Source of the DNA: Pseudooceanicola onchidii
GTDB taxonomy: Bacteria; Pseudomonadota; Alphaproteobacteria; Rhodobacterales; Rhodobacteraceae
NCBI RefSeq assembly: GCF_004959925.1
Contig: NZ_SPUW01000002.1
Coordinates: 248,001-312,000, forward strand
Length of the DNA: 64,000 bases
Direction: 5' to 3'
Positions 1 to 64,000 of the stretch are shown here, in pieces. A program made the translations under genes and the position numbers. How positions within the stretch are numbered: position 1 is the stretch's first letter; each line of letters begins with the position of its first letter. A model generated the notes under the pieces. That model did no database searches. It was not told the origin of the DNA and was given only the letters and a program-made list of their open reading frames with translations.

Positions 1-463
1 TGAGCTGGACGAGCTGAAGGCTGAACGGGACGAACTGAAGGACAAGTGGATGCGCGCGATGGCCGAGGCCGAAAACGCGCGCAAGCGGGCTGACAAGCAG
101 CGCCGCGAAGCCGAGATGTACGGCGGGTCCAAACTGGCCCGCGATCTGCTGCCAGTCTACGACAACATGGTCCGTGCGCTGGATGCGGCGGGCGAGAAGA
201 CGGAAGAGAATTCGGCGTTGATCGAGGGCGTCGAGCTGACGATGCGCGAACTTCTGAACACCTTCAAGAAGCACGGAATCGAGCCTATTTCGCCCGAAGT
301 CGGCGACAAGTTCGATCCGAACATCCACGAAGCCATGTTCGAAGCCCCGGTGCCCGGGACCAAGGCAGGCGAGATCATCCAGGTCTCGGCCGAAGGGTTC
401 TGGCTGTCCGACCGCCTGCTGCGCCCGGCGCAGGTCGGCGTGTCGTCGATGCCGGCGAGCTGA
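1..463 (+). CDS. grpE: Nucleotide exchange factor GrpE, 3' part
   Basis: GrpE releases ADP from the DnaK (Hsp70) chaperone in the cytoplasm. The reading frame is open to the left edge (in frame from base 2), so the true start and the N-terminal part lie outside the window. What is visible is the end of the long helical dimerisation stalk, rich in Glu, Lys and Arg, then the central helices (LARDLLPVYDNM, residues typical of GrpE) and the C-terminal beta domain with the family signature near DPNIHEAMF and the final GFWLSDRLLRPAQVGVS segment. The protein ends at a normal GrpE C-terminus. It is followed after 8 bases by a member of the dispersed gene-end repeat and converges with mutS. Confidence 0.96.
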   Translation, partial: ELDELKAERDELKDKWMRAMAEAENARKRADKQRREAEMYGGSKLARDLLPVYDNMVRALDAAGEKTEENSALIEGVELTMRELLNTFKKHGIEPISPEVGDKFDPNIHEAMFEAPVPGTKAGEIIQVSAEGFWLSDRLLRPAQVGVSSMPAS

Positions 464-470
464 CCCGGTC

Positions 471-505
471 CTGCCTCCGGCGGGAGTATTTCTGGCAAGA
501 TGAAG
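471..505 (+). repeat. Dispersed gene-end repeat, copy 1
   Basis: A short intergenic motif with a core GGGAGTATTT followed by an A-rich stretch and GATGAAG. It lies between the convergent ends of grpE and mutS. Similar sequences occur at 8233-8259 (+), and on the minus strand at 20996-21020, 32395-32420 and 59410-59437, always close to gene ends. The preceding CCTCCGGCGGG can form a small hairpin. Confidence 0.6.
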
Positions 506-517
506 AGAGGCGTTGCG

Positions 518-3166
518 CTAGATGCGTGACGCCTCTTTCAGTTTGTAGAGCGCTTCCAGCGCCTCGCGCGGGGACAGGTCGTCGGGGTTGATCGTATTCA
601 GCAGGTCAGCGACCTGGGCAAACTGTTCCGGGATCGCGGGTTTGGACGGCGCGGGCGGTGCGGCGGCGGCGAACAGCGGCAGGTCGTCGATGATCGCCTT
701 CGGTTTGCTGCCGCCTTCGCGTTCGCCTTTTTCCAGTGCGTCCAGTACCTCGCGCGCGCGGGCGACGACAGCATCGGGCAGGCCGGCCAGGCGGGCGACC
801 TGCACGCCATAGCTGCGATCTGCGGCGCCCCGGATGACCTCGTGCAGGAAAATGACGTCGCCGTCGTGTTCGCGCACGGCGACGGTGGCGTTTTCGACGC
901 CGCTCAGCTTTCCGGCCAGTGCGGTCATCTCGTGATAATGCGTGGCGAACAACGCGCGGGACCGGTTGACCTCGTGCAGGTGTTCGAGCGTGGCCCAGGC
1001 GATGGACAGGCCGTCATAGGTCGCGGTGCCCCGGCCGATTTCGTCAAGGATGACCAGCGCGCGGTCATCCGCCTGGTTCAGGATCGCGGCGGTTTCGACC
1101 ATTTCGACCATGAAGGTCGACCGGCCGCGGGCCAGATCGTCGGATGCTCCGACACGGCTGAAAAGCTGCGAAACAGTGCCTATTTCAGCGCTTTGCGCGG
1201 GGACGTGGCTTCCCATCTGCGCCAGCAGGACGATCAACGCGGTCTGGCGCAGGAAGGTCGACTTACCGGCCATGTTGGGACCGGTCAGCAACCAGATCGA
1301 CGACGGAACGCCCGACAGATCGGTGTCGTTGGCGATGAAGGGCTGGCCGTCACGCCGCAGCGACTGTTCCACGACCGGGTGGCGCCCGCCGGTGATCCGC
1401 AGGCTGCGGTCTTCGGTGACATGCGGCCGCGTCCAGTTTTCCGCCAGCGACAGATCGGCGAGCGCTGTGGCAAGATCCAGTTCGGACAGCGCGCGGGCGG
1501 TGTCGGTCAGTTCGGAGGCCCGGTCGAGAATGGCCGCTTTCAGCCCGTCATAGAGCCGCTTTTCGATCTCGAGCGCGCGACCGCCGGCGTTCAGGATCCG
1601 CGTCTCCATTTCCGACAGTTCGGGCGTGGTGAAGCGCAGCTGGTTCGCCGTGGTCTGGCGATGCTTGAACCGGTCCGACAGCGGTTCAGAGAGCATCTTG
1701 TCGGCGTGGGTGGCCGTGACCTCGATGAAATAGCCCAGCACGTTGTTGTGCTTGATCTTCAGTGCGTTGATCCCGGTCAGCTCTGCATAGTCGGTCTGCA
1801 TCCCGGCGATGACGCCGCGCCCTTCGTCGCGCAGCTTGCGCGCCTCGTCGAGATCGGCGTCGTACCCCTGGGCGATGAAGCCGCCATCGCGGGTCAGCAG
1901 GGGCGGTTCGGCAACCAGTGCGGCGTCGAGAGTGGACAGCAGGTCATCGTGGCCGGTCAGCTGGGTTGTGGCTTCGGCCATCAGGGCGGGCAGGTCGGCA
2001 CCCTGCAGGCGATGCGCGATCTCATCGGCCTGGGTCAGCCCGTTGCGGATCGAGGCCAGGTCGCGCGGCCCGGCGCGGTCGATGGCGAGGCGGGACAGCG
2101 CGCGGTCCAGATCAGGCACGCGGCGCAGCGCATCGCGCAGGTCGCGGGCCGTCGCGCGGTCCTCGACCATGGCGTCCACGGCGGTGAGGCGGTCGTTGAT
2201 CACCGACAGGGTGCGCGACGGGCTGGACAGCCGCCGTTCCAGCAACCGCGCGCCGCCCGGTGTCACGGTGCGGTCGATGGCATGCAGCAGGGACCCGGCA
2301 CGCCCGCCGGACAGGGCATGGGTCAGCTCAAGATTGCGGCGGGTCGCGGCGTCGATCTGCACGCTGCGATCGGCCGCTTCGCGCACGGGTTTGCGCAAAA
2401 GCGGCAGTTTGCCCTTTTGCGTGATGTCGAGGTAATCGACGATGGCGCCCATCACCGCGACCTCGGCCCGGGTGAAGGTGCCGAAGGCATCCAGCGACGA
2501 CACCTTGAAGAGCCGACACAGCCGATCCTGCGCGCCGGTGCTGTCGAACGATCCGCGCGACAGCGGCGTCAGCGAGATCCCGAAATCAGACACTGTTTCG
2601 GCGTAATCGCGGTCCTGATCGTCGGACATCAGGATTTCCGACGGGCCAAGCCGCGCGAGTTCTGGCCCGAGACGAACAGGCGGCAGGGGCATCACGTGGA
2701 ACGCACCGGTCGAAATATCGACCCAGGCCAGCGCCCCTTCGTCACGAATGACCGTAAAGGCGGCGAGGTAGTTGTGGCGGCGCGCGTCGAGCAGCGATTC
2801 CTCGGTCAGCGTGCCGGGGGTGACCAGCCGCACGACGTCGCGTTTGACCACGGACTTGGAGCCGCGTTTCTTCGCCTCTTCCGGGCTTTCCATCTGTTCG
2901 CCGACAGCGACGCGAAACCCCTTGCGGATCAGGGTCAGCAGATAGTTTTCCGCCGAATGCACGGGCACGCCGCACATGGGGATGTCTTCGCCCAGGTGCT
3001 TGCCGCGCTTGGTCAGCGCGATGTCCAGCGCTTCGGAGGCAGCGACGGCATCGTCGAAGAACAGTTCGTAGAAATCACCCATCCGATAAAACAGCAGGGC
3101 GTCCGGATAGCCTGCCTTGATGTCAAGAAACTGCGCCATCATCGGCGTGACGGTGTCTTTGCTCAC
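518..3166 (-). CDS. mutS: DNA mismatch repair protein MutS
   Basis: MutS recognises mismatched and looped bases in newly copied DNA and starts methyl-independent strand repair with MutL. The 882-residue length is normal. The mismatch-contacting Phe-X-Glu is at residues 32-34 (FYE in YRMGDFYELFF). The C-terminal ABC-type ATPase has a Walker A GPNMAGKST near residue 630, a Walker B ILDEIGRGT and a switch FATHYHE. A C-terminal helix-turn-helix-like dimer region ends in NPDDLSPREALEALYKLK. The start is GTG at 3166, preceded by a G-rich stretch; this keeps the short lead-in (TPMMAQFL) that aligns with the E. coli N-terminus. It diverges from maeB with a 119-base shared upstream region. Confidence 0.98.
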   Translation of the reverse strand: MSKDTVTPMMAQFLDIKAGYPDALLFYRMGDFYELFFDDAVAASEALDIALTKRGKHLGEDIPMCGVPVHSAENYLLTLIRKGFRVAVGEQMESPEEAKKRGSKSVVKRDVVRLVTPGTLTEESLLDARRHNYLAAFTVIRDEGALAWVDISTGAFHVMPLPPVRLGPELARLGPSEILMSDDQDRDYAETVSDFGISLTPLSRGSFDSTGAQDRLCRLFKVSSLDAFGTFTRAEVAVMGAIVDYLDITQKGKLPLLRKPVREAADRSVQIDAATRRNLELTHALSGGRAGSLLHAIDRTVTPGGARLLERRLSSPSRTLSVINDRLTAVDAMVEDRATARDLRDALRRVPDLDRALSRLAIDRAGPRDLASIRNGLTQADEIAHRLQGADLPALMAEATTQLTGHDDLLSTLDAALVAEPPLLTRDGGFIAQGYDADLDEARKLRDEGRGVIAGMQTDYAELTGINALKIKHNNVLGYFIEVTATHADKMLSEPLSDRFKHRQTTANQLRFTTPELSEMETRILNAGGRALEIEKRLYDGLKAAILDRASELTDTARALSELDLATALADLSLAENWTRPHVTEDRSLRITGGRHPVVEQSLRRDGQPFIANDTDLSGVPSSIWLLTGPNMAGKSTFLRQTALIVLLAQMGSHVPAQSAEIGTVSQLFSRVGASDDLARGRSTFMVEMVETAAILNQADDRALVILDEIGRGTATYDGLSIAWATLEHLHEVNRSRALFATHYHEMTALAGKLSGVENATVAVREHDGDVIFLHEVIRGAADRSYGVQVARLAGLPDAVVARAREVLDALEKGEREGGSKPKAIIDDLPLFAAAAPPAPSKPAIPEQFAQVADLLNTINPDDLSPREALEALYKLKEASRI

Positions 3167-3231
3167 GGTGCCCCCCGGGTTTCGTGGCCCGGACCTTACA
3201 AAGCCCGACCAATGGGTAAAAGCCGAAATGG

Positions 3232-3260
3232 TTGAGCGAAGCGCGGCGCTTGTGTATCAC
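3232..3260 (+). promoter_or_regulatory. Candidate sigma-70 promoter of maeB
   Basis: A TTGAGC -35 hexamer at 3232-3237 and a TATCAC -10 hexamer at 3255-3260 are separated by 17 bases, about 26 bases before the maeB start. A strong ribosome binding site AAGGAGG follows at 3271-3277. The match to consensus is only moderate. Confidence 0.35.
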
Positions 3261-3285
3261 GCGCAAGCCCAAGGAGGAGAGACCC

Positions 3286-5547
3286 ATGGCCAAGTCGAAA
3301 TCGCGGATCACGCCGGAAGATGCGCTCGCGTTCCATCTGGAGCCTACCCCGGGCAAGTGGGAGGTTCAGGCGACCGTTCCGATGACGACGCAGCGCGACC
3401 TGTCGCTGGCCTATTCGCCGGGTGTCGCCGTGCCGTGTGAGGCGATCCATGCCAATCCCGAAACGGTCTATGACTATACCAACAAGGGCAACCTTGTTGC
3501 GGTGATTTCCAACGGCACCGCGGTGCTGGGGCTGGGAAATCTTGGCGCGCTGGCCTCGAAGCCGGTGATGGAGGGCAAGTCGGTCCTGTTCAAACGGTTT
3601 GCCGACGTGAATTCGATCGACCTAGAGCTTGATACCGAAGACACCGAGGCCTTCATCAACGCGGTCAAGCTGATGGGCCCGTCGTTCGGCGGCATCAACC
3701 TTGAGGACATCAAGGCGCCCGAGTGCTTCATCATCGAACAGCGCCTGAAGGAAGAGATGGACATCCCTGTCTTCCACGACGACCAGCACGGCACAGCCGT
3801 GATCTGCGCCGCCGGGCTGCTGAACGCGCTCAAGATCTCGGGCAAGGCGATTGAGGACTGCAAGATCGTGCTCAATGGCGCGGGGGCAGCGGGGATTGCC
3901 TGCATCGAACTGCTCAAGCGGATGGGCGCGAAGCATGAGAACTGCATCGTCTGCGATACCAAGGGCGTCATCTACCAGGGCCGGACCGAGGGGATGAACC
4001 AGTGGAAGTCGGCCCATGCGGTGAAGACCGACCTGCGCACACTGGAAGAGGCGATGGAGGGGGCGGATGTCTTTCTTGGCGTGTCGGTCAAGGGCGCGGT
4101 GACGCAGGACATGGTGATGAGCATGGCGAAGGACGCCGTGATCTTTGCCATGGCGAACCCTGATCCCGAGGTGACGCCGGAAGAGGTGCACGAGGTGCGC
4201 GAGGACGTGATCGTCGCCACGGGGCGGTCGGATTACCCCAACCAGGTGAACAACGTCCTGGGCTTTCCCTACCTTTTCCGCGGGGCCCTGGATATCCACG
4301 CCCGCGCGATCAATGACGAGATGAAGATCGCCTGCGCCGAAGCCCTGGCCGAACTGGCCCGGGAAGACGTGCCGGACGAGGTCGCCATGGCCTATGGCCG
4401 GTCGCTGACCTTCGGCCGCGACTACATCATCCCGACGCCCTTTGATCCGCGCCTGATCCACCGCATTCCGCCTGCCGTGGCGCGGGCCGGGATGGAAACC
4501 GGCGCGGCGCGGCGTCCGATCGTCGACATGGACGCCTACGAGCTGAGCTTGAAGAGCCGGATGGATCCGACGGCCTCGATCCTGCGGTCGATCAACACCC
4601 GCGCCCGCAATGCGCAGGCCCGCATGATCTTTGCCGAAGGCGACGACCCCCGGGTGCTGCGCGCCGCCGTGCAGTATCAGCGTGCCGGTCTGGGCGAGGC
4701 GATCGTCGTGGGCCGCGATGCAGACGTGAAGGCCAAGCTGGATGCGGCCGGTCTGGGCGATGCCTTCGACGAGATAACAGTCACGAACGCAGCGAAAACC
4801 GAGCATCTGGAGGAATACAAGTCCTTCCTCTACAGCCGGATGCAGCGCAAGGGGTTCGACCGGCACGATGTGCATCGACTGGCCGCACGGGACCGCCACG
4901 TGTTTTCCGCCCTGATGCTGGCGCATGGGCATGGTGACGGGCTGGTCACGGGCGCGACGCGCAAATCCGCGCATGTGCTTGAACTGATCAACCACGTCTT
5001 CGACGCCGACGCGGCCCATGGGGCTGCCGGTGTGACGGCGGTGATCCACAAGGGGCGGATCGTCCTGATCTCGGACACCCTGGTTCACGAATGGCCGGAC
5101 GAAGAAGACCTGGCCGACATCGCCGAACGCTGCGCCGAGGTCGCGCGCGACCTGGGGCTTGAGCCGCGGGTGGCTTTCGTCAGCTTCTCGACCTTCGGCT
5201 ACCCGGTGTCGGAACGCGCCGAAAAGATGCACATCGCGCCCAAGGTTCTGGAAGAGCGTGGCGTCGATTTCGAATACGAGGGCGAGATGACCGTGGACGT
5301 GGCGCTGAACGCCCGGGCGCGCGAACAGTTTCCCTTTGCGCGGCTGACCGACAACGCGAATATCCTTGTCGTGCCGGCGCGTCATTCGGCCAGCATCAGT
5401 GTCAAATTGATGCAGGAAATGGCCGGGGCGACCGTGATCGGTCCGATCCTGTCGGGCGTCGACAAGCCGATCCAGATCTGTTCGACGAATTCGACCGTAA
5501 GCGACATCATGAACATGGCCCTTCTGGCCGCCTGCAAGGTGAACTGA
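3286..5547 (+). CDS. maeB: NADP-dependent malic enzyme with phosphotransacetylase-like domain
   Basis: MaeB decarboxylates malate to pyruvate with NADP, linking the TCA cycle to gluconeogenic and biosynthetic pools. The 753-residue size is that of the hybrid MaeB form. Residues 1 to about 430 are the malic enzyme part, with the N-terminal motif SLAYSPGVAVPC, the HDDQHGTA metal/substrate region, and a Rossmann nucleotide site around GAGAAGIA. Residues from about 440 to the end resemble the PTA/PTB acetyltransferase fold, which in MaeB is regulatory and usually not catalytic. The ATG at 3286 is chosen over an upstream in-frame TTG at 3232 because an AAGGAGGAG ribosome binding site sits nine bases before it. 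The stop overlaps the start of the next gene by one base. Confidence 0.95.
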   Translation: MAKSKSRITPEDALAFHLEPTPGKWEVQATVPMTTQRDLSLAYSPGVAVPCEAIHANPETVYDYTNKGNLVAVISNGTAVLGLGNLGALASKPVMEGKSVLFKRFADVNSIDLELDTEDTEAFINAVKLMGPSFGGINLEDIKAPECFIIEQRLKEEMDIPVFHDDQHGTAVICAAGLLNALKISGKAIEDCKIVLNGAGAAGIACIELLKRMGAKHENCIVCDTKGVIYQGRTEGMNQWKSAHAVKTDLRTLEEAMEGADVFLGVSVKGAVTQDMVMSMAKDAVIFAMANPDPEVTPEEVHEVREDVIVATGRSDYPNQVNNVLGFPYLFRGALDIHARAINDEMKIACAEALAELAREDVPDEVAMAYGRSLTFGRDYIIPTPFDPRLIHRIPPAVARAGMETGAARRPIVDMDAYELSLKSRMDPTASILRSINTRARNAQARMIFAEGDDPRVLRAAVQYQRAGLGEAIVVGRDADVKAKLDAAGLGDAFDEITVTNAAKTEHLEEYKSFLYSRMQRKGFDRHDVHRLAARDRHVFSALMLAHGHGDGLVTGATRKSAHVLELINHVFDADAAHGAAGVTAVIHKGRIVLISDTLVHEWPDEEDLADIAERCAEVARDLGLEPRVAFVSFSTFGYPVSERAEKMHIAPKVLEERGVDFEYEGEMTVDVALNARAREQFPFARLTDNANILVVPARHSASISVKLMQEMAGATVIGPILSGVDKPIQICSTNSTVSDIMNMALLAACKVN

Positions 5548-6425
5548 TGACGATCTGGAACCTCGGCTCGGTCAACGCGGATCTGGTCTACCGGCTGCCG
5601 CATCTGCCCGAACCGGGGGAAACGCTGACCGCGCTGGGCCATCAGCGCGGGTTGGGCGGGAAGGGGGCGAACATGTCGGTCGCCGCCGTGCGCGCGGGAT
5701 CGCGGGTCGAACACATCGGTGCGGTCGGGTCGGACGGGGCCTGGATGAAGGACCGGCTTAACGACTATGGCGTCGGCGTCACGCATCTGACCCAGGTCGA
5801 TACCGTGTCGGGCCACGCCATTATCGCCCTTGATCAGGCCGGAGAGAACCAGATCATCATCGTCGCCGGGGCCAACCGCGCCATGGACGACACCGCGATG
5901 GATACGGTTCTGGCCGGTGCCGAACCGGGCGATATCGCGGTCTGTCAGAACGAGACAAGCGCACAGGTGGGGTTTGCCCGGGCTGCCAAGGCGCGGGGGT
6001 TGCGCACGGCCTATGCCGCGGCGCCCTTCACCGTGGATGCGGTGCGCGAGATCATGGCCGACATCGATCTTCTGGTCCTGAACGCGGTCGAGGCCGCGCA
6101 GCTTGAGGCTGCGCTGGAACGCCGGATCGACACGCTTCCCGTCGCCGATATTGTCATCACGCTTGGCGCGGACGGATGCCGTTGGATCGACACTGTTTCA
6201 GGGGAAACACGGGATTTTCCCGCGCCGAAGGTCAAGGTCGTCGATACCACGGGGGCGGGCGATACCTTTACCGGCTACCTGTTGTCGGCGCTGGATCAGG
6301 GTCACGACATGGCCTCTGCGATCGACATTGCGGCCCGGGCGGGGGCCGTCATGGTCACGCGCCTTGGCACGGCGGATGTCATCCCGACCCAGGCCGAGAT
6401 CGACGCCTATTTCGACGCCAACTGA
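5547..6425 (+). CDS. PfkB-family carbohydrate kinase (ribokinase-like)
   Basis: A 292-residue sugar or nucleoside kinase of the PfkB fold. Evidence is the N-terminal substrate-lid motif with LGGKGANMSVAA (PfkB signature 1 region) and the C-terminal ATP/anion-hole motif DTTGAGDTFTGY, whose Asp is the catalytic base. Length and motif spacing fit ribokinase best, phosphorylating D-ribose at O5, but other PfkB substrates cannot be excluded. The TGATG overlap with maeB suggests translational coupling and one transcript, although no obvious metabolic link is seen. No rbs transport genes are nearby, so a symbol is not assigned. Confidence 0.85.
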   Translation: MTIWNLGSVNADLVYRLPHLPEPGETLTALGHQRGLGGKGANMSVAAVRAGSRVEHIGAVGSDGAWMKDRLNDYGVGVTHLTQVDTVSGHAIIALDQAGENQIIIVAGANRAMDDTAMDTVLAGAEPGDIAVCQNETSAQVGFARAAKARGLRTAYAAAPFTVDAVREIMADIDLLVLNAVEAAQLEAALERRIDTLPVADIVITLGADGCRWIDTVSGETRDFPAPKVKVVDTTGAGDTFTGYLLSALDQGHDMASAIDIAARAGAVMVTRLGTADVIPTQAEIDAYFDAN

Positions 6426-6529
6426 TCTTTTTTCGAAAAACTGTGTGTCGCGTGAAACTCTGCATCCCGACCGTCCGTGATTAGGGGTGATGGGCCGACA
6501 AGGGCCCAGCCCCAAACACGGAGTTGAAG

Positions 6530-6943
6530 ATGAAGACCTTTATCACTGCCACCGCATTCGCCCTTTCCGCCAGCGTCGCCTTCGCAGCAGGCCACGGCAT
6601 GGCCCCGATGGTTGAAGGCGCCGATCAGGACGTCTCTGGCGGTACCGTGACGGCCTCCAAGGTTGTTGCCGGTGAAAACGGCTGGCTGGTCGTGCATCGC
6701 ACCGACAGCGAAATGAAGCCGGGCCCGGTTGTCGGCTACGCCCCGCTGAAGATGGGCGAGAACATGGATGTCTCGGCCATCCTGACCGAAGAGGTCAAAT
6801 CCGGCGACATGCTGATGCTGATGGTGCATTCCGAAGCGGGCGGTATGAAGACCGGCGTCTTCGAATACACCCTGGGTGCCAAGGAAGACGGCCCGATCAA
6901 GCCCGAAGGCAACCTGGTCATGGCGACGATCACCGCCAAGTAA
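6530..6943 (+). CDS. Secreted DUF7282-like protein
   Basis: A 137-residue exported protein of unknown function. Residues 1-20 form a clear Sec signal peptide (basic start, alanine/serine-rich core, cleavage after AFA). The mature part is one beta-rich domain with the pattern GWLVVHRT, then VVGYAPL, then a short MLMVH stretch, which resembles DUF7282 domains found in exported bacterial and archaeal proteins. Three conserved histidines (HG, VVHR, MVHS) may matter. The ATG at 6530 follows GGAG at 6520-6523 with good spacing; a TTG six bases earlier is less likely. It stands alone and ends at a strong terminator. Confidence 0.75.
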   Translation: MKTFITATAFALSASVAFAAGHGMAPMVEGADQDVSGGTVTASKVVAGENGWLVVHRTDSEMKPGPVVGYAPLKMGENMDVSAILTEEVKSGDMLMLMVHSEAGGMKTGVFEYTLGAKEDGPIKPEGNLVMATITAK

Positions 6944-7029
6944 CACCTCTTGTCGAGGTCGGCCGTCGCGGGTGACCGCGGCGGTTCGAGACTACGCATA
7001 CCTTCTTCAAGGTCCCCATATGTGTGGTC

Positions 7030-7068
7030 AGGGAAGGCCGCAGCCCAGTCTCGCGGCCTTCCCTCGCG
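7030..7068 (+). terminator. Rho-independent terminator
   Basis: A 12-base-pair perfect stem (7030-7041 with 7053-7064, arms AGGGAAGGCCGC and GCGGCCTTCCCT) followed by CGCGTTTT. It lies 86 bases after the DUF7282-like gene and before the next gene on the same strand. Confidence 0.75.
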
Positions 7069-7138
7069 TTTTGGTCCCGCCCTTGGCAATTGATCGTGCG
7101 GCTTCTAGCGTCGCGCGGACACTGATCGGGACGTATCC

Positions 7139-7861
7139 ATGAAAATCGCCTGCTGGTCTGGCCCTCGCAATATCTCGACCGCGCTGATGTACGCCTTTGC
7201 GAACCGGGCGGATTGCGGCGCCGTGGATGAACCCTTTTATGCGGCCTACCTTGCGGCGACGGGCAAGGACCACCCGATGCGGGACGAGGTTCTCGCGTCG
7301 CAGCCGACGGATCCAGAGGTGGTGATTGCGTCTCTGTTACATGCGGAGTCGACGCCGCACAGCTATCACAAACACATGGCACAGCACATGCTGCCCCACA
7401 TCCGTCGCGACTGGTGGAGCGGTATGGCGCATGTCCTGCTGATCCGTCACCCGGCACGCGTGGTCGCGTCCTTCACCAAGGGCTTCGCCGAGGCGCAACT
7501 GGAAGATATCGGCGCGGTTCAGCTGGCCGGGATCTACGATGATCTTGTCGCGCAGGGGATCGATCCGGTGGTGATCGAAGGGTCTGACGTGCGGGCCGAC
7601 CCCGAGGGCATGCTGCGCAGGCTGTGCGACCAAATCGGTCTGCCGTGGGATCCCGCCATGCTGGCGTGGGACGCCGGGCCGAAACCGGTCGACGGTGTCT
7701 GGGCGCCGGTCTGGTACAAAGCGGTCCATGCCTCGACCGGGTTCGCCGGTCCGGAGGGGGATTTGCCGGTTCTGGAAGGGCGGATGGCGGAGATGGCCGA
7801 GGCCGCGATGCCGTTCTACGACCGTCTTGCGGCGGTGAAGCTTAGCCCAGCAGCTGGCTGA
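7139..7861 (+). CDS. Sulfotransferase-like P-loop protein
   Basis: A 240-residue protein of the sulfotransferase-like family common in Rhodobacteraceae. The N-terminal WSGPRNISTALMYAF has the form of a 5'-phosphosulfate-binding loop of PAPS-dependent sulfotransferases, and a later region (LLIRHPARVVASF) resembles the 3'-phosphate-binding strand-helix element. The substrate is unknown. It runs convergently into the SCP2 gene: the two stops overlap by 20 bases (7842-7861). There is no clear partner gene. It could instead be a catalytically divergent member of the family. Confidence 0.75.
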   Translation: MKIACWSGPRNISTALMYAFANRADCGAVDEPFYAAYLAATGKDHPMRDEVLASQPTDPEVVIASLLHAESTPHSYHKHMAQHMLPHIRRDWWSGMAHVLLIRHPARVVASFTKGFAEAQLEDIGAVQLAGIYDDLVAQGIDPVVIEGSDVRADPEGMLRRLCDQIGLPWDPAMLAWDAGPKPVDGVWAPVWYKAVHASTGFAGPEGDLPVLEGRMAEMAEAAMPFYDRLAAVKLSPAAG

Positions 7862-8126
7862 GTTTCAGCGCGACCGACATATCGCCCGAGACCTTGATCT
7901 TGCCCATGGCGAAGGCAGTCATCGGGTTCAGCTTGCCCGCGATCAGCTTGGCCAGGTTGGGTTCGGAAATGCGGATGGTGCAATCGGCGTCCCGGTCGGC
8001 CAGATGCGCCGTGGCCCCATCAAGCGTGATCGCCCCGTCGTCGCCGCAGTCGAACTTGATCGAGTTGTCCAGCGGCTTGCGATCCAGCGCCTTCTGCAGG
8101 GTGGCGGCAATTTCGGTCAGGGTCAT
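7842..8126 (-). CDS. SCP2 sterol-binding-domain protein
   Basis: A 94-residue single-domain protein of the SCP2 lipid-binding fold, with the typical strand and helix pattern (CTIRISEPNLAKLIAGKLNPMTAFAMGKIKVSGD). In bacteria such stand-alone domains are thought to hold acyl-CoA or other hydrophobic ligands in the cytoplasm; the ligand here is unknown. Its 3' end overlaps the sulfotransferase-like gene on the other strand. Confidence 0.9.
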   Translation of the reverse strand: MTLTEIAATLQKALDRKPLDNSIKFDCGDDGAITLDGATAHLADRDADCTIRISEPNLAKLIAGKLNPMTAFAMGKIKVSGDMSVALKLSQLLG

Positions 8127-8232
8127 GGGGGCCTCATCGGTTTTGCGGAAGATAGCGGTGAGACGTGAAGATTTGGCAAGCGTGACGCGGCGTTGCGGGG
8201 GCCAAGGGGGCGCTGCCCCCGCCCTTCGGGCC

Positions 8233-8259
8233 CCCCCGGAGTATTTGGGGAAGGTGAAG
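8233..8259 (+). repeat. Dispersed gene-end repeat, copy 2
   Basis: Core CCCGGAGTATTTG, then GGGAAGGTGAAG, directly after a GC-rich inverted repeat of the form GCCCTTCGGGC. It matches the minus-strand copy at 32395-32420 almost base for base. Confidence 0.6.
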
Positions 8260-8265
8260 ACATGA

Positions 8266-8297
8266 AAAAGCCGCCAGGTCGGGGACCGGCGGCTTTT
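8266..8297 (-). terminator. Rho-independent terminator of argG
   Basis: A perfect 10-base-pair stem (AAAAGCCGCC at 8266-8275, GGCGGCTTTT at 8288-8297) 21 bases beyond the argG stop. Read on the minus strand the stem is followed by a run of five T. The A/T tails on both sides could also let it work in the other direction. Confidence 0.85.
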
Positions 8298-8317
8298 CGA
8301 TTGCTATGCGGAGCGGA

Positions 8318-9544
8318 TCAGCCCTTGAGGCGGCGGTTCCGGGCAGCCAGAAGCTTCAACCGCAGCGCGTTGAGCTGGATGAACCCCTGCGCGTCCTTCT
8401 GGTCATAGGCGCCGGCGTCTTCTTCGAAGGTCACGTGGGCCTCGGAATAGAGCGAGTGATCAGACCAGCGGGCGACCGTGCGGGCGGAGCCCTTGTAGAG
8501 TTTCAGCCGGACGGTGCCCGTGACGTGTTCCTGGCTCTTGTCGATCAGGGCCTGCAGCATTTCGCGTTCGGGCGAGAACCAGAAGCCGTTGTAGATCAGT
8601 TCCGCGTAGCGGGGCATGATCGAATCCTTCAGGTGACCCGCGCCGCTGTCCAGCGTGATCTGTTCGATGCCGCGGTGCGCTTCCAGCAGGACGGTGCCGC
8701 CGGGGGTCTCGTAGACGCCGCGGGACTTCATGCCGACGAACCGGTTTTCCACCAGGTCAAGGATACCGATGCCGTGCTTGCCGCCCAGTTCGTTCAGCTT
8801 GGTCAGGATCGTGGCGGGCGACATGGCCTCGCCATTGATCGCGACCGCATCGCCCTTCTCAAACGTGATCTCGACGTATTCGGGTTCGTTCGGCGCGTCT
8901 TCGGGGCGGGTGATCCGCTGAAGCACGTAGTCGGGCGCTTCCTGCTTGGGATCTTCCAGCACCTTGCCTTCGGACGAGGTGTGCAGAAGGTTCGCATCGA
9001 CCGAGAACGGGGCCTCGCCGCGCTTGTCCTTGGCGATCGGGATCTGGTTTTCCTCGGCGAAGGCCAGCAGCTTGGTGCGCGAGGACAGGTCCCATTCGCG
9101 CCAGGGGGCGATGACCTTGATCTCGGGGTTCAGCGCATAGGCCGACAGTTCGAAGCGGACCTGGTCGTTGCCCTTGCCGGTCGCGCCGTGGGCGACGGCA
9201 TCGGCACCGGTGGCTTCGGCAATCTCGACCAGACGCTTGGAAATCAGCGGACGCGCGATCGAAGTGCCCAGCAGGTAAAGTCCTTCGTAAAGCGCGTTGG
9301 CACGGAACATCGGGAAGACGAAGTCGCGGACGAATTCTTCGCGGATGTCTTCGATGTAGATGTTTTCCGGCTTGATGCCGAGCAGTTCGGCCTTCTTGCG
9401 GGCGGGGTCGAGCTCTTCTCCCTGGCCGAGGTCGGCGGTGAAGGTCACGACTTCGCAGCCATATTCGGTCTGCAGCCATTTCAGGATGATCGAGGTGTCG
9501 AGACCTCCGGAATAGGCCAGGACGACTTTCTTCGGCGCGCTCAT
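8318..9544 (-). CDS. argG: Argininosuccinate synthase
   Basis: ArgG condenses citrulline and aspartate with ATP to argininosuccinate, the penultimate step of arginine synthesis. The protein is 408 residues, normal for the family. The N-terminal ATP pyrophosphatase motif AYSGGLDTS is at about residues 11-19, followed by the family blocks around [12 protein letters not shown] and [14 protein letters not shown]. The start at 9544 (MSAPKKVV) is chosen because GGGGAAAG lies just upstream and the longer frame adds 30 unrelated residues. Single-gene transcription unit ending at the terminator at 8266-8297. argJ, another arginine gene, is 31 kb away. Confidence 0.98.
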
Positions 9545-9813
9545 GTCTTTCCCCTTTGCGTGGTCCGGCGAGGCGATAGCCCTTTTTTGAAAGGGGGGCA
9601 AGGTGATGGGCCTGCGTGACAGGATGTGACGCATCTTGGCGTCACATGGAGTCGACCGGGCGCGGCTTGGCTGTGCGGCGAAGATCCGACGCGGGCAACA
9701 GAGATCATTGCATGATGGGTCGATGCGTCGGAATGAAGGATATGCTGGCCGTCACAGGGCGGGCGCATGTCTGGCCAGGAGGGTGGCGGGGGCCATCCCG
9801 GCCCCCGGTCACG

Positions 9814-10890
9814 TCATTCGGATGCGACGATGATCTCGTCATCGACGGGCGGCGTCGTGACCTCTGTCGCGGTTTCGTCGTCGATGACGTCCTCTTCGCT
9901 GTCGGTCGTGTCCTGGGCATCGCGCAGTGCCGCGGCCTGCGAAGGCTTGTCGCCGATCATGTCGCGGAAGGCTTCCATGGCCTCGGGCGACAGGTCCTTG
10001 GCTTCTGGCAAGGCGTCATCGATCGCCTGTTCGGTTTCGGCCAGCGCGATGGTCGCGTCTTCCACTGCCTGAACCTCGCTTTCGATCGCCTCTGCCTGGG
10101 TATCGGCCAGCTCCTTGGTCTCTTGCAGATCAGCTTCGAGGCTTGCGATCTTGTCCGCATCGGGTGTGACCGCGGCCTTCTCGGTCTCCAATTCGGCTTC
10201 GATGGCGGCGATGGTCGTTTCCGTGCCCACCAGATCCGCCCGGGCCGCTTCCAGAGCAAGCTCGGCGGTGACGACATCGGCTTGCAGGCCCTCCATGGCG
10301 GCATAGGCGGCCGCAAAGGTCGCGATGCGGCCCACTTGACTGTTCGGGCTGGCATTTGCGTAGGCGTGATAGTTGGCGTGCGCGGCATTGAGGCCCTTAA
10401 GCTCGGACGCAATGGGGCCTTTGGATCTTTGTGGCGGCCGGGCGGACGTCGTCACGATCTGGCTTTGCCGCGCGGGGCGCGCGGTCTTGGATTGCGTCGC
10501 CTTCACCTTGGCCGTCGTGGTCCGGCTGACCTTGGCGGTCTGGCGTGACTGGGTTTGCTTGCCGCTCAGCGCGCCGAAAAAGCCCTTGAGTCCCTTGCCC
10601 AGACCTTGGCCTGCGCCGCGACCGGCGCCCTGACCCTTGCCGGATCCCCCGGCATTGGCGGACTTGCCGCCACCCATGCCCTTTCCTCCGCCATGACCGC
10701 CGCCGTTGCCAGCGCCCTGGCCACCGCCGTTTCCGCCGCCATTTCCACCCCCGTTGCCGCCGCCGTTGCCGCCACCATTGCCCTTGGCATAGGCGGCATC
10801 CGGACCAAGGCCAGGCAGGTCAACCGCCATCGGAGAGAGCATCAGGGTCGATGCGGCGATCACGGAGCAGAGGGTACGTGCAGCTGGCAT
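9814..10890 (-). CDS. Secreted glycine-rich / coiled-coil protein of unknown function
   Basis: A 358-residue exported protein that I do not recognise. A signal-like N-terminus (residues 1-35, ending near AYA) is followed by a run of GNGGG tandem units (about residues 37-65) that grades into Gly/Lys/Gln-rich sequence up to about 95. Residues 100-160 are basic and Thr/Ser/Gln-rich. Residues 185-320 are helical and Glu/Ala-rich with a clear coiled-coil look (for example AALEAARADL and AAIEAELETEK). The last 35 residues are very acidic. The charge asymmetry (basic middle, acidic tail) suggests a cell-surface or envelope structural protein. It lies alone between argG and ilvA; a weak GC-rich hairpin at 9788-9806 follows it. 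Confidence 0.7.
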   Translation of the reverse strand: MPAARTLCSVIAASTLMLSPMAVDLPGLGPDAAYAKGNGGGNGGGNGGGNGGGNGGGQGAGNGGGHGGGKGMGGGKSANAGGSGKGQGAGRGAGQGLGKGLKGFFGALSGKQTQSRQTAKVSRTTTAKVKATQSKTARPARQSQIVTTSARPPQRSKGPIASELKGLNAAHANYHAYANASPNSQVGRIATFAAAYAAMEGLQADVVTAELALEAARADLVGTETTIAAIEAELETEKAAVTPDADKIASLEADLQETKELADTQAEAIESEVQAVEDATIALAETEQAIDDALPEAKDLSPEAMEAFRDMIGDKPSQAAALRDAQDTTDSEEDVIDDETATEVTTPPVDDEIIVASE

Positions 10891-10997
10891 TTCGGCAGAG
10901 TCCTTAATGGTTCGTTTCGTCGCAGTATCTGAGGAAATGTGGCGAAACGAAGATCACGCCACTTGTCAGGAAATCTTGGGCGGGTCATTGCTGAGGG

Positions 10998-12233
10998 ATG
11001 AGCGAGATAGAAGATTTCCGGGACCGCGCGCGGGCGGCCATGGTTGCGATGCGGCAGGTGTTTCCGGCCACGCCGCTGATGCGCAACGACCATCTGTCGG
11101 ACAAGTTCGACGCCGACATCTGGCTCAAGCGCGAAGATCTGACACCGGTGCGGTCCTACAAGCTGCGCGGGGCGTTCAACGCCATGCGCCGGGCCGAGGG
11201 CGCCGGGCTGTTCGTCTGTGCCAGCGCGGGCAATCACGCGCAGGGCATGGCCTACATGTGCCGTCATTTCAGCGTGCGCGGCGTCATCTTCATGCCGGTG
11301 ACGACACCGCAGCAGAAGATCGAGAAGACCAAGATCTTTGGCGGAGAGCAGGTCGAGATCCGGCTGGTCGGGGATTACTTCGACGACACTCTGGCCGAAG
11401 CGCAGGAGTTCTGCCGGGCGCAGGGGGGCCATTTCCTGGCGCCTTTCGACGATGAGGACGTCATCCTCGGGCAGGCCTCCATCGCGGCCGAGATCGAGGC
11501 GGACATGCCCGGCGGTGCGGATCTGATCGTGCTGCCGGTGGGTGGGGGCGGGCTGTCCGCAGGGATCCGAAGCTATTTCGGCCCGGAACAGAGACTGAAA
11601 TTCGTGGAACCGACGGGCGGGATGTCCCTGGCCGCCGCCGTCGATGCCGGAGAGCCGGTGACCCTGAACAAGGTCGACAGTTTTGTCGACGGTGCTGCGG
11701 TCGCGCGGATCGGGGCCAAGCCTTTTGCCCGGCTCAAGGGGATTGCCGCCGAAGATGTTCTGTCGGCGCCCGAGGACCGGATCTGCACCACCATGCTCGA
11801 GATGCTGAACATCGAAGGCATCGTGCTGGAACCGGCGGGGGCGCTGGCCATCGACGCGCTGAGTTCGATCCGCGACGACATCCGGGGCAAGCGGGTGATC
11901 TGCATCACCTCGGGCGGGAACTTTGATTTCGAACGCCTGCCAGAGGTCAAGGAACGGGCACAGCGCTATTCGGGCGTGAAGAAGTACCTGATCCTGCGCC
12001 TGCCGCAGCGGCCGGGGGCGTTGAAGGATTTCCTCAACCTGCTGGGGCCGAACGACGATATCACCCGGTTCGAATACCTGAAGAAATCCGCCCGGAACTT
12101 CGGGTCGATCCTGCTGGGGATCGAGGTGCGCGAGGCCGCGGATTTCGAAGGTCTGTTCGCGCGGCTTCAGGACAGCGGGTTCGCCTATCGCGACATCACG
12201 CAGGATACGATCCTGGCTGAGTTCCTGATCTAG
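10998..12233 (+). CDS. ilvA: Threonine ammonia-lyase (threonine dehydratase)
   Basis: IlvA deaminates threonine to 2-oxobutanoate, the first committed step of isoleucine synthesis. The PLP-binding lysine is K55 in VRSYKLRGAF; the substrate loop SAGNHAQG follows at about 77-83 and the phosphate-binding GGGGLS at about 180. After residue 325 there is a single ACT-like regulatory domain (LRLPQRPGALKDFLNLL), so this is the shorter 411-residue form. ATG at 10998 follows GAGGG very closely, so the exact start is a little uncertain. It converges with the Hpt gene. Confidence 0.95.
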   Translation: MSEIEDFRDRARAAMVAMRQVFPATPLMRNDHLSDKFDADIWLKREDLTPVRSYKLRGAFNAMRRAEGAGLFVCASAGNHAQGMAYMCRHFSVRGVIFMPVTTPQQKIEKTKIFGGEQVEIRLVGDYFDDTLAEAQEFCRAQGGHFLAPFDDEDVILGQASIAAEIEADMPGGADLIVLPVGGGGLSAGIRSYFGPEQRLKFVEPTGGMSLAAAVDAGEPVTLNKVDSFVDGAAVARIGAKPFARLKGIAAEDVLSAPEDRICTTMLEMLNIEGIVLEPAGALAIDALSSIRDDIRGKRVICITSGGNFDFERLPEVKERAQRYSGVKKYLILRLPQRPGALKDFLNLLGPNDDITRFEYLKKSARNFGSILLGIEVREAADFEGLFARLQDSGFAYRDITQDTILAEFLI

Positions 12234-12257
12234 GTCGCCCGGTCCGGGCGGCCCGGT

Positions 12258-12584
12258 CTAGGCGGCAAGGCGGGCGCGGAATTCCGACATGAAAAGATCG
12301 CGGCTGTCGCGATAGGATTGGTGAATGCCATCCAGATCGACGCTGTCGGGCTGGCCGCACGCCGCGCGTGCCTCGCCCGAAGCGCAGCGGGTGGCGAGGT
12401 CGGTGAAGCCCAGGTTCATCGCGCAGCCCTTGATGAAATGCAGCGCCGCTTCAAGATCCTCGGACATGGCCATGGTCTGCAGGGCGGTCTCGACCTCTTG
12501 CAGGAACAGATCCAGCACTTCGTCGAACCCCTCGCGTCCCACGTCGGCGGCAAGTTCGGTCACCTTGGTCCAGTCGATCAGCAT
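12258..12584 (-). CDS. Hpt (histidine phosphotransfer) domain protein
   Basis: A 108-residue single Hpt domain, a phosphorelay carrier. The phospho-accepting histidine is in ALHFIKGCAMNLGF (about residue 50), with the expected Lys two to three positions on and the GF turn between the two core helices. ATG at 12584 is chosen since GGAGG lies eight bases upstream; two earlier in-frame starts sit too close to it. It is transcribed divergently from a response regulator-phosphatase gene (138 bases apart), making that receiver a likely phosphorelay partner. Confidence 0.88.
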   Translation of the reverse strand: MLIDWTKVTELAADVGREGFDEVLDLFLQEVETALQTMAMSEDLEAALHFIKGCAMNLGFTDLATRCASGEARAACGQPDSVDLDGIHQSYRDSRDLFMSEFRARLAA

Positions 12585-12722
12585 CGGCATGCCCTCCAAT
12601 CCGGGTCCAAGCTAGATCAGCAGGCTTACCATTTCCTTGAGCGGAATCGAAAATTTTAGGTTTAACGGTGCGTTAGATCGCTGCGTCTAGACCCTTGGGG
12701 ATCGAGGTTTTCGGCAGGCGGC

Positions 12723-13988
12723 ATGAGCCCAGCATTGGAACATATCGGTCTGCGACCCGCAGGTCAGGGGTCGGCGGACGACGCGCGGCGCGTTCTGGTT
12801 GTCGATGACAGCGGGATGCAGCGGCGTATCCTTGCGGTGACCCTGTCACGCTGGGGGTATGAGGTGACCGAAGCCGCGTCGGGCGATGAAGCGCTGGAGG
12901 CTTGCCGTCGGACACCGCCCGACATCGTGATCTCGGACTGGATGATGCCCGGGATGTCGGGGCCGGATTTCTGCCGTGCCTTCCGGGATCTGCCGAAGGA
13001 CCAGTACGGCTATTTCATCCTGCTGTCGTCCAAGGCCGACAAGCTTGACGTGGCCGAAGGGCTTCACAGCGGGGCCGATGATTTCCTTACCAAACCGGTG
13101 AATTCGGGTGAATTGCGGGCGCGGCTTGCGGCTGGCGGGCGCATCCATGCGATGCACCGCGAACTGACGCGCAAGAACCACCTGATCGAAGAAACCTTGC
13201 ATGAACTGCAGCAGCTCTACGACTCCATCGACAGTGACCTGCTCGAGGCGAAGAAGCTGCAGCAGTCGCTTGTTCGCGAACGGCAGGTGCGGTTCGGACG
13301 GGCGCAGGTGTCACAGATCCTGCGGACTGCGGGGCGGGTCGGTGGCGATCTGGTGGGGCATTACCCGATCGGTGCCGACCGGGTGGTGATCTATTCGATC
13401 GACGTGTCGGGGCACGGGATCAGCTCGGCCCTCATGACGGCGCGGCTGGCGGGGGTCCTGTCGTCCGCGGTTCCGAACCAGAACGTCGGTCTGATCGGGG
13501 CGGACCAGGGTTTTGACGGGCTGCCGCCCCACGAAATCGCCGGTCGCCTGAACGCCATCGCGCTGACAGAGATGGCGAGCGCACATTACTTCACCCTCGC
13601 TCTGGCCGAGGTCGACCTGGTCAGCGGCCGGGTCCAGATGGTGCAGGCGGGCCATCCGCACCCCGTCGTCCTGCGCGCGGACGGGCGGATCGATCTGATC
13701 GGGCAGGGTGGTTTCCCGGTCGGCCTGCTGGATGAGGCGGTGTTCGACAGGGTCGAAGACCGGCTTTTCCCCGGCGATCGCCTGCTGCTGGTGTCGGACG
13801 GGATCACCGAATGCACGGATGCCGACGGCACCATGCTGGGCGATGACGGCCTTGTCCGGATGCTGGACCGGATCCGCGACAGCCGTGGCAATGCCCTGCT
13901 TGAATCGATGGTCTGGACCCTGGCGCAGGACCGGGCAGAGCAATGGTTCGAAGACGACGTCTCGGCGATCCTGCTGGAATACGACTGA
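12723..13988 (+). CDS. Response regulator with PP2C-type serine phosphatase output (RbaY-like)
   Basis: A 421-residue two-domain regulator. Residues 22-140 are a receiver: acidic pocket D28-D29, phospho-acceptor D72 in VISDWMMPGM, and Lys in FLTKP. A helical linker (about 150-190) leads to an RsbU/SpoIIE-type PP2C phosphatase (about 195-421) with the metal-binding motifs IYSIDVSGHG, LLVSDGITE and EDDVSAILLEY. Such proteins dephosphorylate anti-anti-sigma (STAS) proteins in partner-switching systems. In Rhodobacter capsulatus, RbaY has this layout and acts with RbaV/RbaW on gene transfer agent production and stationary-phase survival; orthology here is my inference from layout and the neighbouring Hpt gene. 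No rbaVW homologue is in the window. Confidence 0.9.
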   Translation: MSPALEHIGLRPAGQGSADDARRVLVVDDSGMQRRILAVTLSRWGYEVTEAASGDEALEACRRTPPDIVISDWMMPGMSGPDFCRAFRDLPKDQYGYFILLSSKADKLDVAEGLHSGADDFLTKPVNSGELRARLAAGGRIHAMHRELTRKNHLIEETLHELQQLYDSIDSDLLEAKKLQQSLVRERQVRFGRAQVSQILRTAGRVGGDLVGHYPIGADRVVIYSIDVSGHGISSALMTARLAGVLSSAVPNQNVGLIGADQGFDGLPPHEIAGRLNAIALTEMASAHYFTLALAEVDLVSGRVQMVQAGHPHPVVLRADGRIDLIGQGGFPVGLLDEAVFDRVEDRLFPGDRLLLVSDGITECTDADGTMLGDDGLVRMLDRIRDSRGNALLESMVWTLAQDRAEQWFEDDVSAILLEYD

Positions 13989-13989
13989 C

Positions 13990-14424
13990 CTAGCGGATCA
14001 GCCGGGCCACCATCGCCACGCTGCCCGGATCTGCCATGAGGTCGACCGCCATGTCGGCAGGCATCCAGATCGCGCTGTGCCCCGGTTCGGTCGGCGCGCC
14101 CTTGGGCCGTACGGGACGGGCGACATAGATGGTGCACAGCTTCTCGGCCCATTTGTCGTATTCGGGCATGTAGGCATACCGCTTGTACACGCCGACCCGC
14201 CGCGCATCTGCGATGTGCCAGCCGGTTTCCTCGTAGACCTCGCGGTGCAGGGCACGCAGGGGGGACTCTCCGGGATCGACGCCGCCCCCGGGCAGCTGGA
14301 ATTCCGGATCAGGTTCGGCCTGGTGGGTCAGAAGAAGGCTGCCACCCTGCGGCAGGATCGCGTAAACCCCGGCGCGCGGCGTGTATCGCGTGCCCTCTTC
14401 GGGCGGGTGTCCGTAACGGCGCAT
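13990..14424 (-). CDS. Nudix hydrolase
   Basis: A 144-residue Nudix-fold pyrophosphatase. The Nudix box is GGGVDPGESPLRALHREVYE followed by ETGW, with the catalytic RE...EE arrangement, at about residues 47-69. The substrate cannot be told from sequence; many such enzymes clean up nucleoside diphosphate derivatives. ATG at 14424 (MRRYGHPPEEG) gives a normal-sized protein; the longer open frame runs into the divergent hslO region. It converges with the phosphatase gene, leaving one base between them. Confidence 0.88.
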   Translation of the reverse strand: MRRYGHPPEEGTRYTPRAGVYAILPQGGSLLLTHQAEPDPEFQLPGGGVDPGESPLRALHREVYEETGWHIADARRVGVYKRYAYMPEYDKWAEKLCTIYVARPVRPKGAPTEPGHSAIWMPADMAVDLMADPGSVAMVARLIR

Positions 14425-14506
14425 GGCGGGGTTCCCTTGTAACCGGGCGTCCTTGCCCATAGGTGCTGCGCAAGATATGCCAATCGTAGGCGCGGAAGGA
14501 AACCCC

Positions 14507-15499
14507 ATGACCCTTGGTGAGAAACTTGCCTGGGACGACACTGTATTGCCGTTCCAGCTTGATGTGTCGGACGTGCGCGGCCGGGTGGCCCGGCTGGATG
14601 GTGTTTTGGGCAATGTCCTGAAACAGCACAACTATCCCCCGCAGGTCGAAGCACTGGTCGCCGAAATGGCGCTGCTGACGGCGCTGATCGGCCAGACGAT
14701 CAAGCTGCGCTGGAAACTGTCGCTGCAGGTGCAGTCCGACGGCCCGGTCCGCATGATCGCAACCGATTACTATGGCCCGACAGAAGAGGGGGAGCCCGCG
14801 CGCATCCGCGCCTACGCTTCTTTTGACAAGGACCGGCTGACCAATGGCGCTCCGATCGATCAGGTCGGCAACGGCTATTTTGCGGTGCTGATCGACCAGG
14901 GTCCGGGCACGCAGCCCTACCAGGGGATCACCCCGATCGCCGGCGGGTCCATCAAGGCGTGTGCCGAAGCCTATTTTGCCCAGTCCGAACAGCTGCCGAC
15001 GCGGTTCTCGCTGACCTTCGGCAAATCGACCGAAGCGGGCGGCGTCGAACACTGGCGCGCCGGTGGCGTGATGATCCAGGTGATGCCCAAGGCCGGTGTC
15101 CACGTGGCGGGCGAAGGCGGGGCCGGTGAAGAAGGCTTGCTGACCGCGGCCGATCTGATCGACGGCGACCAGGAAGAAAACTGGAACCGCGTGAACTTCC
15201 ACCTCGATACGGTGGACGACCTTGAACTGATCGGGCCAAGCATCACGCCGACCGACCTTCTGGTCCGGCTGTTTCACGAGGAACAGCCGCGCGTCTTCGA
15301 TGCGCAGCCGGTGCGGTTCGGCTGTTCGTGTTCCGAGGACAAGGTGCGGCAGTCGCTGTCGATCTATTCGGCGAAGGACATCCAGAAGATGACCACCGAA
15401 GAGGGCACCGTGACTGCCGACTGCCAGTTCTGCGGCGCGCATTACGTCATGGACCCCAAGACCGTCGGGTTCGAAGCCGAGGGCGGGAATGCGGGCTGA
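14507..15499 (+). CDS. hslO: Redox-regulated chaperone Hsp33
   Basis: Hsp33 is a cytoplasmic holdase switched on by oxidation. The 330-residue protein has the N-terminal folding domain and the C-terminal zinc/redox switch: C-X-C in RFGCSCSEDKV and C-X-X-C in ADCQFCGAHY. Reduced, these four Cys bind zinc; oxidised, they form disulfides and the chaperone opens. ATG at 14507 has GGAAGGA at 14493-14499. It begins a tightly packed run of same-strand genes: the next start lies 11 bases inside its 3' end. Confidence 0.95.
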   Translation: MTLGEKLAWDDTVLPFQLDVSDVRGRVARLDGVLGNVLKQHNYPPQVEALVAEMALLTALIGQTIKLRWKLSLQVQSDGPVRMIATDYYGPTEEGEPARIRAYASFDKDRLTNGAPIDQVGNGYFAVLIDQGPGTQPYQGITPIAGGSIKACAEAYFAQSEQLPTRFSLTFGKSTEAGGVEHWRAGGVMIQVMPKAGVHVAGEGGAGEEGLLTAADLIDGDQEENWNRVNFHLDTVDDLELIGPSITPTDLLVRLFHEEQPRVFDAQPVRFGCSCSEDKVRQSLSIYSAKDIQKMTTEEGTVTADCQFCGAHYVMDPKTVGFEAEGGNAG

Positions 15500-16091
15500 C
15501 GACGCCACATTCGACCGCATCCGCGCCGCGCTTGCGGTTGAAGGGGAAGGATCGTCGGATTTCGACCTGAACGGCGGGCAGTCGATGATGCCGCCCGCCA
15601 AACTGCGCCCCGCGGGCGTGCTTGTGCCGCTGATCGAACGGGATGGTGCGCTTTGGGTCGTTCTGACCAAGCGCACCTCGCACCTCAAGCATCACCCTGG
15701 CCAGATCGCCTTTCCCGGCGGCAAGCAGGAGGACACGGACGCCGACGCCACCGCCGCCGCCCTGCGCGAGGCGGAGGAGGAGATCGGCCTGCCGCAGGAT
15801 CAGGTCGAGGTGCTGGGATATCTGCCCCGGCATGAGACCGTCAGCGTCTTTTCCGTCACCCCCGTGGTGGCCCGGATCAGAGACGATTTCAGGCGAATTC
15901 CCGAACCCGGCGAGGTCGAAGAGGTGTTCGACGTGCCGCTGTCGCACCTGCTGGACCCGGCCAACTATTCGGTCGAAGGACGACGCTGGCGCGGTCAGCG
16001 TCGGCAGTATTTCACCGTGCCCTGGGGCCCCTATTACATCTGGGGTGCGACGGCGCGGATCTGCCGCGTCCTGGCGGACCGGCTGGCCTGA
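15489..16091 (+). CDS. CoA pyrophosphatase, Nudix family (NudL-like)
   Basis: A 200-residue Nudix hydrolase of the CoA-cleaving subgroup. The Nudix box GGKQEDTDADATAAALREAE leading into EEIGL lies at about residues 75-97, preceded by the UPF0035-like segment (LTKRTSHLKHHPGQIAFPGG) characteristic of CoA diphosphatases, which split CoA into 4'-phosphopantetheine and 3',5'-ADP. It overlaps hslO by 11 bases and touches the CCA-adding enzyme gene with a TGATG overlap, so the three are probably co-translated. Confidence 0.9.
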   Translation: MRADDATFDRIRAALAVEGEGSSDFDLNGGQSMMPPAKLRPAGVLVPLIERDGALWVVLTKRTSHLKHHPGQIAFPGGKQEDTDADATAAALREAEEEIGLPQDQVEVLGYLPRHETVSVFSVTPVVARIRDDFRRIPEPGEVEEVFDVPLSHLLDPANYSVEGRRWRGQRRQYFTVPWGPYYIWGATARICRVLADRLA

Positions 16092-17245
16092 TGCGGATCA
16101 CGGGCGCCTGGTTGGATCATCCCGGAACCCGGGCGGTCTGCCGGGCGCTGACCGACGGTGGCCACCTTGCGCTCTTCGTCGGTGGCTGTGTCCGGGACGC
16201 GCTGCTGAACCGCCCCATTGGTGACATCGACATCGCGACGGACGCCCGCCCTGACCGTGTCATCGACCTGGCCCGCGCCGCCGGGATCAAGGCGGTGCCG
16301 ACGGGGATCGACCATGGCACCGTGACCCTCGTCGCCGAGGGGCTCGGCCACGAAGTCACGACCTTTCGCCGCGATGTTGAAACCGACGGGCGGCATGCGG
16401 TCGTCCATTTCTCGACCGATGTGGCCGAAGACGCCGCGCGGCGCGATTTCACGATGAACGCCCTTTATGCCACCCCCGAGGGTGAGGTCGTCGATCCCCT
16501 GGGTGGGTTGCCTGACCTGAGGGAGCGGCGTTTGCGGTTTGTCGGCGATCCGGCGGCGCGGATTGCCGAAGACTACCTGCGGATCCTGCGGTTCTTCCGG
16601 TTCCATGCCTGGTATGGCGACCCGGACGAAGGCATGGACGCCGAGGCCTTGGCCGCCATCGCCGAGGGGGCGGATGGCATCGCCCGGCTGTCGAAGGAAC
16701 GGATCGGGCACGAGATGCGCAAGCTGCTTACCGCCCCCGATCCCGCCCCTTCGGTCGCCGTGATGCGGCAGACCGGTGTCCTGGCCCGGGTGCTGCCCGG
16801 GTCGGACGATCGCGCGCTTGCCCTGCTCGTACATCTTGAGGGGGACATGCAGGCTGACCCGATCCGCAGAATGGCTCTATTGGGCGGATCAGAGCCTGAT
16901 GCAGACCTCCGCCTGTCTCGCGACGACGCCAAGCGGCTGGTCATCCTGCGCACGGAGATCGGAGAGCCGACAGGACCCGGAGAGCTGGGATATCGACACG
17001 GCTATGACGCCGCCCGCGATATCCTGCTGCTTCGCGCCGCCATGTTCGAGACACCCTTGGATCCCACCGCCCTGACCGCGGCGCAGGCGGGGGCCATTGT
17101 GCAGTTCCCTGTCAGGGCCGCCGATCTGATGCCCGGGTTTACCGGTCCCGCGCTGGGTCAGAAACTGGCCGAGCTTGAGGATCGTTGGATCGCATCGGGC
17201 TTTACCCTCGATCGCAAGGCCCTGCTTGCAGGCGGGGATCTTTGA
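16091..17245 (+). CDS. cca: CCA tRNA nucleotidyltransferase (poly(A) polymerase family)
   Basis: A class II nucleotidyltransferase of 384 residues that adds or repairs the 3' CCA of tRNA. The head domain carries FVGGCVRDALL with the metal-binding DID (IGDIDIATDA), then the RRDFTMNALY motif, and a neck motif DYLRILRFFRFHA that selects nucleotides. The C-terminal tail is the variable tRNA-binding part. Poly(A) polymerase and CCA enzymes share these motifs; the size and alphaproteobacterial context favour CCA addition. One-base overlap with the gene before. Confidence 0.93.
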   Translation: MRITGAWLDHPGTRAVCRALTDGGHLALFVGGCVRDALLNRPIGDIDIATDARPDRVIDLARAAGIKAVPTGIDHGTVTLVAEGLGHEVTTFRRDVETDGRHAVVHFSTDVAEDAARRDFTMNALYATPEGEVVDPLGGLPDLRERRLRFVGDPAARIAEDYLRILRFFRFHAWYGDPDEGMDAEALAAIAEGADGIARLSKERIGHEMRKLLTAPDPAPSVAVMRQTGVLARVLPGSDDRALALLVHLEGDMQADPIRRMALLGGSEPDADLRLSRDDAKRLVILRTEIGEPTGPGELGYRHGYDAARDILLLRAAMFETPLDPTALTAAQAGAIVQFPVRAADLMPGFTGPALGQKLAELEDRWIASGFTLDRKALLAGGDL

Positions 17246-17288
17246 TCCGCGACGAATTACGCTAGATTTGCCGAAAGGATTGCCGCCC

Positions 17289-19130
17289 ATGCCTTTCGAC
17301 ACGACCCGCTTCATCGACCCGTTCAAACGCGCCGACGGCCCGCCGCCGGTGACACTTTTGGCCTATGCCAACTGGCTGTTGCGCGGCGCCTGGCCCGTGG
17401 TGACGGTCGCCTGTGTCCTGGCCGCGATCGCCGGCACGGTCGAGGTCGGATCGGCCTGGGTGCTGGGCGCGGTGATCGACCGCGCGACCGAAGCGGGCCC
17501 CGACGCCGCGTTCACCGGCGACAGTCTGGCGATGATCCTGTTCGCGGTGGCCTTCTTCATCCTGGCACGGCCGGTGCTGATGGGCCTGTCTTCGGCCGCC
17601 AACACGCTTTTCATCATGCCCAATGTCTGGAGCCTGACCCTGTCGCGCCTGCACCGCTGGACCATGGGCCAAAGCGTCACCTATTTCGACAACGACTTCG
17701 CGGGGCGCATTTCGCAAAAGCAGATGCAAAGTGCCTCGGCCATGACCGAAATCACGATGGAGACGATCAATTCGGTCGTCTTCGCGCTGGCGTCGCTGAT
17801 CGGGGCCGGGGCTTTGATCTTTTCGATCGACCCCTGGCTGGTCGTGGTCTTTTTGGTGTGGCTGGCGGGATATGTGGCTCTGATCCGGTACTTTCTGCCC
17901 CGGATCCGCAAACGGTCCAAGGCGCGGGCAGCGGCGCGGGCCATGGTGTCGGGGCAGGTGGTGGACACGATCACCAATATCAAGACGGTCAAGTTGTTCG
18001 CCCATTCCGACCACGAAGACCGGGTGGCGCTGTCGGCGATCAACCAGTTCCGCGCGCGTGCTTTCGACTTTGCCAAGGTTTCGGTCGCCTTCCGGATCTG
18101 GCTGATGACCCTGGCCGGTGTGCTGCCCGTTCTGCTGGTCGGCGGGTCACTGTGGCTTTGGTCGTCGGGCGGAACCTCCATCGGGTCGGTCGTGGCGGCC
18201 GGGACCGTCGCGATCCGTCTGGCCCAGATGACCGGTTGGGTGTCGTTCACGCTGATGGGGATCTCGGCCAATATCGGTGAGCTCGAAGACGGCATGCGCA
18301 CGCTGGCCCGGCCGCACCGTTTGGACGACGCGGCGGATGCAGTCGACCTGAGCGTCCCGAAAGGGGAGGTGCGGTTCGATCGCCTCTCCTTCGCCTATGG
18401 GCGCGACATCGGCGGGGTTCAGGACATCGACCTGACGATCCACCCCGGCGAGAAACTGGGGATTGTCGGGGCTTCGGGCGCCGGGAAATCGACCTTGGTG
18501 GCGCTGTTGCTTCGGCTCTATGACCCGGAACAGGGTCGCATTCTGATCGACGGTCAGGATCTGCGCCACGTGACGCAGGACAGCCTGCGGCGACGGATCG
18601 GCATGGTCACGCAGGAAACCGCGATGTTCAACCGGTCGGCGATGGAGAACATCCGCTACGGCAATCCCGAGGCGTCGGAGGAAGAGGTCTTTGCCGCCGC
18701 CGCGAAGGCCGAGGCCGACGATTTCATCCGCACCCTGGCCGATCATCTTGGCAACGAAGGGTATGAGGCGCGGCTGGGGGAACGGGGCGTGAAGCTGTCG
18801 GGTGGACAGCGTCAGCGGATCGCGCTGGCCCGCGCCATCCTCAAGGACGCGCCGATCCTGGTGCTGGACGAAGCGACCTCGGCGCTCGACAGCGAGGTCG
18901 AGGCCTCGATCCAGTCGGCGCTGGAACGCGTGATGGAGGGCAAGACGGTCCTGGCCATCGCGCACCGGTTGTCGACGATCAGCCATATGGACCGGATCGC
19001 GGTGCTCGACGACGGCCGCGTGGCCGAGATCGGCACCCATCAGGAGCTTCTGGATCGCGGTGGTCTCTATGCCCGCTACTGGGCGCGTCAGTCCGGCGGG
19101 TTCTTCGGCGCGCAGGACGCTGCCGAATAG
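17289..19130 (+). CDS. ABC-type exporter, fused permease and ATPase
   Basis: A 613-residue half-transporter of the MsbA/multidrug type in the inner membrane, acting as a homodimer. Residues 1 to about 330 are the six-helix ABC transmembrane domain; the nucleotide-binding domain follows with Walker A GASGAGKST (about 394-402), Q-loop in MVTQETAMF, signature LSGGQRQR (about 503-510) and Walker B ILVLDEATS (about 523-531). The cargo is unknown. ATG at 17289 (MPFDTTRFIDPF) is preferred to a frame that starts inside cca. It sits 43 bases after cca and may share its transcript. Confidence 0.93.
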   Translation: MPFDTTRFIDPFKRADGPPPVTLLAYANWLLRGAWPVVTVACVLAAIAGTVEVGSAWVLGAVIDRATEAGPDAAFTGDSLAMILFAVAFFILARPVLMGLSSAANTLFIMPNVWSLTLSRLHRWTMGQSVTYFDNDFAGRISQKQMQSASAMTEITMETINSVVFALASLIGAGALIFSIDPWLVVVFLVWLAGYVALIRYFLPRIRKRSKARAAARAMVSGQVVDTITNIKTVKLFAHSDHEDRVALSAINQFRARAFDFAKVSVAFRIWLMTLAGVLPVLLVGGSLWLWSSGGTSIGSVVAAGTVAIRLAQMTGWVSFTLMGISANIGELEDGMRTLARPHRLDDAADAVDLSVPKGEVRFDRLSFAYGRDIGGVQDIDLTIHPGEKLGIVGASGAGKSTLVALLLRLYDPEQGRILIDGQDLRHVTQDSLRRRIGMVTQETAMFNRSAMENIRYGNPEASEEEVFAAAAKAEADDFIRTLADHLGNEGYEARLGERGVKLSGGQRQRIALARAILKDAPILVLDEATSALDSEVEASIQSALERVMEGKTVLAIAHRLSTISHMDRIAVLDDGRVAEIGTHQELLDRGGLYARYWARQSGGFFGAQDAAE

Positions 19131-19169
19131 GGCTTGGCGCTGTAGCCCCGACCGCGCTATCCGGGCGGC

Positions 19170-20387
19170 ATGACCGATATCACCATCCAGAAGCTGGGCC
19201 ACCACGGCGACGGGATCGCCCCCGGCCCGATCTTTGCGCCCCTGACCCTTCCCGGCGAACGGGTCAGCGGCACCCTCGACGGGCAGCGGTTGACCGACAT
19301 CCGGATCCAGGCGCCCTCGGCCGATCGGGTCGCGCCCCCCTGTCGGCATTTCAAAAGCTGTGGCGGCTGCCGGGTGCAGCATGCGTCCGACGATTTTGTC
19401 GCCGGGTGGAAGGTGGGCATCGTGGCCGAAGCGCTGCGCGCGCAGGGGATCGACGCCGAAATCGCCGGAATAGAGACATCTCCGCCACGGTCGCGGCGGC
19501 GGGCGGGTCTGTCGGCAAGGCGGACCAAGAAGGGGGCGCTGGCCGGGTTCCATGGCCGCGCTTCGGGCACGATCGTCGAGATCCCGGACTGTCAGCTGCT
19601 GCATCCCGACCTGCTGGCCGCCCTGCCGGTGGCCGAGGCCCTGGCAATGACCGGCGGATCGCGCAAGGGCGAGCTGGACGTGCAGGCGACGCTGTCGGAT
19701 TCGGGTCTCGATCTGGCCGTTAGCGGAGGCAAGCCGCTGGACCGCGAGCTGGAGACCGCGTTGGCGCAACTGGCCGAACAGCATGACCTGGCCCGACTGA
19801 CCTGGGACGGAGAGGTCATGGCCACCCGCCGTCCGCCGTCGCAGCCCTTTGGTCCCGCCCGCGTGGTCCCGCCCCCCGGCGCCTTCCTTCAGGCCACCCG
19901 TGAAGGCGAGGCCGCGCTGCTGGCTGCGGTTCAGGACATCACCCGCGACGCATCGCGCATCGCCGACCTTTTTGCCGGGTCGGGCACCTTTGCCCTGCCG
20001 CTGGCGCAGCGGGCCGAAGTTCTGGCGGTCGAGGGCGACAAGGCGATGATCCGTGCGCTGGATCGCGGCTGGCGCGAGGCGCAGGGCCTCAAGAAAGTGC
20101 AGGCCGAGGTGCGCGACCTGTTCCGCAATCCGATGCTGCGCGACGAATTCAGGAAGATCGACGCGGTGGTCATCGACCCGCCCCGGGCCGGGGCCGAAGC
20201 GCAGGTCACCGAACTTGCGCACTCCGGCGTGCCGGTCATCGCCCATGTGTCGTGCAACCCGGTGACCTTCGCACGCGATGCGGCGCGATTGATCGCGGCG
20301 GGCTACAGGATGGGGCCGGTCACCGTGGTCGACCAGTTCCGCTGGTCGGCACATGTCGAACTGGTGGCAGGCTTCCGCCTCACATGA
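19170..20387 (+). CDS. Class I SAM-dependent RNA methyltransferase, RlmD/TrmA family
   Basis: A 405-residue RNA uracil-C5 methyltransferase-like protein. An N-terminal TRAM-like beta domain is followed by CRHFKSCGGCRVQH (about residues 58-71), which with another Cys makes a possible iron-sulfur site as in RlmD. The Rossmann motif I is LFAGSGTFALP (about 267-277), the base-flipping DPPRAG segment is near 332, and the catalytic Cys is in HVSCNPVTFARD (about 362). Whether it acts on 23S rRNA U1939, U747 or tRNA U54 cannot be read from sequence. Confidence 0.9.
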   Translation: MTDITIQKLGHHGDGIAPGPIFAPLTLPGERVSGTLDGQRLTDIRIQAPSADRVAPPCRHFKSCGGCRVQHASDDFVAGWKVGIVAEALRAQGIDAEIAGIETSPPRSRRRAGLSARRTKKGALAGFHGRASGTIVEIPDCQLLHPDLLAALPVAEALAMTGGSRKGELDVQATLSDSGLDLAVSGGKPLDRELETALAQLAEQHDLARLTWDGEVMATRRPPSQPFGPARVVPPPGAFLQATREGEAALLAAVQDITRDASRIADLFAGSGTFALPLAQRAEVLAVEGDKAMIRALDRGWREAQGLKKVQAEVRDLFRNPMLRDEFRKIDAVVIDPPRAGAEAQVTELAHSGVPVIAHVSCNPVTFARDAARLIAAGYRMGPVTVVDQFRWSAHVELVAGFRLT

Positions 20388-20462
20388 TCGTGAGGGGGCC
20401 GCGGCCCCTTCTCGGACAGGGTCGATTCAGGGTATAAGGCCCAAAAACCCGAGGCAGTCTTC

Positions 20463-20960
20463 ATGCGTTTCATTTCCCTGATCCTCGCGGTCGCGATGGC
20501 CTTTGCGCTGTCGGGCTGCGCGTCCAAGTTCAAGACCTATAACGGCCCCGAAGTTACCCGCGTGCTCGTCTACAAGGGCGACCGCAAGATGTACCTGATG
20601 CACCACGACAAGGTGCTGAAAAGCTACAACATCGACCTTGGCTTCGCGCCGGTCGGGCACAAGCAGTTCGAAGGGGACGGCAAGACGCCGGAAGGCACCT
20701 ACTTGATCGACCGCCGCAATCCGAACAGCGAATTCTACCTGTCCGTCGGGATGAATTACCCCAACACAAACGACGTGGCCTTCGCGACCTCGCAGGGCCA
20801 GCGACCGGGCGGGGACATCTTCATCCATGGCCAGCCGGAACGGTTCAAGAAGGTCTCGCGCCGGGACTGGACGGCCGGCTGCATCGCGGTGAAGAACCAC
20901 GAGATCGAAGACATCTATGCGATGGTCAACGACGGCACGGTCATCACCGTCTACCCGTAA
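20463..20960 (+). CDS. L,D-transpeptidase lipoprotein (YkuD domain)
   Basis: A 165-residue lipoprotein with a YkuD domain, which cross-links or edits peptidoglycan stem peptides in the periplasm. The signal ends in a lipobox, ALSGC (Cys at about residue 19). The YkuD core spans about residues 34-165 with IFIHGQ and the nucleophile motif DWTAGCIAVKN (Cys near 139). It ends at a strong terminator and faces a CAP-domain lipoprotein gene; another L,D-transpeptidase gene lies 0.8 kb on. Confidence 0.92.
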   Translation: MRFISLILAVAMAFALSGCASKFKTYNGPEVTRVLVYKGDRKMYLMHHDKVLKSYNIDLGFAPVGHKQFEGDGKTPEGTYLIDRRNPNSEFYLSVGMNYPNTNDVAFATSQGQRPGGDIFIHGQPERFKKVSRRDWTAGCIAVKNHEIEDIYAMVNDGTVITVYP

Positions 20961-20965
20961 GCAAA

Positions 20966-20996
20966 AAGGGCCCGGCGTGATCGCGGGCCCTTGTTC
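20966..20996 (+). terminator. Rho-independent terminator
   Basis: Nine-base-pair stem AAGGGCCCG / CGGGCCCTT (20966-20974 with 20984-20992) followed by GTTCTT, five bases after the stop of the first L,D-transpeptidase gene. Confidence 0.8.
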
Positions 20997-21020
20997 TTCT
21001 GGTTCGAAATACCTTGGGGG
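20996..21020 (-). repeat. Dispersed gene-end repeat, copy 3 (diverged)
   Basis: On the minus strand this reads as a run of C, then AAGGTATTTCGAACC and GAAG, a diverged version of the GGAGTATTT...GAAG motif. It is followed by a GGCGGGGGCAAAGCCCCC hairpin, and lies between the convergent transpeptidase and CAP genes. Confidence 0.4.
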
Positions 21021-21053
21021 AGCCGTAGGCGGGGGCAAAGCCCCCATCCCCGA

Positions 21054-21593
21054 TCAGCTGCCGGGCGTGCCGGTGCCGCCACCCATGATCATCGTCCACC
21101 ACAGCTTGCCGCTGGATTCCTGGTACCAGGCAAAGCCCATGTCCCGCGCGCGGCGGTCCAGGATCACGCGGCGGGTGTCGTCCTGGTCCATCCAGGCCGA
21201 CAGCGTCTCGATCTCGGTCTCGTAGGTTTCCGAGATGTTTTCGCCCAGCATGGCGCCGGAATAGCCTACGCGCTGGACACGATCCATCGGCGACGACCCG
21301 TCCGAGCCGAAGTGCCAGGGCCGATTCTGCCGCGCCATATCCTGTGCGTGGGTCGCGGCGGCGGCGGTCAGGCGGCTGTCCAGCGTCACCTGCGGCGCGC
21401 CCGAGGCCGCGCGCAAGCTGTTCACGGCATCCAGCACCTCGTAGGGAATTTTCTGCTTTCCGTTCGCGGGGATGCGATAGAGTTTGGGCAGCGGCTTGCC
21501 ATCCGTCCCCAGCCGTTGCGGCTGCGAGGTGGGGACCGGCGCGCAGGCGGTCAGTGCGACCAGTGCCGCTGCGATCATGAGGGGTAGCCGCAT
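21054..21593 (-). CDS. CAP-domain lipoprotein
   Basis: A 179-residue envelope protein with a lipobox (ALTAC, Cys near residue 17) and a CAP/SCP-PR1 domain from about residue 52 to the end. Family features are the helix LDAVNSLRAASGAP, RLTAAAATHAQDMA, and the GENIS motif with its cavity His and Glu residues. Bacterial CAP proteins are often linked to the cell wall or secretion; the substrate is unknown. It lies between two L,D-transpeptidase genes, which hints at a cell-wall role. Confidence 0.9.
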   Translation of the reverse strand: MRLPLMIAAALVALTACAPVPTSQPQRLGTDGKPLPKLYRIPANGKQKIPYEVLDAVNSLRAASGAPQVTLDSRLTAAAATHAQDMARQNRPWHFGSDGSSPMDRVQRVGYSGAMLGENISETYETEIETLSAWMDQDDTRRVILDRRARDMGFAWYQESSGKLWWTMIMGGGTGTPGS

Positions 21594-21775
21594 CAGTTTT
21601 CGTCCCGTATGTGCTTCATCTTTCGGTCAGTCCTAGCGAAAGCCGTGCCCACGATCAAACCCACATCAGCGTGAGTCGGCCTGTCGCGCGGCTTTGATTT
21701 GTCTCTGTCGTTTTCGCGCCATATTGTAGGGCACATCCGGAATCCTTCCACAGAACCATTTCAGTCAGGTCAGAC

Positions 21776-22393
21776 ATGAGCAGACGTTCCCCTTCCCGCC
21801 GCGCCTTTCTTGCCGGCTCTGCCGCGGTCCTCGCGAGCCCCGCGCTTGGACAGACCAGCAACTCAGGGCTTTACGCATCCCCTTTCGAGAATTCGACCGA
21901 GGTCGAGCGTGACCCTAACGAAGTCGTGCGCCACAATATCTCAAGCTTCCGGTCTCTGGACTGGCGGCCGTATTTCTCGAACACCAGAAATGGCGCGATC
22001 CTTGTCGATATCGACAGCCGCGCGCTGCATTACTGGTCGGAAGACCAATCGGTCTACAAACTCTACCCGTCGTCGGTCCCGGTCTCGGAAGAGCTGACCC
22101 GCCGCGGCCGGACCTCGGTCGTGCAGAAGGTCGTCAAGCCGACCTGGCGTCCGACCCCCGCGATGCAGAAGCGCAACCCCGAATGGCCCGCCGTGGTCGA
22201 AGGCGGCGCGCCGGACAACCCGCTTGGGCCGCTCGCGCTCTACCTGGGTTGGACCTACTACCGCATCCATGGCACCCACGACACCCGCAAGATCGGCCGC
22301 CGGTCGTCGAACGGCTGCATCGGCCTTTACAACGAACACATTACCGAGCTGTTCGACCTGACCAACGTCGGTACGCAGGTGTTGCTTATTTGA
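21776..22393 (+). CDS. L,D-transpeptidase with twin-arginine signal
   Basis: A 205-residue YkuD-domain protein. The N-terminus has a Tat-type signal (SRRAFLAGSAAVLASPALG, cleavage after ALG), so it should be exported folded. The catalytic region is YRIHGTHDT (His) then SSNGCIGLYNEH (Cys near residue 181), and the wider family segment NPLGPLALYLG is present. It matches the ErfK/YbiS/YnhG group that ties lipoprotein to peptidoglycan or makes 3-3 cross-links. Different export route and sequence from the transpeptidase at 20463-20960, so the two are not recent duplicates. Confidence 0.93.
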   Translation: MSRRSPSRRAFLAGSAAVLASPALGQTSNSGLYASPFENSTEVERDPNEVVRHNISSFRSLDWRPYFSNTRNGAILVDIDSRALHYWSEDQSVYKLYPSSVPVSEELTRRGRTSVVQKVVKPTWRPTPAMQKRNPEWPAVVEGGAPDNPLGPLALYLGWTYYRIHGTHDTRKIGRRSSNGCIGLYNEHITELFDLTNVGTQVLLI

Positions 22394-22435
22394 CGACATT
22401 GCGGCGTTGCAGCATGGCGCGGTGTTAACAAGCAT

Positions 22436-22464
22436 TTGCAATCGCGCGGGTTTGCTGCTTAGAA
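22436..22464 (+). promoter_or_regulatory. Candidate sigma-70 promoter
   Basis: TTGCAA (22436-22441) and TTAGAA (22459-22464) with a 17-base spacer, about 70 bases before the start of the 59-residue membrane protein gene. No other gene is near enough downstream. Confidence 0.5.
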
Positions 22465-22533
22465 CGAAGTACGAGGTAAGTCTTGGGTGCTGGATAGGTG
22501 TGTGTGCCTTCCAGCGAATATCTGGAGGATACT

Positions 22534-22713
22534 ATGAAGAAACTCGTTCTCGCCGCCGCTCTGGCAGCAGCCGCTTCGACCGCAACCGCAGGCTCCTACG
22601 CCGAGCCGGTTATCGAAGCACCGGTCGTTGTCGAAGAGACCACCTCTTCGTCCGCTGGCATCGTGATCCCGCTCCTGCTGCTGGCCGTTGTTGCCGTCGC
22701 AGCTGCAAGCTAA
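22534..22713 (+). CDS. Small membrane protein located next to hemH
   Basis: A 59-residue protein: an N-terminal signal-like segment (MKKLVLAAALAAAASTATA), a short polar loop (EPVIEAPVVVEETTSSS) and a C-terminal transmembrane stretch (AGIVIPLLLLAVVAVAAAS). From memory, similar short proteins sit beside ferrochelatase genes in Rhodobacteraceae; no function is known to me. GGAGG at 22524-22528 and ATG at 22534 define the start; an upstream in-frame ATG-less extension is unlikely. It faces hemH, from which it is now separated by a 2.66-kb transposon. Confidence 0.8.
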   Translation: MKKLVLAAALAAAASTATAGSYAEPVIEAPVVVEETTSSSAGIVIPLLLLAVVAVAAAS

Positions 22714-22736
22714 GATCACCTGAAGCAATTCAGGTT

Positions 22737-22764
22737 AAGGGCGGTGCCTCGGCACCGCCCTTTT
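22737..22764 (+). terminator. Rho-independent terminator next to the insertion site
   Basis: Stem AAGGGCGGTGC / GCACCGCCCTT closed by a CTCG loop, followed by TTTT. The transposon's 8-bp target duplication (22762-22769) begins inside this T tract, so the element inserted right at the end of the terminator. Confidence 0.88.
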
Positions 22765-22769
22765 CATTT
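22762..22769. repeat. Left target-site duplication (TTTCATTT)
   Basis: Eight bases identical to 25431-25438, directly outside the terminal inverted repeats. Eight-base duplications are the rule for IS1595-family insertions. The perfect match suggests a fairly recent event. Confidence 0.93.
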
Positions 22770-22792
22770 GGGGTCTATATACTTAACTAGCC
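22770..22792 (+). repeat. Left terminal inverted repeat
   Basis: Twenty-three bases starting GGGG and ending ACTTAACTAGCC. It matches the reverse complement of 25408-25430 at 20 of 23 positions, including the 12 innermost bases. Confidence 0.93.
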
Positions 22793-22803
22793 GACCCGAT
22801 CAG

Positions 22804-22830
22804 CAGGGCCGATCCGAAAAACCGGCCCTG
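22804..22830. other. Hairpin inside the left end of the transposon
   Basis: An 8-base-pair stem CAGGGCCG / CGGCCCTG around an 11-base loop, 29 bases beyond the stop of the Cas2-like gene. There is no T tract on either side, so it may be a weak terminator or a binding feature of the element end. Confidence 0.5.
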
Positions 22831-22859
22831 AGTCGATGTGTCGCCTTACTTTAGGCGTG

Positions 22860-23132
22860 TTAGGCGGCTTTATTCCAGGCGTCAGCAAGCCCATCAACTA
22901 GGAGGTTCTGCCATGCAGCCGAAGAACACCTGCACACCATTAACGAGTCCTCTTTTCGGAGAATGGTCTTCAGATGATCACGAAGCTGAACAGCCGTCCC
23001 GTCGTAGTCGAGCCACCATACAGTTTCCAAAATCCTTGCCCTATTCGAACCCAGCCGAGAGAGAAGTTTATCCATCTCTTGGTGAGACGGGTTAGGTCCG
23101 TTTAGGTCGTAAGTTACGATGTAGTTTGCCAT
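22860..23132 (-). CDS. Solitary Cas2/VapD-fold-like protein
   Basis: A 90-residue protein that looks like the small ferredoxin-fold group to which Cas2, VapD and so-called SinR-family proteins belong. The first strand ends in Tyr-Asp (NYIVTYDLN, Asp at residue 9, where Cas2 has its conserved Asp). A helix (SHQEMDKLLSRLG), a second strand (RILETVWWLDY), a second helix (AVQLRDHLKTIL) and a third strand (DSLMVCRCS) follow in the expected order. No cas1, other cas gene or repeat array is near. ATG at 23132 has AGGAA seven bases upstream. Could be a nuclease, a toxin, or structural. The assignment rests on pattern only. Confidence 0.5.
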   Translation of the reverse strand: MANYIVTYDLNGPNPSHQEMDKLLSRLGSNRARILETVWWLDYDGTAVQLRDHLKTILRKEDSLMVCRCSSAAWQNLLVDGLADAWNKAA

Positions 23133-23285
23133 GAGAAGTTCCTCTTGTTGGCATCAGAAGGAACCGCCGGGGGTTGACCCATCCGTCTAAACGACGGTAC
23201 AAGACAAGCGTTATATAACATCAGAGCGCCCCCAAACGGCGTTACGGGAAGCACGGCAGGACCACGAATCCTAGCCGTGCTTTTT
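23133..23285 (+). ncRNA. Candidate structured small RNA ending in a terminator
   Basis: This gene-free stretch between the two passenger genes can fold on the plus strand. An outer pairing joins CGCCG-GGGG (about 23164-23173) with CCCC-AAA-CGGCG (about 23228-23241). An inner hairpin CCGTC-TAAAC-GACGG lies inside it (about 23182-23196). A terminal hairpin GCACGGC-AGGA / TCCT-A-GCCGTGC (23251-23280) is followed by TTTTT. The U tract is only on the plus strand, against the direction of both flanking genes, so it does not serve them. I saw no convincing plus-strand promoter; pairings could be chance. Confidence 0.35.
23249..23285 (+). terminator. Intrinsic terminator on the strand opposite the passenger genes
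   Basis: Stem AAGCACGGC / GCCGTGCTT extended by an inner AGGA / TCCT pairing, then TTTTT at 23281-23285 and GTCGTT. On the minus strand no T run follows. It would stop transcripts entering from the left before they run antisense into the 347-residue gene. Confidence 0.7.
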
Positions 23286-23378
23286 GTCGTTAACACACCT
23301 TTAATCGCGAGTCCACGGCGCGACCAGAAATTGGGTGTTAGCGCGGAACATTTTGGCATTTTCACCAGATATTGCGGA

Positions 23379-24422
23379 TCAGCCCTCCAGTCGCTTTTGC
23401 TCGAAGAGCGCCGCGATTTGCTCCGCTTCCTCCTTGCCGCCCTTGAGAAGGTTCGCCTTGGTCAGGATGTATTTCGGGAATTTTGTCGGTAAGTAAATGT
23501 GCCGGAACCACCGTCTGAAGGTTGGCAGGGCTTCGTCCGGATATGCCCATGGTTGTTGCGGATTGCTAGCGGATTGGGGGTAGTAGTCCGGGTAGTTGTG
23601 TTCGTATTTGATGCGCGGCCCAAAGCGCTCCTCAAGGCTGTTTTCGGTCCAGAACTTGCCCCAGGCCAGCCCTACGCTGATGTCAGGCAGCGTCTTGTCA
23701 TTCACGGTCAGGTCGGCGTTAATCAGGTCCACGGCGAGGCCGGTCGTCTCGGAGAACAGAATAAAGTGGCCGTCCGGCGAGCTGTCCTTGAGTAACGAAA
23801 CGCGATCATTGAAGTATCGCCACTTATCTTCAGGCGCATAGTCCAGCGCCTTGTAGATGAACTGCTGAAGTCCGTAACGAGCAAGGTTGCGGTAGTTTGC
23901 AACCGCAGTTTCATTGGTCCTCTGCGCTTCGAACGCGAAGTACTCTACGAACGCCATGCAAACAATGTCCGGGTAGGCGTAGTATGGAGAGCCGTTCTTC
24001 GAAATCTCGATGAACATTCGCGGCTCGTCATACCCGTTCTTGAAGAGATAGTCCTTGAAGAATGCCATCCTTCCGCGTGGGGGGATCGGATCGCCGAACG
24101 TTTGCTCCCACTCTTGGGTAACCTCGTAAATAGTCGCTCGGGCCGCGCCGGTCATTTGAGCCAACCCGCGTTGCGTAAGATATGGCATGCCGTTTTGTAG
24201 GACGCCCATTTCAATGCCGTTAACTTCACGCTCAACCTGAATGCCGAGGTCAAGGCGTAGTTGCACAGGGGGTGCCGGACTTTCAGCAGAAACCTTGCCT
24301 AAGTACTTGAAGTTATTACCGTCTTGGGGTGCCGCCTTGTGGGCTTTAGGCGCAACTGCTCCAACAACCTCATCAAAGGTCGCGTCGATAGGTTCGATGA
24401 CGTCTTTCTTCTCATCAGGCAT
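23379..24422 (-). CDS. Transposon passenger protein, possibly P63C/BstA-like
   Basis: A 347-residue protein of uncertain function encoded just after the transposase. Its ATG (24420-24422) overlaps the transposase stop by 8 bases and has AGGAGG seven bases upstream, so the two are co-translated. The N-terminal motif IDATFDEVVGAVAP and the following VLQNGMPYLTQRGLAQMTG recall the start of P63C-domain proteins, some of which I remember as IS1595 or phage neighbours and which include BstA-type phage-defence proteins. The remainder is helix-rich with aromatic segments (YYAYPDIVCMAFVEYFAFEAQ, WRYFNDR) and a C-terminal FRRWFRHIYLPTKFPKYI. The family call is weak; no catalytic motif is recognised. 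Confidence 0.7.
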   Translation of the reverse strand: MPDEKKDVIEPIDATFDEVVGAVAPKAHKAAPQDGNNFKYLGKVSAESPAPPVQLRLDLGIQVEREVNGIEMGVLQNGMPYLTQRGLAQMTGAARATIYEVTQEWEQTFGDPIPPRGRMAFFKDYLFKNGYDEPRMFIEISKNGSPYYAYPDIVCMAFVEYFAFEAQRTNETAVANYRNLARYGLQQFIYKALDYAPEDKWRYFNDRVSLLKDSSPDGHFILFSETTGLAVDLINADLTVNDKTLPDISVGLAWGKFWTENSLEERFGPRIKYEHNYPDYYPQSASNPQQPWAYPDEALPTFRRWFRHIYLPTKFPKYILTKANLLKGGKEEAEQIAALFEQKRLEG

Positions 24423-25347
24423 TGATCAGCCTCCTGTATGTCAGCCGTTTGTCGGCCATGCGCTCGATGGTCATGTTGATGAAGTCCATGGTGCCGACCT
24501 TGGACGTGTTGTGACGGAAGGAGAACTCCTTCACGTAGCGGTGTAGGTGCTTGGCGCTCATGTAGTGGTAGATGCCATAGTGACCGCGCTTTAGCAGCGC
24601 CCAGAAGCTTTCGATGCCGTTGGTGTGCGCCATGTCGCGGACATACTCGCCTACGGAATGGTTGATCCGGATATGGGTGTAGCCGCTGGCCTCAAGGCCG
24701 ATGTAGCCGCCGTGCTGGTCGGTGACGATGGTTGCGCCGGTCTTGGCGTGATCCCGAACGAAGCGCTGAAGCGTGGACGCTTTAGTGCTGGCAACCGGGA
24801 CGGCGCGAACCTCACCAGTTTCCGACCGGACGCCGACAACTGCGGTCTTGCCGACAGCGCCGCGACCGGCATTCAGCTTCTTGCTGGCGTGCTTGTTCTT
24901 CTCTTTGCCGCCCACGTAGGTCTCATCAACCTGAACCTGACCGTCCATGTGGTCGTCGCGGTCTTTCAGCCAAGTCTCGCGGATGCGCTGTGCGAGGAAC
25001 CATGCGGTTTTCTGGGTGACGCCAAGTTCCCGCGCCATCTGTGTGCTGGGAATACCCTTGCGGGCGCTGGTAAGCATGTAGATCGCCAGCAACCACTTCT
25101 GAAGGGGAAGGCGGCTTTCGGCCAGCACGGTGCCGGTGCGGACGCTGAAATGCTTCCGGCAGTCACGGCAACGGTAGGGCATCGGCTTGTGGTTCTTGAC
25201 CTCAACCACATTGACCGATCCGCAGTGACCGCAAACCGGCTCATCAGCCCAACGGCGAGTTTCGAAGAACTTCCGCGCCGCTTCCTCATCCGGGAACTTC
25301 CGGAAGAATTCGAAGGTGGAGAGGGTTTCGGGCTTGTCGCTGCACAT
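24415..25347 (-). CDS. IS1595-family transposase
   Basis: A 310-residue DDE-type transposase. The N-terminus has a zinc ribbon, CGHCGSVNV ... YRCRDC (about residues 38-64), as in IS1595/ISXO2 proteins. A helix-turn-helix-like segment (STQMARELGVTQKTAWFLAQ) follows. The catalytic core has the first Asp in VQVDETYVGGKEKNKH, the second in IVTDQHGGY, and the third acidic residue in NGIESFWALLKRG with the downstream YGIYH. ATG at 25347 is chosen because AAAGGA lies eight bases upstream; a TTG at 25380 falls inside the repeat region. All motifs are intact, so the enzyme may be active. Confidence 0.95.
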   Translation of the reverse strand: MCSDKPETLSTFEFFRKFPDEEAARKFFETRRWADEPVCGHCGSVNVVEVKNHKPMPYRCRDCRKHFSVRTGTVLAESRLPLQKWLLAIYMLTSARKGIPSTQMARELGVTQKTAWFLAQRIRETWLKDRDDHMDGQVQVDETYVGGKEKNKHASKKLNAGRGAVGKTAVVGVRSETGEVRAVPVASTKASTLQRFVRDHAKTGATIVTDQHGGYIGLEASGYTHIRINHSVGEYVRDMAHTNGIESFWALLKRGHYGIYHYMSAKHLHRYVKEFSFRHNTSKVGTMDFINMTIERMADKRLTYRRLINA

Positions 25348-25369
25348 AGGGAAAATCCTTTCCCGAACA

Positions 25370-25398
25370 TAACTAGCCAAACCCGCCGATCACGTCAA
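25370..25398 (-). promoter_or_regulatory. Candidate transposase promoter overlapping an internal repeat
   Basis: On the minus strand, TTGACG (25398-25393) and TAGTTA (25375-25370) are separated by 17 bases, about 23 bases before the transposase start. The -10 region lies inside an extra inverted copy of the repeat end (AACTAGCCAAA at 25371-25381), matching TTTGGCTAGTT at 25405-25415. Binding of transposase to this copy could block its own promoter. Confidence 0.45.
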
Positions 25399-25407
25399 GC
25401 AATTTTT

Positions 25408-25430
25408 GGCTAGTTAAGTATGTAGGTCCC
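25408..25430 (-). repeat. Right terminal inverted repeat
   Basis: Twenty-three bases; its reverse complement starts GGGACC and ends ACTTAACTAGCC, matching the left end at 20 of 23 positions. Confidence 0.93.
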
Positions 25431-25438
25431 TTTCATTT
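25431..25438. repeat. Right target-site duplication (TTTCATTT)
   Basis: Identical to 22762-22769. Joining the flanks with a single copy restores a continuous terminator T tract leading to GCGCAAAG and the hemH 3' end. Confidence 0.93.
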
Positions 25439-25482
25439 GCGCAAAGCGTATCGCGCGCAGACGGTGCCGCAGGGCCGCCGGA

Positions 25483-26526
25483 TCAGTCCAGCCAGCCCTT
25501 CAGGTTCTCGGCGATCTTGCCGGTCAGTGCCGCGATATGCGCATCGTCGTCGTTCAGGCAGGGAATGTAGGTAAAGCTCTCACCGCCAGCGTGTTCAAAG
25601 CTTTCCTTGATCTCTTCGTTGATCTCTTCCAGCGTTTCGATGCAATCCGCCGAAAACGCCGGGGCAATCACCGCGATCTTCTTGTTGCCCTTTTCCGCCT
25701 GCCGCGCGACTTCTTCGACGGTGTAGGGCTGCAGCCAGTCCTCGGGGCCGAATTTCGATTGGAAGGTCGTCATGATCCGGTCGTCTGCCCAGCCCAGCCG
25801 TTCCTTCAGCAGCCGCGTCGTCTTCTGGCACTGGCAGTGGTACGGGTCACCTTCGGTCAGATAGCGGAACGGCAGGCCGTGGTAGGAACAGATCAGGATG
25901 TCCGGCTCCTGATCCGCCGCCGCATAGGCGCGTTCCACCGACCGCGCCAGCGCGTCGACATAGGCCGCATCGTCGAAATAGGGCGGCAGGGTGCGCGAGG
26001 CCGGTTGCCACTTTTCCTCCATCAGGGCGCGAAAGAACTGGTCGTTGGCGGTGGCCGTCGTGGCGCCGGCGTATTGCGGATACAGCGGGCAGAACAGGAT
26101 TTTCGTACATCCTGCCGCCACCATCTTTTCGACCTTCGACTTGGTCGACGGATTGCCGTAGCGCATGCAGTAGTCGACCATCACGGCGTCGCCGTAGCGG
26201 GCGGTCAGCGTCGTGGTCAGCTTGGCCACCTGCTGTTTGGTGATCGTCATCAGCGGCGATTCGTTCGCCTCTTCGTTCCAGATCGATTTGTAGGCCGCGC
26301 CGGATTTGAACGGCCGGATCGACAGGACGATGCCCTGCAGGATCGGCTGCCACTTCCACCGGGGATAGTCGATGACCCGTTTGTCCGACAGGAATTCGGA
26401 CAGGTAGCGCCGCATCGGCCAATAGCTGGTGTCATCGGGCGTGCCGAGGTTGGCGATCAGGATGCCGACCTTTTCCTTCGGCAGTTTCGGGTGATCGGCG
26501 GGCGCATGGGCCGGGCATTCGCTCAT
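25483..26526 (-). CDS. hemH: Ferrochelatase
   Basis: HemH inserts ferrous iron into protoporphyrin IX, the last step of protoheme synthesis. The 347-residue length is normal. Recognised segments are the N-terminal KVGILIANLGTPDD, the region KVEKMVAAGCTKILFCPLYPQYA, the ferrochelatase signature LICSYHGLPFRYLTEGDPYHCQCQ-type block with the iron-site His (SYHGLP), and a C-terminal VIAPAFSADCIETLEEI motif with its conserved Glu. ATG at 26526. The transposon sits 45 bases beyond its stop, so the gene itself is untouched; the convergent terminator at 22737 formerly lay close to its end. Confidence 0.97.
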   Translation of the reverse strand: MSECPAHAPADHPKLPKEKVGILIANLGTPDDTSYWPMRRYLSEFLSDKRVIDYPRWKWQPILQGIVLSIRPFKSGAAYKSIWNEEANESPLMTITKQQVAKLTTTLTARYGDAVMVDYCMRYGNPSTKSKVEKMVAAGCTKILFCPLYPQYAGATTATANDQFFRALMEEKWQPASRTLPPYFDDAAYVDALARSVERAYAAADQEPDILICSYHGLPFRYLTEGDPYHCQCQKTTRLLKERLGWADDRIMTTFQSKFGPEDWLQPYTVEEVARQAEKGNKKIAVIAPAFSADCIETLEEINEEIKESFEHAGGESFTYIPCLNDDDAHIAALTGKIAENLKGWLD

Positions 26527-26577
26527 ATTCTGTCCCTTACATCTGTTGTCCCGGACCTAGCGACTTTGCCCGGTCCG

Positions 26578-27402
26578 TCAATCCTTCAGCGGCACTTCGC
26601 GCGCATTCAGCGCATCTGCCAGCCGTTGTGCCGCCGACCCGGGGCGCAGCGGTTTGGGCTGGCTGTCGTCGGGGGCCCAGCCGGTCAGGGTGATCAGCTC
26701 GAATGTGGCGGGGATGCGCGCGTCGCTGCCATAGGCCTCTACGTAGATCTCGGCGGCGCGGATCAGAATGGCGCGACGGGTCGGGTGACGCAGGCGGGCG
26801 TGCAGGGCGTTGCCTTCGCCCATGGCCCGAAGCTCTCGCATCAGGTGCAGGGGCGAGGCATAGCTGACCGTGAAGGGATGGCCGTCGGCGACCGGCAGGG
26901 CCAGGCCCGCGCGTTGCAACAGCGCGCCAAGATCGCGGATCTCGGCCATCGGGGCGACACGGGGCGACAGGCCGCCGGTGATCTCGCTTTCTGCCTGCGC
27001 CAGCGCGGCGCGCAGTTCGGTCAGGGTCTGCCCGCCGGGCAGAATCGCCAGGAACAGGCCGTCGGGTCGCAGCGCGCGGGTGCACTGGATGATCTGGCCA
27101 ACCGGATCGTCGGCCCAGTGCAGCGCCATGGCGTGGATCACCAGGTCATGCGCGCCCTGGTCCAGGTCAAGAACATCGTCGTCGGCGATCACCTTCGGCT
27201 CTAGTCCCGGGAAATCGGCCCATTTCGCGGGGTGTCCGGTCACGATCACGGGCGACGTAAATGACCTGTTAACCATGGCGAGGCGATCCTGAAGATCCTC
27301 GATGGCGAGGTCGTGCAGGAACAGCGCCTCGGCCTGCGCCCGGGCGCGGTTGCGGCCAAGGGCGGTGCGATCGGTCAGGCGGGGGGGCTCGGTTCCGGAC
27401 AT
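26578..27402 (-). CDS. BioC/NDUFAF5-like methyltransferase
   Basis: A 274-residue SAM-dependent methyltransferase-fold protein. The N-terminus (LTDRTALGRNRARA, then FLHDLAIEDLQDRL) and the DLVIHAMALHWADDP and GLFLAILPGGQTLTELR segments resemble the alphaproteobacterial relatives of mitochondrial NDUFAF5 and of BioC. The classical glycine-rich SAM loop is poorly conserved (VIVTGHPAKWADF in place of GxGxG), which is also seen in this subgroup. Start ATG at 27402 lacks an obvious ribosome binding site and lies only 12 bases from the divergent comF start. Confidence 0.75.
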   Translation of the reverse strand: MSGTEPPRLTDRTALGRNRARAQAEALFLHDLAIEDLQDRLAMVNRSFTSPVIVTGHPAKWADFPGLEPKVIADDDVLDLDQGAHDLVIHAMALHWADDPVGQIIQCTRALRPDGLFLAILPGGQTLTELRAALAQAESEITGGLSPRVAPMAEIRDLGALLQRAGLALPVADGHPFTVSYASPLHLMRELRAMGEGNALHARLRHPTRRAILIRAAEIYVEAYGSDARIPATFELITLTGWAPDDSQPKPLRPGSAAQRLADALNAREVPLKD

Positions 27403-27414
27403 GGAGGCATAGAT

Positions 27415-28149
27415 ATGCGGGCAGCCGCGATACTGCAAACGGGGCTGCGGCTGATTTATCCGCCGACCTGCCTGACCTGTGATGCGCTGGTCTCGGTCGA
27501 CCATGGGCTTTGCGGTGCCTGCTGGCGGGACACCCCCTTTGTCGGTGCGCCGGTCTGTCAGACCTGCGGCGCGCCCCTGCTGGCCGATCATGCCGAAGAG
27601 GGCGAGCTGTGCGACGATTGCCTGCGCTTGCCGCGCCCCTGGCAGGCGGGGCGCACGGCGCTGATCTATCGCGGGACGGGGCGCAAGCTGGTGCTGGGGC
27701 TGAAGCACGGTGACCGGCTGGATATCGCGGGGCCCGCCGCCGTCTGGATGGCCGGGGCCGCGCGCGACATCGTGCAACCGGGGATGCTGGTCGCGCCGAT
27801 CCCGCTGCACTGGCGGCGCCGGATCAAGCGGCGCTACAACCAGTCGGTGCTGTTGGGTCGCGGGGTGGCGCGGCACCTGGGGCTGGCGTTCTGCCCTGAT
27901 CTGCTGCTGCGCCCCGCCAAGACCCCGGTGCTGGACGGCATGACGGTGCAGGATAGGTTTGACACGATGGCGATGGCCCTGACGCTCAACACGGCGCGCG
28001 CGGGGCGGATGCGCGACCGTCCTGTGATGCTGATCGATGACGTCATGACCTCGGGCGCGACGCTTTCGGCGGCCACAGGGGTGCTTTTGCAGGGGGGCGC
28101 GCAGACCGTTTCCGTGCTGACACTGGCGCGGGCGGTCAAAGAGACATAG
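27415..28149 (+). CDS. comF: ComF-family phosphoribosyltransferase-like protein
   Basis: A 244-residue ComF/GntX-type protein. The N-terminal zinc-ribbon part has CLTCD, CGACW, CQTCG and CDDC pairs (about residues 17-70). The C-terminal PRTase fold ends in the PRPP-binding motif VMLIDDVMTSGAT (about 200-212). ComF proteins take part in natural DNA uptake in some bacteria; in others their role is unclear. GGAGG at 27403-27407 sets the ATG at 27415 and cuts off a longer open frame that overlaps the methyltransferase gene. Confidence 0.9.
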   Translation: MRAAAILQTGLRLIYPPTCLTCDALVSVDHGLCGACWRDTPFVGAPVCQTCGAPLLADHAEEGELCDDCLRLPRPWQAGRTALIYRGTGRKLVLGLKHGDRLDIAGPAAVWMAGAARDIVQPGMLVAPIPLHWRRRIKRRYNQSVLLGRGVARHLGLAFCPDLLLRPAKTPVLDGMTVQDRFDTMAMALTLNTARAGRMRDRPVMLIDDVMTSGATLSAATGVLLQGGAQTVSVLTLARAVKET

Positions 28150-28180
28150 GTTCCGGATAAACCAAATCCCGGAGCTGACC

Positions 28181-28435
28181 ATGAAACCCGTTGTGATCTA
28201 CACAACCCCGATCTGTGGCTTCTGCCATGCCGCCAAGCGTCTGCTGGACGGCAAGGGCGTGGCCTATGAAGAAATCGACGTGATGCGCGACAGCGAGAAG
28301 AAGCAGGAGATGATGCAGAAGGCGGGCCGCCACACGGTGCCGCAAATCTTCATCGACGGTGCACACGTCGGTGGCTGCGACGACCTGTACGAGCTTGAGC
28401 GCGCGGGCAAGCTTGATCCGATGCTGGCGGCCTGA
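28181..28435 (+). CDS. grxC: Glutaredoxin 3
   Basis: An 84-residue glutaredoxin that uses glutathione to reduce disulfides in the cytoplasm. The active site is CGFC (residues 12-15) in place of the classical CPYC; the cis-Pro TVPQIFI motif and the glutathione-binding GGCDDL are both present. It precedes the nitrilase gene with a TGATG overlap and follows comF after 31 bases. Confidence 0.95.
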   Translation: MKPVVIYTTPICGFCHAAKRLLDGKGVAYEEIDVMRDSEKKQEMMQKAGRHTVPQIFIDGAHVGGCDDLYELERAGKLDPMLAA

Positions 28436-29268
28436 TGAAGGTCGCGCTTCTGCAGATCACTTCGTCGGACCAGCCGGCCGATAACCTTGCGATGGTGCGC
28501 GGCATGATCCGCGACGCCGCCGCGAAGGGCGCCGAATTCGTCCTGACGCCCGAGGTCACCAACTGCGTCTCGACCAGCCGGGCGCACCAGCAGGCGGTGC
28601 TGGAACCGCAGGAGGGCAACAGCTTTCTGGCAGGCCTGATCGAAGAGGCCGTGGCGCAGAAGGTCTGGCTGCTGATCGGATCGCTTGGCGTGAAGACCAC
28701 CGATGCCGACGGGCGCTTTGCCAACCGGTCCTTCCTGATCTCACCTTCGGGCGACATCGCCGGCTGGTACGACAAGATTCACATGTTCGACGTCGAGGTC
28801 ACGCCCGAGGAGACCTATCGCGAAAGCGCGGGATATCGTCCGGGGGATCGCGCGGTGGTCGCCGATGCCGGGTTCGCCAAGATCGGCATGACGATCTGCT
28901 ATGACCTGCGGTTCGCGAAACTCTACCGCACGCTGGCCCATGCGGGCGCGCGGATCCTGACGATCCCGGCGGCCTTTTCGCCCGTGACCGGCGCGGCGCA
29001 CTGGGAACCGATCCTGCGCGCGCGGGCGATCGAGACCGGCTGTTTCGTCCTGGCGCCGGCGCAATGCGGTACCCATGCCACGACGGAAGGCAAACCGCGC
29101 AGCACCCACGGCCATTCGATGGTCGTGGCGCCCTGGGGCGAGGTTCTGCTGGATGCGGGCACCGATCCGGGCGTCTACCTGGTCGACATCGACCTCGAGG
29201 CGGTCGATCAGGCGCGGCGTCGTGTCCCCTCGCTCACCCATGATCGGGGGTTCACTCTGGCCGAATGA
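28435..29268 (+). CDS. Carbon-nitrogen hydrolase, Nit1-type (deaminated glutathione amidase-like)
   Basis: A 277-residue nitrilase-superfamily amidase. The catalytic triad can be seen: Glu in VLTPEVTN (about 40), Lys in WYDKIHMFDV (about 114), and Cys in MTICYDLRFAKLYR (about 155). This subgroup includes Nit1/YbeM, which hydrolyse deaminated glutathione; the overlap with the glutaredoxin gene before it supports a glutathione-related repair role. The following MarR gene overlaps it by four bases (ATGA). Confidence 0.88.
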   Translation: MKVALLQITSSDQPADNLAMVRGMIRDAAAKGAEFVLTPEVTNCVSTSRAHQQAVLEPQEGNSFLAGLIEEAVAQKVWLLIGSLGVKTTDADGRFANRSFLISPSGDIAGWYDKIHMFDVEVTPEETYRESAGYRPGDRAVVADAGFAKIGMTICYDLRFAKLYRTLAHAGARILTIPAAFSPVTGAAHWEPILRARAIETGCFVLAPAQCGTHATTEGKPRSTHGHSMVVAPWGEVLLDAGTDPGVYLVDIDLEAVDQARRRVPSLTHDRGFTLAE

Positions 29269-29699
29269 CCGACCCGACGAATGCCCTTGCGATCGCGCTT
29301 TTCAGCGAGATCCTGACCGCCGATCAGCTGGTCCGGAACCGCCTGTCCAAGGCGATGCCCAAGGGGATGGAGATTTCACACTTCTCCGTTCTGAACCATC
29401 TGGCGCATGTCGCGCAGGAACGATCGCCGGCGCAGCTGGCCCAGACCTTCCACGTGACGCGTGGGGCGATGACCAACACGCTGTCGAAACTGGAATGGGC
29501 CGGCTATGTCCACATCCGCCCCGACTGGGACGATGCGCGGCGCAAGATGGTGGGGATTTCCAAGGCCGGTCGGCTGGCCCGGGACACCGCGCTTGAAGGG
29601 ATCTCGCCCATGGTCGAAGACCTGATCGGAGAGCTTGGCGCAGACCGCGTGCGCGCCGTCCTGCCGATCCTGCGGGAACTGCGCGGCAAGCTTGAATAG
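29265..29699 (+). CDS. MarR-family transcriptional regulator
   Basis: A 144-residue winged-helix regulator of the MarR type. The DNA-binding part is about residues 50-100: SPAQLAQTFHVTRGAMTNTLSKLE is the helix-turn-helix and HIRPDWDDARRKMVGISKAG the wing with the conserved D-x-R salt bridge. It is the last gene of the comF-grxC-nit-marR run; its target and ligand are unknown but the local genes are natural candidates. It ends facing ubiG, three bases apart. Confidence 0.9.
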   Translation: MTDPTNALAIALFSEILTADQLVRNRLSKAMPKGMEISHFSVLNHLAHVAQERSPAQLAQTFHVTRGAMTNTLSKLEWAGYVHIRPDWDDARRKMVGISKAGRLARDTALEGISPMVEDLIGELGADRVRAVLPILRELRGKLE

Positions 29700-29702
29700 G
29701 CT

Positions 29703-30464
29703 CTATTCCGGGCGGATCGAGGCGGTCACGTAGTTCACGCTCAGATCCCGATCCGACAGGCGCCACTGCCAGCTGACCGGGTTGAAGACAAACCCCTTGC
29801 GATCGACCGGATCCAGCCCCGCCTTGCGCATCAGGTCGAACAATTCGTCCGGCGTGATGAACTTGCGCCAGTCGTGCGTGCCCTTGGGCAGCCAGCGCAT
29901 CACGTATTCGGCGCCAACGATGGCCATGGCAAAGCTTTTCGGGTTGCGGTTGATCGTCGAACAGACGTGCAGCCCGCGCGGCTTCAGCAGATCGTGGCAG
30001 GCGGTCAGGTAGGACAGCGGGTCGGCGACATGTTCGACGACCTCCATGTTCAGCACGACGTCGAACTGTTCGCCATCCGCGGCCATGGCCTCGGCCGTGG
30101 TGTGGCGATAGTCGATCTCAAGCCCCGACTGTTCGGCGTGGATACGGGCGACAGGGATGTTGCGTTCGGCGGCATCTGCGCCCACGACGGTGGCCCCAAG
30201 CCGGGCCATGGGTTCGCACAACAGCCCGCCACCGCAGCCGATATCAAGGATGCGCAGCCCGTCGAAGGGCCGGTCCGCAGACAGGTCGCGGTCGTACTCT
30301 GCCGCGATCTGGCGGGTGATGTAGTCCAACCGGCAGGGGTTCAGCATATGCAGCGGCTTGAACTTGCCGTCGGGATCCCACCAGTCGGCGGCCATGGCTT
30401 CGAACTTGGCGACCTCGGCGGGGTCGATGGTGGATTTGGGCGCGGTTTGGGCGTCTGATTGCAT
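29703..30464 (-). CDS. ubiG: Ubiquinone biosynthesis O-methyltransferase
   Basis: UbiG performs both O-methylations of ubiquinone synthesis. The 253-residue protein has the family N-terminal [19 protein letters not shown], the SAM motif [20 protein letters not shown], and the motif [14 protein letters not shown]; the membrane-interacting Arg/Trp-rich stretch is near the C-terminus. ATG at 30464 (MQSDAQTAP) has AGGA eight bases upstream; an in-frame ATG at 30491 is possible. It diverges from pip with about 50 bases between. Confidence 0.96.
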
Positions 30465-30513
30465 TTCCGGAATCCTGAGGTCATGCTGCATTTCAACCTA
30501 TATAGGGCAGAGC

Positions 30514-31497
30514 ATGGACAAGTCCTCGGGCCAAAAGAGCGCAGTGTCGTACCTTTATCCTCCGATCGACCCGTTCGATCAGCGGATGCTGGACGTCGGT
30601 GACGGCCACACCGTCTACATGGAACAATGCGGCAACCCCGACGGGGTGCCGGTCGTCGTGCTGCATGGTGGCCCCGGCGGCGGATGCAGCCCGGCGATGC
30701 GGCGCTATTTCGACCCCTCGGTCTACCGCGTGATCCTGTTCGACCAGCGCGGCTGTGGCCGGTCGCGGCCCCACGCCAGCGTCACCGACAACACCACATG
30801 GCACCTTGTCGCGGATATCGACCTGATCCGGCAGACGCTTGGCATCGACCGCTGGATCGTCTTCGGCGGCAGCTGGGGCGCGACGCTGTCGCTTGTCTAT
30901 GCGCAGACGCACCCGGATCGCGTGATGCGGCTTGTCCTGCGCGGTGTCTTCCTGATGACGCAGCGCGAGCTTGACTGGTTCTACCAGGGCGGCGCCGGTC
31001 AGTTCTGGCCGGAGGCCTGGGCGCGGTTCTGCGACCCGATCCCGTCCGAGGAACGCGGTGACATGATCGCCGCCTACCACCGGCGGCTGTTTTCCGGCGA
31101 TCTCAGCGAAGAGGTCCGCTTTGGCCGCACCTGGTCGTCGTGGGAAAACGCGCTGGCCACCATCACCTCGACCGGCCATGGCGGCGAAGCGCCGGGGGAA
31201 TATGCCCGCGCCTTCGCCCGGCTTGAAAACCACTATTTCACGCACCACGGCTGGCTTGGCGACGATCACCAGATCCTGGACCGCGTGGACCGGATCGCCG
31301 ATATCCCCGGTGTGATCGTGCAGGGCCGCTACGACATGATCTGCCCGCCGGTCACCGCCTATGAGCTTGCGTCGCGCTGGCCCGGTGGCGAATTGCGGAT
31401 CGTCGGCGATGCGGGGCATGCCCTGTCCGAACCCGGCATCTCGGCCGAACTGGTGCGCGCGATGAACCGGATCGCCGCCGAGGGCGTGACCGCATGA
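30514..31497 (+). CDS. pip: Prolyl iminopeptidase
   Basis: A 327-residue alpha/beta hydrolase that removes N-terminal proline from peptides. The oxyanion segment HGGPGGGCSP is near residue 50, the nucleophile elbow GGSWGAT near 118-124, the acid in QGRYDMICP and the catalytic His in GDAGHAL. All fit the S33 family. ATG at 30514; a longer in-frame extension runs back through ubiG and is not real. The next gene starts four bases before its stop (ATGA). Confidence 0.95.
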   Translation: MDKSSGQKSAVSYLYPPIDPFDQRMLDVGDGHTVYMEQCGNPDGVPVVVLHGGPGGGCSPAMRRYFDPSVYRVILFDQRGCGRSRPHASVTDNTTWHLVADIDLIRQTLGIDRWIVFGGSWGATLSLVYAQTHPDRVMRLVLRGVFLMTQRELDWFYQGGAGQFWPEAWARFCDPIPSEERGDMIAAYHRRLFSGDLSEEVRFGRTWSSWENALATITSTGHGGEAPGEYARAFARLENHYFTHHGWLGDDHQILDRVDRIADIPGVIVQGRYDMICPPVTAYELASRWPGGELRIVGDAGHALSEPGISAELVRAMNRIAAEGVTA

Positions 31498-32393
31498 GCG
31501 TCGCGCCGCACGATGTGCCCGTGCCATACATGCAACGCACCCGTGACTGGTATCTCGCGCTTGGCTTCGACAACCCCTACGTCTGGGCGCATCACGTCGA
31601 CACGCCCTTCACACCACTCAAAAAGCCGGTGTCAGAGACGAAACTGGCGCTGATCACCACTGCCGCGCCCTATCAGGCCGACAAGGGCGATCAGGGTCCG
31701 GGCGCGCCCTACAATGCCGCGGCGAAGTTCTATCAGGTCTATTCGGGTGACGTCCGAAAGGATCACGACCTGCGGATCTCTCACGTCGCGATCGACCGCG
31801 ACAACACCACGATGGAGGATCCGAACAGCTGGTTTCCCCTGCCTGCCCTGCGCGCGGTCGAAGGGCGGCTTTTCGGGTCCCTGACCCCGCGTTTCCACGG
31901 GCTGCCGACAAACCGCTCGATCCGCCATACCGAGGCCGTGGATGCCCCCGAGATCCTGCGCCGCTGCCGTGAAGACGGCGCCGAGGCCGCGCTTCTGGTG
32001 CCCAACTGCCCGGTCTGTCACCAGTCCGTGACGCTGATCGCCCGGCATCTTGAGGCCAACGGAATCCCGACGGTCGTCATGGGATGCGCCCGGGACGTCG
32101 TCGATCACGTCGGCGCGCCGCGATTCCTTTTCTCGGATTTCCCGCTTGGCAACGCTGCAGGCAAGCCGCACGACCCGCAGTCTCAGGCTGACACGCTGGC
32201 GCTGGCGCTCAGGGTGCTCGAAACGGCGCCCGCCGCGCGCACCATGGTCCAGAACCCGCAACGCTGGTCGGACGATCCGTCGTGGAAACTGAATTATTCC
32301 AATATCGCGACCCGCACGGCCGAAGAGATGGCGGCGCATCGCGCCAAGGCCCACGCCGACCGCGACATCGCAAAGAAGATCCGCCAGGGCTGA
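31494..32393 (+). CDS. GrdB/PrdB-related protein (glycine/sarcosine/betaine reductase selenoprotein B family)
   Basis: A 299-residue protein of the family that in clostridia forms selenoprotein B of glycine, sarcosine, betaine and proline reductases. Supporting segments are the N-terminal VPYMQRTRDWYLALGF, RISHVAIDR, and a C-terminal TVVMGCARDVVDHVGAPRFLFSDFPLGNAAG. Where clostridial members have a selenocysteine-Cys pair this one has CPVCHQ (about residues 172-177). Sec machinery is not visible, and an oxygen-tolerant bacterium would not run the Stickland reaction, so the role here is probably different. Overlaps pip by four bases. Confidence 0.75.
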   Translation: MSVAPHDVPVPYMQRTRDWYLALGFDNPYVWAHHVDTPFTPLKKPVSETKLALITTAAPYQADKGDQGPGAPYNAAAKFYQVYSGDVRKDHDLRISHVAIDRDNTTMEDPNSWFPLPALRAVEGRLFGSLTPRFHGLPTNRSIRHTEAVDAPEILRRCREDGAEAALLVPNCPVCHQSVTLIARHLEANGIPTVVMGCARDVVDHVGAPRFLFSDFPLGNAAGKPHDPQSQADTLALALRVLETAPAARTMVQNPQRWSDDPSWKLNYSNIATRTAEEMAAHRAKAHADRDIAKKIRQG

Positions 32394-32394
32394 T

Positions 32395-32420
32395 CTTCAC
32401 CTTTCCGAAAATACTCCGGG
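32395..32420 (-). repeat. Dispersed gene-end repeat, copy 4
   Basis: Minus-strand reading CCCGGAGTATTTTCGG then AAAGGTGAAG, nearly identical to the plus-strand copy at 8233-8259. Located between the convergent ends of the GrdB-related and thioesterase genes, followed by a GC-rich stretch. Confidence 0.6.
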
Positions 32421-32466
32421 CCCGAAATGCCCAGAGTAGCCGCGGAGCGCCGGGGGTAGCGCCCCC

Positions 32467-32889
32467 TCAGACCGGCTTTCGCTTGAGCTTTTTCCAAAGT
32501 CCATGCGCGCGCCCGATCAGGTCGCCGTCCGACAGGACCTCACCCTCCATGAAGACCAGGCTGCCGGTTTCCTTGACCACGTTCGGGTGGATCTCGATGA
32601 AGGTGCCGATCCGGCCTGCGCCGATGAAATCGTAGTTGAAGTTGATCGTGGCCACCGGCCCGCCGTGCTGCTGACGGGCGATCCGGCCAAGTCCCCGGTC
32701 CGAGAGGGTCATCAGCATCCCGCCCTGCACGACGCCATTGAGGTTGCGGTGATGGTCGCCTGCACGAAATCCGATCCACTGCGGCGCGTCACCGTTGTCG
32801 CGATAGTAGATCGGGCCGACGTGATCGATGAATCCAGCATCTTCAACGGGGTGCCAGCTGTCGTCGGGGGGCAGAAGCGTGTCGCGCAT
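32467..32889 (-). CDS. PaaI-family thioesterase (hotdog fold)
   Basis: A 140-residue hotdog-fold acyl-CoA thioesterase. The helix and turn NLNGVVQGGMLMTLSDRGLGR carries the Asp of the active site, and the strands around ATINFNYDFIGAGRIGTFIE match the PaaI group. Substrate unknown. ATG at 32889; the longer open frame runs into the rimP control region. Divergent from rimP-nusA-infB. Confidence 0.88.
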   Translation of the reverse strand: MRDTLLPPDDSWHPVEDAGFIDHVGPIYYRDNGDAPQWIGFRAGDHHRNLNGVVQGGMLMTLSDRGLGRIARQQHGGPVATINFNYDFIGAGRIGTFIEIHPNVVKETGSLVFMEGEVLSDGDLIGRAHGLWKKLKRKPV

Positions 32890-32965
32890 CCTTGGGCCTT
32901 TGGTCTTGTGGGCGGTCGGACGCTGATAGCATGGCCCCCGCCGGAGGGGGAGGGCGAGAATACCC

Positions 32966-32994
32966 TTGCGATTCGCGCGACAGGCGCCTATATC
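32966..32994 (+). promoter_or_regulatory. Candidate sigma-70 promoter of the rimP-nusA-infB operon
   Basis: TTGCGA (32966-32971) and TATATC (32989-32994) separated by 17 bases, about 100 bases before rimP and directly upstream of the attenuator-like leader. Confidence 0.6.
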
Positions 32995-33000
32995 CCCGAT

Positions 33001-33072
33001 CAACAGCGGCGCGCTGAGGCTTCGGTCTGACGCTCCACCGGAAGTTTCAACGGGCCGCGCGCCCGTTTTTTT
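33001..33072 (+). promoter_or_regulatory. Attenuator-like leader before rimP
   Basis: The leader ends in an intrinsic terminator 23 bases before the rimP ATG: stem ACGGGC / GCCCGT (33050-33055 with 33061-33066) followed by TTTTTTT. An earlier segment GGCGCGC (33008-33014) is fully complementary to GCGCGCC (33057-33063), which overlaps the terminator stem, so the two pairings exclude each other. This is the classical layout of transcription attenuation. NusA, encoded downstream, acts on pausing and termination, so autoregulation is a reasonable guess. A bioinformatic family of rimP leaders with this behaviour has been described, as I remember. Confidence 0.6.
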
Positions 33073-33094
33073 GTGCCCGGAGATCACGTCCCGC

Positions 33095-33664
33095 ATGGAC
33101 CTTATCGCCAAGACCGCCATCGACCGCCGCCTGGCCGAGATCGTGCAACCCGTCGTCGAAGACATGGGGTTCGAACTCGTGCGGCTGCGCCTGATGGGCG
33201 GACAGACCAAGACGCTGCAAATCATGGCCGAACGTCCCGGTGGCGGGATCGAGGTTGATGAATGTGCGGAAATTTCCACGGCCGTCAGTGCCGTCCTCGA
33301 TGTCGAGGATCCGGTGACGGACCCCTACACGCTTGAGGTATCCAGCCCCGGCATCGACCGGCCGCTGACCCGGCTGAAGGATTTCGACACCTACGAAGGC
33401 TATGAGGCCAAGGTCGAGACCGCCGAACTGATCGACGGCCGGAAACGTTTCAAGGGCGTGCTGGCCGGCGTCGAGGGTGGCGAAGTTCTGATCAACATCG
33501 ACGAAGGCACCGTGGGTCTGCAATTCGACTGGCTGGCGGATGCCAAGCTGGTCCTGACCGACGATCTTATCAAGGAAATGCTGAAGGGCCGCAAAGCCTC
33601 AGGCGAGCTTGACGAAACCCAGTTTGACGACATCGAGACAGAGACAGGTTCCGAGGAGGACTGA
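33095..33664 (+). CDS. rimP: Ribosome maturation factor RimP
   Basis: RimP helps mature the 30S ribosomal subunit. The 189-residue protein shows the family blocks [20 protein letters not shown] and [23 protein letters not shown], followed by the C-terminal SH3-like domain and an acidic tail. ATG at 33095 is at the family's usual position; a frame opening at 32966 includes the promoter and terminator and is rejected. First gene of the rimP-nusA-ylxR-infB operon. Confidence 0.96.
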
Positions 33665-33666
33665 GA

Positions 33667-35277
33667 ATGGCGATTACCTCTGCAAACCAGCTTGAGCTGC
33701 TGCAAACCGCCGAAGCCGTTGCGCGCGAAAAGATGATCGACCCCGGTCTCGTGGTCGAAGCGATGGAAGAATCGCTCGCCCGGGCCGCGAAATCCCGCTA
33801 CGGCGCCGAAATGGACATCCGCGTCTCGATCGACCGCAAGACCGGCCGCGCGACCTTTACCCGCGTCCGCACCGTGGTCGAGGATGAAGAGCTTGAGAAC
33901 TACCAGGCGGAAATGACCGTCCAGCAGGCCAAGCAGTACATGGCCGATCCGCAGATCGGCGACACCTATGTCGAAGAGGTCCCGCCGGTTGAACTGGGCC
34001 GGATCGCCGCGCAGTCGGCCAAGCAGGTCATCCTGCAGAAGGTCCGCGAAGCCGAGCGTGACCGCCAGTACGAAGAATTCAAGGACCGCGCCGGCACCAT
34101 CATCAACGGTGTCGTCAAGCGCGAGGAATACGGCAACGTCATCGTCGACGTGGGCGCCGGCGAAGGCATCCTGCGCCGCAACGAAAAGATCGGCCGCGAA
34201 AGCTATCGCCCGAACGACCGCATCCGCTGCTACGTCAAGGACGTGCGCCGCGAACAGCGCGGCCCGCAGATCTTCCTGTCGCGCACTGATCCGCAATTCA
34301 TGGCCGAGCTCTTCAAGATGGAAGTGCCGGAAATCTACGACGGCATCATCGAAATCAAGGCCGTGGCCCGTGACCCGGGTTCGCGCGCAAAGATCGCCGT
34401 GATCTCCTACGATGGCTCGATCGACCCGGTCGGTGCCTGTGTTGGTATGCGTGGTAGCCGTGTGCAGGCCGTGGTGAACGAACTGCAGGGCGAAAAGATC
34501 GACATCATCCCCTGGAACGAAGACCAGCCGACCTTCCTTGTGAACGCGCTGCAGCCTGCAGAAGTGTCCAAGGTGGTTCTGGACGAAGAAGCCGGGAAGA
34601 TCGAAGTCGTGGTGCCCGAGGAACAGCTTTCGCTGGCCATCGGCCGCCGTGGTCAGAACGTGCGCCTGGCGTCGCAGCTGACCAACCTCGACATCGACAT
34701 CATGACCGAAGAAGAAGAATCGGCCCGCCGTCAGAAAGAATTCGAAGAGCGCACGAAGCTCTTCATGGATAACCTCGACCTCGACGAATTCTTTGCCCAG
34801 CTGCTGGTGTCCGAAGGCTTCACCAACCTGGAAGAAGTCGCCTACGTCGAAGTGGACGAACTGCTGGTCATCGACGGCGTCGACGAAGACACCGCCAACG
34901 AACTGCAGGCCCGTGCCCGCGACGTGCTGGAGGCCCAGGCCAAGGCCGCGCTGGACCGTGCCCGCGAACTGGGTGCCGAAGACAGCCTTATTGAATTCGA
35001 AGGTCTGACACCCCAGATGGTACAGGCACTGGCGGAAGACGGCGTGAAGACGCTGGAAGACTTCGCCACCTGCGCCGACTGGGAGCTTGCCGGTGGCTGG
35101 ACCACCGTCGAAGGCGAGCGGGTCAAGGACGACGGCATTCTCGAACCCTTCGACGTTTCGCTGGAAGAAGCACAGCACATGGTCATGAACGCACGCGTCA
35201 TGCTGGGCTGGGTCGATCCCGCCGAACTGGAAGCGGAAGAGGCATCTGAAGAGGTTGAGGTTCAGGCGGACGCCTGA
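33667..35277 (+). CDS. nusA: Transcription termination/antitermination factor NusA
   Basis: NusA binds RNA polymerase and nascent RNA, tuning pausing, termination and rRNA antitermination. The 536-residue protein has an N-terminal polymerase-binding domain (1 to about 125), an S1 domain ([21 protein letters not shown]), two KH domains ([20 protein letters not shown] and [16 protein letters not shown]), and C-terminal acidic repeats ([16 protein letters not shown] and [16 protein letters not shown]) with helix-hairpin-helix form, as in alphaproteobacteria. GAGGA lies just before ATG at 33667, two bases after rimP ends. Confidence 0.98.
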
Positions 35278-35294
35278 ACCGGAAGGGGGCCGCG

Positions 35295-35882
35295 ATGACG
35301 CGAGGCGGCGCAGACAAAGACCGGTCCGACGGTCCCGAACGCAAGTGCATCGTCACTGGCGAGGTCCAGCCCGCGTCCGGGCTGGTCCGTTTCGTGGTCG
35401 GTCCGGATGACACGATTGTCCCCGACATCCTGGAAAAGCTTCCGGGCAGGGGTATATGGGTAAAGGCGGACCGCGACGCGCTGAACGAGGCTTCGAAGAA
35501 GCACTTTGCGCGGGCGGCCCGAAAGCCGGTCAAGGTGCCGGACGACCTGGTGGGCCAGGTCGAAACCGCGCTGGTCGGACGGGTGACAAGCCTGCTGGCC
35601 ATGGCGCGGAAGTCCGGCGATGCCGTCGCCGGCTATGAGAAGGTGAAGGACTGGCTTGGGAAGGACTATGCAGATGTCCTTGTTCAGGCCAGTGACGGTT
35701 CCGAACGCGGAAAGAACAAGCTTTCCACCCCTTATGGGGGCACTTTCATCGGCTGGTTGACGGCGGATGAGCTGGGCTTGGCCTTCGGTCGGGAAACTGT
35801 CATACACGCCGCCTTAGGAACTGGCGGTCTGAGCAAAAGAGTTGTAGAGGAAGCCGCAAGACTGAAAGGTCTGCGCGGCTGA
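35295..35882 (+). CDS. YlxR-domain RNA-binding protein with L7Ae-like extension
   Basis: A 195-residue protein between nusA and infB. Residues 15-90 match the YlxR (DUF448) domain: [18 protein letters not shown], and LPGRGIWV. Residues 95-190 look like an L7Ae/L30e-type RNA-binding fold ([28 protein letters not shown]). Firmicute YlxR is about 90 residues and its partner is a separate gene (YlxQ); here the two are fused, which is common in alphaproteobacteria. Cytoplasmic, probably RNA or nucleoid associated. Confidence 0.9.
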
Positions 35883-35913
35883 AAGTGGCGGGAGGGTCCC
35901 GCCCGGAAGGATT

Positions 35914-38421
35914 ATGAGCCATATGAGCGACAGCGACGGAAAGAAAACTCTGGGTGTACGAGGCGGTGGTCCCCGGTCGGGGAACGTGAAGCAGAGCTTC
36001 AGCCATGGCCGCACCAAGAACGTCGTGGTGGAAACCAAGCGTAAGCGGGTCATGGTGCCCAAGCCTGGTGCTGCCGGAAAGGGCGGCGCCGGAGGTGCAA
36101 CGCTTGGCGATCCCTCGAAGCGGCCCGCCGGCATCACTGATGCCGAGATGGAGCGCCGCCTGAAGGCCGTGCAGGCCGCCAAGGCCCGCGAGGCCGAGGA
36201 AGAGGCACGCCGCGCAGCCGACGAAAAGGCCCGCGAAGAAGAGCGTGAGCGCCGCCGCGAGGAAGCCGAACAGAAGGCCCGCGAGGAAAAAGAGCGTGAA
36301 GAGGCTCTGAAGGCCAAGGCCGAGGAAGAAGAACGCCAGAAGCGCGAGGCCGAAGAGGCCGCCAAGCGTGCTGCTGCGGCGCCGACCCCGTCCGACCAGC
36401 CTGCCGCCGATCGCGCTGCCAAGGGCCCGGCCCGCAGCACGACGCCGGATCGCCCCGAACGCAACACGCGCAACGACAACGACGACCGCAATTCGCGCGG
36501 CAAAGGTGGCCGCGACGATGGCCGCCGGTCCGGCAAGCTGACGCTGAACCAGGCCCTGTCCGGTGGCGAAGGTGGCCGTCAGAAATCGCTCGCGTCGATG
36601 AAGCGCAAGCAAGAGCGCGCGCGCCAGAAAGCCATGGGTGGCCCCGTCAGCCGCGAAAAGGTCGTGCGCGACGTGCAGGTGCCCGAGGCGATCATGGTTG
36701 GCGAACTGGCCAACCGGATGGCAGAACGTGTGGCGGACGTGGTCAAATCGCTCATGCAGATGGGCATGATGGTCACGCAGAACCAGACGATCGACGCGGA
36801 TACCGCCGAACTGATCATCGAGGAATTCGGCCACCGGATCGTCCGCGTGTCTGATTCCGACGTGGAACAGGTCATCGAGCAGAAGGAAGACGCTGCCGAA
36901 GATCTGAAGCCGCGTGCCCCGGTCGTGACCATCATGGGCCACGTCGACCACGGCAAGACCTCGCTTCTGGATGCGATCCGGAACGCCAAGGTTGTCGCGG
37001 GCGAAGCCGGCGGGATCACCCAGCACATCGGTGCGTACCAGGTGACCACCGACAGCGGCCAGACGCTGACCTTCCTCGACACGCCCGGCCACGCCGCGTT
37101 CACGTCGATGCGGTCGCGCGGTGCGCAGGTGACGGATATCGTTGTTCTGGTGGTTGCGGCGGATGACGCCGTGATGCCCCAGACGATCGAAGCCATCGCC
37201 CACGCCAAGGCCGCCGAAGTGCCGATGATCGTGGCGATCAACAAGGTCGACAAGCCCGAAGCCAATCCCCAGAAGGTCCGCACGGATCTGCTTCAGCACG
37301 AAGTGATCGTCGAAGCCATGTCGGGTGAGGTTCAGGACGTCGAGGTTTCGGCCCACACGGGTCAGGGCCTGGATGAACTGCTGGAAGCCATCGCGCTGCA
37401 GTCCGAACTTCTGGAACTGAAGGCCAACCCCGATCGCGCCGCACAGGGTGCCGTCATCGAAGCGCAGCTGGACGTGGGCCGTGGCCCCGTCGCGACCGTT
37501 CTGGTTCAGAACGGCACGCTGCGCCAGGGCGACATCTTCGTTGTCGGCGAACAGTACGGCAAGGTCCGTGCGCTGGTGAACGACAAGGGCGAACGCGTCA
37601 AGGAAGCCGGTCCTTCGGTTCCGGTCGAGGTGCTTGGCCTTAACGGGACGCCCGAAGCGGGTGACGTTCTGAACGTGACCTCGACCGAAGCGCAGGCCCG
37701 CGAGATCGCGGAATACCGTGCGCAGCTGGCCAAGGACAAACGTGCCGCCGCCGGTGCTGCAACGACGCTGGAACAGCTGATGCAGCGCGCGAAGGAAGAC
37801 GAAAACGTCACCGAACTGCCGATCGTCGTGAAGGCGGACGTGCAGGGGTCGGCCGAAGCCATCGTCCAGGCGATGGAAAAGATCGGCAACGACGAGGTGC
37901 GCGTGCGGGTTCTTCACTCGGGCGTCGGTGCGATCACGGAATCGGACATCGGCCTGTCGGAAGCCTCCGGCGCACCGGTCTTCGGCTTCAACGTCCGCGC
38001 CAACGCGCCTGCACGGCAGGCGGCGAACCAGAAGGGCGTCGAGATCCGGTACTATTCGGTGATCTACGACCTCGTCGACGACGTGAAGGCGGCGGCCTCG
38101 GGCCTGCTGTCCAACGAGATCCGCGAACGGTTCATCGGCTACGCCCAGATCAAGGAGGTCTTCAAGGTCTCCAACGTGGGTCGCGTCGCGGGCTGTATCG
38201 TCACCGAAGGTGTCGCCCGCCGGTCGGCCGGTGTGCGCCTGCTGCGCGACGACGTGGTGATCCACGAAGGCACGCTGAAGACGCTCAAGCGGTTCAAGGA
38301 CGAGGTGGCCGAGGTCATTTCGGGCCAGGAATGCGGTATGGCCTTCGAGAACTACGAAGACATTCGTCCGAACGACGTGATCGAAATCTTCGAACGCGAA
38401 GAGGTCGAACGGTCGCTCTGA
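35914..38421 (+). CDS. infB: Translation initiation factor IF-2
   Basis: IF-2 brings initiator tRNA to the ribosome and promotes subunit joining with GTP. The 835-residue protein has a long charged N-terminal region (to about 250) with many Glu/Arg/Ala-rich helices, then the G domain with G1 GHVDHGKTS (about residue 343), G3 DTPGHAAF and G4 NKVDKP, followed by beta-barrel domains and the C-terminal initiator-tRNA-binding part ([20 protein letters not shown]). ATG at 35914 follows GGAAGG; another ATG nine bases on is possible. Last gene of the operon, ending at a strong terminator. Confidence 0.98.
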
Positions 38422-38441
38422 TCTGTTTCTCATTCGGAAAC

Positions 38442-38471
38442 AAAACGCGCCCCAAATCGGGGCGCGTTTTT
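38442..38471 (+). terminator. Rho-independent terminator of the nusA-infB operon
   Basis: Twelve-base-pair perfect stem AAAACGCGCCCC / GGGGCGCGTTTT (38442-38453 with 38459-38470) with a five-base loop, followed by T, 20 bases after the infB stop. Confidence 0.92.
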
Positions 38472-38520
38472 CGTTTCAGGGGTGTCGATCGGGTGTCTTG
38501 GCATCGGTGCGGGCAAAAGA

Positions 38521-38556
38521 AAGACGGACGGGAAGTTGCCTTCCCGTCCGTCTTTA
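38521..38556 (-). terminator. Very strong intrinsic terminator of the 46-residue gene
   Basis: Sixteen perfectly paired bases (38521-38536 with 38541-38556) around a four-base loop. On the minus strand it follows the small gene by 27 bases and is followed by TTTCTTTT. It lies back to back with the infB terminator. Confidence 0.9.
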
Positions 38557-38583
38557 AACTCGATTGACCGAAACGATGCCGGA

Positions 38584-38724
38584 TCAGGCGGCTGCTTCGC
38601 CCGATACCGGTACGCCACGGAAGATTTGGTTGCCGACGCGGACTTCGACACGTCCGTCGGATGTGGTTCCCACATATGTGCCCTGCACCGAAACGCAGGA
38701 GCCAACCGTTATCGTTCTCAGCAT
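38584..38724 (-). CDS. Small conserved-looking protein, 46 residues
   Basis: A 46-residue soluble protein with no known domain: MLRTITVGSCVSVQGTYV, then a Gly/Asp turn, a basic strand (RVEVRVGNQIFRG) and PVSGEAAA. It looks like a small beta barrel or SH3-like strand set. GGGGAG lies nine bases before the ATG at 38724, and a very strong terminator follows; both support real expression. The 180 bases upstream are unusually AT-rich for this genome and may hold its promoter. From memory, similar short proteins occur in Rhodobacterales without a known role. Confidence 0.7.
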   Translation of the reverse strand: MLRTITVGSCVSVQGTYVGTTSDGRVEVRVGNQIFRGVPVSGEAAA

Positions 38725-38904
38725 AGTATCATTCTCCCCACAAGAATTGTTTCCATAATACAGGAATCCAACATGACGGGCTACCATTTGTTACACACAA
38801 TGGAGGCCGAATATGAAGAATTTCTGAATCATTTCTGAGCAAAATGGCCTTTAAAGCGCTTCCCGGCCCGCTGCAACGCAGAATGTTGCGATGCAGCGAA
38901 TCAG
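38725..38904. other. AT-rich intergenic stretch with an inverted repeat
   Basis: No gene is supported. The left half is AT-rich and probably carries control signals of the 46-residue gene. At 38869-38875 and 38892-38898 there is a CGCTGCA / TGCAGCG inverted repeat near the end of mutT. A 21-codon plus-strand frame from 38773 has AGGAA upstream but nothing else in its favour. Confidence 0.4.
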
Positions 38905-39306
38905 TTACAACCAGTCCCGAAGGATGGGAATCAAAGGAATGTCTGCTGGCGGCATGGGGTAGTCCCGCAAGGCCTGCGGGCGGACCCACTTCAGCACCTG
39001 ACCCTCTTTCGGCTGCGGTGTGCCGTCCCATTTGCGACAGGCAAAAAGCGGCATCAGCAAATGGAAATCGTCGTAGGCGTGGGATGCGAATGTGAGGGGG
39101 GCGAGACAGGAATTCCAGGTCTCGATCCCCAGCTCTTCGTGCAATTCCCGGATCAATGCGTGTTCCGGGCTTTCGCCCGGTTCAACCTTGCCGCCCGGGA
39201 ATTCCCAAAGGCCCGCCATGGATTTGCCTTCCGGGCGCTGCGCCAGAAGCACGCGCCCGTCCGTGTCGATCAATGCGACGGCCGAAACAAGGATCACCCT
39301 GGTCAT
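38905..39306 (-). CDS. mutT: 8-oxo-dGTP diphosphatase MutT
   Basis: A 133-residue Nudix enzyme that removes oxidised guanine nucleotides from the pool. The Nudix box is GGKVEPGESPEHALIREL then HEELGI (about residues 38-61), and the preceding AQRPEGKSMAGLWEFPG is the substrate-side motif of MutT proper. Separated from argJ by 33 bases on the same strand, so the two may be co-transcribed. Confidence 0.93.
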   Translation of the reverse strand: MTRVILVSAVALIDTDGRVLLAQRPEGKSMAGLWEFPGGKVEPGESPEHALIRELHEELGIETWNSCLAPLTFASHAYDDFHLLMPLFACRKWDGTPQPKEGQVLKWVRPQALRDYPMPPADIPLIPILRDWL

Positions 39307-39339
39307 GCGGAACGCCCCCGGATGGTCCGGAGGGATCGA

Positions 39340-40569
39340 TCAAGAACGATAATCGGCATTGATCGAGATGTAGCCGTGGGTCAGGTCGCAGGTCCAGACG
39401 GTCGCGGTGCCGCCGCCAAGGCCAAGATCGACACGGATGTCGATTGTTTCGCCTTTCATGTGCTGCGAACAGGCCTCTTCGCTGTAGCCCGGGGCGCGCC
39501 AGCCCTTGTCGGCGACCTGTTCGTTGCCGAACCAGATCGACAGCTTGTCGCGGTCCGCCGCGGCGCCGGACTTGCCGACGGCCATGACGATGCGGCCCCA
39601 GTTCGCGTCTTCGCCCGCGATCGCGGTCTTCACCAGAGGAGAGTTCGCGATCGACAGCCCATGCACCTTGGCATCGGCGTCGCTGGCGGCGCCCGTCACC
39701 TGGATCTGGACGAATTTCGTGGCCCCTTCGCCGTCGCGGACGACCTGATGGGCCAGGTCCAGCATGACGCCGTGAAGGGCTTCGATGAAGGCGGTGTCCT
39801 GTGCGGTCACCTCGACGCCCGAGGCACCTGTGGCGGCGCACAGAAGCGTGTCCGAGGTCGAGGTGTCGCTGTCGACGGTGATGCAGTTGAAGGTCAGGTC
39901 GGCATTGGCCGAGACCATGTTCTGCAGCACCGCGCGATCAACCTTGGCGTCGGTGAAGATATAGACCAGCATCGTCGCCATGTCGGGCGCGATCATGCCG
40001 GATCCCTTGGCGATGCCGGCGATCTTGACGGTCTTGCCGCCGATGTCGACCGAGGCGGATGCACCCTTGGGATAGGTGTCGGTGGTCATGATGGCCTTCG
40101 CGGCCTCGGCGATGCCACCGGGTTTGAGCGCGGCGTTCAGTTCTTCCATCTTGGCGACGATCCGGTCGTGCGGAAGCGGTTCGCCGATCACGCCGGTCGA
40201 AGAGGTGAAGACGCGCGTTTCGTCGATGCCAAGCGCGGCTGCGGCCGCTTCGGTCACGCGGCGCACGGATTCGACCCCGTTCTTGCCGGTGAAGGCGTTG
40301 GAGTTGCCGGAGTTGACGACGATGCCCGCCGGGCCGTCGCCGTCACCACCGATCTTGGACTGGCAGTCCAGCACCGGGGCCGACCGGGTGGCCGACCGGG
40401 TGAACACCCCCGCCATCGACGTGCCGGGCGCGAGCCGCACCAGAAGCACGTCGGTCCGCCCCTTGTATTTCACGCCCGCCTGCGCGGTTGCGAAGTCGAC
40501 GCCGTCAATCACCGGCAGGTCGGGAAAGGCCGCGGGGGCCAGGGGGGAAAGAGGGGGGGTGCCACCCAT
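39340..40569 (-). CDS. argJ: Bifunctional ornithine acetyltransferase / N-acetylglutamate synthase
   Basis: ArgJ recycles the acetyl group between N-acetylornithine and glutamate in arginine synthesis. The 409-residue precursor cleaves itself before a conserved Thr: the site is in MIAPDMATMLVYIFTDA (about residue 194). Other family blocks are GTSMAGVFTRSATRSAPV and GNSNAFTGKNG near the N-terminus. Start ATG at 40569 (MGGTPPLSPLAP). It follows the parvulin gene by four bases. Confidence 0.96.
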   Translation of the reverse strand: MGGTPPLSPLAPAAFPDLPVIDGVDFATAQAGVKYKGRTDVLLVRLAPGTSMAGVFTRSATRSAPVLDCQSKIGGDGDGPAGIVVNSGNSNAFTGKNGVESVRRVTEAAAAALGIDETRVFTSSTGVIGEPLPHDRIVAKMEELNAALKPGGIAEAAKAIMTTDTYPKGASASVDIGGKTVKIAGIAKGSGMIAPDMATMLVYIFTDAKVDRAVLQNMVSANADLTFNCITVDSDTSTSDTLLCAATGASGVEVTAQDTAFIEALHGVMLDLAHQVVRDGEGATKFVQIQVTGAASDADAKVHGLSIANSPLVKTAIAGEDANWGRIVMAVGKSGAAADRDKLSIWFGNEQVADKGWRAPGYSEEACSQHMKGETIDIRVDLGLGGGTATVWTCDLTHGYISINADYRS

Positions 40570-40573
40570 GGGA

Positions 40574-41422
40574 TCACTCCAGCAGGTCGAGGTTCATCAG
40601 AAGTGCGGGGTCGATGCCTTCGGACCCGCTGGTATCGACATTCGCGTTTTCGACGAGCGCGTCAATATGTGCCTTCACGACGTCCTGTTCGACCTTGGCG
40701 CGCAGTTCGTCACGCACTTCGTCTAGGGTCGGGGCTTCTTTCACGCGGGTTTCTTCCAGCTTGATCACGTGCCAGCCGAACTGGGTCTGCACCGGGGCTG
40801 AGATCGCGCCGCTTTCCATGTCGACCACGGCGTTTTCGAACTCGGGCACCATCATGCCCTTGCCGAACCAACCCAGATCACCGCCGTTGGGACCCGAGGG
40901 GCCGGTGGATTTCTCTTTCGCGAGCGTGGCGAAATCCGCCCCGCCTTCCAGTTCGGTGACAAGCGCCTTCGCCTCGTCTTCGGTTTCGACCAGGATATGC
41001 GCGGCCTTGTATTCGGTTTCGGCCTCGGCGCTGGCGTAGGTGTCCTTGTAGGCCTGTTCGATGGCGGCGTCGGTCACGCCGTTTTCCAGGACCTTGCCGA
41101 CTTCTTCAGCGGCGATCAGCGACCGTTCCTCGTTCTCCATCGCCAGGCGGACACGGCGGGGCGCGTCGCCTTCATAAGCGTCGGCGAGGGCGGATTGCTG
41201 CACCAGCTGATCCAGGATGCCCTTGAACAGAACTTCGGGCGGAAGCTGGCCGTATTGCGGCGGCAGAGCCTGCCGGGTCAGGATCATGTGACCTAGCGTG
41301 ATGTCCTTGCCGTCAACCGTGGCGACCACGGTATCGGCGTCCGGCGTGTCCTGGGCGACCAGGGGCGACGCCACGGAAAGGGCGATGGCAAAAGCGGCCA
41401 TGCGGGTGAAATGATGCGTCAT
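40574..41422 (-). CDS. Periplasmic parvulin-type peptidyl-prolyl isomerase
   Basis: A 282-residue exported folding factor. A Sec signal (residues 1-24, cut after PLVA) precedes a SurA/PrsA-like helical region, then a parvulin domain (about 135-230) with [37 protein letters not shown] and [10 protein letters not shown]. It would help outer-membrane or periplasmic proteins fold. ATG at 41422 is chosen at the signal peptide; the longer frame is an artefact. It is divergent from secA and upstream of argJ on the same strand. Confidence 0.92.
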
Positions 41423-41458
41423 TTTCCAACCTTTATTGGGCTGCGACGGGGCGCAGCG

Positions 41459-41487
41459 TTGACAGGGTAGGGGCGTCCCCTTACATC
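41459..41487 (+). promoter_or_regulatory. Candidate secA promoter
   Basis: A perfect -35 TTGACA (41459-41464) with TACATC (41482-41487) 17 bases on. It is about 110 bases upstream of secA, leaving a leader of about 105 bases with a GGCGGGGCCCCCGC inverted repeat near its start. Confidence 0.45.
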
Positions 41488-41598
41488 GCACTATGGCTTG
41501 GCGGGGCCCCCGCTTGGCGCCTGTTCTATGGGCTGCGGTGTGGGGGTACAAGGACACCTGCCAACACATCGACGTCAATAACCGGAACGGATCGCATC

Positions 41599-44316
41599 AT
41601 GCTGGGAATGGGTACTCTCGCCAAAAAGGTGTTCGGCACGCCGAACGACCGGAAAGTCAAGGCGACCCGGCCTATCGTTCAGAAGATCAACGATCTTGAG
41701 CCCGAGTTCGAAAAGCTGAGCGATGATCAGCTGAAGGACAAGACGGAAGAGCTGGCCAAGCGCGCCATGGGCGGTGAAAGCCTGGACGCGCTGCTGCCCG
41801 AAGCCTTCGCCAACTGCCGCGAAGCCGCCAAGCGGGCCCTTGGCCTGCGCGCCTTCGACGTTCAGCTGATGGGTGGGATCTTCCTGCACCAGGGCAATAT
41901 CTCGGAAATGAAGACGGGCGAGGGCAAGACGCTGGTCGCGACCTTCCCGGCCTACCTGAACGCGCTGTCCGGCAAGGGTGTGCATGTCGTCACGGTGAAC
42001 GACTACCTCGCCAAGCGGGACGCCGAATGGATGTCGAACGTCTTTACCGCGCTTGGCCTGACCACCGGCGTGATCTACCCGCAGCAACCCGAGGCCGAGA
42101 AGAAGGCCGCCTATCGCTGCGACATCACCTATGCGACGAACAACGAGCTGGGCTTTGACTACCTGCGCGACAACATGAAGTCGGACCTGTCCGAGATGTC
42201 GCAGCGCGGGCACAACTTCGCGATCGTGGACGAGGTCGACTCGATCCTGATCGACGAAGCGCGGACGCCTCTGATCATCTCGGGCCCGGCGCAGGATCGA
42301 TCAGACCTGTACGTCGCCATCGACCGGATCATTCCGGACATGACCGAAGAGCATTACACCAAGGACGAAAAGCAGCGTCAGGTGACCTTCACCGACGCGG
42401 GCAACGAATACCTTGAAGACCAGCTGCACGCCCGCGACCTGCTGCCCGAGGGGCAGTCGCTGTACGATCCGGAATCGACCACTGTCGTGCACCACGTGAA
42501 CCAGGCGCTGCGCGCGCACGTGCTGTTCCAGAAGGACAAGGACTATATCGTCCGCAACGACGAGGTCGTGCTGATCGACGAATTCACCGGCCGGATGATG
42601 GCCGGACGCCGCCTGTCCGAAGGTCTGCACCAGGCGATCGAAGCCAAGGAAGGCGTCAAGATCCAGCCCGAGAACGTGACGCTGGCGCAGGTGACCTTCC
42701 AGAACTACTTCCGCCTCTATGACAAGCTGGGCGGCATGACCGGCACGGCGACGACCGAGGCCGAGGAATTCATGGAAATCTACGGTCTGGGCGTGGTCGA
42801 GGTTCCGACCAACCGGCCGATCGCGCGCAAGGACGAAGACGACGCCGTCTATCGGACAACGCAGGAAAAATACGACGCCATCGTGGGCATCGTGAAGGAA
42901 GCGCACGAAAAGGGTCAGCCGATCCTGGTCGGCACCACCTCGATCGAGAAGTCGGAGATCCTGTCGCTTCTGCTGACCAAGGCGGGACTGCCGCACAACG
43001 TTCTGAACGCGCGCCAGCATGAGCAAGAGGCGCAGATCGTCGCCGACGCGGGCAAGCTGGGCGCCGTCACGATTGCCACGAACATGGCGGGCCGCGGCAC
43101 CGACATCAAACTGGGCGGTAACGTCGAATTCAAGATCATGGAGGCCATCGCCGCCGATCCCGAAGCCGACCCCGAGGACATCCGCGCCCGGATCGAAAAG
43201 GAACACGAGACCGACGAACAGGCAGTCAAGGACGCCGGGGGCCTTTTCGTGCTGGCCACCGAACGCCACGAATCGCGCCGGATCGACAACCAGCTGCGTG
43301 GCCGGTCGGGCCGTCAGGGCGACCCGGGCCGGTCGGCATTCTTCCTGTCGCTGGAAGACGACCTGATGCGCATCTTCGGCTCCGAACGGCTCGACAAGGT
43401 GTTGTCGTCGCTTGGCATGAAGGAAGGCGAGGCGATCATTCACCCCTGGGTGAACAAGTCGCTGGAACGCGCCCAGGCCAAGGTCGAAGGCCGCAACTTC
43501 GACATGCGCAAGCAGGTTCTCAAGTTCGACGACGTGATGAACGACCAGCGGAAACTGGTGTTCAAGCAGCGTATGGAGATCATGGAGTCGAAGGATCTGG
43601 CCGAAATCGTCGCCGATATGCGCAGCCAGGTCATCGACGAGATGGTCGAAACCTATATCCCGCCCAAGACCTATGCCGACCAGTGGGACGGACATGGGCT
43701 TTATGCCGCCGTACTGGAAAACCTGAACATCGACGTTCCGGTGATCGACTGGGTGCAGGAAGAAGGCGTGGATGACGAGGTCATCGCCGAACGTCTTGAG
43801 GAAAAGGCCGACGAATTCATGGCCTCCAAGTCCGAAGCCTTCGGTGAAGAGTCGATGCGCATGATCGAAAAGCAGGTTCTGCTGCAGACGATCGACGCGA
43901 AATGGCGCGAACACCTGCTGACACTGGAACACCTGCGGTCGGTCGTGGGCTTCCGTGGCTATGCGCAGCGCGATCCGCTGAACGAATACAAGACCGAAGC
44001 CTTCCAGCTGTTCCAGTCGATGCTGGACAGCCTGCGTGAAGACGTCACCAAGACCCTGTCGCGCATCCGCCCGCTGAGCGATGAGGAACGCGAACAGCAG
44101 CTTCGGATGATGAACCTGCAATCTGCAGCGCCCGCCGCCCCTGCGCCGGATGCAGCAGCACCGGCCCCCGCCGAGTCACCCGCCCCGGTGGCGGGCGAGG
44201 CCGTCGCGGGCTTTGATGAAAATGACCAGTCGACCTGGGGCAACCCCAGCCGGAACGCGGCCTGCCCCTGCGGGTCGGGCAAGAAGTTCAAGCACTGCCA
44301 TGGTGCGCTGGTCTGA
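41599..44316 (+). CDS. secA: Preprotein translocase ATPase SecA
   Basis: SecA drives proteins through the SecYEG channel. The 905-residue protein has all expected parts: Walker [12 protein letters not shown] (about residues 102-112), DEAD-like Walker [16 protein letters not shown], the preprotein cross-linking domain, motif [10 protein letters not shown], the helical scaffold and a Pro/Ala-rich linker leading to the zinc-binding tail [14 protein letters not shown] (C-X-C...CH), which contacts SecB and lipid. Two genes for exported proteins follow on the same strand. Confidence 0.98.
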
Positions 44317-44325
44317 CAGTCTTTC

Positions 44326-44357
44326 GGCAAAGGTTCGTTGAAATAACGGCCTTTGCC
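44326..44357 (+). terminator. Possible terminator after secA
   Basis: Eight-base-pair stem GGCAAAGG / CCTTTGCC with a 16-base loop that contains a further GTT / AAC pairing. A TTTTTT run lies 12 bases beyond, further away than usual. Confidence 0.4.
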
Positions 44358-44412
44358 ACAAGATTGCCCCTTTTTTCGGTCACAATTGGTTAACACGTGA
44401 TCGGAGAATGTC

Positions 44413-45516
44413 ATGGTCAAGGTCAGTACGGTCGGTATCGCAGCCGGGTCGCTTCTTCTTGCGGCGGGCGCCGGATTCTACATGCAGATGACCGGTGGCA
44501 CCCCCGAACAACCCCAGATGGCCGCTCTCTCAACCGCGCCGACGGTTACCACCACGGTGGTCGAGGCCACGCCGCCCGAGGCGGAAGATGCTGTTTCCCT
44601 GAGTGAAATCGAACTGACTTCGTCCGAAATTGCGGCACCGGTCACGGCCGAGGTCTCCAAGCCCGAGATGGCTCTGCCCGAGATCACGGCGCCCTCGGAC
44701 GCGGTTGCGCCCATCCTCGCCTCGGTCGAGGTGATGGAGACGGCAGAAGATCAGCTCCAGGAGGTTCCCCTGACCGAGTCGCCCGCGCCGGTCACGGCCG
44801 TTGATACCGGGACCGAGGATGAGGCCACCGGCACCGCCTGCCTTGTCGACATGACCGGCGAAAGCCGCGCCGCCGCCATGGTCGCGCTGCACCTGGTCGC
44901 GCCCTGCAATCCCGACACGACCGTCACCTTCCGCCATGACGGCATGATCTTCACCAAGGTGACCGACGCCGATGGCGTGATCGACGTCACGGTGCCCGCC
45001 CTGTCCGAAACGGCTACCTTCCTGGCCATGCTGGATGACGGCAACGGCGCCGCCGTCGAGATGGAGGTCGATACCCTTGGCTTCTATGACCGGTCCGTCG
45101 TGCAATGGCAGGGCAATGCGGGCATCGAATTGCACGCCTTCGAATTCGGCGCCGATTGGGCGGGCGACGGCCACGTCTGGTCGGGCGCCCCACGCGACGC
45201 CGCCGTTGCGGCGCGGGGCGAAGGCGGGTTCCTGACCCGCCTGGGCGACGACAGCCTGCCCGGCGCCCGCGTGGCCGAGGTCTATACCTTCCCGACTGGC
45301 ACCGCGAAAATCGCCGGGGATGTCACGCTAAGCGTGGATGTCGAAGTGACGGCCGCCAACTGTGGCAAGGATATCGGGGCCGAGGTGATCGAAGTGGACG
45401 ACGGCCGTGTCGGCACCCCCGGCAAGCTGTCGCTGGCCGTTCCGGGCTGCGACGCCGTGGGTGACTTTATCCAGTTGAAAAACCTCGTCAGTGACCTGAA
45501 AATCGCCGCGAGATAA
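44413..45516 (+). CDS. Membrane-anchored periplasmic protein of unknown function
   Basis: A 367-residue protein with one N-terminal hydrophobic segment (TVGIAAGSLLLAAGAGFYM, residues 6-24) that anchors or exports it. Residues 35-130 are Pro/Glu/Thr-rich and probably flexible. From about 140 on it is beta-rich, with two Cys pairs (AATGTACLVD...VAPCNPD and AANCGK...VPGCDA) that could form disulfides in the periplasm. I do not recognise a domain. Similar proteins next to secA in Rhodobacteraceae are, as I remember, sometimes labelled translocase without evidence. GGAGA precedes ATG. Confidence 0.75.
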   Translation: MVKVSTVGIAAGSLLLAAGAGFYMQMTGGTPEQPQMAALSTAPTVTTTVVEATPPEAEDAVSLSEIELTSSEIAAPVTAEVSKPEMALPEITAPSDAVAPILASVEVMETAEDQLQEVPLTESPAPVTAVDTGTEDEATGTACLVDMTGESRAAAMVALHLVAPCNPDTTVTFRHDGMIFTKVTDADGVIDVTVPALSETATFLAMLDDGNGAAVEMEVDTLGFYDRSVVQWQGNAGIELHAFEFGADWAGDGHVWSGAPRDAAVAARGEGGFLTRLGDDSLPGARVAEVYTFPTGTAKIAGDVTLSVDVEVTAANCGKDIGAEVIEVDDGRVGTPGKLSLAVPGCDAVGDFIQLKNLVSDLKIAAR

Positions 45517-45536
45517 CTGGCGATTTCGAGGGTGGC

Positions 45537-47093
45537 ATGGCGATCCTTCGTGCGGCGTTCTGCGCCGCACTTTTCATTCTTACGGGCAGTCTTGCAGGAG
45601 CGCAGGACGTGACGCTGTCGTCGCGCGACGGCAGCGTGACGATCCGTGGCATGCTGCTGAGCTTTGACGGCGAATTCTACCGGGTCGACACCGAATACGG
45701 CGAACTGACGGTCGACGGGTCGGGCGTGACCTGCGATGGCCCGGCCTGTCCGAACCTGCAGGCCTTCGTCGCCGAGCTCGTGATCTCGGGCGCGGCCACG
45801 ACCGGCGAGGTGCTGCTGCCCGCGCTGATCGAAGGCTTCGGCCGCCGAAATGGCTATGCGATCGACCGCGAGGATGACCAGCCCGACGCCGTGACCTTCG
45901 TGCTGTCCGAACGCGGGGCCGATCAGGCGATCGGGCGTTTCACCGTGCGGTCGACCAATACCGACGAAGGCTTTGCCGACCTGCTGGCCAACGAGGCCGA
46001 TATCGTCATGGCGCTGCGTGAAATCCGCCCCAATGAACTGCGCCGCGCCTTGGATGCCGGCATGGGCAACCTGCGTGCGGCGGGGCGGAACCGTGTGCTG
46101 GCGCTGGACGCGCTGGTGCCGATCGTCGCGCCGGACAACCCGGTGACCGAGATCACGATGCCGCAGCTGGCCAGTGTCTATTCCGGGCAAATTGACAATT
46201 GGCAGACGCTTGGCGGGCCGGATGCGCCGATCGCCATGCATCTGCTGGATGCGACCACCGGGCTGGGTCAGGCGGTCGAGGATCGGCTGCTGCGCCCCGT
46301 GGACGCGACGCTGGCCGATACCGCGGTGCGCCACGCCACCGACCGCGCCATCGTCGCCGCGGTCGAAGCGGATCCCTTTGCCATCGGGCTGACCACGGCG
46401 TCGGAAACCGGCGCTGCGCGGCAGGTGGCGCTGTCGGGCGAATGCGGCTTTGCCCTGACCGCCAGCCGCCGCAACGCCAAGGCCGAAGACTACCCGCTGA
46501 CCGCGCCGGTGTTTCTTTACATGCCCGCGCGGCGGATGCCGAAACTTGTGCGCGAATTCCTCGCCTATACCCGCACCCCGGCGGCGCAGATGGTGATCCG
46601 CCGCGCGGGCTTCGTCGACCAGCTGCCCGAGGAGATCCCGATCGACGAACAGGGCGCGCGGTTTGCCAATGCCATCGCGCAGGCCGGGGACGAGGTCAGC
46701 CTGGGCGACCTGCAACGTATGGTCGCGACGTTGATGCCGTTCAGCCGGATGACGACATCTTTCCGGTTCGAAGCGGGGTCGAGCCTGCTGGACGCGCAGT
46801 CGCGGTCGAACGTCGAACAGCTGGCCACGGCGCTGGAAAGCGGGATGTATGACGGGCGCGAGTTGACCTTCGTGGGCTTTTCCGACGGGGAGGGTTCGGC
46901 CAGTGCAAACCGGCGCATCGCGATGACCCGGGCGCAGGCGGTGCGGCGCGCCGTGGTGGCCGCCGCGCGCACCGCCGACATGGACCGGATCGACATCGAC
47001 GTGGCCGCCTTTGGCGAGGCGATGCCGATGGCCTGCGACGACAGCGCCTGGGGGCGGCAGGTCAATCGCCGGGTCGAGGTCTGGGTGCGCTAA
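45537..47093 (+). CDS. Exported fusion: PstS-like solute-binding domain plus OmpA domain
   Basis: A 518-residue periplasmic protein. A signal peptide (1-23, cut after GAQ/AGA) is followed by a short beta domain, then a type 2 periplasmic binding fold (about 75-370) of the PstS kind (GFGRRNGYAIDRED, ALREIRPNELRRAL, ALDALVPIVAPDNPV, MPQLASVYSGQIDNWQTLGG). The last 120 residues are an OmpA-type peptidoglycan-binding domain (FRFEAGSSLLDAQSRSNVEQLA, FVGFSDGEGSASANRRIAMTRA, with the closing NRRVEVWV). The binding domain would thus be tethered to the cell wall. Ligand unknown, phosphate being only one option. Confidence 0.88.
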   Translation: MAILRAAFCAALFILTGSLAGAQDVTLSSRDGSVTIRGMLLSFDGEFYRVDTEYGELTVDGSGVTCDGPACPNLQAFVAELVISGAATTGEVLLPALIEGFGRRNGYAIDREDDQPDAVTFVLSERGADQAIGRFTVRSTNTDEGFADLLANEADIVMALREIRPNELRRALDAGMGNLRAAGRNRVLALDALVPIVAPDNPVTEITMPQLASVYSGQIDNWQTLGGPDAPIAMHLLDATTGLGQAVEDRLLRPVDATLADTAVRHATDRAIVAAVEADPFAIGLTTASETGAARQVALSGECGFALTASRRNAKAEDYPLTAPVFLYMPARRMPKLVREFLAYTRTPAAQMVIRRAGFVDQLPEEIPIDEQGARFANAIAQAGDEVSLGDLQRMVATLMPFSRMTTSFRFEAGSSLLDAQSRSNVEQLATALESGMYDGRELTFVGFSDGEGSASANRRIAMTRAQAVRRAVVAAARTADMDRIDIDVAAFGEAMPMACDDSAWGRQVNRRVEVWVR

Positions 47094-47845
47094 AGCCGCA
47101 TCTGGCCCGACATCTCCTCGGCCATTTTCGACACTAAATGGGCGCATCGGGTCACTTTGTCAGGCGTCATGCGGGCGGCAAGACCTGACACCGACAAAGC
47201 CGCCACCGCCTCTCCCTCCGGGCCCATGATTGCGGCAGCGACGCAGCGCAGACCGATCACGTATTCCTCGTCATCAAGCGCCGTGCCTTCCGTCCGGATC
47301 CGGGCGATTTCCCTGTGGACAGCAGCGCGGGCGGTCAGGCTGCGCGCGGTCGCGGCGGTCAGCCCGTAAAGGTCGATCAGCTGGTCGATCTGGCTGTCGT
47401 CCCATGTCGCGACAATCGCCTTTCCCATGCCAGAACAGAAGATCGGGGTGCCCCCGCCGGGCGTCGAAATCGCGCGCATGATTTCCCGGCTTTCGGCCTG
47501 CGCCACGGTGATGACATGGCCGTCCTCGATCACGCCAAGGTTCGCGGTTTCCCGCGTCGCGTCGCGCAACCGGCGCAGATAGGGCATCGCGGGGGCCAGC
47601 AGGGTTCGCGCCGTGCCCCAGGCCGCGCCGACGGTGTGCGCCCGCCGTCCGATGTGCCAGCGCCCGGTCGCGGCGTCGGCCTGCGCAAATCCACGCTGTT
47701 CCAGCGCCATCAATAACCGATGCGTCGTCGACGGCGCCAACCCGGCCGCCCGCGCCAGATCCGACAGGCGGGTGCCCTCGGGATCCTTGGCGATAAGTTC
47801 CAGCAGGGACAGGGCCCGGTCGACGGATTGAACGGCGGTGGTCAT
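47090..47845 (-). CDS. IclR-family transcriptional regulator
   Basis: A 251-residue regulator with an N-terminal winged helix-turn-helix (SLLELIAKDPEGTRLSDLARAAGLAPSTTHRLL, split over residues 11-43) and a C-terminal IclR effector domain (ENLGVIEDGHVITVAQAES-type strand, FCSGMGKAIVA, and VAALSVSGLAARM). It is divergent from glcB and a palindrome fitting an IclR site lies between them, so glcB (malate synthase) is the likely target. Effector unknown; glyoxylate or glycolate would be logical. Its stop overlaps the end of the preceding plus-strand gene by four bases. Confidence 0.93.
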   Translation of the reverse strand: MTTAVQSVDRALSLLELIAKDPEGTRLSDLARAAGLAPSTTHRLLMALEQRGFAQADAATGRWHIGRRAHTVGAAWGTARTLLAPAMPYLRRLRDATRETANLGVIEDGHVITVAQAESREIMRAISTPGGGTPIFCSGMGKAIVATWDDSQIDQLIDLYGLTAATARSLTARAAVHREIARIRTEGTALDDEEYVIGLRCVAAAIMGPEGEAVAALSVSGLAARMTPDKVTRCAHLVSKMAEEMSGQMRL

Positions 47846-47862
47846 GCGCCAGACCTAGCACC

Positions 47863-47879
47863 TTTCCACGATACGGAAA
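47863..47879. promoter_or_regulatory. Candidate IclR operator between the regulator and glcB
   Basis: A palindrome TTTCC-N7-GGAAA, 18 bases upstream of the IclR gene start and 69 bases upstream of glcB. Size and form fit the 15-17 base palindromes bound by IclR-family dimers. A TATAGT -10-like hexamer for glcB lies further right at about 47920. Confidence 0.45.
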
Positions 47880-47947
47880 AGTTCACCGTACGCACGCAAC
47901 ACCCCAATCCGGTGGTCTATAGTTGCCGCAACAAGAGGAGTCGTGAC

Positions 47948-50101
47948 ATGACGAACTACGTCGACCGCGCCGGTCTTCAGGTGGCCGAGGTTCTGGCAGA
48001 TCTGGTGGAAACCCGCGTCCTGCCCGGGCTGGACATCGAAGCCGAGGCCTTCTGGGCCGGGTATGCCGCCATGCTGGCGGACCTGGTGCCCGAGAACCTG
48101 CGCCTGCTGAACGTGCGGGATGAATTGCAGGCCAAGATCGACGCATGGCTGACGGATCGCAAGGGTCAGCCCTGGGACGCCGCCGCCTATCGCGCGTTCC
48201 TGGAAGAGATCGGGTACCTCGTCCCCGAGGGACCGGAGTTCCAGATCGGCACCGAAAACGTCGATCCCGAAATCGCGACGATCGCGGGGCCGCAGCTGGT
48301 CGTGCCGGTGATGAACGCGCGGTTTGCGCTGAACGCCGCGAACGCCCGTTGGGGGTCGCTCTATGATGCGCTCTACGGCACCGACGCGCTGCCCGGCGCG
48401 CCCGAGGGCAAGGGGTATGACCCCAAGCGCGGCGCGCAGGCTGTGGCCTGGGCCGCTGAATTCCTGGACGGGGCCGTGCCGCTGGATGGCGCGTCGCACA
48501 AGGATGTCACGGCCTATGTCCGCGACGGGGCCAAGCTGTTGGCGATGGTCGGGGATACCGCCCATGACTTTGCCGACCCCGACGCCTTCGTCGGCTATAC
48601 CGAAGACGGCGATACCGGCACCTTCATGCTGCGCCACAATGGGCTGCACATCGAGCTTGTGATCGACCCGTCGCACCCGGTCGGCGCGGCCTCGCCCTCC
48701 GGTCTGCGCGATGTTCAGCTGGAATCGGCTCTGACTGCGATCCAGGACTGCGAGGATTCAGTCGCCGCCGTCGACGCCGCCGACAAGGCCGAGGTCTATG
48801 GCAACTGGCTGGGCCTGATGACGGGTGACCTGTCGGAAACCTTCGACAAGGGCGGTCAGCAGATGACCCGCACCCTGAACCCCGACAAGGTGCTGACCGC
48901 GCCCGACGGGTCCGAGGTCACGCTGCCCGGTCGCGCGCTTTTGCTGGTGCGCAACGTCGGCCACCTGATGACCACCGACGCCGTGCTGTTCGAGGGCGAA
49001 GAAACCCCCGAGGGGATGCTGGACGCGCTGATCACCGGCGCCGCCGCGATGCACGATCTGAACAAGACCGACGGCCCGCGCAATTCGCGTGCCGGGTCGG
49101 TCTATGTGGTCAAGCCCAAGATGCACGGCCCCGAAGAGGTCGCCTTTGCCGATCGCATGTACGCCACGGTCGAGGCGATCCTTGGCCTGCCGCTGAACAC
49201 CGTGAAGCTGGGCGTGATGGACGAAGAGCGCCGCACCTCGGCCAACCTGCGCGAATGCATGCGGGCGGTGAAGGACCGGCTGGTGTTCATCAACACCGGG
49301 TTCCTTGACCGGACGGGCGACGAAATCCACACCTCGATGCAGATGGGGCCGTTCATTCCCAAAGGCGAAATGGCCGGATCGCTGTGGCTGTCGGCCTATG
49401 AGAACGGCAATGTCGACGCGGGCCTGGCGCTTGAATTGCGCGGGCGCGGCCAGATCGGCAAAGGCATGTGGGCCAAGCCCGACATGATGGCCGAGATGCT
49501 GCAGGCCAAGACGAACCACCCCATGGCCGGTGCGAACACCGCCTGGGTGCCGTCACCCACGGCCGCGACGCTGCACGCGACGCATTATCATCAGATCAGT
49601 GTCTCGGATCGGCAGGATGAGCTGACCAAGCGCGACCGCGCCTCGCTTGACGATCTGTTGACGCCGCCGGTGCTTGGCGGGCGCAACCTGACCGAAGACG
49701 AGGTCCGCCGTGACCTCGACAACAACTGCCAGGGGATCCTGGGCTACGTGGTGCGTTGGGTCGATCAGGGTGTCGGCTGTTCCAAGGTGCCCGACATCAA
49801 CGACGTCGGCCTGATGGAAGACCGCGCGACGCTGCGGATTTCGTCCCAATACTTGGCGAACTGGCTGGAACACGGGTTGATCACCGAGGCAGAGGTCGAC
49901 GCCGCCCTGATGCGGATGGCCGCCAAGGTCGATGCCCAGAACGCGGGCGATCCGGCCTATACCTCGCTGGTCGAGAACCCCGATGGCCCGGCCTTCCAGG
50001 CGGCGCGCGACCTGATCTTCCAAGGGGTCAGCCAGCCCTCGGGCTACACGGAACCGTTGCTGCATGCATGGCGGCGCAAGGCAAAGGAGATGCAGGCATG
50101 A
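47948..50101 (+). CDS. glcB: Malate synthase G
   Basis: Malate synthase joins glyoxylate and acetyl-CoA to malate. At 717 residues it is the G form, with the TIM-barrel split by the G-specific insertion. Recognised parts include MTNYVDRAGLQVAEVL, the catalytic stretch FINTGFLDRTGDEIHTSMQMGP with the Asp base region, and the C-terminal GVGCSKVPDINDVGLMEDRATLRISSQ. ATG at 47948 has AAGAGGAG upstream; the longer frame overlaps the regulator and is an artefact. glcG follows with a 4-base overlap. It would consume glyoxylate made by the glcDEF enzyme encoded 4 kb to the right. Confidence 0.97.
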   Translation: MTNYVDRAGLQVAEVLADLVETRVLPGLDIEAEAFWAGYAAMLADLVPENLRLLNVRDELQAKIDAWLTDRKGQPWDAAAYRAFLEEIGYLVPEGPEFQIGTENVDPEIATIAGPQLVVPVMNARFALNAANARWGSLYDALYGTDALPGAPEGKGYDPKRGAQAVAWAAEFLDGAVPLDGASHKDVTAYVRDGAKLLAMVGDTAHDFADPDAFVGYTEDGDTGTFMLRHNGLHIELVIDPSHPVGAASPSGLRDVQLESALTAIQDCEDSVAAVDAADKAEVYGNWLGLMTGDLSETFDKGGQQMTRTLNPDKVLTAPDGSEVTLPGRALLLVRNVGHLMTTDAVLFEGEETPEGMLDALITGAAAMHDLNKTDGPRNSRAGSVYVVKPKMHGPEEVAFADRMYATVEAILGLPLNTVKLGVMDEERRTSANLRECMRAVKDRLVFINTGFLDRTGDEIHTSMQMGPFIPKGEMAGSLWLSAYENGNVDAGLALELRGRGQIGKGMWAKPDMMAEMLQAKTNHPMAGANTAWVPSPTAATLHATHYHQISVSDRQDELTKRDRASLDDLLTPPVLGGRNLTEDEVRRDLDNNCQGILGYVVRWVDQGVGCSKVPDINDVGLMEDRATLRISSQYLANWLEHGLITEAEVDAALMRMAAKVDAQNAGDPAYTSLVENPDGPAFQAARDLIFQGVSQPSGYTEPLLHAWRRKAKEMQA

Positions 50102-50517
50102 TGACGCTGCAGACACTCGATCTGGCGGACGCACAGCAAATGCTGGCGGCTTCCAAGGCCAAGGCCGAAGAGATCGGGGTGCCCATGTGCATCGCGATCA
50201 CCGACACCAGCGGCAACCTGATCGCGTTCGAACGGATGGATGGCGGCAAGGTGACCTCGATCACCATCGCCATCGACAAGAGCTTCACCGCCTCGGGGGC
50301 CAAGAAGGCGACGCATGAATATGGCGACGCCAGCCAGCCGGGCAAACCGGCCTATGGCATCGCGGCGGCCATTGGCGGTCGGCTGATGGTGGTGGGCGGC
50401 GGTCTGCCGGTCATGGTCAATGGCCAATGCGTTGGCGGCATCGGCGTGTCCTCGGGCACGCCGGATCAGGATCGTGAAGTGGCGCAGGCCGGGCTTCACG
50501 CGATCACGGGGCACTGA
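50098..50517 (+). CDS. glcG: GlcG/HbpS-family heme-binding-type protein
   Basis: A 139-residue GlcG/HbpS-fold protein. The fold signature is VPMCIAITDTSGNLIAFERMD near the N-terminus and the glycine-rich GRLMVVGGGLPVMVNGQCVG and GGIGVSSGTPDQDREVA near the end. In E. coli glcG belongs to the glycolate operon next to glcB, the same order as here. Members bind heme or small cofactors, but the function in C2 metabolism is unclear. Two adjacent ATG codons (50098 and 50101) both overlap the glcB stop. Confidence 0.9.
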   Translation: MMTLQTLDLADAQQMLAASKAKAEEIGVPMCIAITDTSGNLIAFERMDGGKVTSITIAIDKSFTASGAKKATHEYGDASQPGKPAYGIAAAIGGRLMVVGGGLPVMVNGQCVGGIGVSSGTPDQDREVAQAGLHAITGH

Positions 50518-50556
50518 AGGCCCGCAAGAGGCACCGACCCGCGTGACAGAGACTAT

Positions 50557-50585
50557 CGGGCTGCAGATCACTGCGGCCCGTTTTT
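50557..50585 (+). terminator. Rho-independent terminator after glcB-glcG
   Basis: Ten-base-pair stem CGGGCTGCAG / CTGCGGCCCG (one G-U pair) with an ATCA loop, followed by TTTTT, 40 bases past the glcG stop. Confidence 0.88.
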
Positions 50586-50631
50586 CGTGTCACGCGATGG
50601 ACCGGGGCACGGCGTCGGGCTATGACAGGCC

Positions 50632-51246
50632 ATGCTGACCCTTGATCATATCGTCGTCGCCGCGCCCTCGCTTGCCGAAGGGGTGGCCCATGTTCGCGAC
50701 CTGACCGGGCTGGACATGCCCAAGGGCGGCGAACATCCCCACATGGGCACGCACAACCACCTGCTGCGGCTGGGGTCCGACACGTTTCTGGAAGTGATTG
50801 CGGTCAATCCCGACGCGCCCGCGCCGGACCGCCCGCGCTGGTTCGGGCTGGATGCACCGGTGCCGCAGCCCCGGCTGGCGCATTGGGTGGTGCGCTGCGA
50901 TGACATGGCCAAGGCACGCGCCCTTTTGCCCGACACCCTGGGGCCGGCCCTGTCGCTGACCCGTGGGTCGCTGAACTGGCTGCTGACGGTGCCGGACGAC
51001 GGGCAGCTGCCGATGGACGGCGCGCTGCCCAGCCTGCTTGAGTGGCAGGCCGATCCGTTGCCGCCGACGCAGATGGCGGGGGCCGACGCCGATCTGACGG
51101 CGTTCACCATCACCCATCCGCAGGCCGACATGATCCACGAGACACTGGCCCCGCACCTGGACGACCCGCGCATCACCTATCGCACCGGACCCCTGGCGCT
51201 TGAGGCGCGGATCACCGTGGACGGGCGCGAGGTCATCCTCCGCTAG
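50632..51246 (+). CDS. VOC-fold (glyoxalase-like) protein
   Basis: A 204-residue protein of the glyoxalase-like domain group. The first repeat starts with LTLDHIVVAAPSLAEGVAHV (His as metal ligand), followed by GTHNHLLRLGSDTFLEVIAVNP. The second half starts at about ARLAHWVVRCDD. The activity and the substrate are unknown. It is preceded by the glcG terminator and so probably has its own promoter. It ends 165 bases before purU; I saw nothing in that gap apart from a GC-rich stretch. Confidence 0.87.
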   Translation: MLTLDHIVVAAPSLAEGVAHVRDLTGLDMPKGGEHPHMGTHNHLLRLGSDTFLEVIAVNPDAPAPDRPRWFGLDAPVPQPRLAHWVVRCDDMAKARALLPDTLGPALSLTRGSLNWLLTVPDDGQLPMDGALPSLLEWQADPLPPTQMAGADADLTAFTITHPQADMIHETLAPHLDDPRITYRTGPLALEARITVDGREVILR

Positions 51247-51411
51247 GACACTCCAACCGCCCCGGAAGCCCCCGAAAATCGCGCCGCGTCGGTTTCGATC
51301 GCCACTCCGCCGCGACTGCAACTTGCGCTCGGGGGCGCTCTCGTGCAGCAAACGTATCCAGATCACGCCGCGTTGCGGCATCCCCAGACCCGTCCAAGGT
51401 ATCGTCCGCCC

Positions 51412-52296
51412 ATGAAGAAATATTGCCTTACCGTCGCCTGCCCCACCTCTCGCGGGATCGTGGCTGCCATCGCCACCTTCCTGTCCGACCGAGGGTGCAA
51501 CATCGTCGACAGCTCGCAGTTCGACGACCTGGAAACCGGGCAGTTCTTCATGCGGATCTCGTTCCTGTCGGAAAAGGGCGAAGACCTTGCCGGCCTCGAA
51601 GACGCCTTTGCCAAGGTCGCCGGGACCTTCGACATGACCTTCGGCTTCCACGACGAAGAGGTGAAGATGAAGGTCGTGATCATGGTGTCGCGCTTTGGTC
51701 ACTGCCTGAACGACCTGCTCTATCGCTGGCGCATCGGCGCGCTGCCGATCGACATCGTGGCGGTGATCTCGAACCACATGGATTACCAGAAGGTCGTCGT
51801 GAACCACGACATCCCCTTCCACTGCATCAAGGTCACGCCTGCCAACAAGCCGCAGGCCGAGGCGCAGATCATGCAGGTGGTCGAGGACACCGGCGCGGAA
51901 CTGGTCGTGCTGGCCCGCTACATGCAGATCCTGAGCGATGACATGTGCCAGAAGATGTCCGGCCGGATCATCAACATCCACCATTCCTTCCTGCCGTCCT
52001 TCAAGGGGGCCAACCCCTACAAGCAGGCGTTTGAACGGGGTGTGAAGCTGATCGGCGCGACCTCGCACTACGTCACCGCCGACCTCGACGAGGGGCCGAT
52101 CATCGAACAGGACACCGTGCGCGTGACCCATGCGCAATCGGCCGAGGACTACGTGTCCCTTGGCCGCGACGTCGAAGCATCCGTGCTGGCCCGCGCGATC
52201 CACGCCCATGCGCACCGCCGCGCGTTCCTGAACGGCAACAAGACAGTCGTGTTCCCGGCGTCGCCGGGGGCTTATGCGTCGGAACGGATGGGCTGA
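51412..52296 (+). CDS. purU: Formyltetrahydrofolate deformylase
   Basis: PurU hydrolyses 10-formyl-tetrahydrofolate to formate and tetrahydrofolate, balancing one-carbon units. The 294-residue protein has an N-terminal ACT domain (YCLTVACPTSRGIVAAIATFL, residues 4-80) and a formyltransferase-like catalytic domain (about 90-294) with the Asn-His-Asp set: ISNHMD, NIHHSFLPSFKGANPY and SHYVTADLDEGPII. ATG at 51412. In this family one-carbon units from betaine and glycine breakdown would feed the folate pool. Confidence 0.96.
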   Translation: MKKYCLTVACPTSRGIVAAIATFLSDRGCNIVDSSQFDDLETGQFFMRISFLSEKGEDLAGLEDAFAKVAGTFDMTFGFHDEEVKMKVVIMVSRFGHCLNDLLYRWRIGALPIDIVAVISNHMDYQKVVVNHDIPFHCIKVTPANKPQAEAQIMQVVEDTGAELVVLARYMQILSDDMCQKMSGRIINIHHSFLPSFKGANPYKQAFERGVKLIGATSHYVTADLDEGPIIEQDTVRVTHAQSAEDYVSLGRDVEASVLARAIHAHAHRRAFLNGNKTVVFPASPGAYASERMG

Positions 52297-52389
52297 GCCA
52301 AAACAGTCTCTGTTTCGGCGGAATTGAGAAGACCGGGGCGGGCAGGGATGCCGCGCCCCGTTCCATTATCCGATGCTGGCACAAGAAAA

Positions 52390-52411
52390 GGGCCCGGCAA
52401 CGGCCGGGCCC
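52390..52411 (-). terminator. Rho-independent terminator of the hsp20 gene
   Basis: Nine-base-pair stem GGGCCCGGC / GCCGGGCCC with an AACG loop. On the minus strand it is followed by TTTTCTTGT, 45 bases after the stop of the hsp20 gene. It may also help end purU transcription from the left. Confidence 0.8.
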
Positions 52412-52455
52412 AGTGAAATCGAGGGTAAATCTTCGGTTCTGGGTTCAACCCGCCC

Positions 52456-52929
52456 TTACTGGACGGTTTCCGTGGTTTCCAGGGCCTTCGCCTCGACCGT
52501 TTCACCCTTCGCGTTGGTGATGGCGATCCGGCGGGGCTTCAGGGCCTCGGGAACCTCGCGCACCAGGTCGATGTGCAGCATGCCGTCGGCATGGGTCGCC
52601 CCGGTCACCTTCACGTGGTCCGCCAGCTGGAAGCGGCGTTCGAAGGCGCGAGTCGCGATGCCGCGGTGCAGGTAGGTGCGCTTGTCTTCTTCGGCCTTCT
52701 TGGCCGACACGATCAGGGCATGGTCCTTCACCTCGATCGCCAGTTCTTCGTCGGTGAACCCGGCGACGGCAACGGTGATGCGATAGCTGTCCTGGTCAAG
52801 CTTTTCGATGTTGTAGGGGGGGTAGGTCGGCGCGGTGCCGTCCGTGCTCAACACCCGGTCCATCATGTCGGCGAGCTGGTCGAAGCCGACGGTTGCACGG
52901 TAGAGCGGAGCAAGATCAAAGTTACGCAT
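52456..52929 (-). CDS. Small heat-shock protein, Hsp20/IbpA family
   Basis: A 157-residue alpha-crystallin-domain holdase. The N-terminal arm (DLAPLYRATVGFDQLADMMDR) is that of IbpA-type proteins of alphaproteobacteria. The core spans about 40-130 (YRITVAVAGFTDEELAIEVKDHALIV, HRGIATRAFERRFQLADHV), and the C-terminal I-X-I-type anchor is KPRRIAI. It would bind aggregating proteins in heat or oxidative stress. I looked for a ROSE-type thermometer in the leader and saw only a small CTC / GAG hairpin near the ribosome binding site, which is not convincing. Confidence 0.94.
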   Translation of the reverse strand: MRNFDLAPLYRATVGFDQLADMMDRVLSTDGTAPTYPPYNIEKLDQDSYRITVAVAGFTDEELAIEVKDHALIVSAKKAEEDKRTYLHRGIATRAFERRFQLADHVKVTGATHADGMLHIDLVREVPEALKPRRIAITNAKGETVEAKALETTETVQ

Positions 52930-53062
52930 GGGTCATCCTCTTTGAGCGATAACAACAGGTTGTGCCTTCCCGACGGGGACAGGCGGGGATACAGGGCCCG
53001 GAATGGCGCCCTGACCCAGCAGATCTGGGAAGCGTCCGTGTCGTTTTCAAGAGGGGTGGCGG

Positions 53063-53899
53063 TCAGCCGCCGGGGCGTACGAATTTTGCGCCGATCCCGG
53101 GGCGGGATGGCGTGACGCTTTTGCCGATGGTGATGCGTGGGGCGGGGCCTGCGGCAAGGGGCGTGCCGCCGCCGTGCAGGTCGGCCATCAGCGCTTCGAT
53201 CCCCGTCAGGCCGGTCCCGAGAGACACCTGTTCGCCCGCGACCTCGGCCTTGGCCGACACCACCGACACGATGCGGGGAATGCCGCCCTGCATCGAGAAG
53301 ACCGGCGCGCCGGAAGATCCGAAGTCGACGTCGCAGGACATCACCAGAACGCCTTCTTGCGTGGTGATGACGCCGCACATCTCTTGCAGGCTGGGGGCTT
53401 CGGGGCGGTCATGGGCATAGGACACCACGGCCAGCGGATCGCCGGGGTAGGGCTGATGCGCCAGCGCGAAGGGCACGACCGTGGTGCTGCGCACCGGCTG
53501 GTACAGTTCAAGCAGGGCAATGTCGTTGCGCACCCGGTCCGAGGTGACGGGGGCGTTGAAGTCATAGCCCTTGGGGATCACGGCGCGGCGCACGTCCCGA
53601 TAGGCCGAGGCCCGGCCATTGCGCCACCCGGCGAGGAATTCGATGCGCGAGGGATCGAAGCGGTCGCCCCGGTGTTTGTCGAACAGGCAATGCGCGGCGG
53701 TCAGCACGATGGTTTCGCTGATCAGCGCCCCGGTGCAGAACCCGCGCCCGTCCAGATCCAGCCGTCCGACGGCCTCCCATCCCTTGCCGTCTTCGCCGGT
53801 GTTGAGCATCCGCAGGTCCCCGTCCTGCGCAAGCGCCGCGCGGGTCAGGGACAGGACAAGGGTCAGGATCAGGGCAAGGCCCGGGATCAGTCGATACAT
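53063..53899 (-). CDS. Secreted trypsin-like serine protease
   Basis: A 278-residue S1-type protease. The signal peptide (1-25, cut after ALA) leads to the mature enzyme with the catalytic His in VLTAAHCLFD, Asp in RNDIALLELY and Ser in DFGSSGAPVFS. Disulfide Cys pairs frame the active site (FCTGAL...AAHC; MSCDVDFGSSG). There is no membrane anchor, so it is probably periplasmic or secreted. ATG at 53899 is preferred over 53905 because the GGCGG lies at better distance. Separate from the glc operon upstream by 68 bases on the same strand. Confidence 0.92.
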   Translation of the reverse strand: MYRLIPGLALILTLVLSLTRAALAQDGDLRMLNTGEDGKGWEAVGRLDLDGRGFCTGALISETIVLTAAHCLFDKHRGDRFDPSRIEFLAGWRNGRASAYRDVRRAVIPKGYDFNAPVTSDRVRNDIALLELYQPVRSTTVVPFALAHQPYPGDPLAVVSYAHDRPEAPSLQEMCGVITTQEGVLVMSCDVDFGSSGAPVFSMQGGIPRIVSVVSAKAEVAGEQVSLGTGLTGIEALMADLHGGGTPLAAGPAPRITIGKSVTPSRPGIGAKFVRPGG

Positions 53900-53967
53900 C
53901 GTCATCCGCCAGCATGTATGGTTTCCCAAACCTTAGCGGCGGGATGGGGCGGAATTAGGGCCGTGGA

Positions 53968-55272
53968 TCAGGTTTTCGACAGGCTGGGCGGTTTCGGTCC
54001 GCCGGTCGCCCAATCCAGCAGTTCGACCGTGTGGACCACCGGCACGCCGATGCCCGAGCCGATCTGCATCATGCAGCCGATGTTCCCGGCCGAGATCACG
54101 TCGGGCCGGATCGCCTCGAGCGTCCTGACCTTCCGGTCCTTCAGCTTGGCCGAGATTTCGGGCTGCATCAGGTTGTAAGTCCCGGCAGAACCGCAGCAGA
54201 GGTGAGGATCGGACGGCGTGGCGACCTCGAACCCGGCGCGGGTCAGCAGATCCTTGGGGGTTTCGCGGATCTTCTGGCCGTGTTGCAGCGAACAGGCCGA
54301 ATGATAGCCGACGCGCAGCGGTTCGGGTGCCTTGGCCTCGATCGCCAGGTCGGCCAGCACCTCGGTGATATCCTTGGCGATGGCGGACACGCGGGCGGCG
54401 TCGGCGGCCAGCGGGTCGTTGCGGAACATGTGGCCGTAATCCTTGACCGTGGTGCCGCAGCCGCTCGTGTTGATGACGATGGCGTCCAGCCCCTCGCCGT
54501 CCATCTCGCGCGTCCAGGCGCGGATGTTGTTGGCGGCGGATCCGTGGGCGAGGTCTTCTTTCCCCATGTGGTGGGTCAGCGATCCGCAGCAGCCTTCGCC
54601 CTTGGGGATCACGACCTCGACCCCGAGCCGGGTCAGCAGGCGGATGGTGGCGTCGTTGATGTCGGTGTTCAGCGCCTTCTGCGCGCAACCGGTCATCAGC
54701 GCGACGCGCTTGATCTTTTGCCCCTCGACCCTTTGGCCTTTCGCCGCGTGGGTCTGCGGGCTGTCGTTCAGCGACGGCGTGGGCAGGCGACGCGGGGCCA
54801 TGCCGATCATCGCGCGCAGGCGCTTGTCGGGCATCAGCCGGGCAAAGGGCCGGGCGAGGCCGGCAGCAAACAACGCCAGCCTGAACCGCGTGGGATAGGG
54901 AATGATCCGGGCCAGGATCCAGCGCAGGGCGCGGTCATCCCAACGGCGTTTGTAATTCTTGTCGATATAGGCGCGGGCATGGTCGACGAGGTGCATGTAA
55001 TGCACGCCCGACGGGCAGGTCGTCATGCAGGCAAGGCAGGACAGGCAGCGATCCACGTGCTTGACGGTCTTTTCGTCCGGCACACGTTCGTTTTCCAGCA
55101 TGTCCTTGATCAGGTAGATGCGGCCGCGCGGGCTGTCCAATTCGTCGCCCAGAACCTGGTAGGTCGGGCAGGTCGCGGTGCAGAAGCCGCAGTGCACACA
55201 GGCGCGCAGGATTTCGTTCGCGCGGGCGGTGCCGGGGTCTTTCAACTGATCGGGCGTGAATTCGGTGCGCAT
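53968..55272 (-). CDS. glcF: Glycolate oxidase iron-sulfur subunit
   Basis: GlcF carries electrons from the GlcD/E flavoproteins. The 434-residue protein has two 4Fe-4S motifs near the N-terminus: ACVHCGFCTATCPTY (about 23-37) and CLSCLACMTTCPSGVHY (about 74-90). Two CCG domains follow, with CCGSLTHHMG and LCCGSAGTYN as the Cys-Cys-Gly signatures. ATG at 55272 overlaps the stop of the small membrane gene before it; an upstream frame is an artefact. Last gene of the glcD-glcE-membrane-glcF operon. Confidence 0.95.
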   Translation of the reverse strand: MRTEFTPDQLKDPGTARANEILRACVHCGFCTATCPTYQVLGDELDSPRGRIYLIKDMLENERVPDEKTVKHVDRCLSCLACMTTCPSGVHYMHLVDHARAYIDKNYKRRWDDRALRWILARIIPYPTRFRLALFAAGLARPFARLMPDKRLRAMIGMAPRRLPTPSLNDSPQTHAAKGQRVEGQKIKRVALMTGCAQKALNTDINDATIRLLTRLGVEVVIPKGEGCCGSLTHHMGKEDLAHGSAANNIRAWTREMDGEGLDAIVINTSGCGTTVKDYGHMFRNDPLAADAARVSAIAKDITEVLADLAIEAKAPEPLRVGYHSACSLQHGQKIRETPKDLLTRAGFEVATPSDPHLCCGSAGTYNLMQPEISAKLKDRKVRTLEAIRPDVISAGNIGCMMQIGSGIGVPVVHTVELLDWATGGPKPPSLSKT

Positions 55273-55625
55273 CAGGACAGGGTCTTCGTCACGAGGAAGC
55301 CTGCGACCGGCGCCAGGGTGGCCAGGGCTCCGGTCAGGGCGGGGACGGGGGTGAGGTCGGGCATTCGGCGCATCAGCATCTGGGCGACAAGCGCGGCAAA
55401 GCCGATCCAGCCGATCCACAGCATGGCGAGCGCGATGTAGGTCCGGGCCGAGATCGCATCGCTGTCGGTCGGCAGAAGCCGCAGGATCCCGATGCCCGCG
55501 ATGGCCAGCAGCACCACGCCTGGGCCGAGCATGGGCAGGAAGGCGCGGTTCGCCTCGCCCCGGACAAGCAGGGCGTAAAGGCCGAGGCCCACGAGGGTGA
55601 CCAGAACGAGAGACAGGATCATCAT
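55272..55625 (-). CDS. Small membrane protein inside the glycolate oxidase operon
   Basis: A 117-residue protein with three to four hydrophobic helices (SLVLVTLVGLGLYALLV, FLPMLGPGVVLLAIAGIGIL, TYIALAMLWIGWIGFAALVAQ, and a C-terminal one) and no recognised domain. Its start overlaps glcE by four bases and its stop overlaps the glcF start, so it is translated with both. It may anchor the oxidase complex to the inner membrane or help pass electrons to quinone. The function is inferred only from position. Confidence 0.8.
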   Translation of the reverse strand: MMILSLVLVTLVGLGLYALLVRGEANRAFLPMLGPGVVLLAIAGIGILRLLPTDSDAISARTYIALAMLWIGWIGFAALVAQMLMRRMPDLTPVPALTGALATLAPVAGFLVTKTLS

Positions 55626-56770
55626 GACAAGGCGGGTCCCATGAGGCCGGGGTTCAGGATGCCCCGGGGGTCGAATTTCTGTCGCAGTCCCGCGGCGATC
55701 TTTTCCAGCGGTGCGGGCTGCGGATGGAAGGTCGCAATCTTCGCGCGGGTGGCATCATTCGCCCGGATCAGGGTCGCATGTCCGGCGTGGCGGGTGACCT
55801 CGGCCCGGATCGCAGAGCCGCCGGCATCGCCGGTGTCGGGCACCCGAAGCCAGAGCAGCCCGCCGCTCCAGTCCGCGATGACATCGGCGGTGATGCCCTG
55901 CGCGGTCAGTGCGTCGACCAGAGGCGCGGCGGAGGTCGGGCGGGTCGAAACCTTCCAGACCGCGCCGGCCTTGTCGGCAAAAGGCGTCACATCGCGCAGC
56001 TCGCGCCACAGCGCGGCGCTTTCCGCCCCCTCGACCACCGTATCGGCGCCCAGCAGATCCGCCAGTTTCTCGGCCCGGTAGGCGGTGCTGCCCGCCATGC
56101 CCTCGACCCTAATCCGCCGTTCCGACTGGCCATTCACATCCGCCAGCCAGGCCGCGCCCGACACGTCGAACGGCGTGCCCATGGCGCGGGTCAGGTCGGT
56201 GATCGCCGCGCCCATGTCCTGGCCACGCAGGATCAGGGTGCGCTCGGCCTCGGGGATGGCCTGCACCTTGAGGCTCACCTCGGTCAGCACGCCAAGGGTG
56301 CCGTGGCTGCCCGCCATCAGCTTGACCAGGTCATAGCCGGTCACGTTCTTCATCACGCGGCCGCCGTTTTTCACGACCTCGCCGCTGCCGGTAACCATGC
56401 GGATGCCCAGCATGTGATCGCGCGCCGCCCCGACCTGAAGCCGACGCGGACCCGAGATATTGGCAGCCGCCACGCCGCCGATGGTCGGCTCGCCCTCGAT
56501 CCCCAGAAGTGCGCGGTGGTCCATCGGCTCAAACGCCAGTCTTTGACCCTTTTCGCCCAGAATAGTGTCGATTTCCGCCAGCGGCGTGCCTGCGCCTGCG
56601 ACAAGTGTCAGCGCGCCGGGTTCATAGAGGCGGATGCCGTGCAGGCCGGTCGTCTCGACGACCTCGCCCGCGCCGGTCAGGCCACGGGTGCCGCCGCCAC
56701 GAATGGCCAGCGGCGCATTGGCGCCACGGATCAGGTCGGCCAGCGCGGCCTCGGTCTCGGGTCGTGCCAT
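55622..56770 (-). CDS. glcE: Glycolate oxidase subunit GlcE (FAD-binding)
   Basis: A 382-residue FAD-linked subunit of glycolate dehydrogenase. The PCMH-type FAD domain is seen in LAIRGGGTRGLTGAGEVVET (about residues 19-38) and ALLGIEGEPTIGGVAAANISGPRR (about 88-111). It has the shorter form of the GlcD fold that is typical of GlcE. It lies three bases after glcD and overlaps the membrane gene by four, in the order D, E, membrane, F. Confidence 0.94.
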   Translation of the reverse strand: MARPETEAALADLIRGANAPLAIRGGGTRGLTGAGEVVETTGLHGIRLYEPGALTLVAGAGTPLAEIDTILGEKGQRLAFEPMDHRALLGIEGEPTIGGVAAANISGPRRLQVGAARDHMLGIRMVTGSGEVVKNGGRVMKNVTGYDLVKLMAGSHGTLGVLTEVSLKVQAIPEAERTLILRGQDMGAAITDLTRAMGTPFDVSGAAWLADVNGQSERRIRVEGMAGSTAYRAEKLADLLGADTVVEGAESAALWRELRDVTPFADKAGAVWKVSTRPTSAAPLVDALTAQGITADVIADWSGGLLWLRVPDTGDAGGSAIRAEVTRHAGHATLIRANDATRAKIATFHPQPAPLEKIAAGLRQKFDPRGILNPGLMGPALS

Positions 56771-56773
56771 GAT

Positions 56774-58204
56774 CTACCCCCGCCGCGTTTCGCTGGTGGC
56801 CAGCGGAAAGACCTTGGCCGGGTTCAGCAGCCACTTGGGGTCAAACACATCCTTCACCGCCATCTGCAGTTCCAGATCGGAAGGATCATATTGATGGGTC
56901 ATCAGATCCCGCTTTTCCACGCCGACGCCGTGTTCGCCCGACAGGCAGCCGCCGACATCGACACAAAGCTTGAGGATCTCGGCCCCCATGGCTTCGCAGG
57001 TTTCCAGATCGCCGTCCTTGTTGGCGTCGAACAGGATCAGTGGATGCAGGTTGCCGTCACCCGCGTGAAAGACATTGGCGACCTTCAGGCCATACTGGTC
57101 CGACAGCTCTCCCATCCGCTTGAGCACCTCTGGCAGTTCGCTGATCGGGATCGTGCCGTCGAGGCAGATGTAGTCGTTGATCTGCCCCATGGCGCCAAAG
57201 GCGGATTTTCGGCCCAGCCAGATCCGCGCGCTTTCATCCGCAGACCGGCTTTCGCGGATCTCGACCGGGTTGTGACGCTGCGCGATGGCGGTGATGACCG
57301 ACAGCTGTTCGTCGATCTCGGCGGGCGATCCTTCGACCTCGACGATAAGCAGCGCCTCGCAATCGGGGTAACCAGCCCCGGCAAAGGCCTCGGTCGCCTC
57401 GATACAAGGTCGATCCATGAACTCGATGGCGACGGGCAGAACACCGGCCTCGATGATGTCGCGCACACAGGCGCCGGCGACCTCGTTGCTGTCAAAGCCC
57501 ATGAGGACCGGCCGCGCACCTTCAGGTTTCGGCAGGATGCGCAGGGTGGCTTCGGTCACGACGCCAAGCTGCCCTTCGGACCCGCAGATCAGCCCCAGCA
57601 GATCCAGCCCGCCCGCGTCCAGATAGGGGCCGCCGACCTCGATGACCTCGCCGTCCATCATGACCATGGTGACGCCCAGCAGGTTGTTCGTTGTCACACC
57701 GTATTTCAGGCAATGCGCGCCGCCGGAATTCATCGCGATGTTGCCGGCAATGGCACAGGCCAGCTGCGACGACGGATCGGGGGCGTAGAAGAACCCGTCG
57801 GCCTCGACCTCTCCGGTCACGCGCAGGTTGGTGATGCCGGTCTGCACGCGGATGAAACGGTCGTCGTAGTTCCGTTCCAGCACCGCGTTCATCCGCGCCA
57901 CGCCAAGGATCACGCAATCCGCCGTGGGCAGCGCGCCGCCCGCCAGCGAGGTGCCCGATCCGCGCGGCACGACCGGCACGCCGAACTGGTGGCACAGGCG
58001 CAGGACGTCCGACACCTCATCCGTGGTCGCGGGCAGCACGGCCAGCATCGGCGGACAGCGATAGGCGGTCAGCGCGTCGCATTCATAAGCGCGGGTTTCG
58101 GCGGGGTCGGAAATCACGGCATCCGCGGGCAGGACCTTGCGCAGCGCGGCGGCAAGCGCCTCTTTCTGCGACAGGGCGCCGGGATCTGGCTGTGGCATCT
58201 GCAT
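56774..58204 (-). CDS. glcD: Glycolate oxidase subunit GlcD (FAD-binding)
   Basis: The catalytic FAD subunit oxidising glycolate to glyoxylate. The 476-residue protein has the PCMH FAD-binding domain (PVVPRGSGTSLAGGALPTADCVI, about 87-109, and ACAIAGNIAMNSGGAHCLKYGVT) and the C-terminal FAD-oxidase domain with HAGDGNLHPLI and GGCLSGEHGVG near residues 380-430. The His in EHGVG and the HAGDGN motif are conserved. First gene of the operon. A second ATG six bases in is possible. Glyoxylate produced here can be used by malate synthase G. Confidence 0.96.
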   Translation of the reverse strand: MQMPQPDPGALSQKEALAAALRKVLPADAVISDPAETRAYECDALTAYRCPPMLAVLPATTDEVSDVLRLCHQFGVPVVPRGSGTSLAGGALPTADCVILGVARMNAVLERNYDDRFIRVQTGITNLRVTGEVEADGFFYAPDPSSQLACAIAGNIAMNSGGAHCLKYGVTTNNLLGVTMVMMDGEVIEVGGPYLDAGGLDLLGLICGSEGQLGVVTEATLRILPKPEGARPVLMGFDSNEVAGACVRDIIEAGVLPVAIEFMDRPCIEATEAFAGAGYPDCEALLIVEVEGSPAEIDEQLSVITAIAQRHNPVEIRESRSADESARIWLGRKSAFGAMGQINDYICLDGTIPISELPEVLKRMGELSDQYGLKVANVFHAGDGNLHPLILFDANKDGDLETCEAMGAEILKLCVDVGGCLSGEHGVGVEKRDLMTHQYDPSDLELQMAVKDVFDPKWLLNPAKVFPLATSETRRG

Positions 58205-58286
58205 GGCGGACCTCCCGTTCCGGATGTTTTCCTAGCGCCGATCATGGCCGATTGGCAAGCGGCGGGGGGATGGGCTAAGGGGGCGC

Positions 58287-58997
58287 ATGACCTGGATGGA
58301 CCGCCTTTCGCTCTTCACCCCGCTGGACCTTTGCGCCGTGGCCCTGATCTATGCCACCTGGCTGCTGGCGGGTTGGCGGATCGAAAACCCCGGGTCGAAA
58401 CGCCCGTCGGTGTCGATCCTGATGGCGGAATACCGGCGCGAATGGATGCGCCAGATGGTGACGCGGCAGCCCCGGATCTTCGACAGCCAGACGCTGGCGA
58501 CCCTGCGCGAAAGCACGTCGTTCTTCGCCTCGGCCACGATGATCGCGATCGGTGGCGTGCTGGCGGCCATCGCCAATGGGGAACGGCTGATGGGGCTGGC
58601 GAACCAGATCACGCTGGAATCCGATCCCGCCATCGTGTGGGAGATCAAGATGCTGGTCGTCCTGACCTTCCTGATCAACGCCTTCCTGAAATTCGTCTGG
58701 TCCAACCGGCTGTTCGGTTATTGCGGCGTGCTGATGGCCGCCGTGCCGAACGACCCCAAGGACCCCGCCGCGCTGCCCCGCGCAGCCAAGGCCGCGACGA
58801 TCAACATCACCGCCGCACGCAGCTTCAACCGCGGCCTGCGGTCGATCTATTTCGCCATGGGCGCGGCGGCCTGGCTGCTGGGCGCGGGCGCACTGATCGC
58901 GGCGTCGCTTCTGGTCTTCGCCGTGCTTTGGCGGCGCGAATTCACGTCGCAATCGCGGGCGGCGCTGCTGGATCCGTCGGACCGCACGTCAGTGTGA
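58287..58997 (+). CDS. DUF599-family membrane protein
   Basis: A 236-residue integral membrane protein of the DUF599 group. It shows four hydrophobic helices: LDLCAVALIYATWLLAGW, ASATMIAIGGVLAAIAN, MLVVLTFLINAFLKFVW and AAAWLLGAGALIAASLLVFAVLW. A charged loop with MAEYRREWMRQMVTRQPRIFD follows the first. The function of DUF599 proteins is unknown. It is divergent from glcD with 82 bases between and precedes a small secreted protein gene by 45 bases. Confidence 0.88.
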   Translation: MTWMDRLSLFTPLDLCAVALIYATWLLAGWRIENPGSKRPSVSILMAEYRREWMRQMVTRQPRIFDSQTLATLRESTSFFASATMIAIGGVLAAIANGERLMGLANQITLESDPAIVWEIKMLVVLTFLINAFLKFVWSNRLFGYCGVLMAAVPNDPKDPAALPRAAKAATINITAARSFNRGLRSIYFAMGAAAWLLGAGALIAASLLVFAVLWRREFTSQSRAALLDPSDRTSV

Positions 58998-59042
58998 TGG
59001 CCCGCGACTTCCATTGCGCGCGGCGCGGCGTATAACCGCTGC

Positions 59043-59396
59043 ATGATCCGCGCCGCCGTCCTGTCCCTGATGCTCACAACCCCTGCCGCCCTTGCCGGGG
59101 CGCCCGAAATCGTGGGCGCCACCGCCGAACGATCCGGCATGGGATGGAAGATCAGCGTCACCCTGATGCACGGCGACGAAAGCTGGGAAAACTTCGCCGA
59201 CGGGTGGGAGGTGCTGGACATGGCCGGCAACCGGCTTGGTTTTCGCGAACTGATGCATCCGCACACGCCCGACAGGCCCTTCACGCGCTCTCTGCCCTCG
59301 GTGATGATCCCCGACGGGACACGCAAGGTGCAGATCCGCGCGCGCTGCAAAGCCGACGGTTGGGGCGACCAGGTCTACCTTCTCAAGCTGAAATAG
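59043..59396 (+). CDS. Small secreted protein of unknown function
   Basis: A 117-residue protein with a Sec signal (1-18, cut after ALA) and a single small beta domain. Sequence marks are GWKISVTLMHGDESWENFADGWEVLD and a later FRELMHPHTPDRPFTRSLP, which is His/Pro-rich, and CKADGWGDQVYLLKL. Its two histidine-containing segments could be a metal site. I do not recognise a family. It follows the DUF599 gene on the same strand, and ends before a GC-rich gap with a gene-end repeat. Confidence 0.72.
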   Translation: MIRAAVLSLMLTTPAALAGAPEIVGATAERSGMGWKISVTLMHGDESWENFADGWEVLDMAGNRLGFRELMHPHTPDRPFTRSLPSVMIPDGTRKVQIRARCKADGWGDQVYLLKLK

Positions 59397-59409
59397 GCGC
59401 GACCGCCTG

Positions 59410-59437
59410 CTTCCCCTGGTTCGCGTATCCTCGGGGG
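59410..59437 (-). repeat. Dispersed gene-end repeat, copy 5 (diverged)
   Basis: Minus-strand reading CCCCCGAGGATACGCGAACC then AGGGGAAG: same order of elements (C run, GAGTAT-like core, GAAG) as the better copies. It is followed by a GGCGCCCGCAGGGCG hairpin and a GGGGGCAGACAGCCCCC hairpin before the betA stop. Confidence 0.4.
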
Positions 59438-59488
59438 TGAATGGCGCCCGCAGGGCGTCAGAGGGGGCAGACAGCCCCCTGTCCCCGC

Positions 59489-61147
59489 CTACCTTTGTGC
59501 GGTCCGCCAGGTCGGATTGATCCAGGGTTCGGCATTGTCGGCGGGCAGGGGTGTCTTGCCTAGGATGTGATCCGCCGCCTTTTCGCCCACCATGATCGAC
59601 GGCGCGTTGAGGTTGCCGTTGGGGATCAGCGGAAAGACCGAACTGTCCGCCAGGCGAAGCCCGTCGACGCCGATCACCCGGGCCTCTGGATCGACCACCG
59701 CCAAGGGATCGTCGCGCCGCCCCATGCGGGCCGTGCCGCAGGGGTGGTAGGCCGATTCGACATGTTCGCGGATGAACCCGTTCAGCTCGTCATCGGTCTG
59801 GACATCGGCGCCCGGCTGGATCTCGTGCTTGTAGTAGGGGGCAAAGGCCTCCTGGGCAAAGATCTCGCGCGTCAGGCGGATGCACTTGCGGAAATCCGAC
59901 CAGTCCTTCTCGTGGCTCATGTAGTTGAAGCGGATCACCGGGTCGTCCTTGGGATCCGCAGACCGCAGGGTGACGGACCCGCGCGACGGGCTGCGCATCG
60001 GGCCGGTGTGCGCCTGGAAGCCGTGGCCTTCGGGCGTGGCCTGGCCGTCGTAGCGGATGGCGATCGGCAGGAAATGGTACTGGATGTCGGGGTATTCCAC
60101 GCCCGCCTCGGACCGGATGAAGCCCGCGCTTTCGAACTGGTTCGACGCGCCGGGGCCGGTTTTCGTCAACAGCCAGCGGGCACCGACATAGGCCTTGCCC
60201 AGCAGATTCCAGTAGGAATAGAGACTGATCGGCTGCGACGCAGCGGCCTGGATGTAAAGCTCCAGGTGGTCTTGCAGGTTCTGGCCCACACCGGCACGGT
60301 CGGCGACGACCTCGATCCCGTGCTCGGCCAGGTGCGCACCGGGTCCGATCCCCGACAGCATCAGCAGCTTGGGCGAATTGAGCGAGGACGCGGCGAGGAT
60401 GACCTCGACCTCCGCGCGGATCACCTCGACCTTGCCGCCACGTTCAATTTCAACGCCGACGGCACGGCCGTTTTCGATCACCACACGGCGGGCCAGGGCG
60501 CGGATCAGGTCGCAATTCGCCCGTTTCAGAGCCGGTTTCAGATAGGCCGAGGCCGCGGACCAGCGGCGGCCTTTCCAGACGGTCATGTCGAAGGGGCCGA
60601 AGCCTTCCTGCTGCTGACCGTTGTAATCACCGGTGACCGGATAACCCGCCTGCCGCCCGGCCTCGACAAAGGCGCGTGTCAGGGGGTTGCGGCGCGGGCC
60701 GCGCGTGACGTGCAGCGGGCCGCTCTTGCCGCGCCAGTCCGGGTCGCCGCCGTGGCCGCCGTCGTGCCAGTGTTCCAACCGCTTGTAATAGGGCAGCACG
60801 TCGGCATAGCCCCAGCCCTCGGCCCCCATGTCGCGCCAGGTGTCGAAATCGCGGGCATGGCCGCGCACGTAGATCATCCCGTTGATCGAGGACGACCCGC
60901 CGATGACCTTGCCGCGCGGGGTGACCAGCCGCCGACCGCCCAGGTGCGGTTCCGGTTCGGTCTGATAGCCCCAGTCATAGCGCTTCATGTTCATCGGGTA
61001 GGACAGCGCGCCGGGCATCTGGATGAACGGACCCGCATCGGTACCGCCGTGTTCGATCACCAGCACCCGCTTGCCCGCTTCGGCGAGGCGATAGGCCATG
61101 GCGCAGCCCGCGCTGCCCGCGCCGACGATGACGTAGTCGGCCTGCAT
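59489..61147 (-). CDS. betA: Choline dehydrogenase
   Basis: BetA oxidises choline to betaine aldehyde at the membrane with a quinone acceptor. The 552-residue GMC oxidoreductase has the N-terminal FAD motif [20 protein letters not shown] (residues 4-23), the GMC signature [20 protein letters not shown], and the C-terminal catalytic His region [12 protein letters not shown] and [19 protein letters not shown]. Overlaps betB by one base. Confidence 0.96.
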
Positions 61148-62604
61148 CAGAACGGTGCCTCCACGTCGCCCATGCGGACATAGACGGTTTTCAGCTGGCT
61201 GTAGTGTTCGATCGCCGCCTTCGAATTCTCACGCCCCACGCCCGAGGCCTTCACCCCGCCAAAGGGCGCTTCGACCGGCGCGTCGTTGTAGGAATTGATG
61301 AAGCAGGTCCCGGCCTCGAGCCGCGCGATCACGCGGTGTGCGCGCGCAAGGTCGCGGGTGAAGACGCCGGCCGACAGGCCGAATTCGGTGTCGTTGGCGC
61401 GGGCGATCACCTCTTCCTCGTCCTCAAAATCGAGGACCGACAGCACGGGGCCAAAGATCTCTTCCCGGGCGATGGTCATGTCGTCGGTCACATCGGCAAA
61501 GACCGTCGGTTCGATATAGAACCCGTTGCCATCGATCCGCTTGCCGCCGGTGACAAGGGTCGCGCCCTCGGACTGGCCCTTTTCGATGTAGCCCATGACG
61601 ATATCCAGCTGACGTTCGCTGACCATCGGGCCGAACGACGTCGCCTCGTTCAGCGGGTCGCCGATCACGGCGTTGGCCAGCCGGTCCTTCATTCGGTCAA
61701 GGAACTGCTGCTTGATCGCCTTGTGCACGAAGACACGGGTGCCGTTGGAACAGACCTGCCCCGTTGAATAGAAGTTGCCGTTGATCGCGCCGCCAACCGC
61801 ATTGTCGATATCGGCGTCGTCAAAGATGATCAGGGGGGACTTGCCGCCCAGCTCCATCGTGACGTGCTTCATGTGGCTCGCCGCGGCGGAATAGACCCGC
61901 TTTCCGGTCGGAACTGACCCGGTCAGCGACACCTTGGCGACGCGCGGATCGGTGACCAGCTGCGCGCCGGTTTCGCCCATGCCCTGCACCACGTTGAAGA
62001 CGCCCGCAGGCGCGCCGGCTTCGATCATGATCTCGGCGATCTTGAGCGCGCAGAGCGGCGTGGTTTCGGACGGTTTGAAGACCATGGTGTTGCCGCAGGC
62101 CAGCGCGGGCGCGGCCTTCCAGCAGGCGATCTGGGTGGGATAGTTCCAAGCCCCGATGCCGACGCAGACGCCAAGCGCCTCGCGCACCGTATAGACCCAG
62201 TCCTCACCAAGCGGGATGTGTTCGCCGGTCAGCGTGCCCGCCAGACCGCCGAAATATTCCAGCGCATCGGCGGCCGAGGTCGCGTCGGCGACCAGCGTTT
62301 CCTGCAGCGGTTTGCCGGTATCATAAGTCTCTAATACGGACAGATCGTGATTGCGTTCGCGGATGATCTGCGCCGCGCGGGTCAGGATCCGGCCCCGGTC
62401 GCGCGGGGTCAGCGCGGCCCAGGCTGGCTGCGCGGCCTTGGCGGCGGCGAGCGCCTGATCGACGATCGACGGGGTGCCTGCATGGACCCGGGCGATTTCG
62501 GCACCGGTCGCCGGATAGATCACCGGGATCGCGTCACCGGCGGTGTCTTCGACGTACTGACCGTTGATGAAATGGCTGGCGGTCGGCTGGGTGGCATAGG
62601 GCAT
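61147..62604 (-). CDS. betB: Betaine aldehyde dehydrogenase
   Basis: BetB oxidises betaine aldehyde to glycine betaine with NAD(P). The 485-residue ALDH has the general-base Glu in [13 protein letters not shown] and the nucleophile Cys in [13 protein letters not shown], plus the cofactor segment [18 protein letters not shown] and GSVPTGK. It sits between betC and betA, all on one strand: one base separates it from betC, and it overlaps betA by one base. Confidence 0.97.
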
Positions 62605-62605
62605 C

Positions 62606-64000
62606 TTATTCTCCGCGCGGGAAGCGTTGGTTTTCCTCGACGACGTTCAGGTCCATGTGGTTGCGCATGTACCGGTCGGAGGCTTTCTGGAGCGGCTGGT
62701 AATCCCAGGGATAGTAGGCGCCGTTGCGCAGCGCCTCGTAGACGATCCAGCGGCGGGCCTGGCTGCGGCGGACCTCATCGTCAAAACGTTCAAGGTTCCA
62801 GCGGGCGTCGGCCTCGGCCTGGAACCGCGCCAGCGTGTCGGCATGGGCCGGGTCATCGGCAAGGTTCGTCAGTTCGTGCGGATCGGCGGCCAGATCGAAC
62901 AGCTGATCGGGGTCCAGCGTGCAGCGGTTGTACTTGTATCGACCCTGAACAAGGGAAACCATGGGGGCATAGGAGGCCTCGGCCGCGTATTCCATGCGCA
63001 CGGGCGTTTCGCGGCTGACACCGTTTGCGTAGGGCACGAGCGATTCACCGGCGGTCCAGGGGGCAACCTCCTCCATCGAGATGCCGGCCAGATCGCAAAG
63101 CGTCGGGCAGACGTCGATGTTGGACACCGGATCCGTGACCAGACCGGGCGTGATCCCCTGGCCCGAGATCATCATCGGAACGCGCGACGACCCTTCATAG
63201 AAGGTCATCTTGAACCACAGCCCGCGCTCGCCCAGCATGTCGCCGTGGTCCGACACAAACAGGATCGTGGCTTCCTGCCTCGTGCGGTCGAGCACATCCA
63301 GGATCTCTCCGACCTTCTGGTCGAGGTAAGAGATGTTGGCGAAATAGGCACGGCGCGAGCGGCGGATGTCTTCGCGCGTGATGTCGAAGGACCGCCAGTC
63401 GTTGGCGTCGAAGATCCGTTTGGAATGGTTGTCCTGTTCGTCGTAGGGGATCGCGCCGATCTCGGGCTCAAGATGTTCGCAATCTTCGTAGAGGTCCCAG
63501 AATTCCTTGCGGGCGACATAGGGATCGTGCGGGTGGGTGAAGCTGACGGTCAGGCACCAGGGGCGGTCGTCGTGGCCGCGCGCCAGATCGTACAGCTTGC
63601 GGGTCGCGTTATAGGCGACCTCGTCATCGTACTCCATCTGGTTCGAGATCTCGGCGACCCCGGCCCCGGTGACCGACCCCATGTTGTGATACCACCAGTC
63701 GATGCGTTCACCCGGCTTGCGATAGTCCGGGGTCCAGCCGAAATCGGCCGGGTAGATGTCGGTGGTCAGCCGTTCCTCGAACCCGTGCATCTGGTCGGGG
63801 CCGACGAAATGCATCTTGCCCGACAGGCAGGTCTGGTATCCCGCGCGGCGCAGGTGGTGGGCATAGGTCGGCAGGTCCGACGGAAATTCGGCGGCGTTGT
63901 CATAGACCCCGGTGACCGACGGCAACTGGCCCGACATGAAGGACGCACGACCCGGCGCACAAAGCGGCGAGGCGGTGTAACAGTGACTAAACCGGGCGGA
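62606..64000 (-). CDS. betC: Choline-sulfatase, 5' end missing
   Basis: BetC hydrolyses choline-O-sulfate to choline and sulfate. The frame is open to the right edge; 464 residues are visible, so about 40 N-terminal residues lie outside. The sulfatase signature is present near the edge: [11 protein letters not shown], with the Cys that becomes formylglycine (C-X-P-X-R). Downstream are [44 protein letters not shown] (metal and sulfate ligands) and the choline-sulfatase C-terminal [19 protein letters not shown]. It starts the betC-betB-betA order; a betI repressor might lie just upstream, outside the window. Confidence 0.95.

What the first reader, a model, noticed from the sequence alone, without database searches (positions are those of the whole stretch)
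22770..25430. Complete IS1595-type transposon carrying two passenger proteins and a possible RNA
Seen directly: 23-base inverted repeats matching at 20 of 23 positions, an exact 8-base duplication TTTCATTT on both sides, an intact DDE transposase with an N-terminal zinc ribbon, and two further genes plus a gene-free structured stretch inside. Known: IS1595 elements make 8-base duplications and may carry passenger genes. Inferred: the intact ends and intact transposase mean the whole set, including the passengers, can move. This cargo combination (possible P63C/BstA-like protein, Cas2-like protein, hairpin-rich region) is not one I know and could be a mobile defence or self-maintenance module.
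Basis: partly seen in the sequence, partly recalled or inferred. Interest (0 to 1): 0.85.

Follow-up and report, generated by a model that had tools for sequence, protein, structure and literature searches.

The report
Transposon with tagged, swappable anti-phage cargo
This is an intact-looking jumping gene that carries a relative of a known anti-phage protein, and it belongs to a family of such elements in which one short protein tag stays next to the transposase while the protein part behind the tag is exchanged for unrelated ones.

Summary
In detail: 22770-25430 is a complete IS1595-family transposon with 23-bp inverted repeats and the duplication TTTCATTT. Gene 2 is a BstA homologue, a family shown elsewhere to abort phage infection. 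Gene 3 is Cas2/VapD-like and follows a structured non-coding stretch conserved with it in one other genome. Three of five relatives inspected show the empty site.

The larger finding is a family. Nineteen elements, this one included, have a gene 2 that overlaps the transposase stop and starts with one conserved ~25-residue tag. Where both ends were found (13), the 8-bp duplication is exact in 13. Behind the tag lie unrelated modules: BstA (6), P63C (9), RhuM (3), ParA-like ATPase (1). The tag is conserved as protein and follows the transposase rather than the module. It was not found away from this transposase in 390 genomes, nor in nearly all outside homologues of three modules that I searched. 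So cargo is exchanged at a fixed junction behind a transposase-linked tag. I think the tag docks the module to the transposase and the module supplies DNA localisation or phage defence; that is inference. Passenger-carrying IS1595 elements are known; my searches found no description of the tag. New variant of a known kind.

The parts
22762..22769 (.). left copy of target duplication TTTCATTT, in the T-tract after the terminator hairpin 22737-22762
22770..22792 (+). left terminal inverted repeat
   Evidence: same repeat in sibling elements
22860..23132 (-). gene 3, Cas2/VapD-like protein, 90 aa
   Evidence: PHROG 1090 7.9e-16; PADLOC Cas2b 3.2e-4; relative in G127, 62%
23133..23300 (+). structured non-coding stretch with a terminator-like hairpin; candidate small RNA read opposite to the genes, or regulatory leader of gene 3, or only a terminator
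   Evidence: z -3.46; with the start of gene 3 it is 72% conserved over 221 nt in L188, and the stem of the hairpin changes on both sides around an identical loop (by eye). The consensus terminator scan did not list it
23379..24422 (-). gene 2, tagged BstA, 347 aa; its start overlaps the transposase stop by 8 bp
24342..24422 (-). the 27 codons aligned as the N-terminal tag (MPDEKKDVIEPIDATFDEVVGAVAPKA)
24415..25347 (-). IS1595-family transposase, 310 aa from ATG
   Evidence: NCBIfam transpos_IS1595 2e-59; Pfam
25408..25430 (-). right terminal inverted repeat
25431..25438 (.). right copy of target duplication TTTCATTT

Best explanation
SHOWN (by sequence): an intact passenger-carrying IS1595 transposon of a family with a fixed plan: end, transposase, gene 2 whose start overlaps the transposase stop, variable third slot, end. 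Gene 2 is a two-part protein. A tag of about 25 residues is inherited with the transposase. Behind it sits a module that has been exchanged repeatedly: BstA here; P63C, RhuM or a ParA-like ATPase in siblings. INFERRED: transposase and gene 2 are translated from one message by coupling. The tag binds a constant partner, most likely the transposase itself, so that whatever module is fused behind it becomes part of the element's machinery. The modules are proteins that sit on DNA or act against phages; in this copy BstA would collect at replicating phage or plasmid DNA and stop its replication, protecting the host and so the element, and through the tag could also place or restrain the transposase there. 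Gene 3 is a separate exchangeable effector slot.
For: Ends and exact duplication in 13 of 13 tag-bearing elements with both ends found. Tag in 18 gene-2 proteins plus L104, found later by a profile that did not contain it (4.7e-7). Profiles built without a module class still find the tags of that class: 5/5, 9/9, 3/3, 1/1. Tag conserved as amino acids with free codons, e.g. the valine of alignment column 21 in 18 of 18 rows using all four Val codons. For 104 pairs with different modules DNA identity is 71-75% up to the ATG, 61% over codons 1-25, then 45-46%, the shuffled level. Tag identity tracks transposase identity (Mantel r 0.43, 33 of 5000 permutations as high), not module (r -0.01). No tag away from this transposase in 390 genomes. 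Module label needs 7 changes over 18 transposases. Tagged BstA lie in three places of a BstA tree. Modules.
Against: No experiment. Nothing direct shows that the tag binds the transposase: its C-terminus shows no tag-specific extension against untagged IS1595 relatives, and complexes cannot be predicted here. Not every close transposase has a tag: a second, shorter copy in G805 (L068) and a plasmid copy matched over residues 8-270 (L083) show none, and the shorter element L055 (1127 bp, exact ends) has no passenger. The ParA case is a single long-branch element. The correlation of tag with transposase weakens to r 0.19 (simple p about 0.05) without the three rows L044, L054, L002. Modules are partly clustered on the transposase tree (8 changes with outgroups against a shuffled mean of 11.0, as low in 1 of 200), so exchange is recurrent, not constant. 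Phage defence by this BstA rests on homology only (37% to BTP1 BstA over 95%).
Confidence: 0.5

Rival explanations
1. The tag is only a translation-start region. It evolved for coupling to the transposase gene; the modules are independent defence cargo that arrive by recombination behind it.
For: Gene 2 starts 8 bp inside the transposase stop in 17 of the 18 aligned genes (L063 counted from its ATG; 20 bp in L054). The overlap fixes the first residues. BstA is a defence family (Owen 2021, abstract and passages), and the two RhuM-type proteins scanned against PADLOC match candidate defence models PDC-S05.
Against: Conservation runs to about residue 25, far past the overlap, and acts on amino acids with synonymous codons free. 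Homologous BstA without a tag start directly at the domain.
Confidence: 0.25
2. Gene 2 is chiefly a transposition factor (target choice or control of the transposase). BstA, P63C, RhuM and ParA-like modules were recruited because they bind or follow particular DNA, and defence is secondary.
For: Tag inherited with the transposase. DNA-associated character of ParA-like proteins (recalled) and, weakly, of the BstA fold: 13 of the 50 viral-model matches listed bear antirepressor, KilA, Bro-N, repressor or regulatory names, at low TM-scores. A different IS1595 lineage also carries a KilA-N protein (L197).
Against: No insertion preference was shown: duplications are AT-rich; 5 of 13 sites abut a hairpin against 89 of 1040 random positions, but that control is not matched for AT. 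L055 has intact ends and no gene 2.
Confidence: 0.2
3. Plain known kind: an IS1595 element with captured passenger genes; the tag is a relic with no present role.
For: IS1595 elements with passengers are known (PMC5704250 passages).
Against: The modules match different families, so descent of whole genes from one ancestor does not explain the shared tag; the tag persists over transposases down to about 64% identity to the window's, with invariant residues.
Confidence: 0.05

Closest known systems
Transporter IS of the IS1595 family (tISCpe8, MTnSag1/tISSag10)
   Same: IS1595 DDE transposase, inverted ends, passenger genes inside (PMC5704250, passages; Siguier 2009 seen only as a citation)
   Different: By the titles cited there one is a lincomycin resistance element and the other a mobilizable transposon; the passages I read describe no constant tag with exchanged modules
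BstA abortive infection (Owen et al. 2021, PMC8585504; abstract and passages read)
   Same: Gene 2 matches the PADLOC BstA model over nearly its full length; 37% to BTP1 BstA
   Different: Published BstA is mostly prophage-associated (79% of 72), often downstream of repressors, with an aba DNA element over the gene start. Here it is on a transposon and carries a tag. Of 6 tagged BstA loci, 5 have no 6-nt direct repeat pair in the equivalent 63 bp; L040 has one, as do about a fifth of its shuffles (99 of 500)
Cas2/VapD nucleases, e.g. BPSL1038 (PMC10491678; abstract start and passages read)
   Same: Similar size, an N-terminal YD by eye, weak Cas2 model matches
   Different: Below Pfam's Cas2 cut-off; no CRISPR gene among the element's genes; PDB sequence match to BPSL1038 not significant (E 0.68)
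Transposons with a separate target-choosing protein (Tn7 TnsE/TnsD, TniQ; recalled, no call)
   Same: Analogy only: a DNA-following protein paired with a transposase
   Different: Different proteins; no targeting shown here

Membership tests
IS1595 family | DDE_Tnp_IS1595 transposase with N-terminal zinc ribbon | tested here: met
   Pfam PF12762 3.2e-42, PF12760 1.9e-9; NCBIfam transpos_IS1595 201.1 bits against cut-off 75
IS1595 family | inverted terminal repeats and 8-bp target duplication | tested here: met
   13 of 13 tag-bearing elements with both ends found
IS1595 family | listing in ISfinder, subgroup | not testable with these tools
   ISfinder not available
BstA | sequence of the BstA domain | tested here: met
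   PADLOC PDLC02356 2.2e-119, residues 52-342; PHROG 6287 9.2e-108
BstA | prophage location downstream of a repressor (frequent, not universal) | tested here: not met
   borne by a transposon between host genes; 21% of the published homologues are prophage-independent
BstA | aba self-immunity element over the gene start | tested here: inconclusive
   only a repeat search was made; nothing beyond chance; aba elements are specific to each BstA
BstA | aborts phage replication | not testable with these tools
   needs a plating assay
Cas2 / VapD | Cas2 profile above curated cut-off | tested here: not met
   Pfam PF09827 15.1 bits against 23.8; PADLOC Cas2b E 3.2e-4
Cas2 / VapD | ferredoxin-like fold | tested here: inconclusive
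   single-sequence model at mean pLDDT 49.6

The most novel reading that the evidence does not exclude
A transposon family whose transposase works with a plug-in partner: a short peptide tag, specific to this transposase, is the socket, and unrelated DNA-following or anti-phage proteins (BstA, P63C, RhuM, ParA-like) are swapped in behind it, giving each copy a different way of choosing DNA targets or fighting rival elements.
Probability: 0.35. Interest if true: 0.85.

Novelty: new variant of a known kind. Interest (0 to 1): 0.7.

Why it matters
If the tag docks the module to the transposase, this is a small natural system in which target choice or defence is changed by exchanging a domain behind a fixed adaptor, and siblings with different modules form a ready-made comparison set. 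Even if it does not, BstA-type genes travel on a 2.7-kb transposon outside prophages, which bears on how such genes spread and on what BstA does without a phage to protect.

Tried and rejected
'One-off capture of a prophage gene' was rejected once siblings with the same tag and other modules appeared. aba-like repeats at the BstA start: nothing beyond chance. A preference for terminators: the window copy, L040 and L041 sit at hairpins, but the control is not matched for AT, so I do not claim it. Fold of BstA against the PDB: 0 of 137 matches at E <= 0.001; against viral models 2 of 272 at E <= 0.001, with TM-scores by query length of 0.30 and 0.27, so only a weak hint. Cas2-like fold: model too poor. 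Rfam: nothing in the window at gathering score; with a lenient threshold one chance-level hit in the element. Search for the gene-3 RNA stretch: no exact pattern match in viral contigs, no blastn match in plasmids. The Cas2-like protein: no plasmid match, 34 phage records below 60% identity, none confirmed in viral contigs. The tag of L037 in plasmids: no match at E <= 1. Promoter scan of the element: 0 found.

Limits: related elements come from samples of genomes (295; 394; 385; 390), mostly one family. The 11 tagged genes were all in the profile used, so that call tests only for tags elsewhere; the independent tests are (module class left out) and L104. One search kept the best 80 of 204 BstA loci.
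Full report
ELEMENT. Window 22770-25430 (2661 bp) is bounded by 23-bp inverted repeats (20 of 23) and TTTCATTT on both sides. A search of window 20001-28000 found no other such pair around the genes. All three genes lie on the minus strand: transposase 24415-25347, gene 2 23379-24422, gene 3 22860-23132. The transposase is intact by profile; the first D, the second D and the N..E of the third block are kept in 26 of 26 aligned rows, this one included. The own genome gave one match to the element. Five relatives were inspected through the gene right of the element, which reads as ferrochelatase (hemH). Three (G192 of the same genus, G055, G076) have the small left-hand gene, a terminator hairpin and hemH with no element between; in the other two (G075, G294) that small gene was not found in the stretch fetched. 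In the window the element sits in the T-tract behind that hairpin.

GENE 2 IS BstA. PADLOC BstA 2.2e-119 over residues 52-342, PHROG 6287 9.2e-108; 37% to the BTP1 protein over 95%. Owen et al. 2021 (PMC8585504; abstract and passages read) show that BstA stops phage DNA replication and aborts infection; 79% of 72 homologues were prophage-associated, and the words transposase and insertion sequence occur 0 times in that text.

A FAMILY OF TAGGED ELEMENTS. Searching with gene 2 and the transposase gave 18 loci, the window included, with a close transposase and a tagged gene 2 at its stop, and later L104, whose transposase is decayed. L134 is the same contig as L054 and is not counted twice. Where both ends were found, 13 of 13 (window, L002, L038-L043, L054, L063, L065-L067) have the same repeats and an exact 8-bp duplication. 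For L037, L044, L053, L064, L069 and L104 one end or both were not found. Exceptions: a second, shorter transposase copy in G805 (L068) and a plasmid copy matched over residues 8-270 (L083) have no tag; two more close copies (L045, L048) are cut by contig ends; L055 is a 1127-bp element with exact ends and no passenger. Gene 2 starts 8 bp inside the transposase stop (20 bp in L054; L063 counted from its ATG) and begins with a tag close to M-A-D-K-K-D-x-I-E-P-I-D-A-x-F-D-x-V-V-x-A. Behind it: BstA in window, L002, L040, L054, L069 and, by similarity, L104; P63C (PF10546) in L038, L039, L041, L042, L043, L053, L064, L065, L066; RhuM (PF13310) in L037, L063, L067; a ParA-like ATPase (PF13614) in L044.

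IS THE TAG REAL? (a) Profiles built from the other modules alone find the tags of the left-out class: 5 of 5, 9 of 9, 3 of 3, 1 of 1; the weakest are L065 (0.0056) and L044 (1.5e-4). (b) Conserved residues use many codons (alignment columns): V21 in 18 of 18 rows with four codons, P12 in 17 of 18 with four, I13 in 18 of 18 with three; so selection is on the peptide. (c) In 104 different-module pairs mean DNA identity is 71 and 75% in the last 300 nt before the ATG, 61% in codons 1-25 and then 45-46%, equal to shuffled sequence (46.3, sd 2.1); in 49 same-module pairs the figures are 71, 79, 61 and then 46-50. (d) Tag identity follows transposase identity (r 0.43; 33 of 5000 permutations as high) and not module (r -0.01; 2631 of 5000); without L044, L054 and L002 the first falls to 0.19 (simple p about 0.05). 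(e) In 390 genomes the profile gave 11 hits at E <= 3.7e-11, each at the end of such a transposase, in the same 11 genomes that have a transposase match at E <= 1e-100; the next six have E 0.016-0.044, chance level for 390 genomes. All 11 were in the profile, so the informative part is the absence elsewhere. (f) Outside homologues: 78 of the 80 viral-contig BstA kept (of 204) have no tag at E < 1, the two others being L104 and the L054 contig; 18 of 18 plasmid P63C alignments start at residue 47 or later; of 40 plasmid RhuM rows listed (72 records), 39 start at residue 33 or later and one at 12.

EXCHANGE. On the transposase tree the module label needs 7 changes over 18 rows; BstA alone is forced to at least 3 by well-supported branches, and L066 (P63C) and L069 (BstA; one piece of a broken transposase) are well-supported sisters. 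The label is still more clustered than random (8 changes with outgroups; shuffled mean 11.0, as low in 1 of 200). On a quick tree of 53 BstA the six tagged ones lie in three places (window+L104+L002; L054; L040+L069), three changes being forced by supported branches; several branches are long and the program warns about them.

THIRD SLOT. Window: Cas2-like. L002, L040, L104 and, in part, L069: a protein of 230-243 aa with a small opposite-strand gene, both without a Pfam family above cut-off where scanned. L041, L065 and (broken) L037: DUF3800, scanned in L041 only. L053, L066: PemK-like. L042, L064: ImmA/IrrE-like protease. L067: SocA/Panacea plus a small protein that reads as membrane-bound. 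L043, L054: no room for a gene (57 and 65 nt). L044: end not found, a DRAT gene follows. L038, L039 and L063 carry instead about 400 nt without an obvious gene, of which about 270 nt is strongly structured (z -4.88 in L039, -4.55 in L063) and shared by P63C and RhuM elements; no Rfam match above chance; covariation support is thin (7 of 100 predicted pairs with a change on both sides, covariation term 0.15).

WINDOW RNA STRETCH. The Cas2-like gene has a 62% relative in G127 (L188), beside genes that read as rpoA and rplQ and with no such ends found. The non-coding stretch before it is conserved too (72% over 221 nt including the gene start). The + strand hairpin keeps an identical loop while its stem changes on both sides (by eye); both + strand folds beat shuffles (z -3.46, -3.84). 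Two sequences only: a small RNA, a regulatory leader of gene 3, or just a terminator (in L188 T-runs lie on both sides) all remain open. The consensus scans listed neither a promoter nor this hairpin.

STRUCTURE. The BstA model (49 sequences) has mean pLDDT 77.7; residues 1-57, tag and linker, are below 50, though few rows cover them. No PDB fold match at E <= 0.001.

MECHANISM. Shown by sequence: anatomy, tag, exchange, empty site. From established knowledge: BstA aborts infection; overlapping genes are often translationally coupled (recalled). Inferred: tag docks to the transposase; module gives localisation or defence. RhuM has been proposed to be a toxin domain of defence loci (PMC3710099 passage), and the two RhuM-type proteins scanned match candidate defence models, so a defence role for the slot is coherent; the three P63C proteins scanned (L038, L041, L042) match no PADLOC model.

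IN PRINT? Searches of the held library: BstA+abortive infection+prophage, IS1595+passenger gene (14), P63C+transpos (31), BstA/transposon/IS1595 (70), RhuM/transposon/phage defen (71), IS1595 subgroups (77), KilA-N with insertion sequence, transposase, N-terminal (105), and any two of IS1595, RhuM, P63C, BstA, KilA-N (113). In the last, one of six papers pairs IS1595 with any of the others (PMC10782964, with RhuM; listing seen only). In these listings and the passages I read there is no description of the tag. Subscription papers, including Siguier 2009, were not readable.

Noticed in passing
L038:6012-6437, L039:2491-2931, L063:5730-6129: Third slot of three sibling elements (two P63C, one RhuM) holds a shared, strongly folded RNA-like stretch of about 270 nt with a long closing stem and a hairpin whose stems are identical in all three; no Rfam match above chance; no exact pattern match in viral contigs and no blastn match in plasmids.
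   Followed up: partly
L197:4073-7768: A different IS1595 lineage with 16 of 16 matching end bases and an 8-bp duplication GAAATATC carries a KilA-N protein beside the transposase.
   Followed up: partly
L046:111-2017 (same as L004): An untagged BstA gene lies about 20 bp from, and facing, a transposase of another IS1595 lineage near a contig edge; ends not found.
   Followed up: partly
L188:6772-7215: Relative of the window's Cas2-like gene with the same structured upstream stretch, next to genes that read as rpoA and rplQ, with no such transposon ends found.
   Followed up: partly
L106:4001-4060 and L111:4001-4070: N-termini of two prophage-contig BstA look faintly like the tag, not significant by profile; possible remnants.
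   Followed up: no
L081:2358-4941: An untagged IS1595 element with the same duplication TTTCATTT carries what reads as an adenine methyltransferase (by eye, DPPW motif; not scanned) after the transposase.
   Followed up: no
window:20463-22393: Left of the element: an L,D-transpeptidase (YkuD, scanned at 21776-22393; 20463-20960 by eye) and a CAP-domain protein at 21054-21593; ordinary.
   Followed up: no
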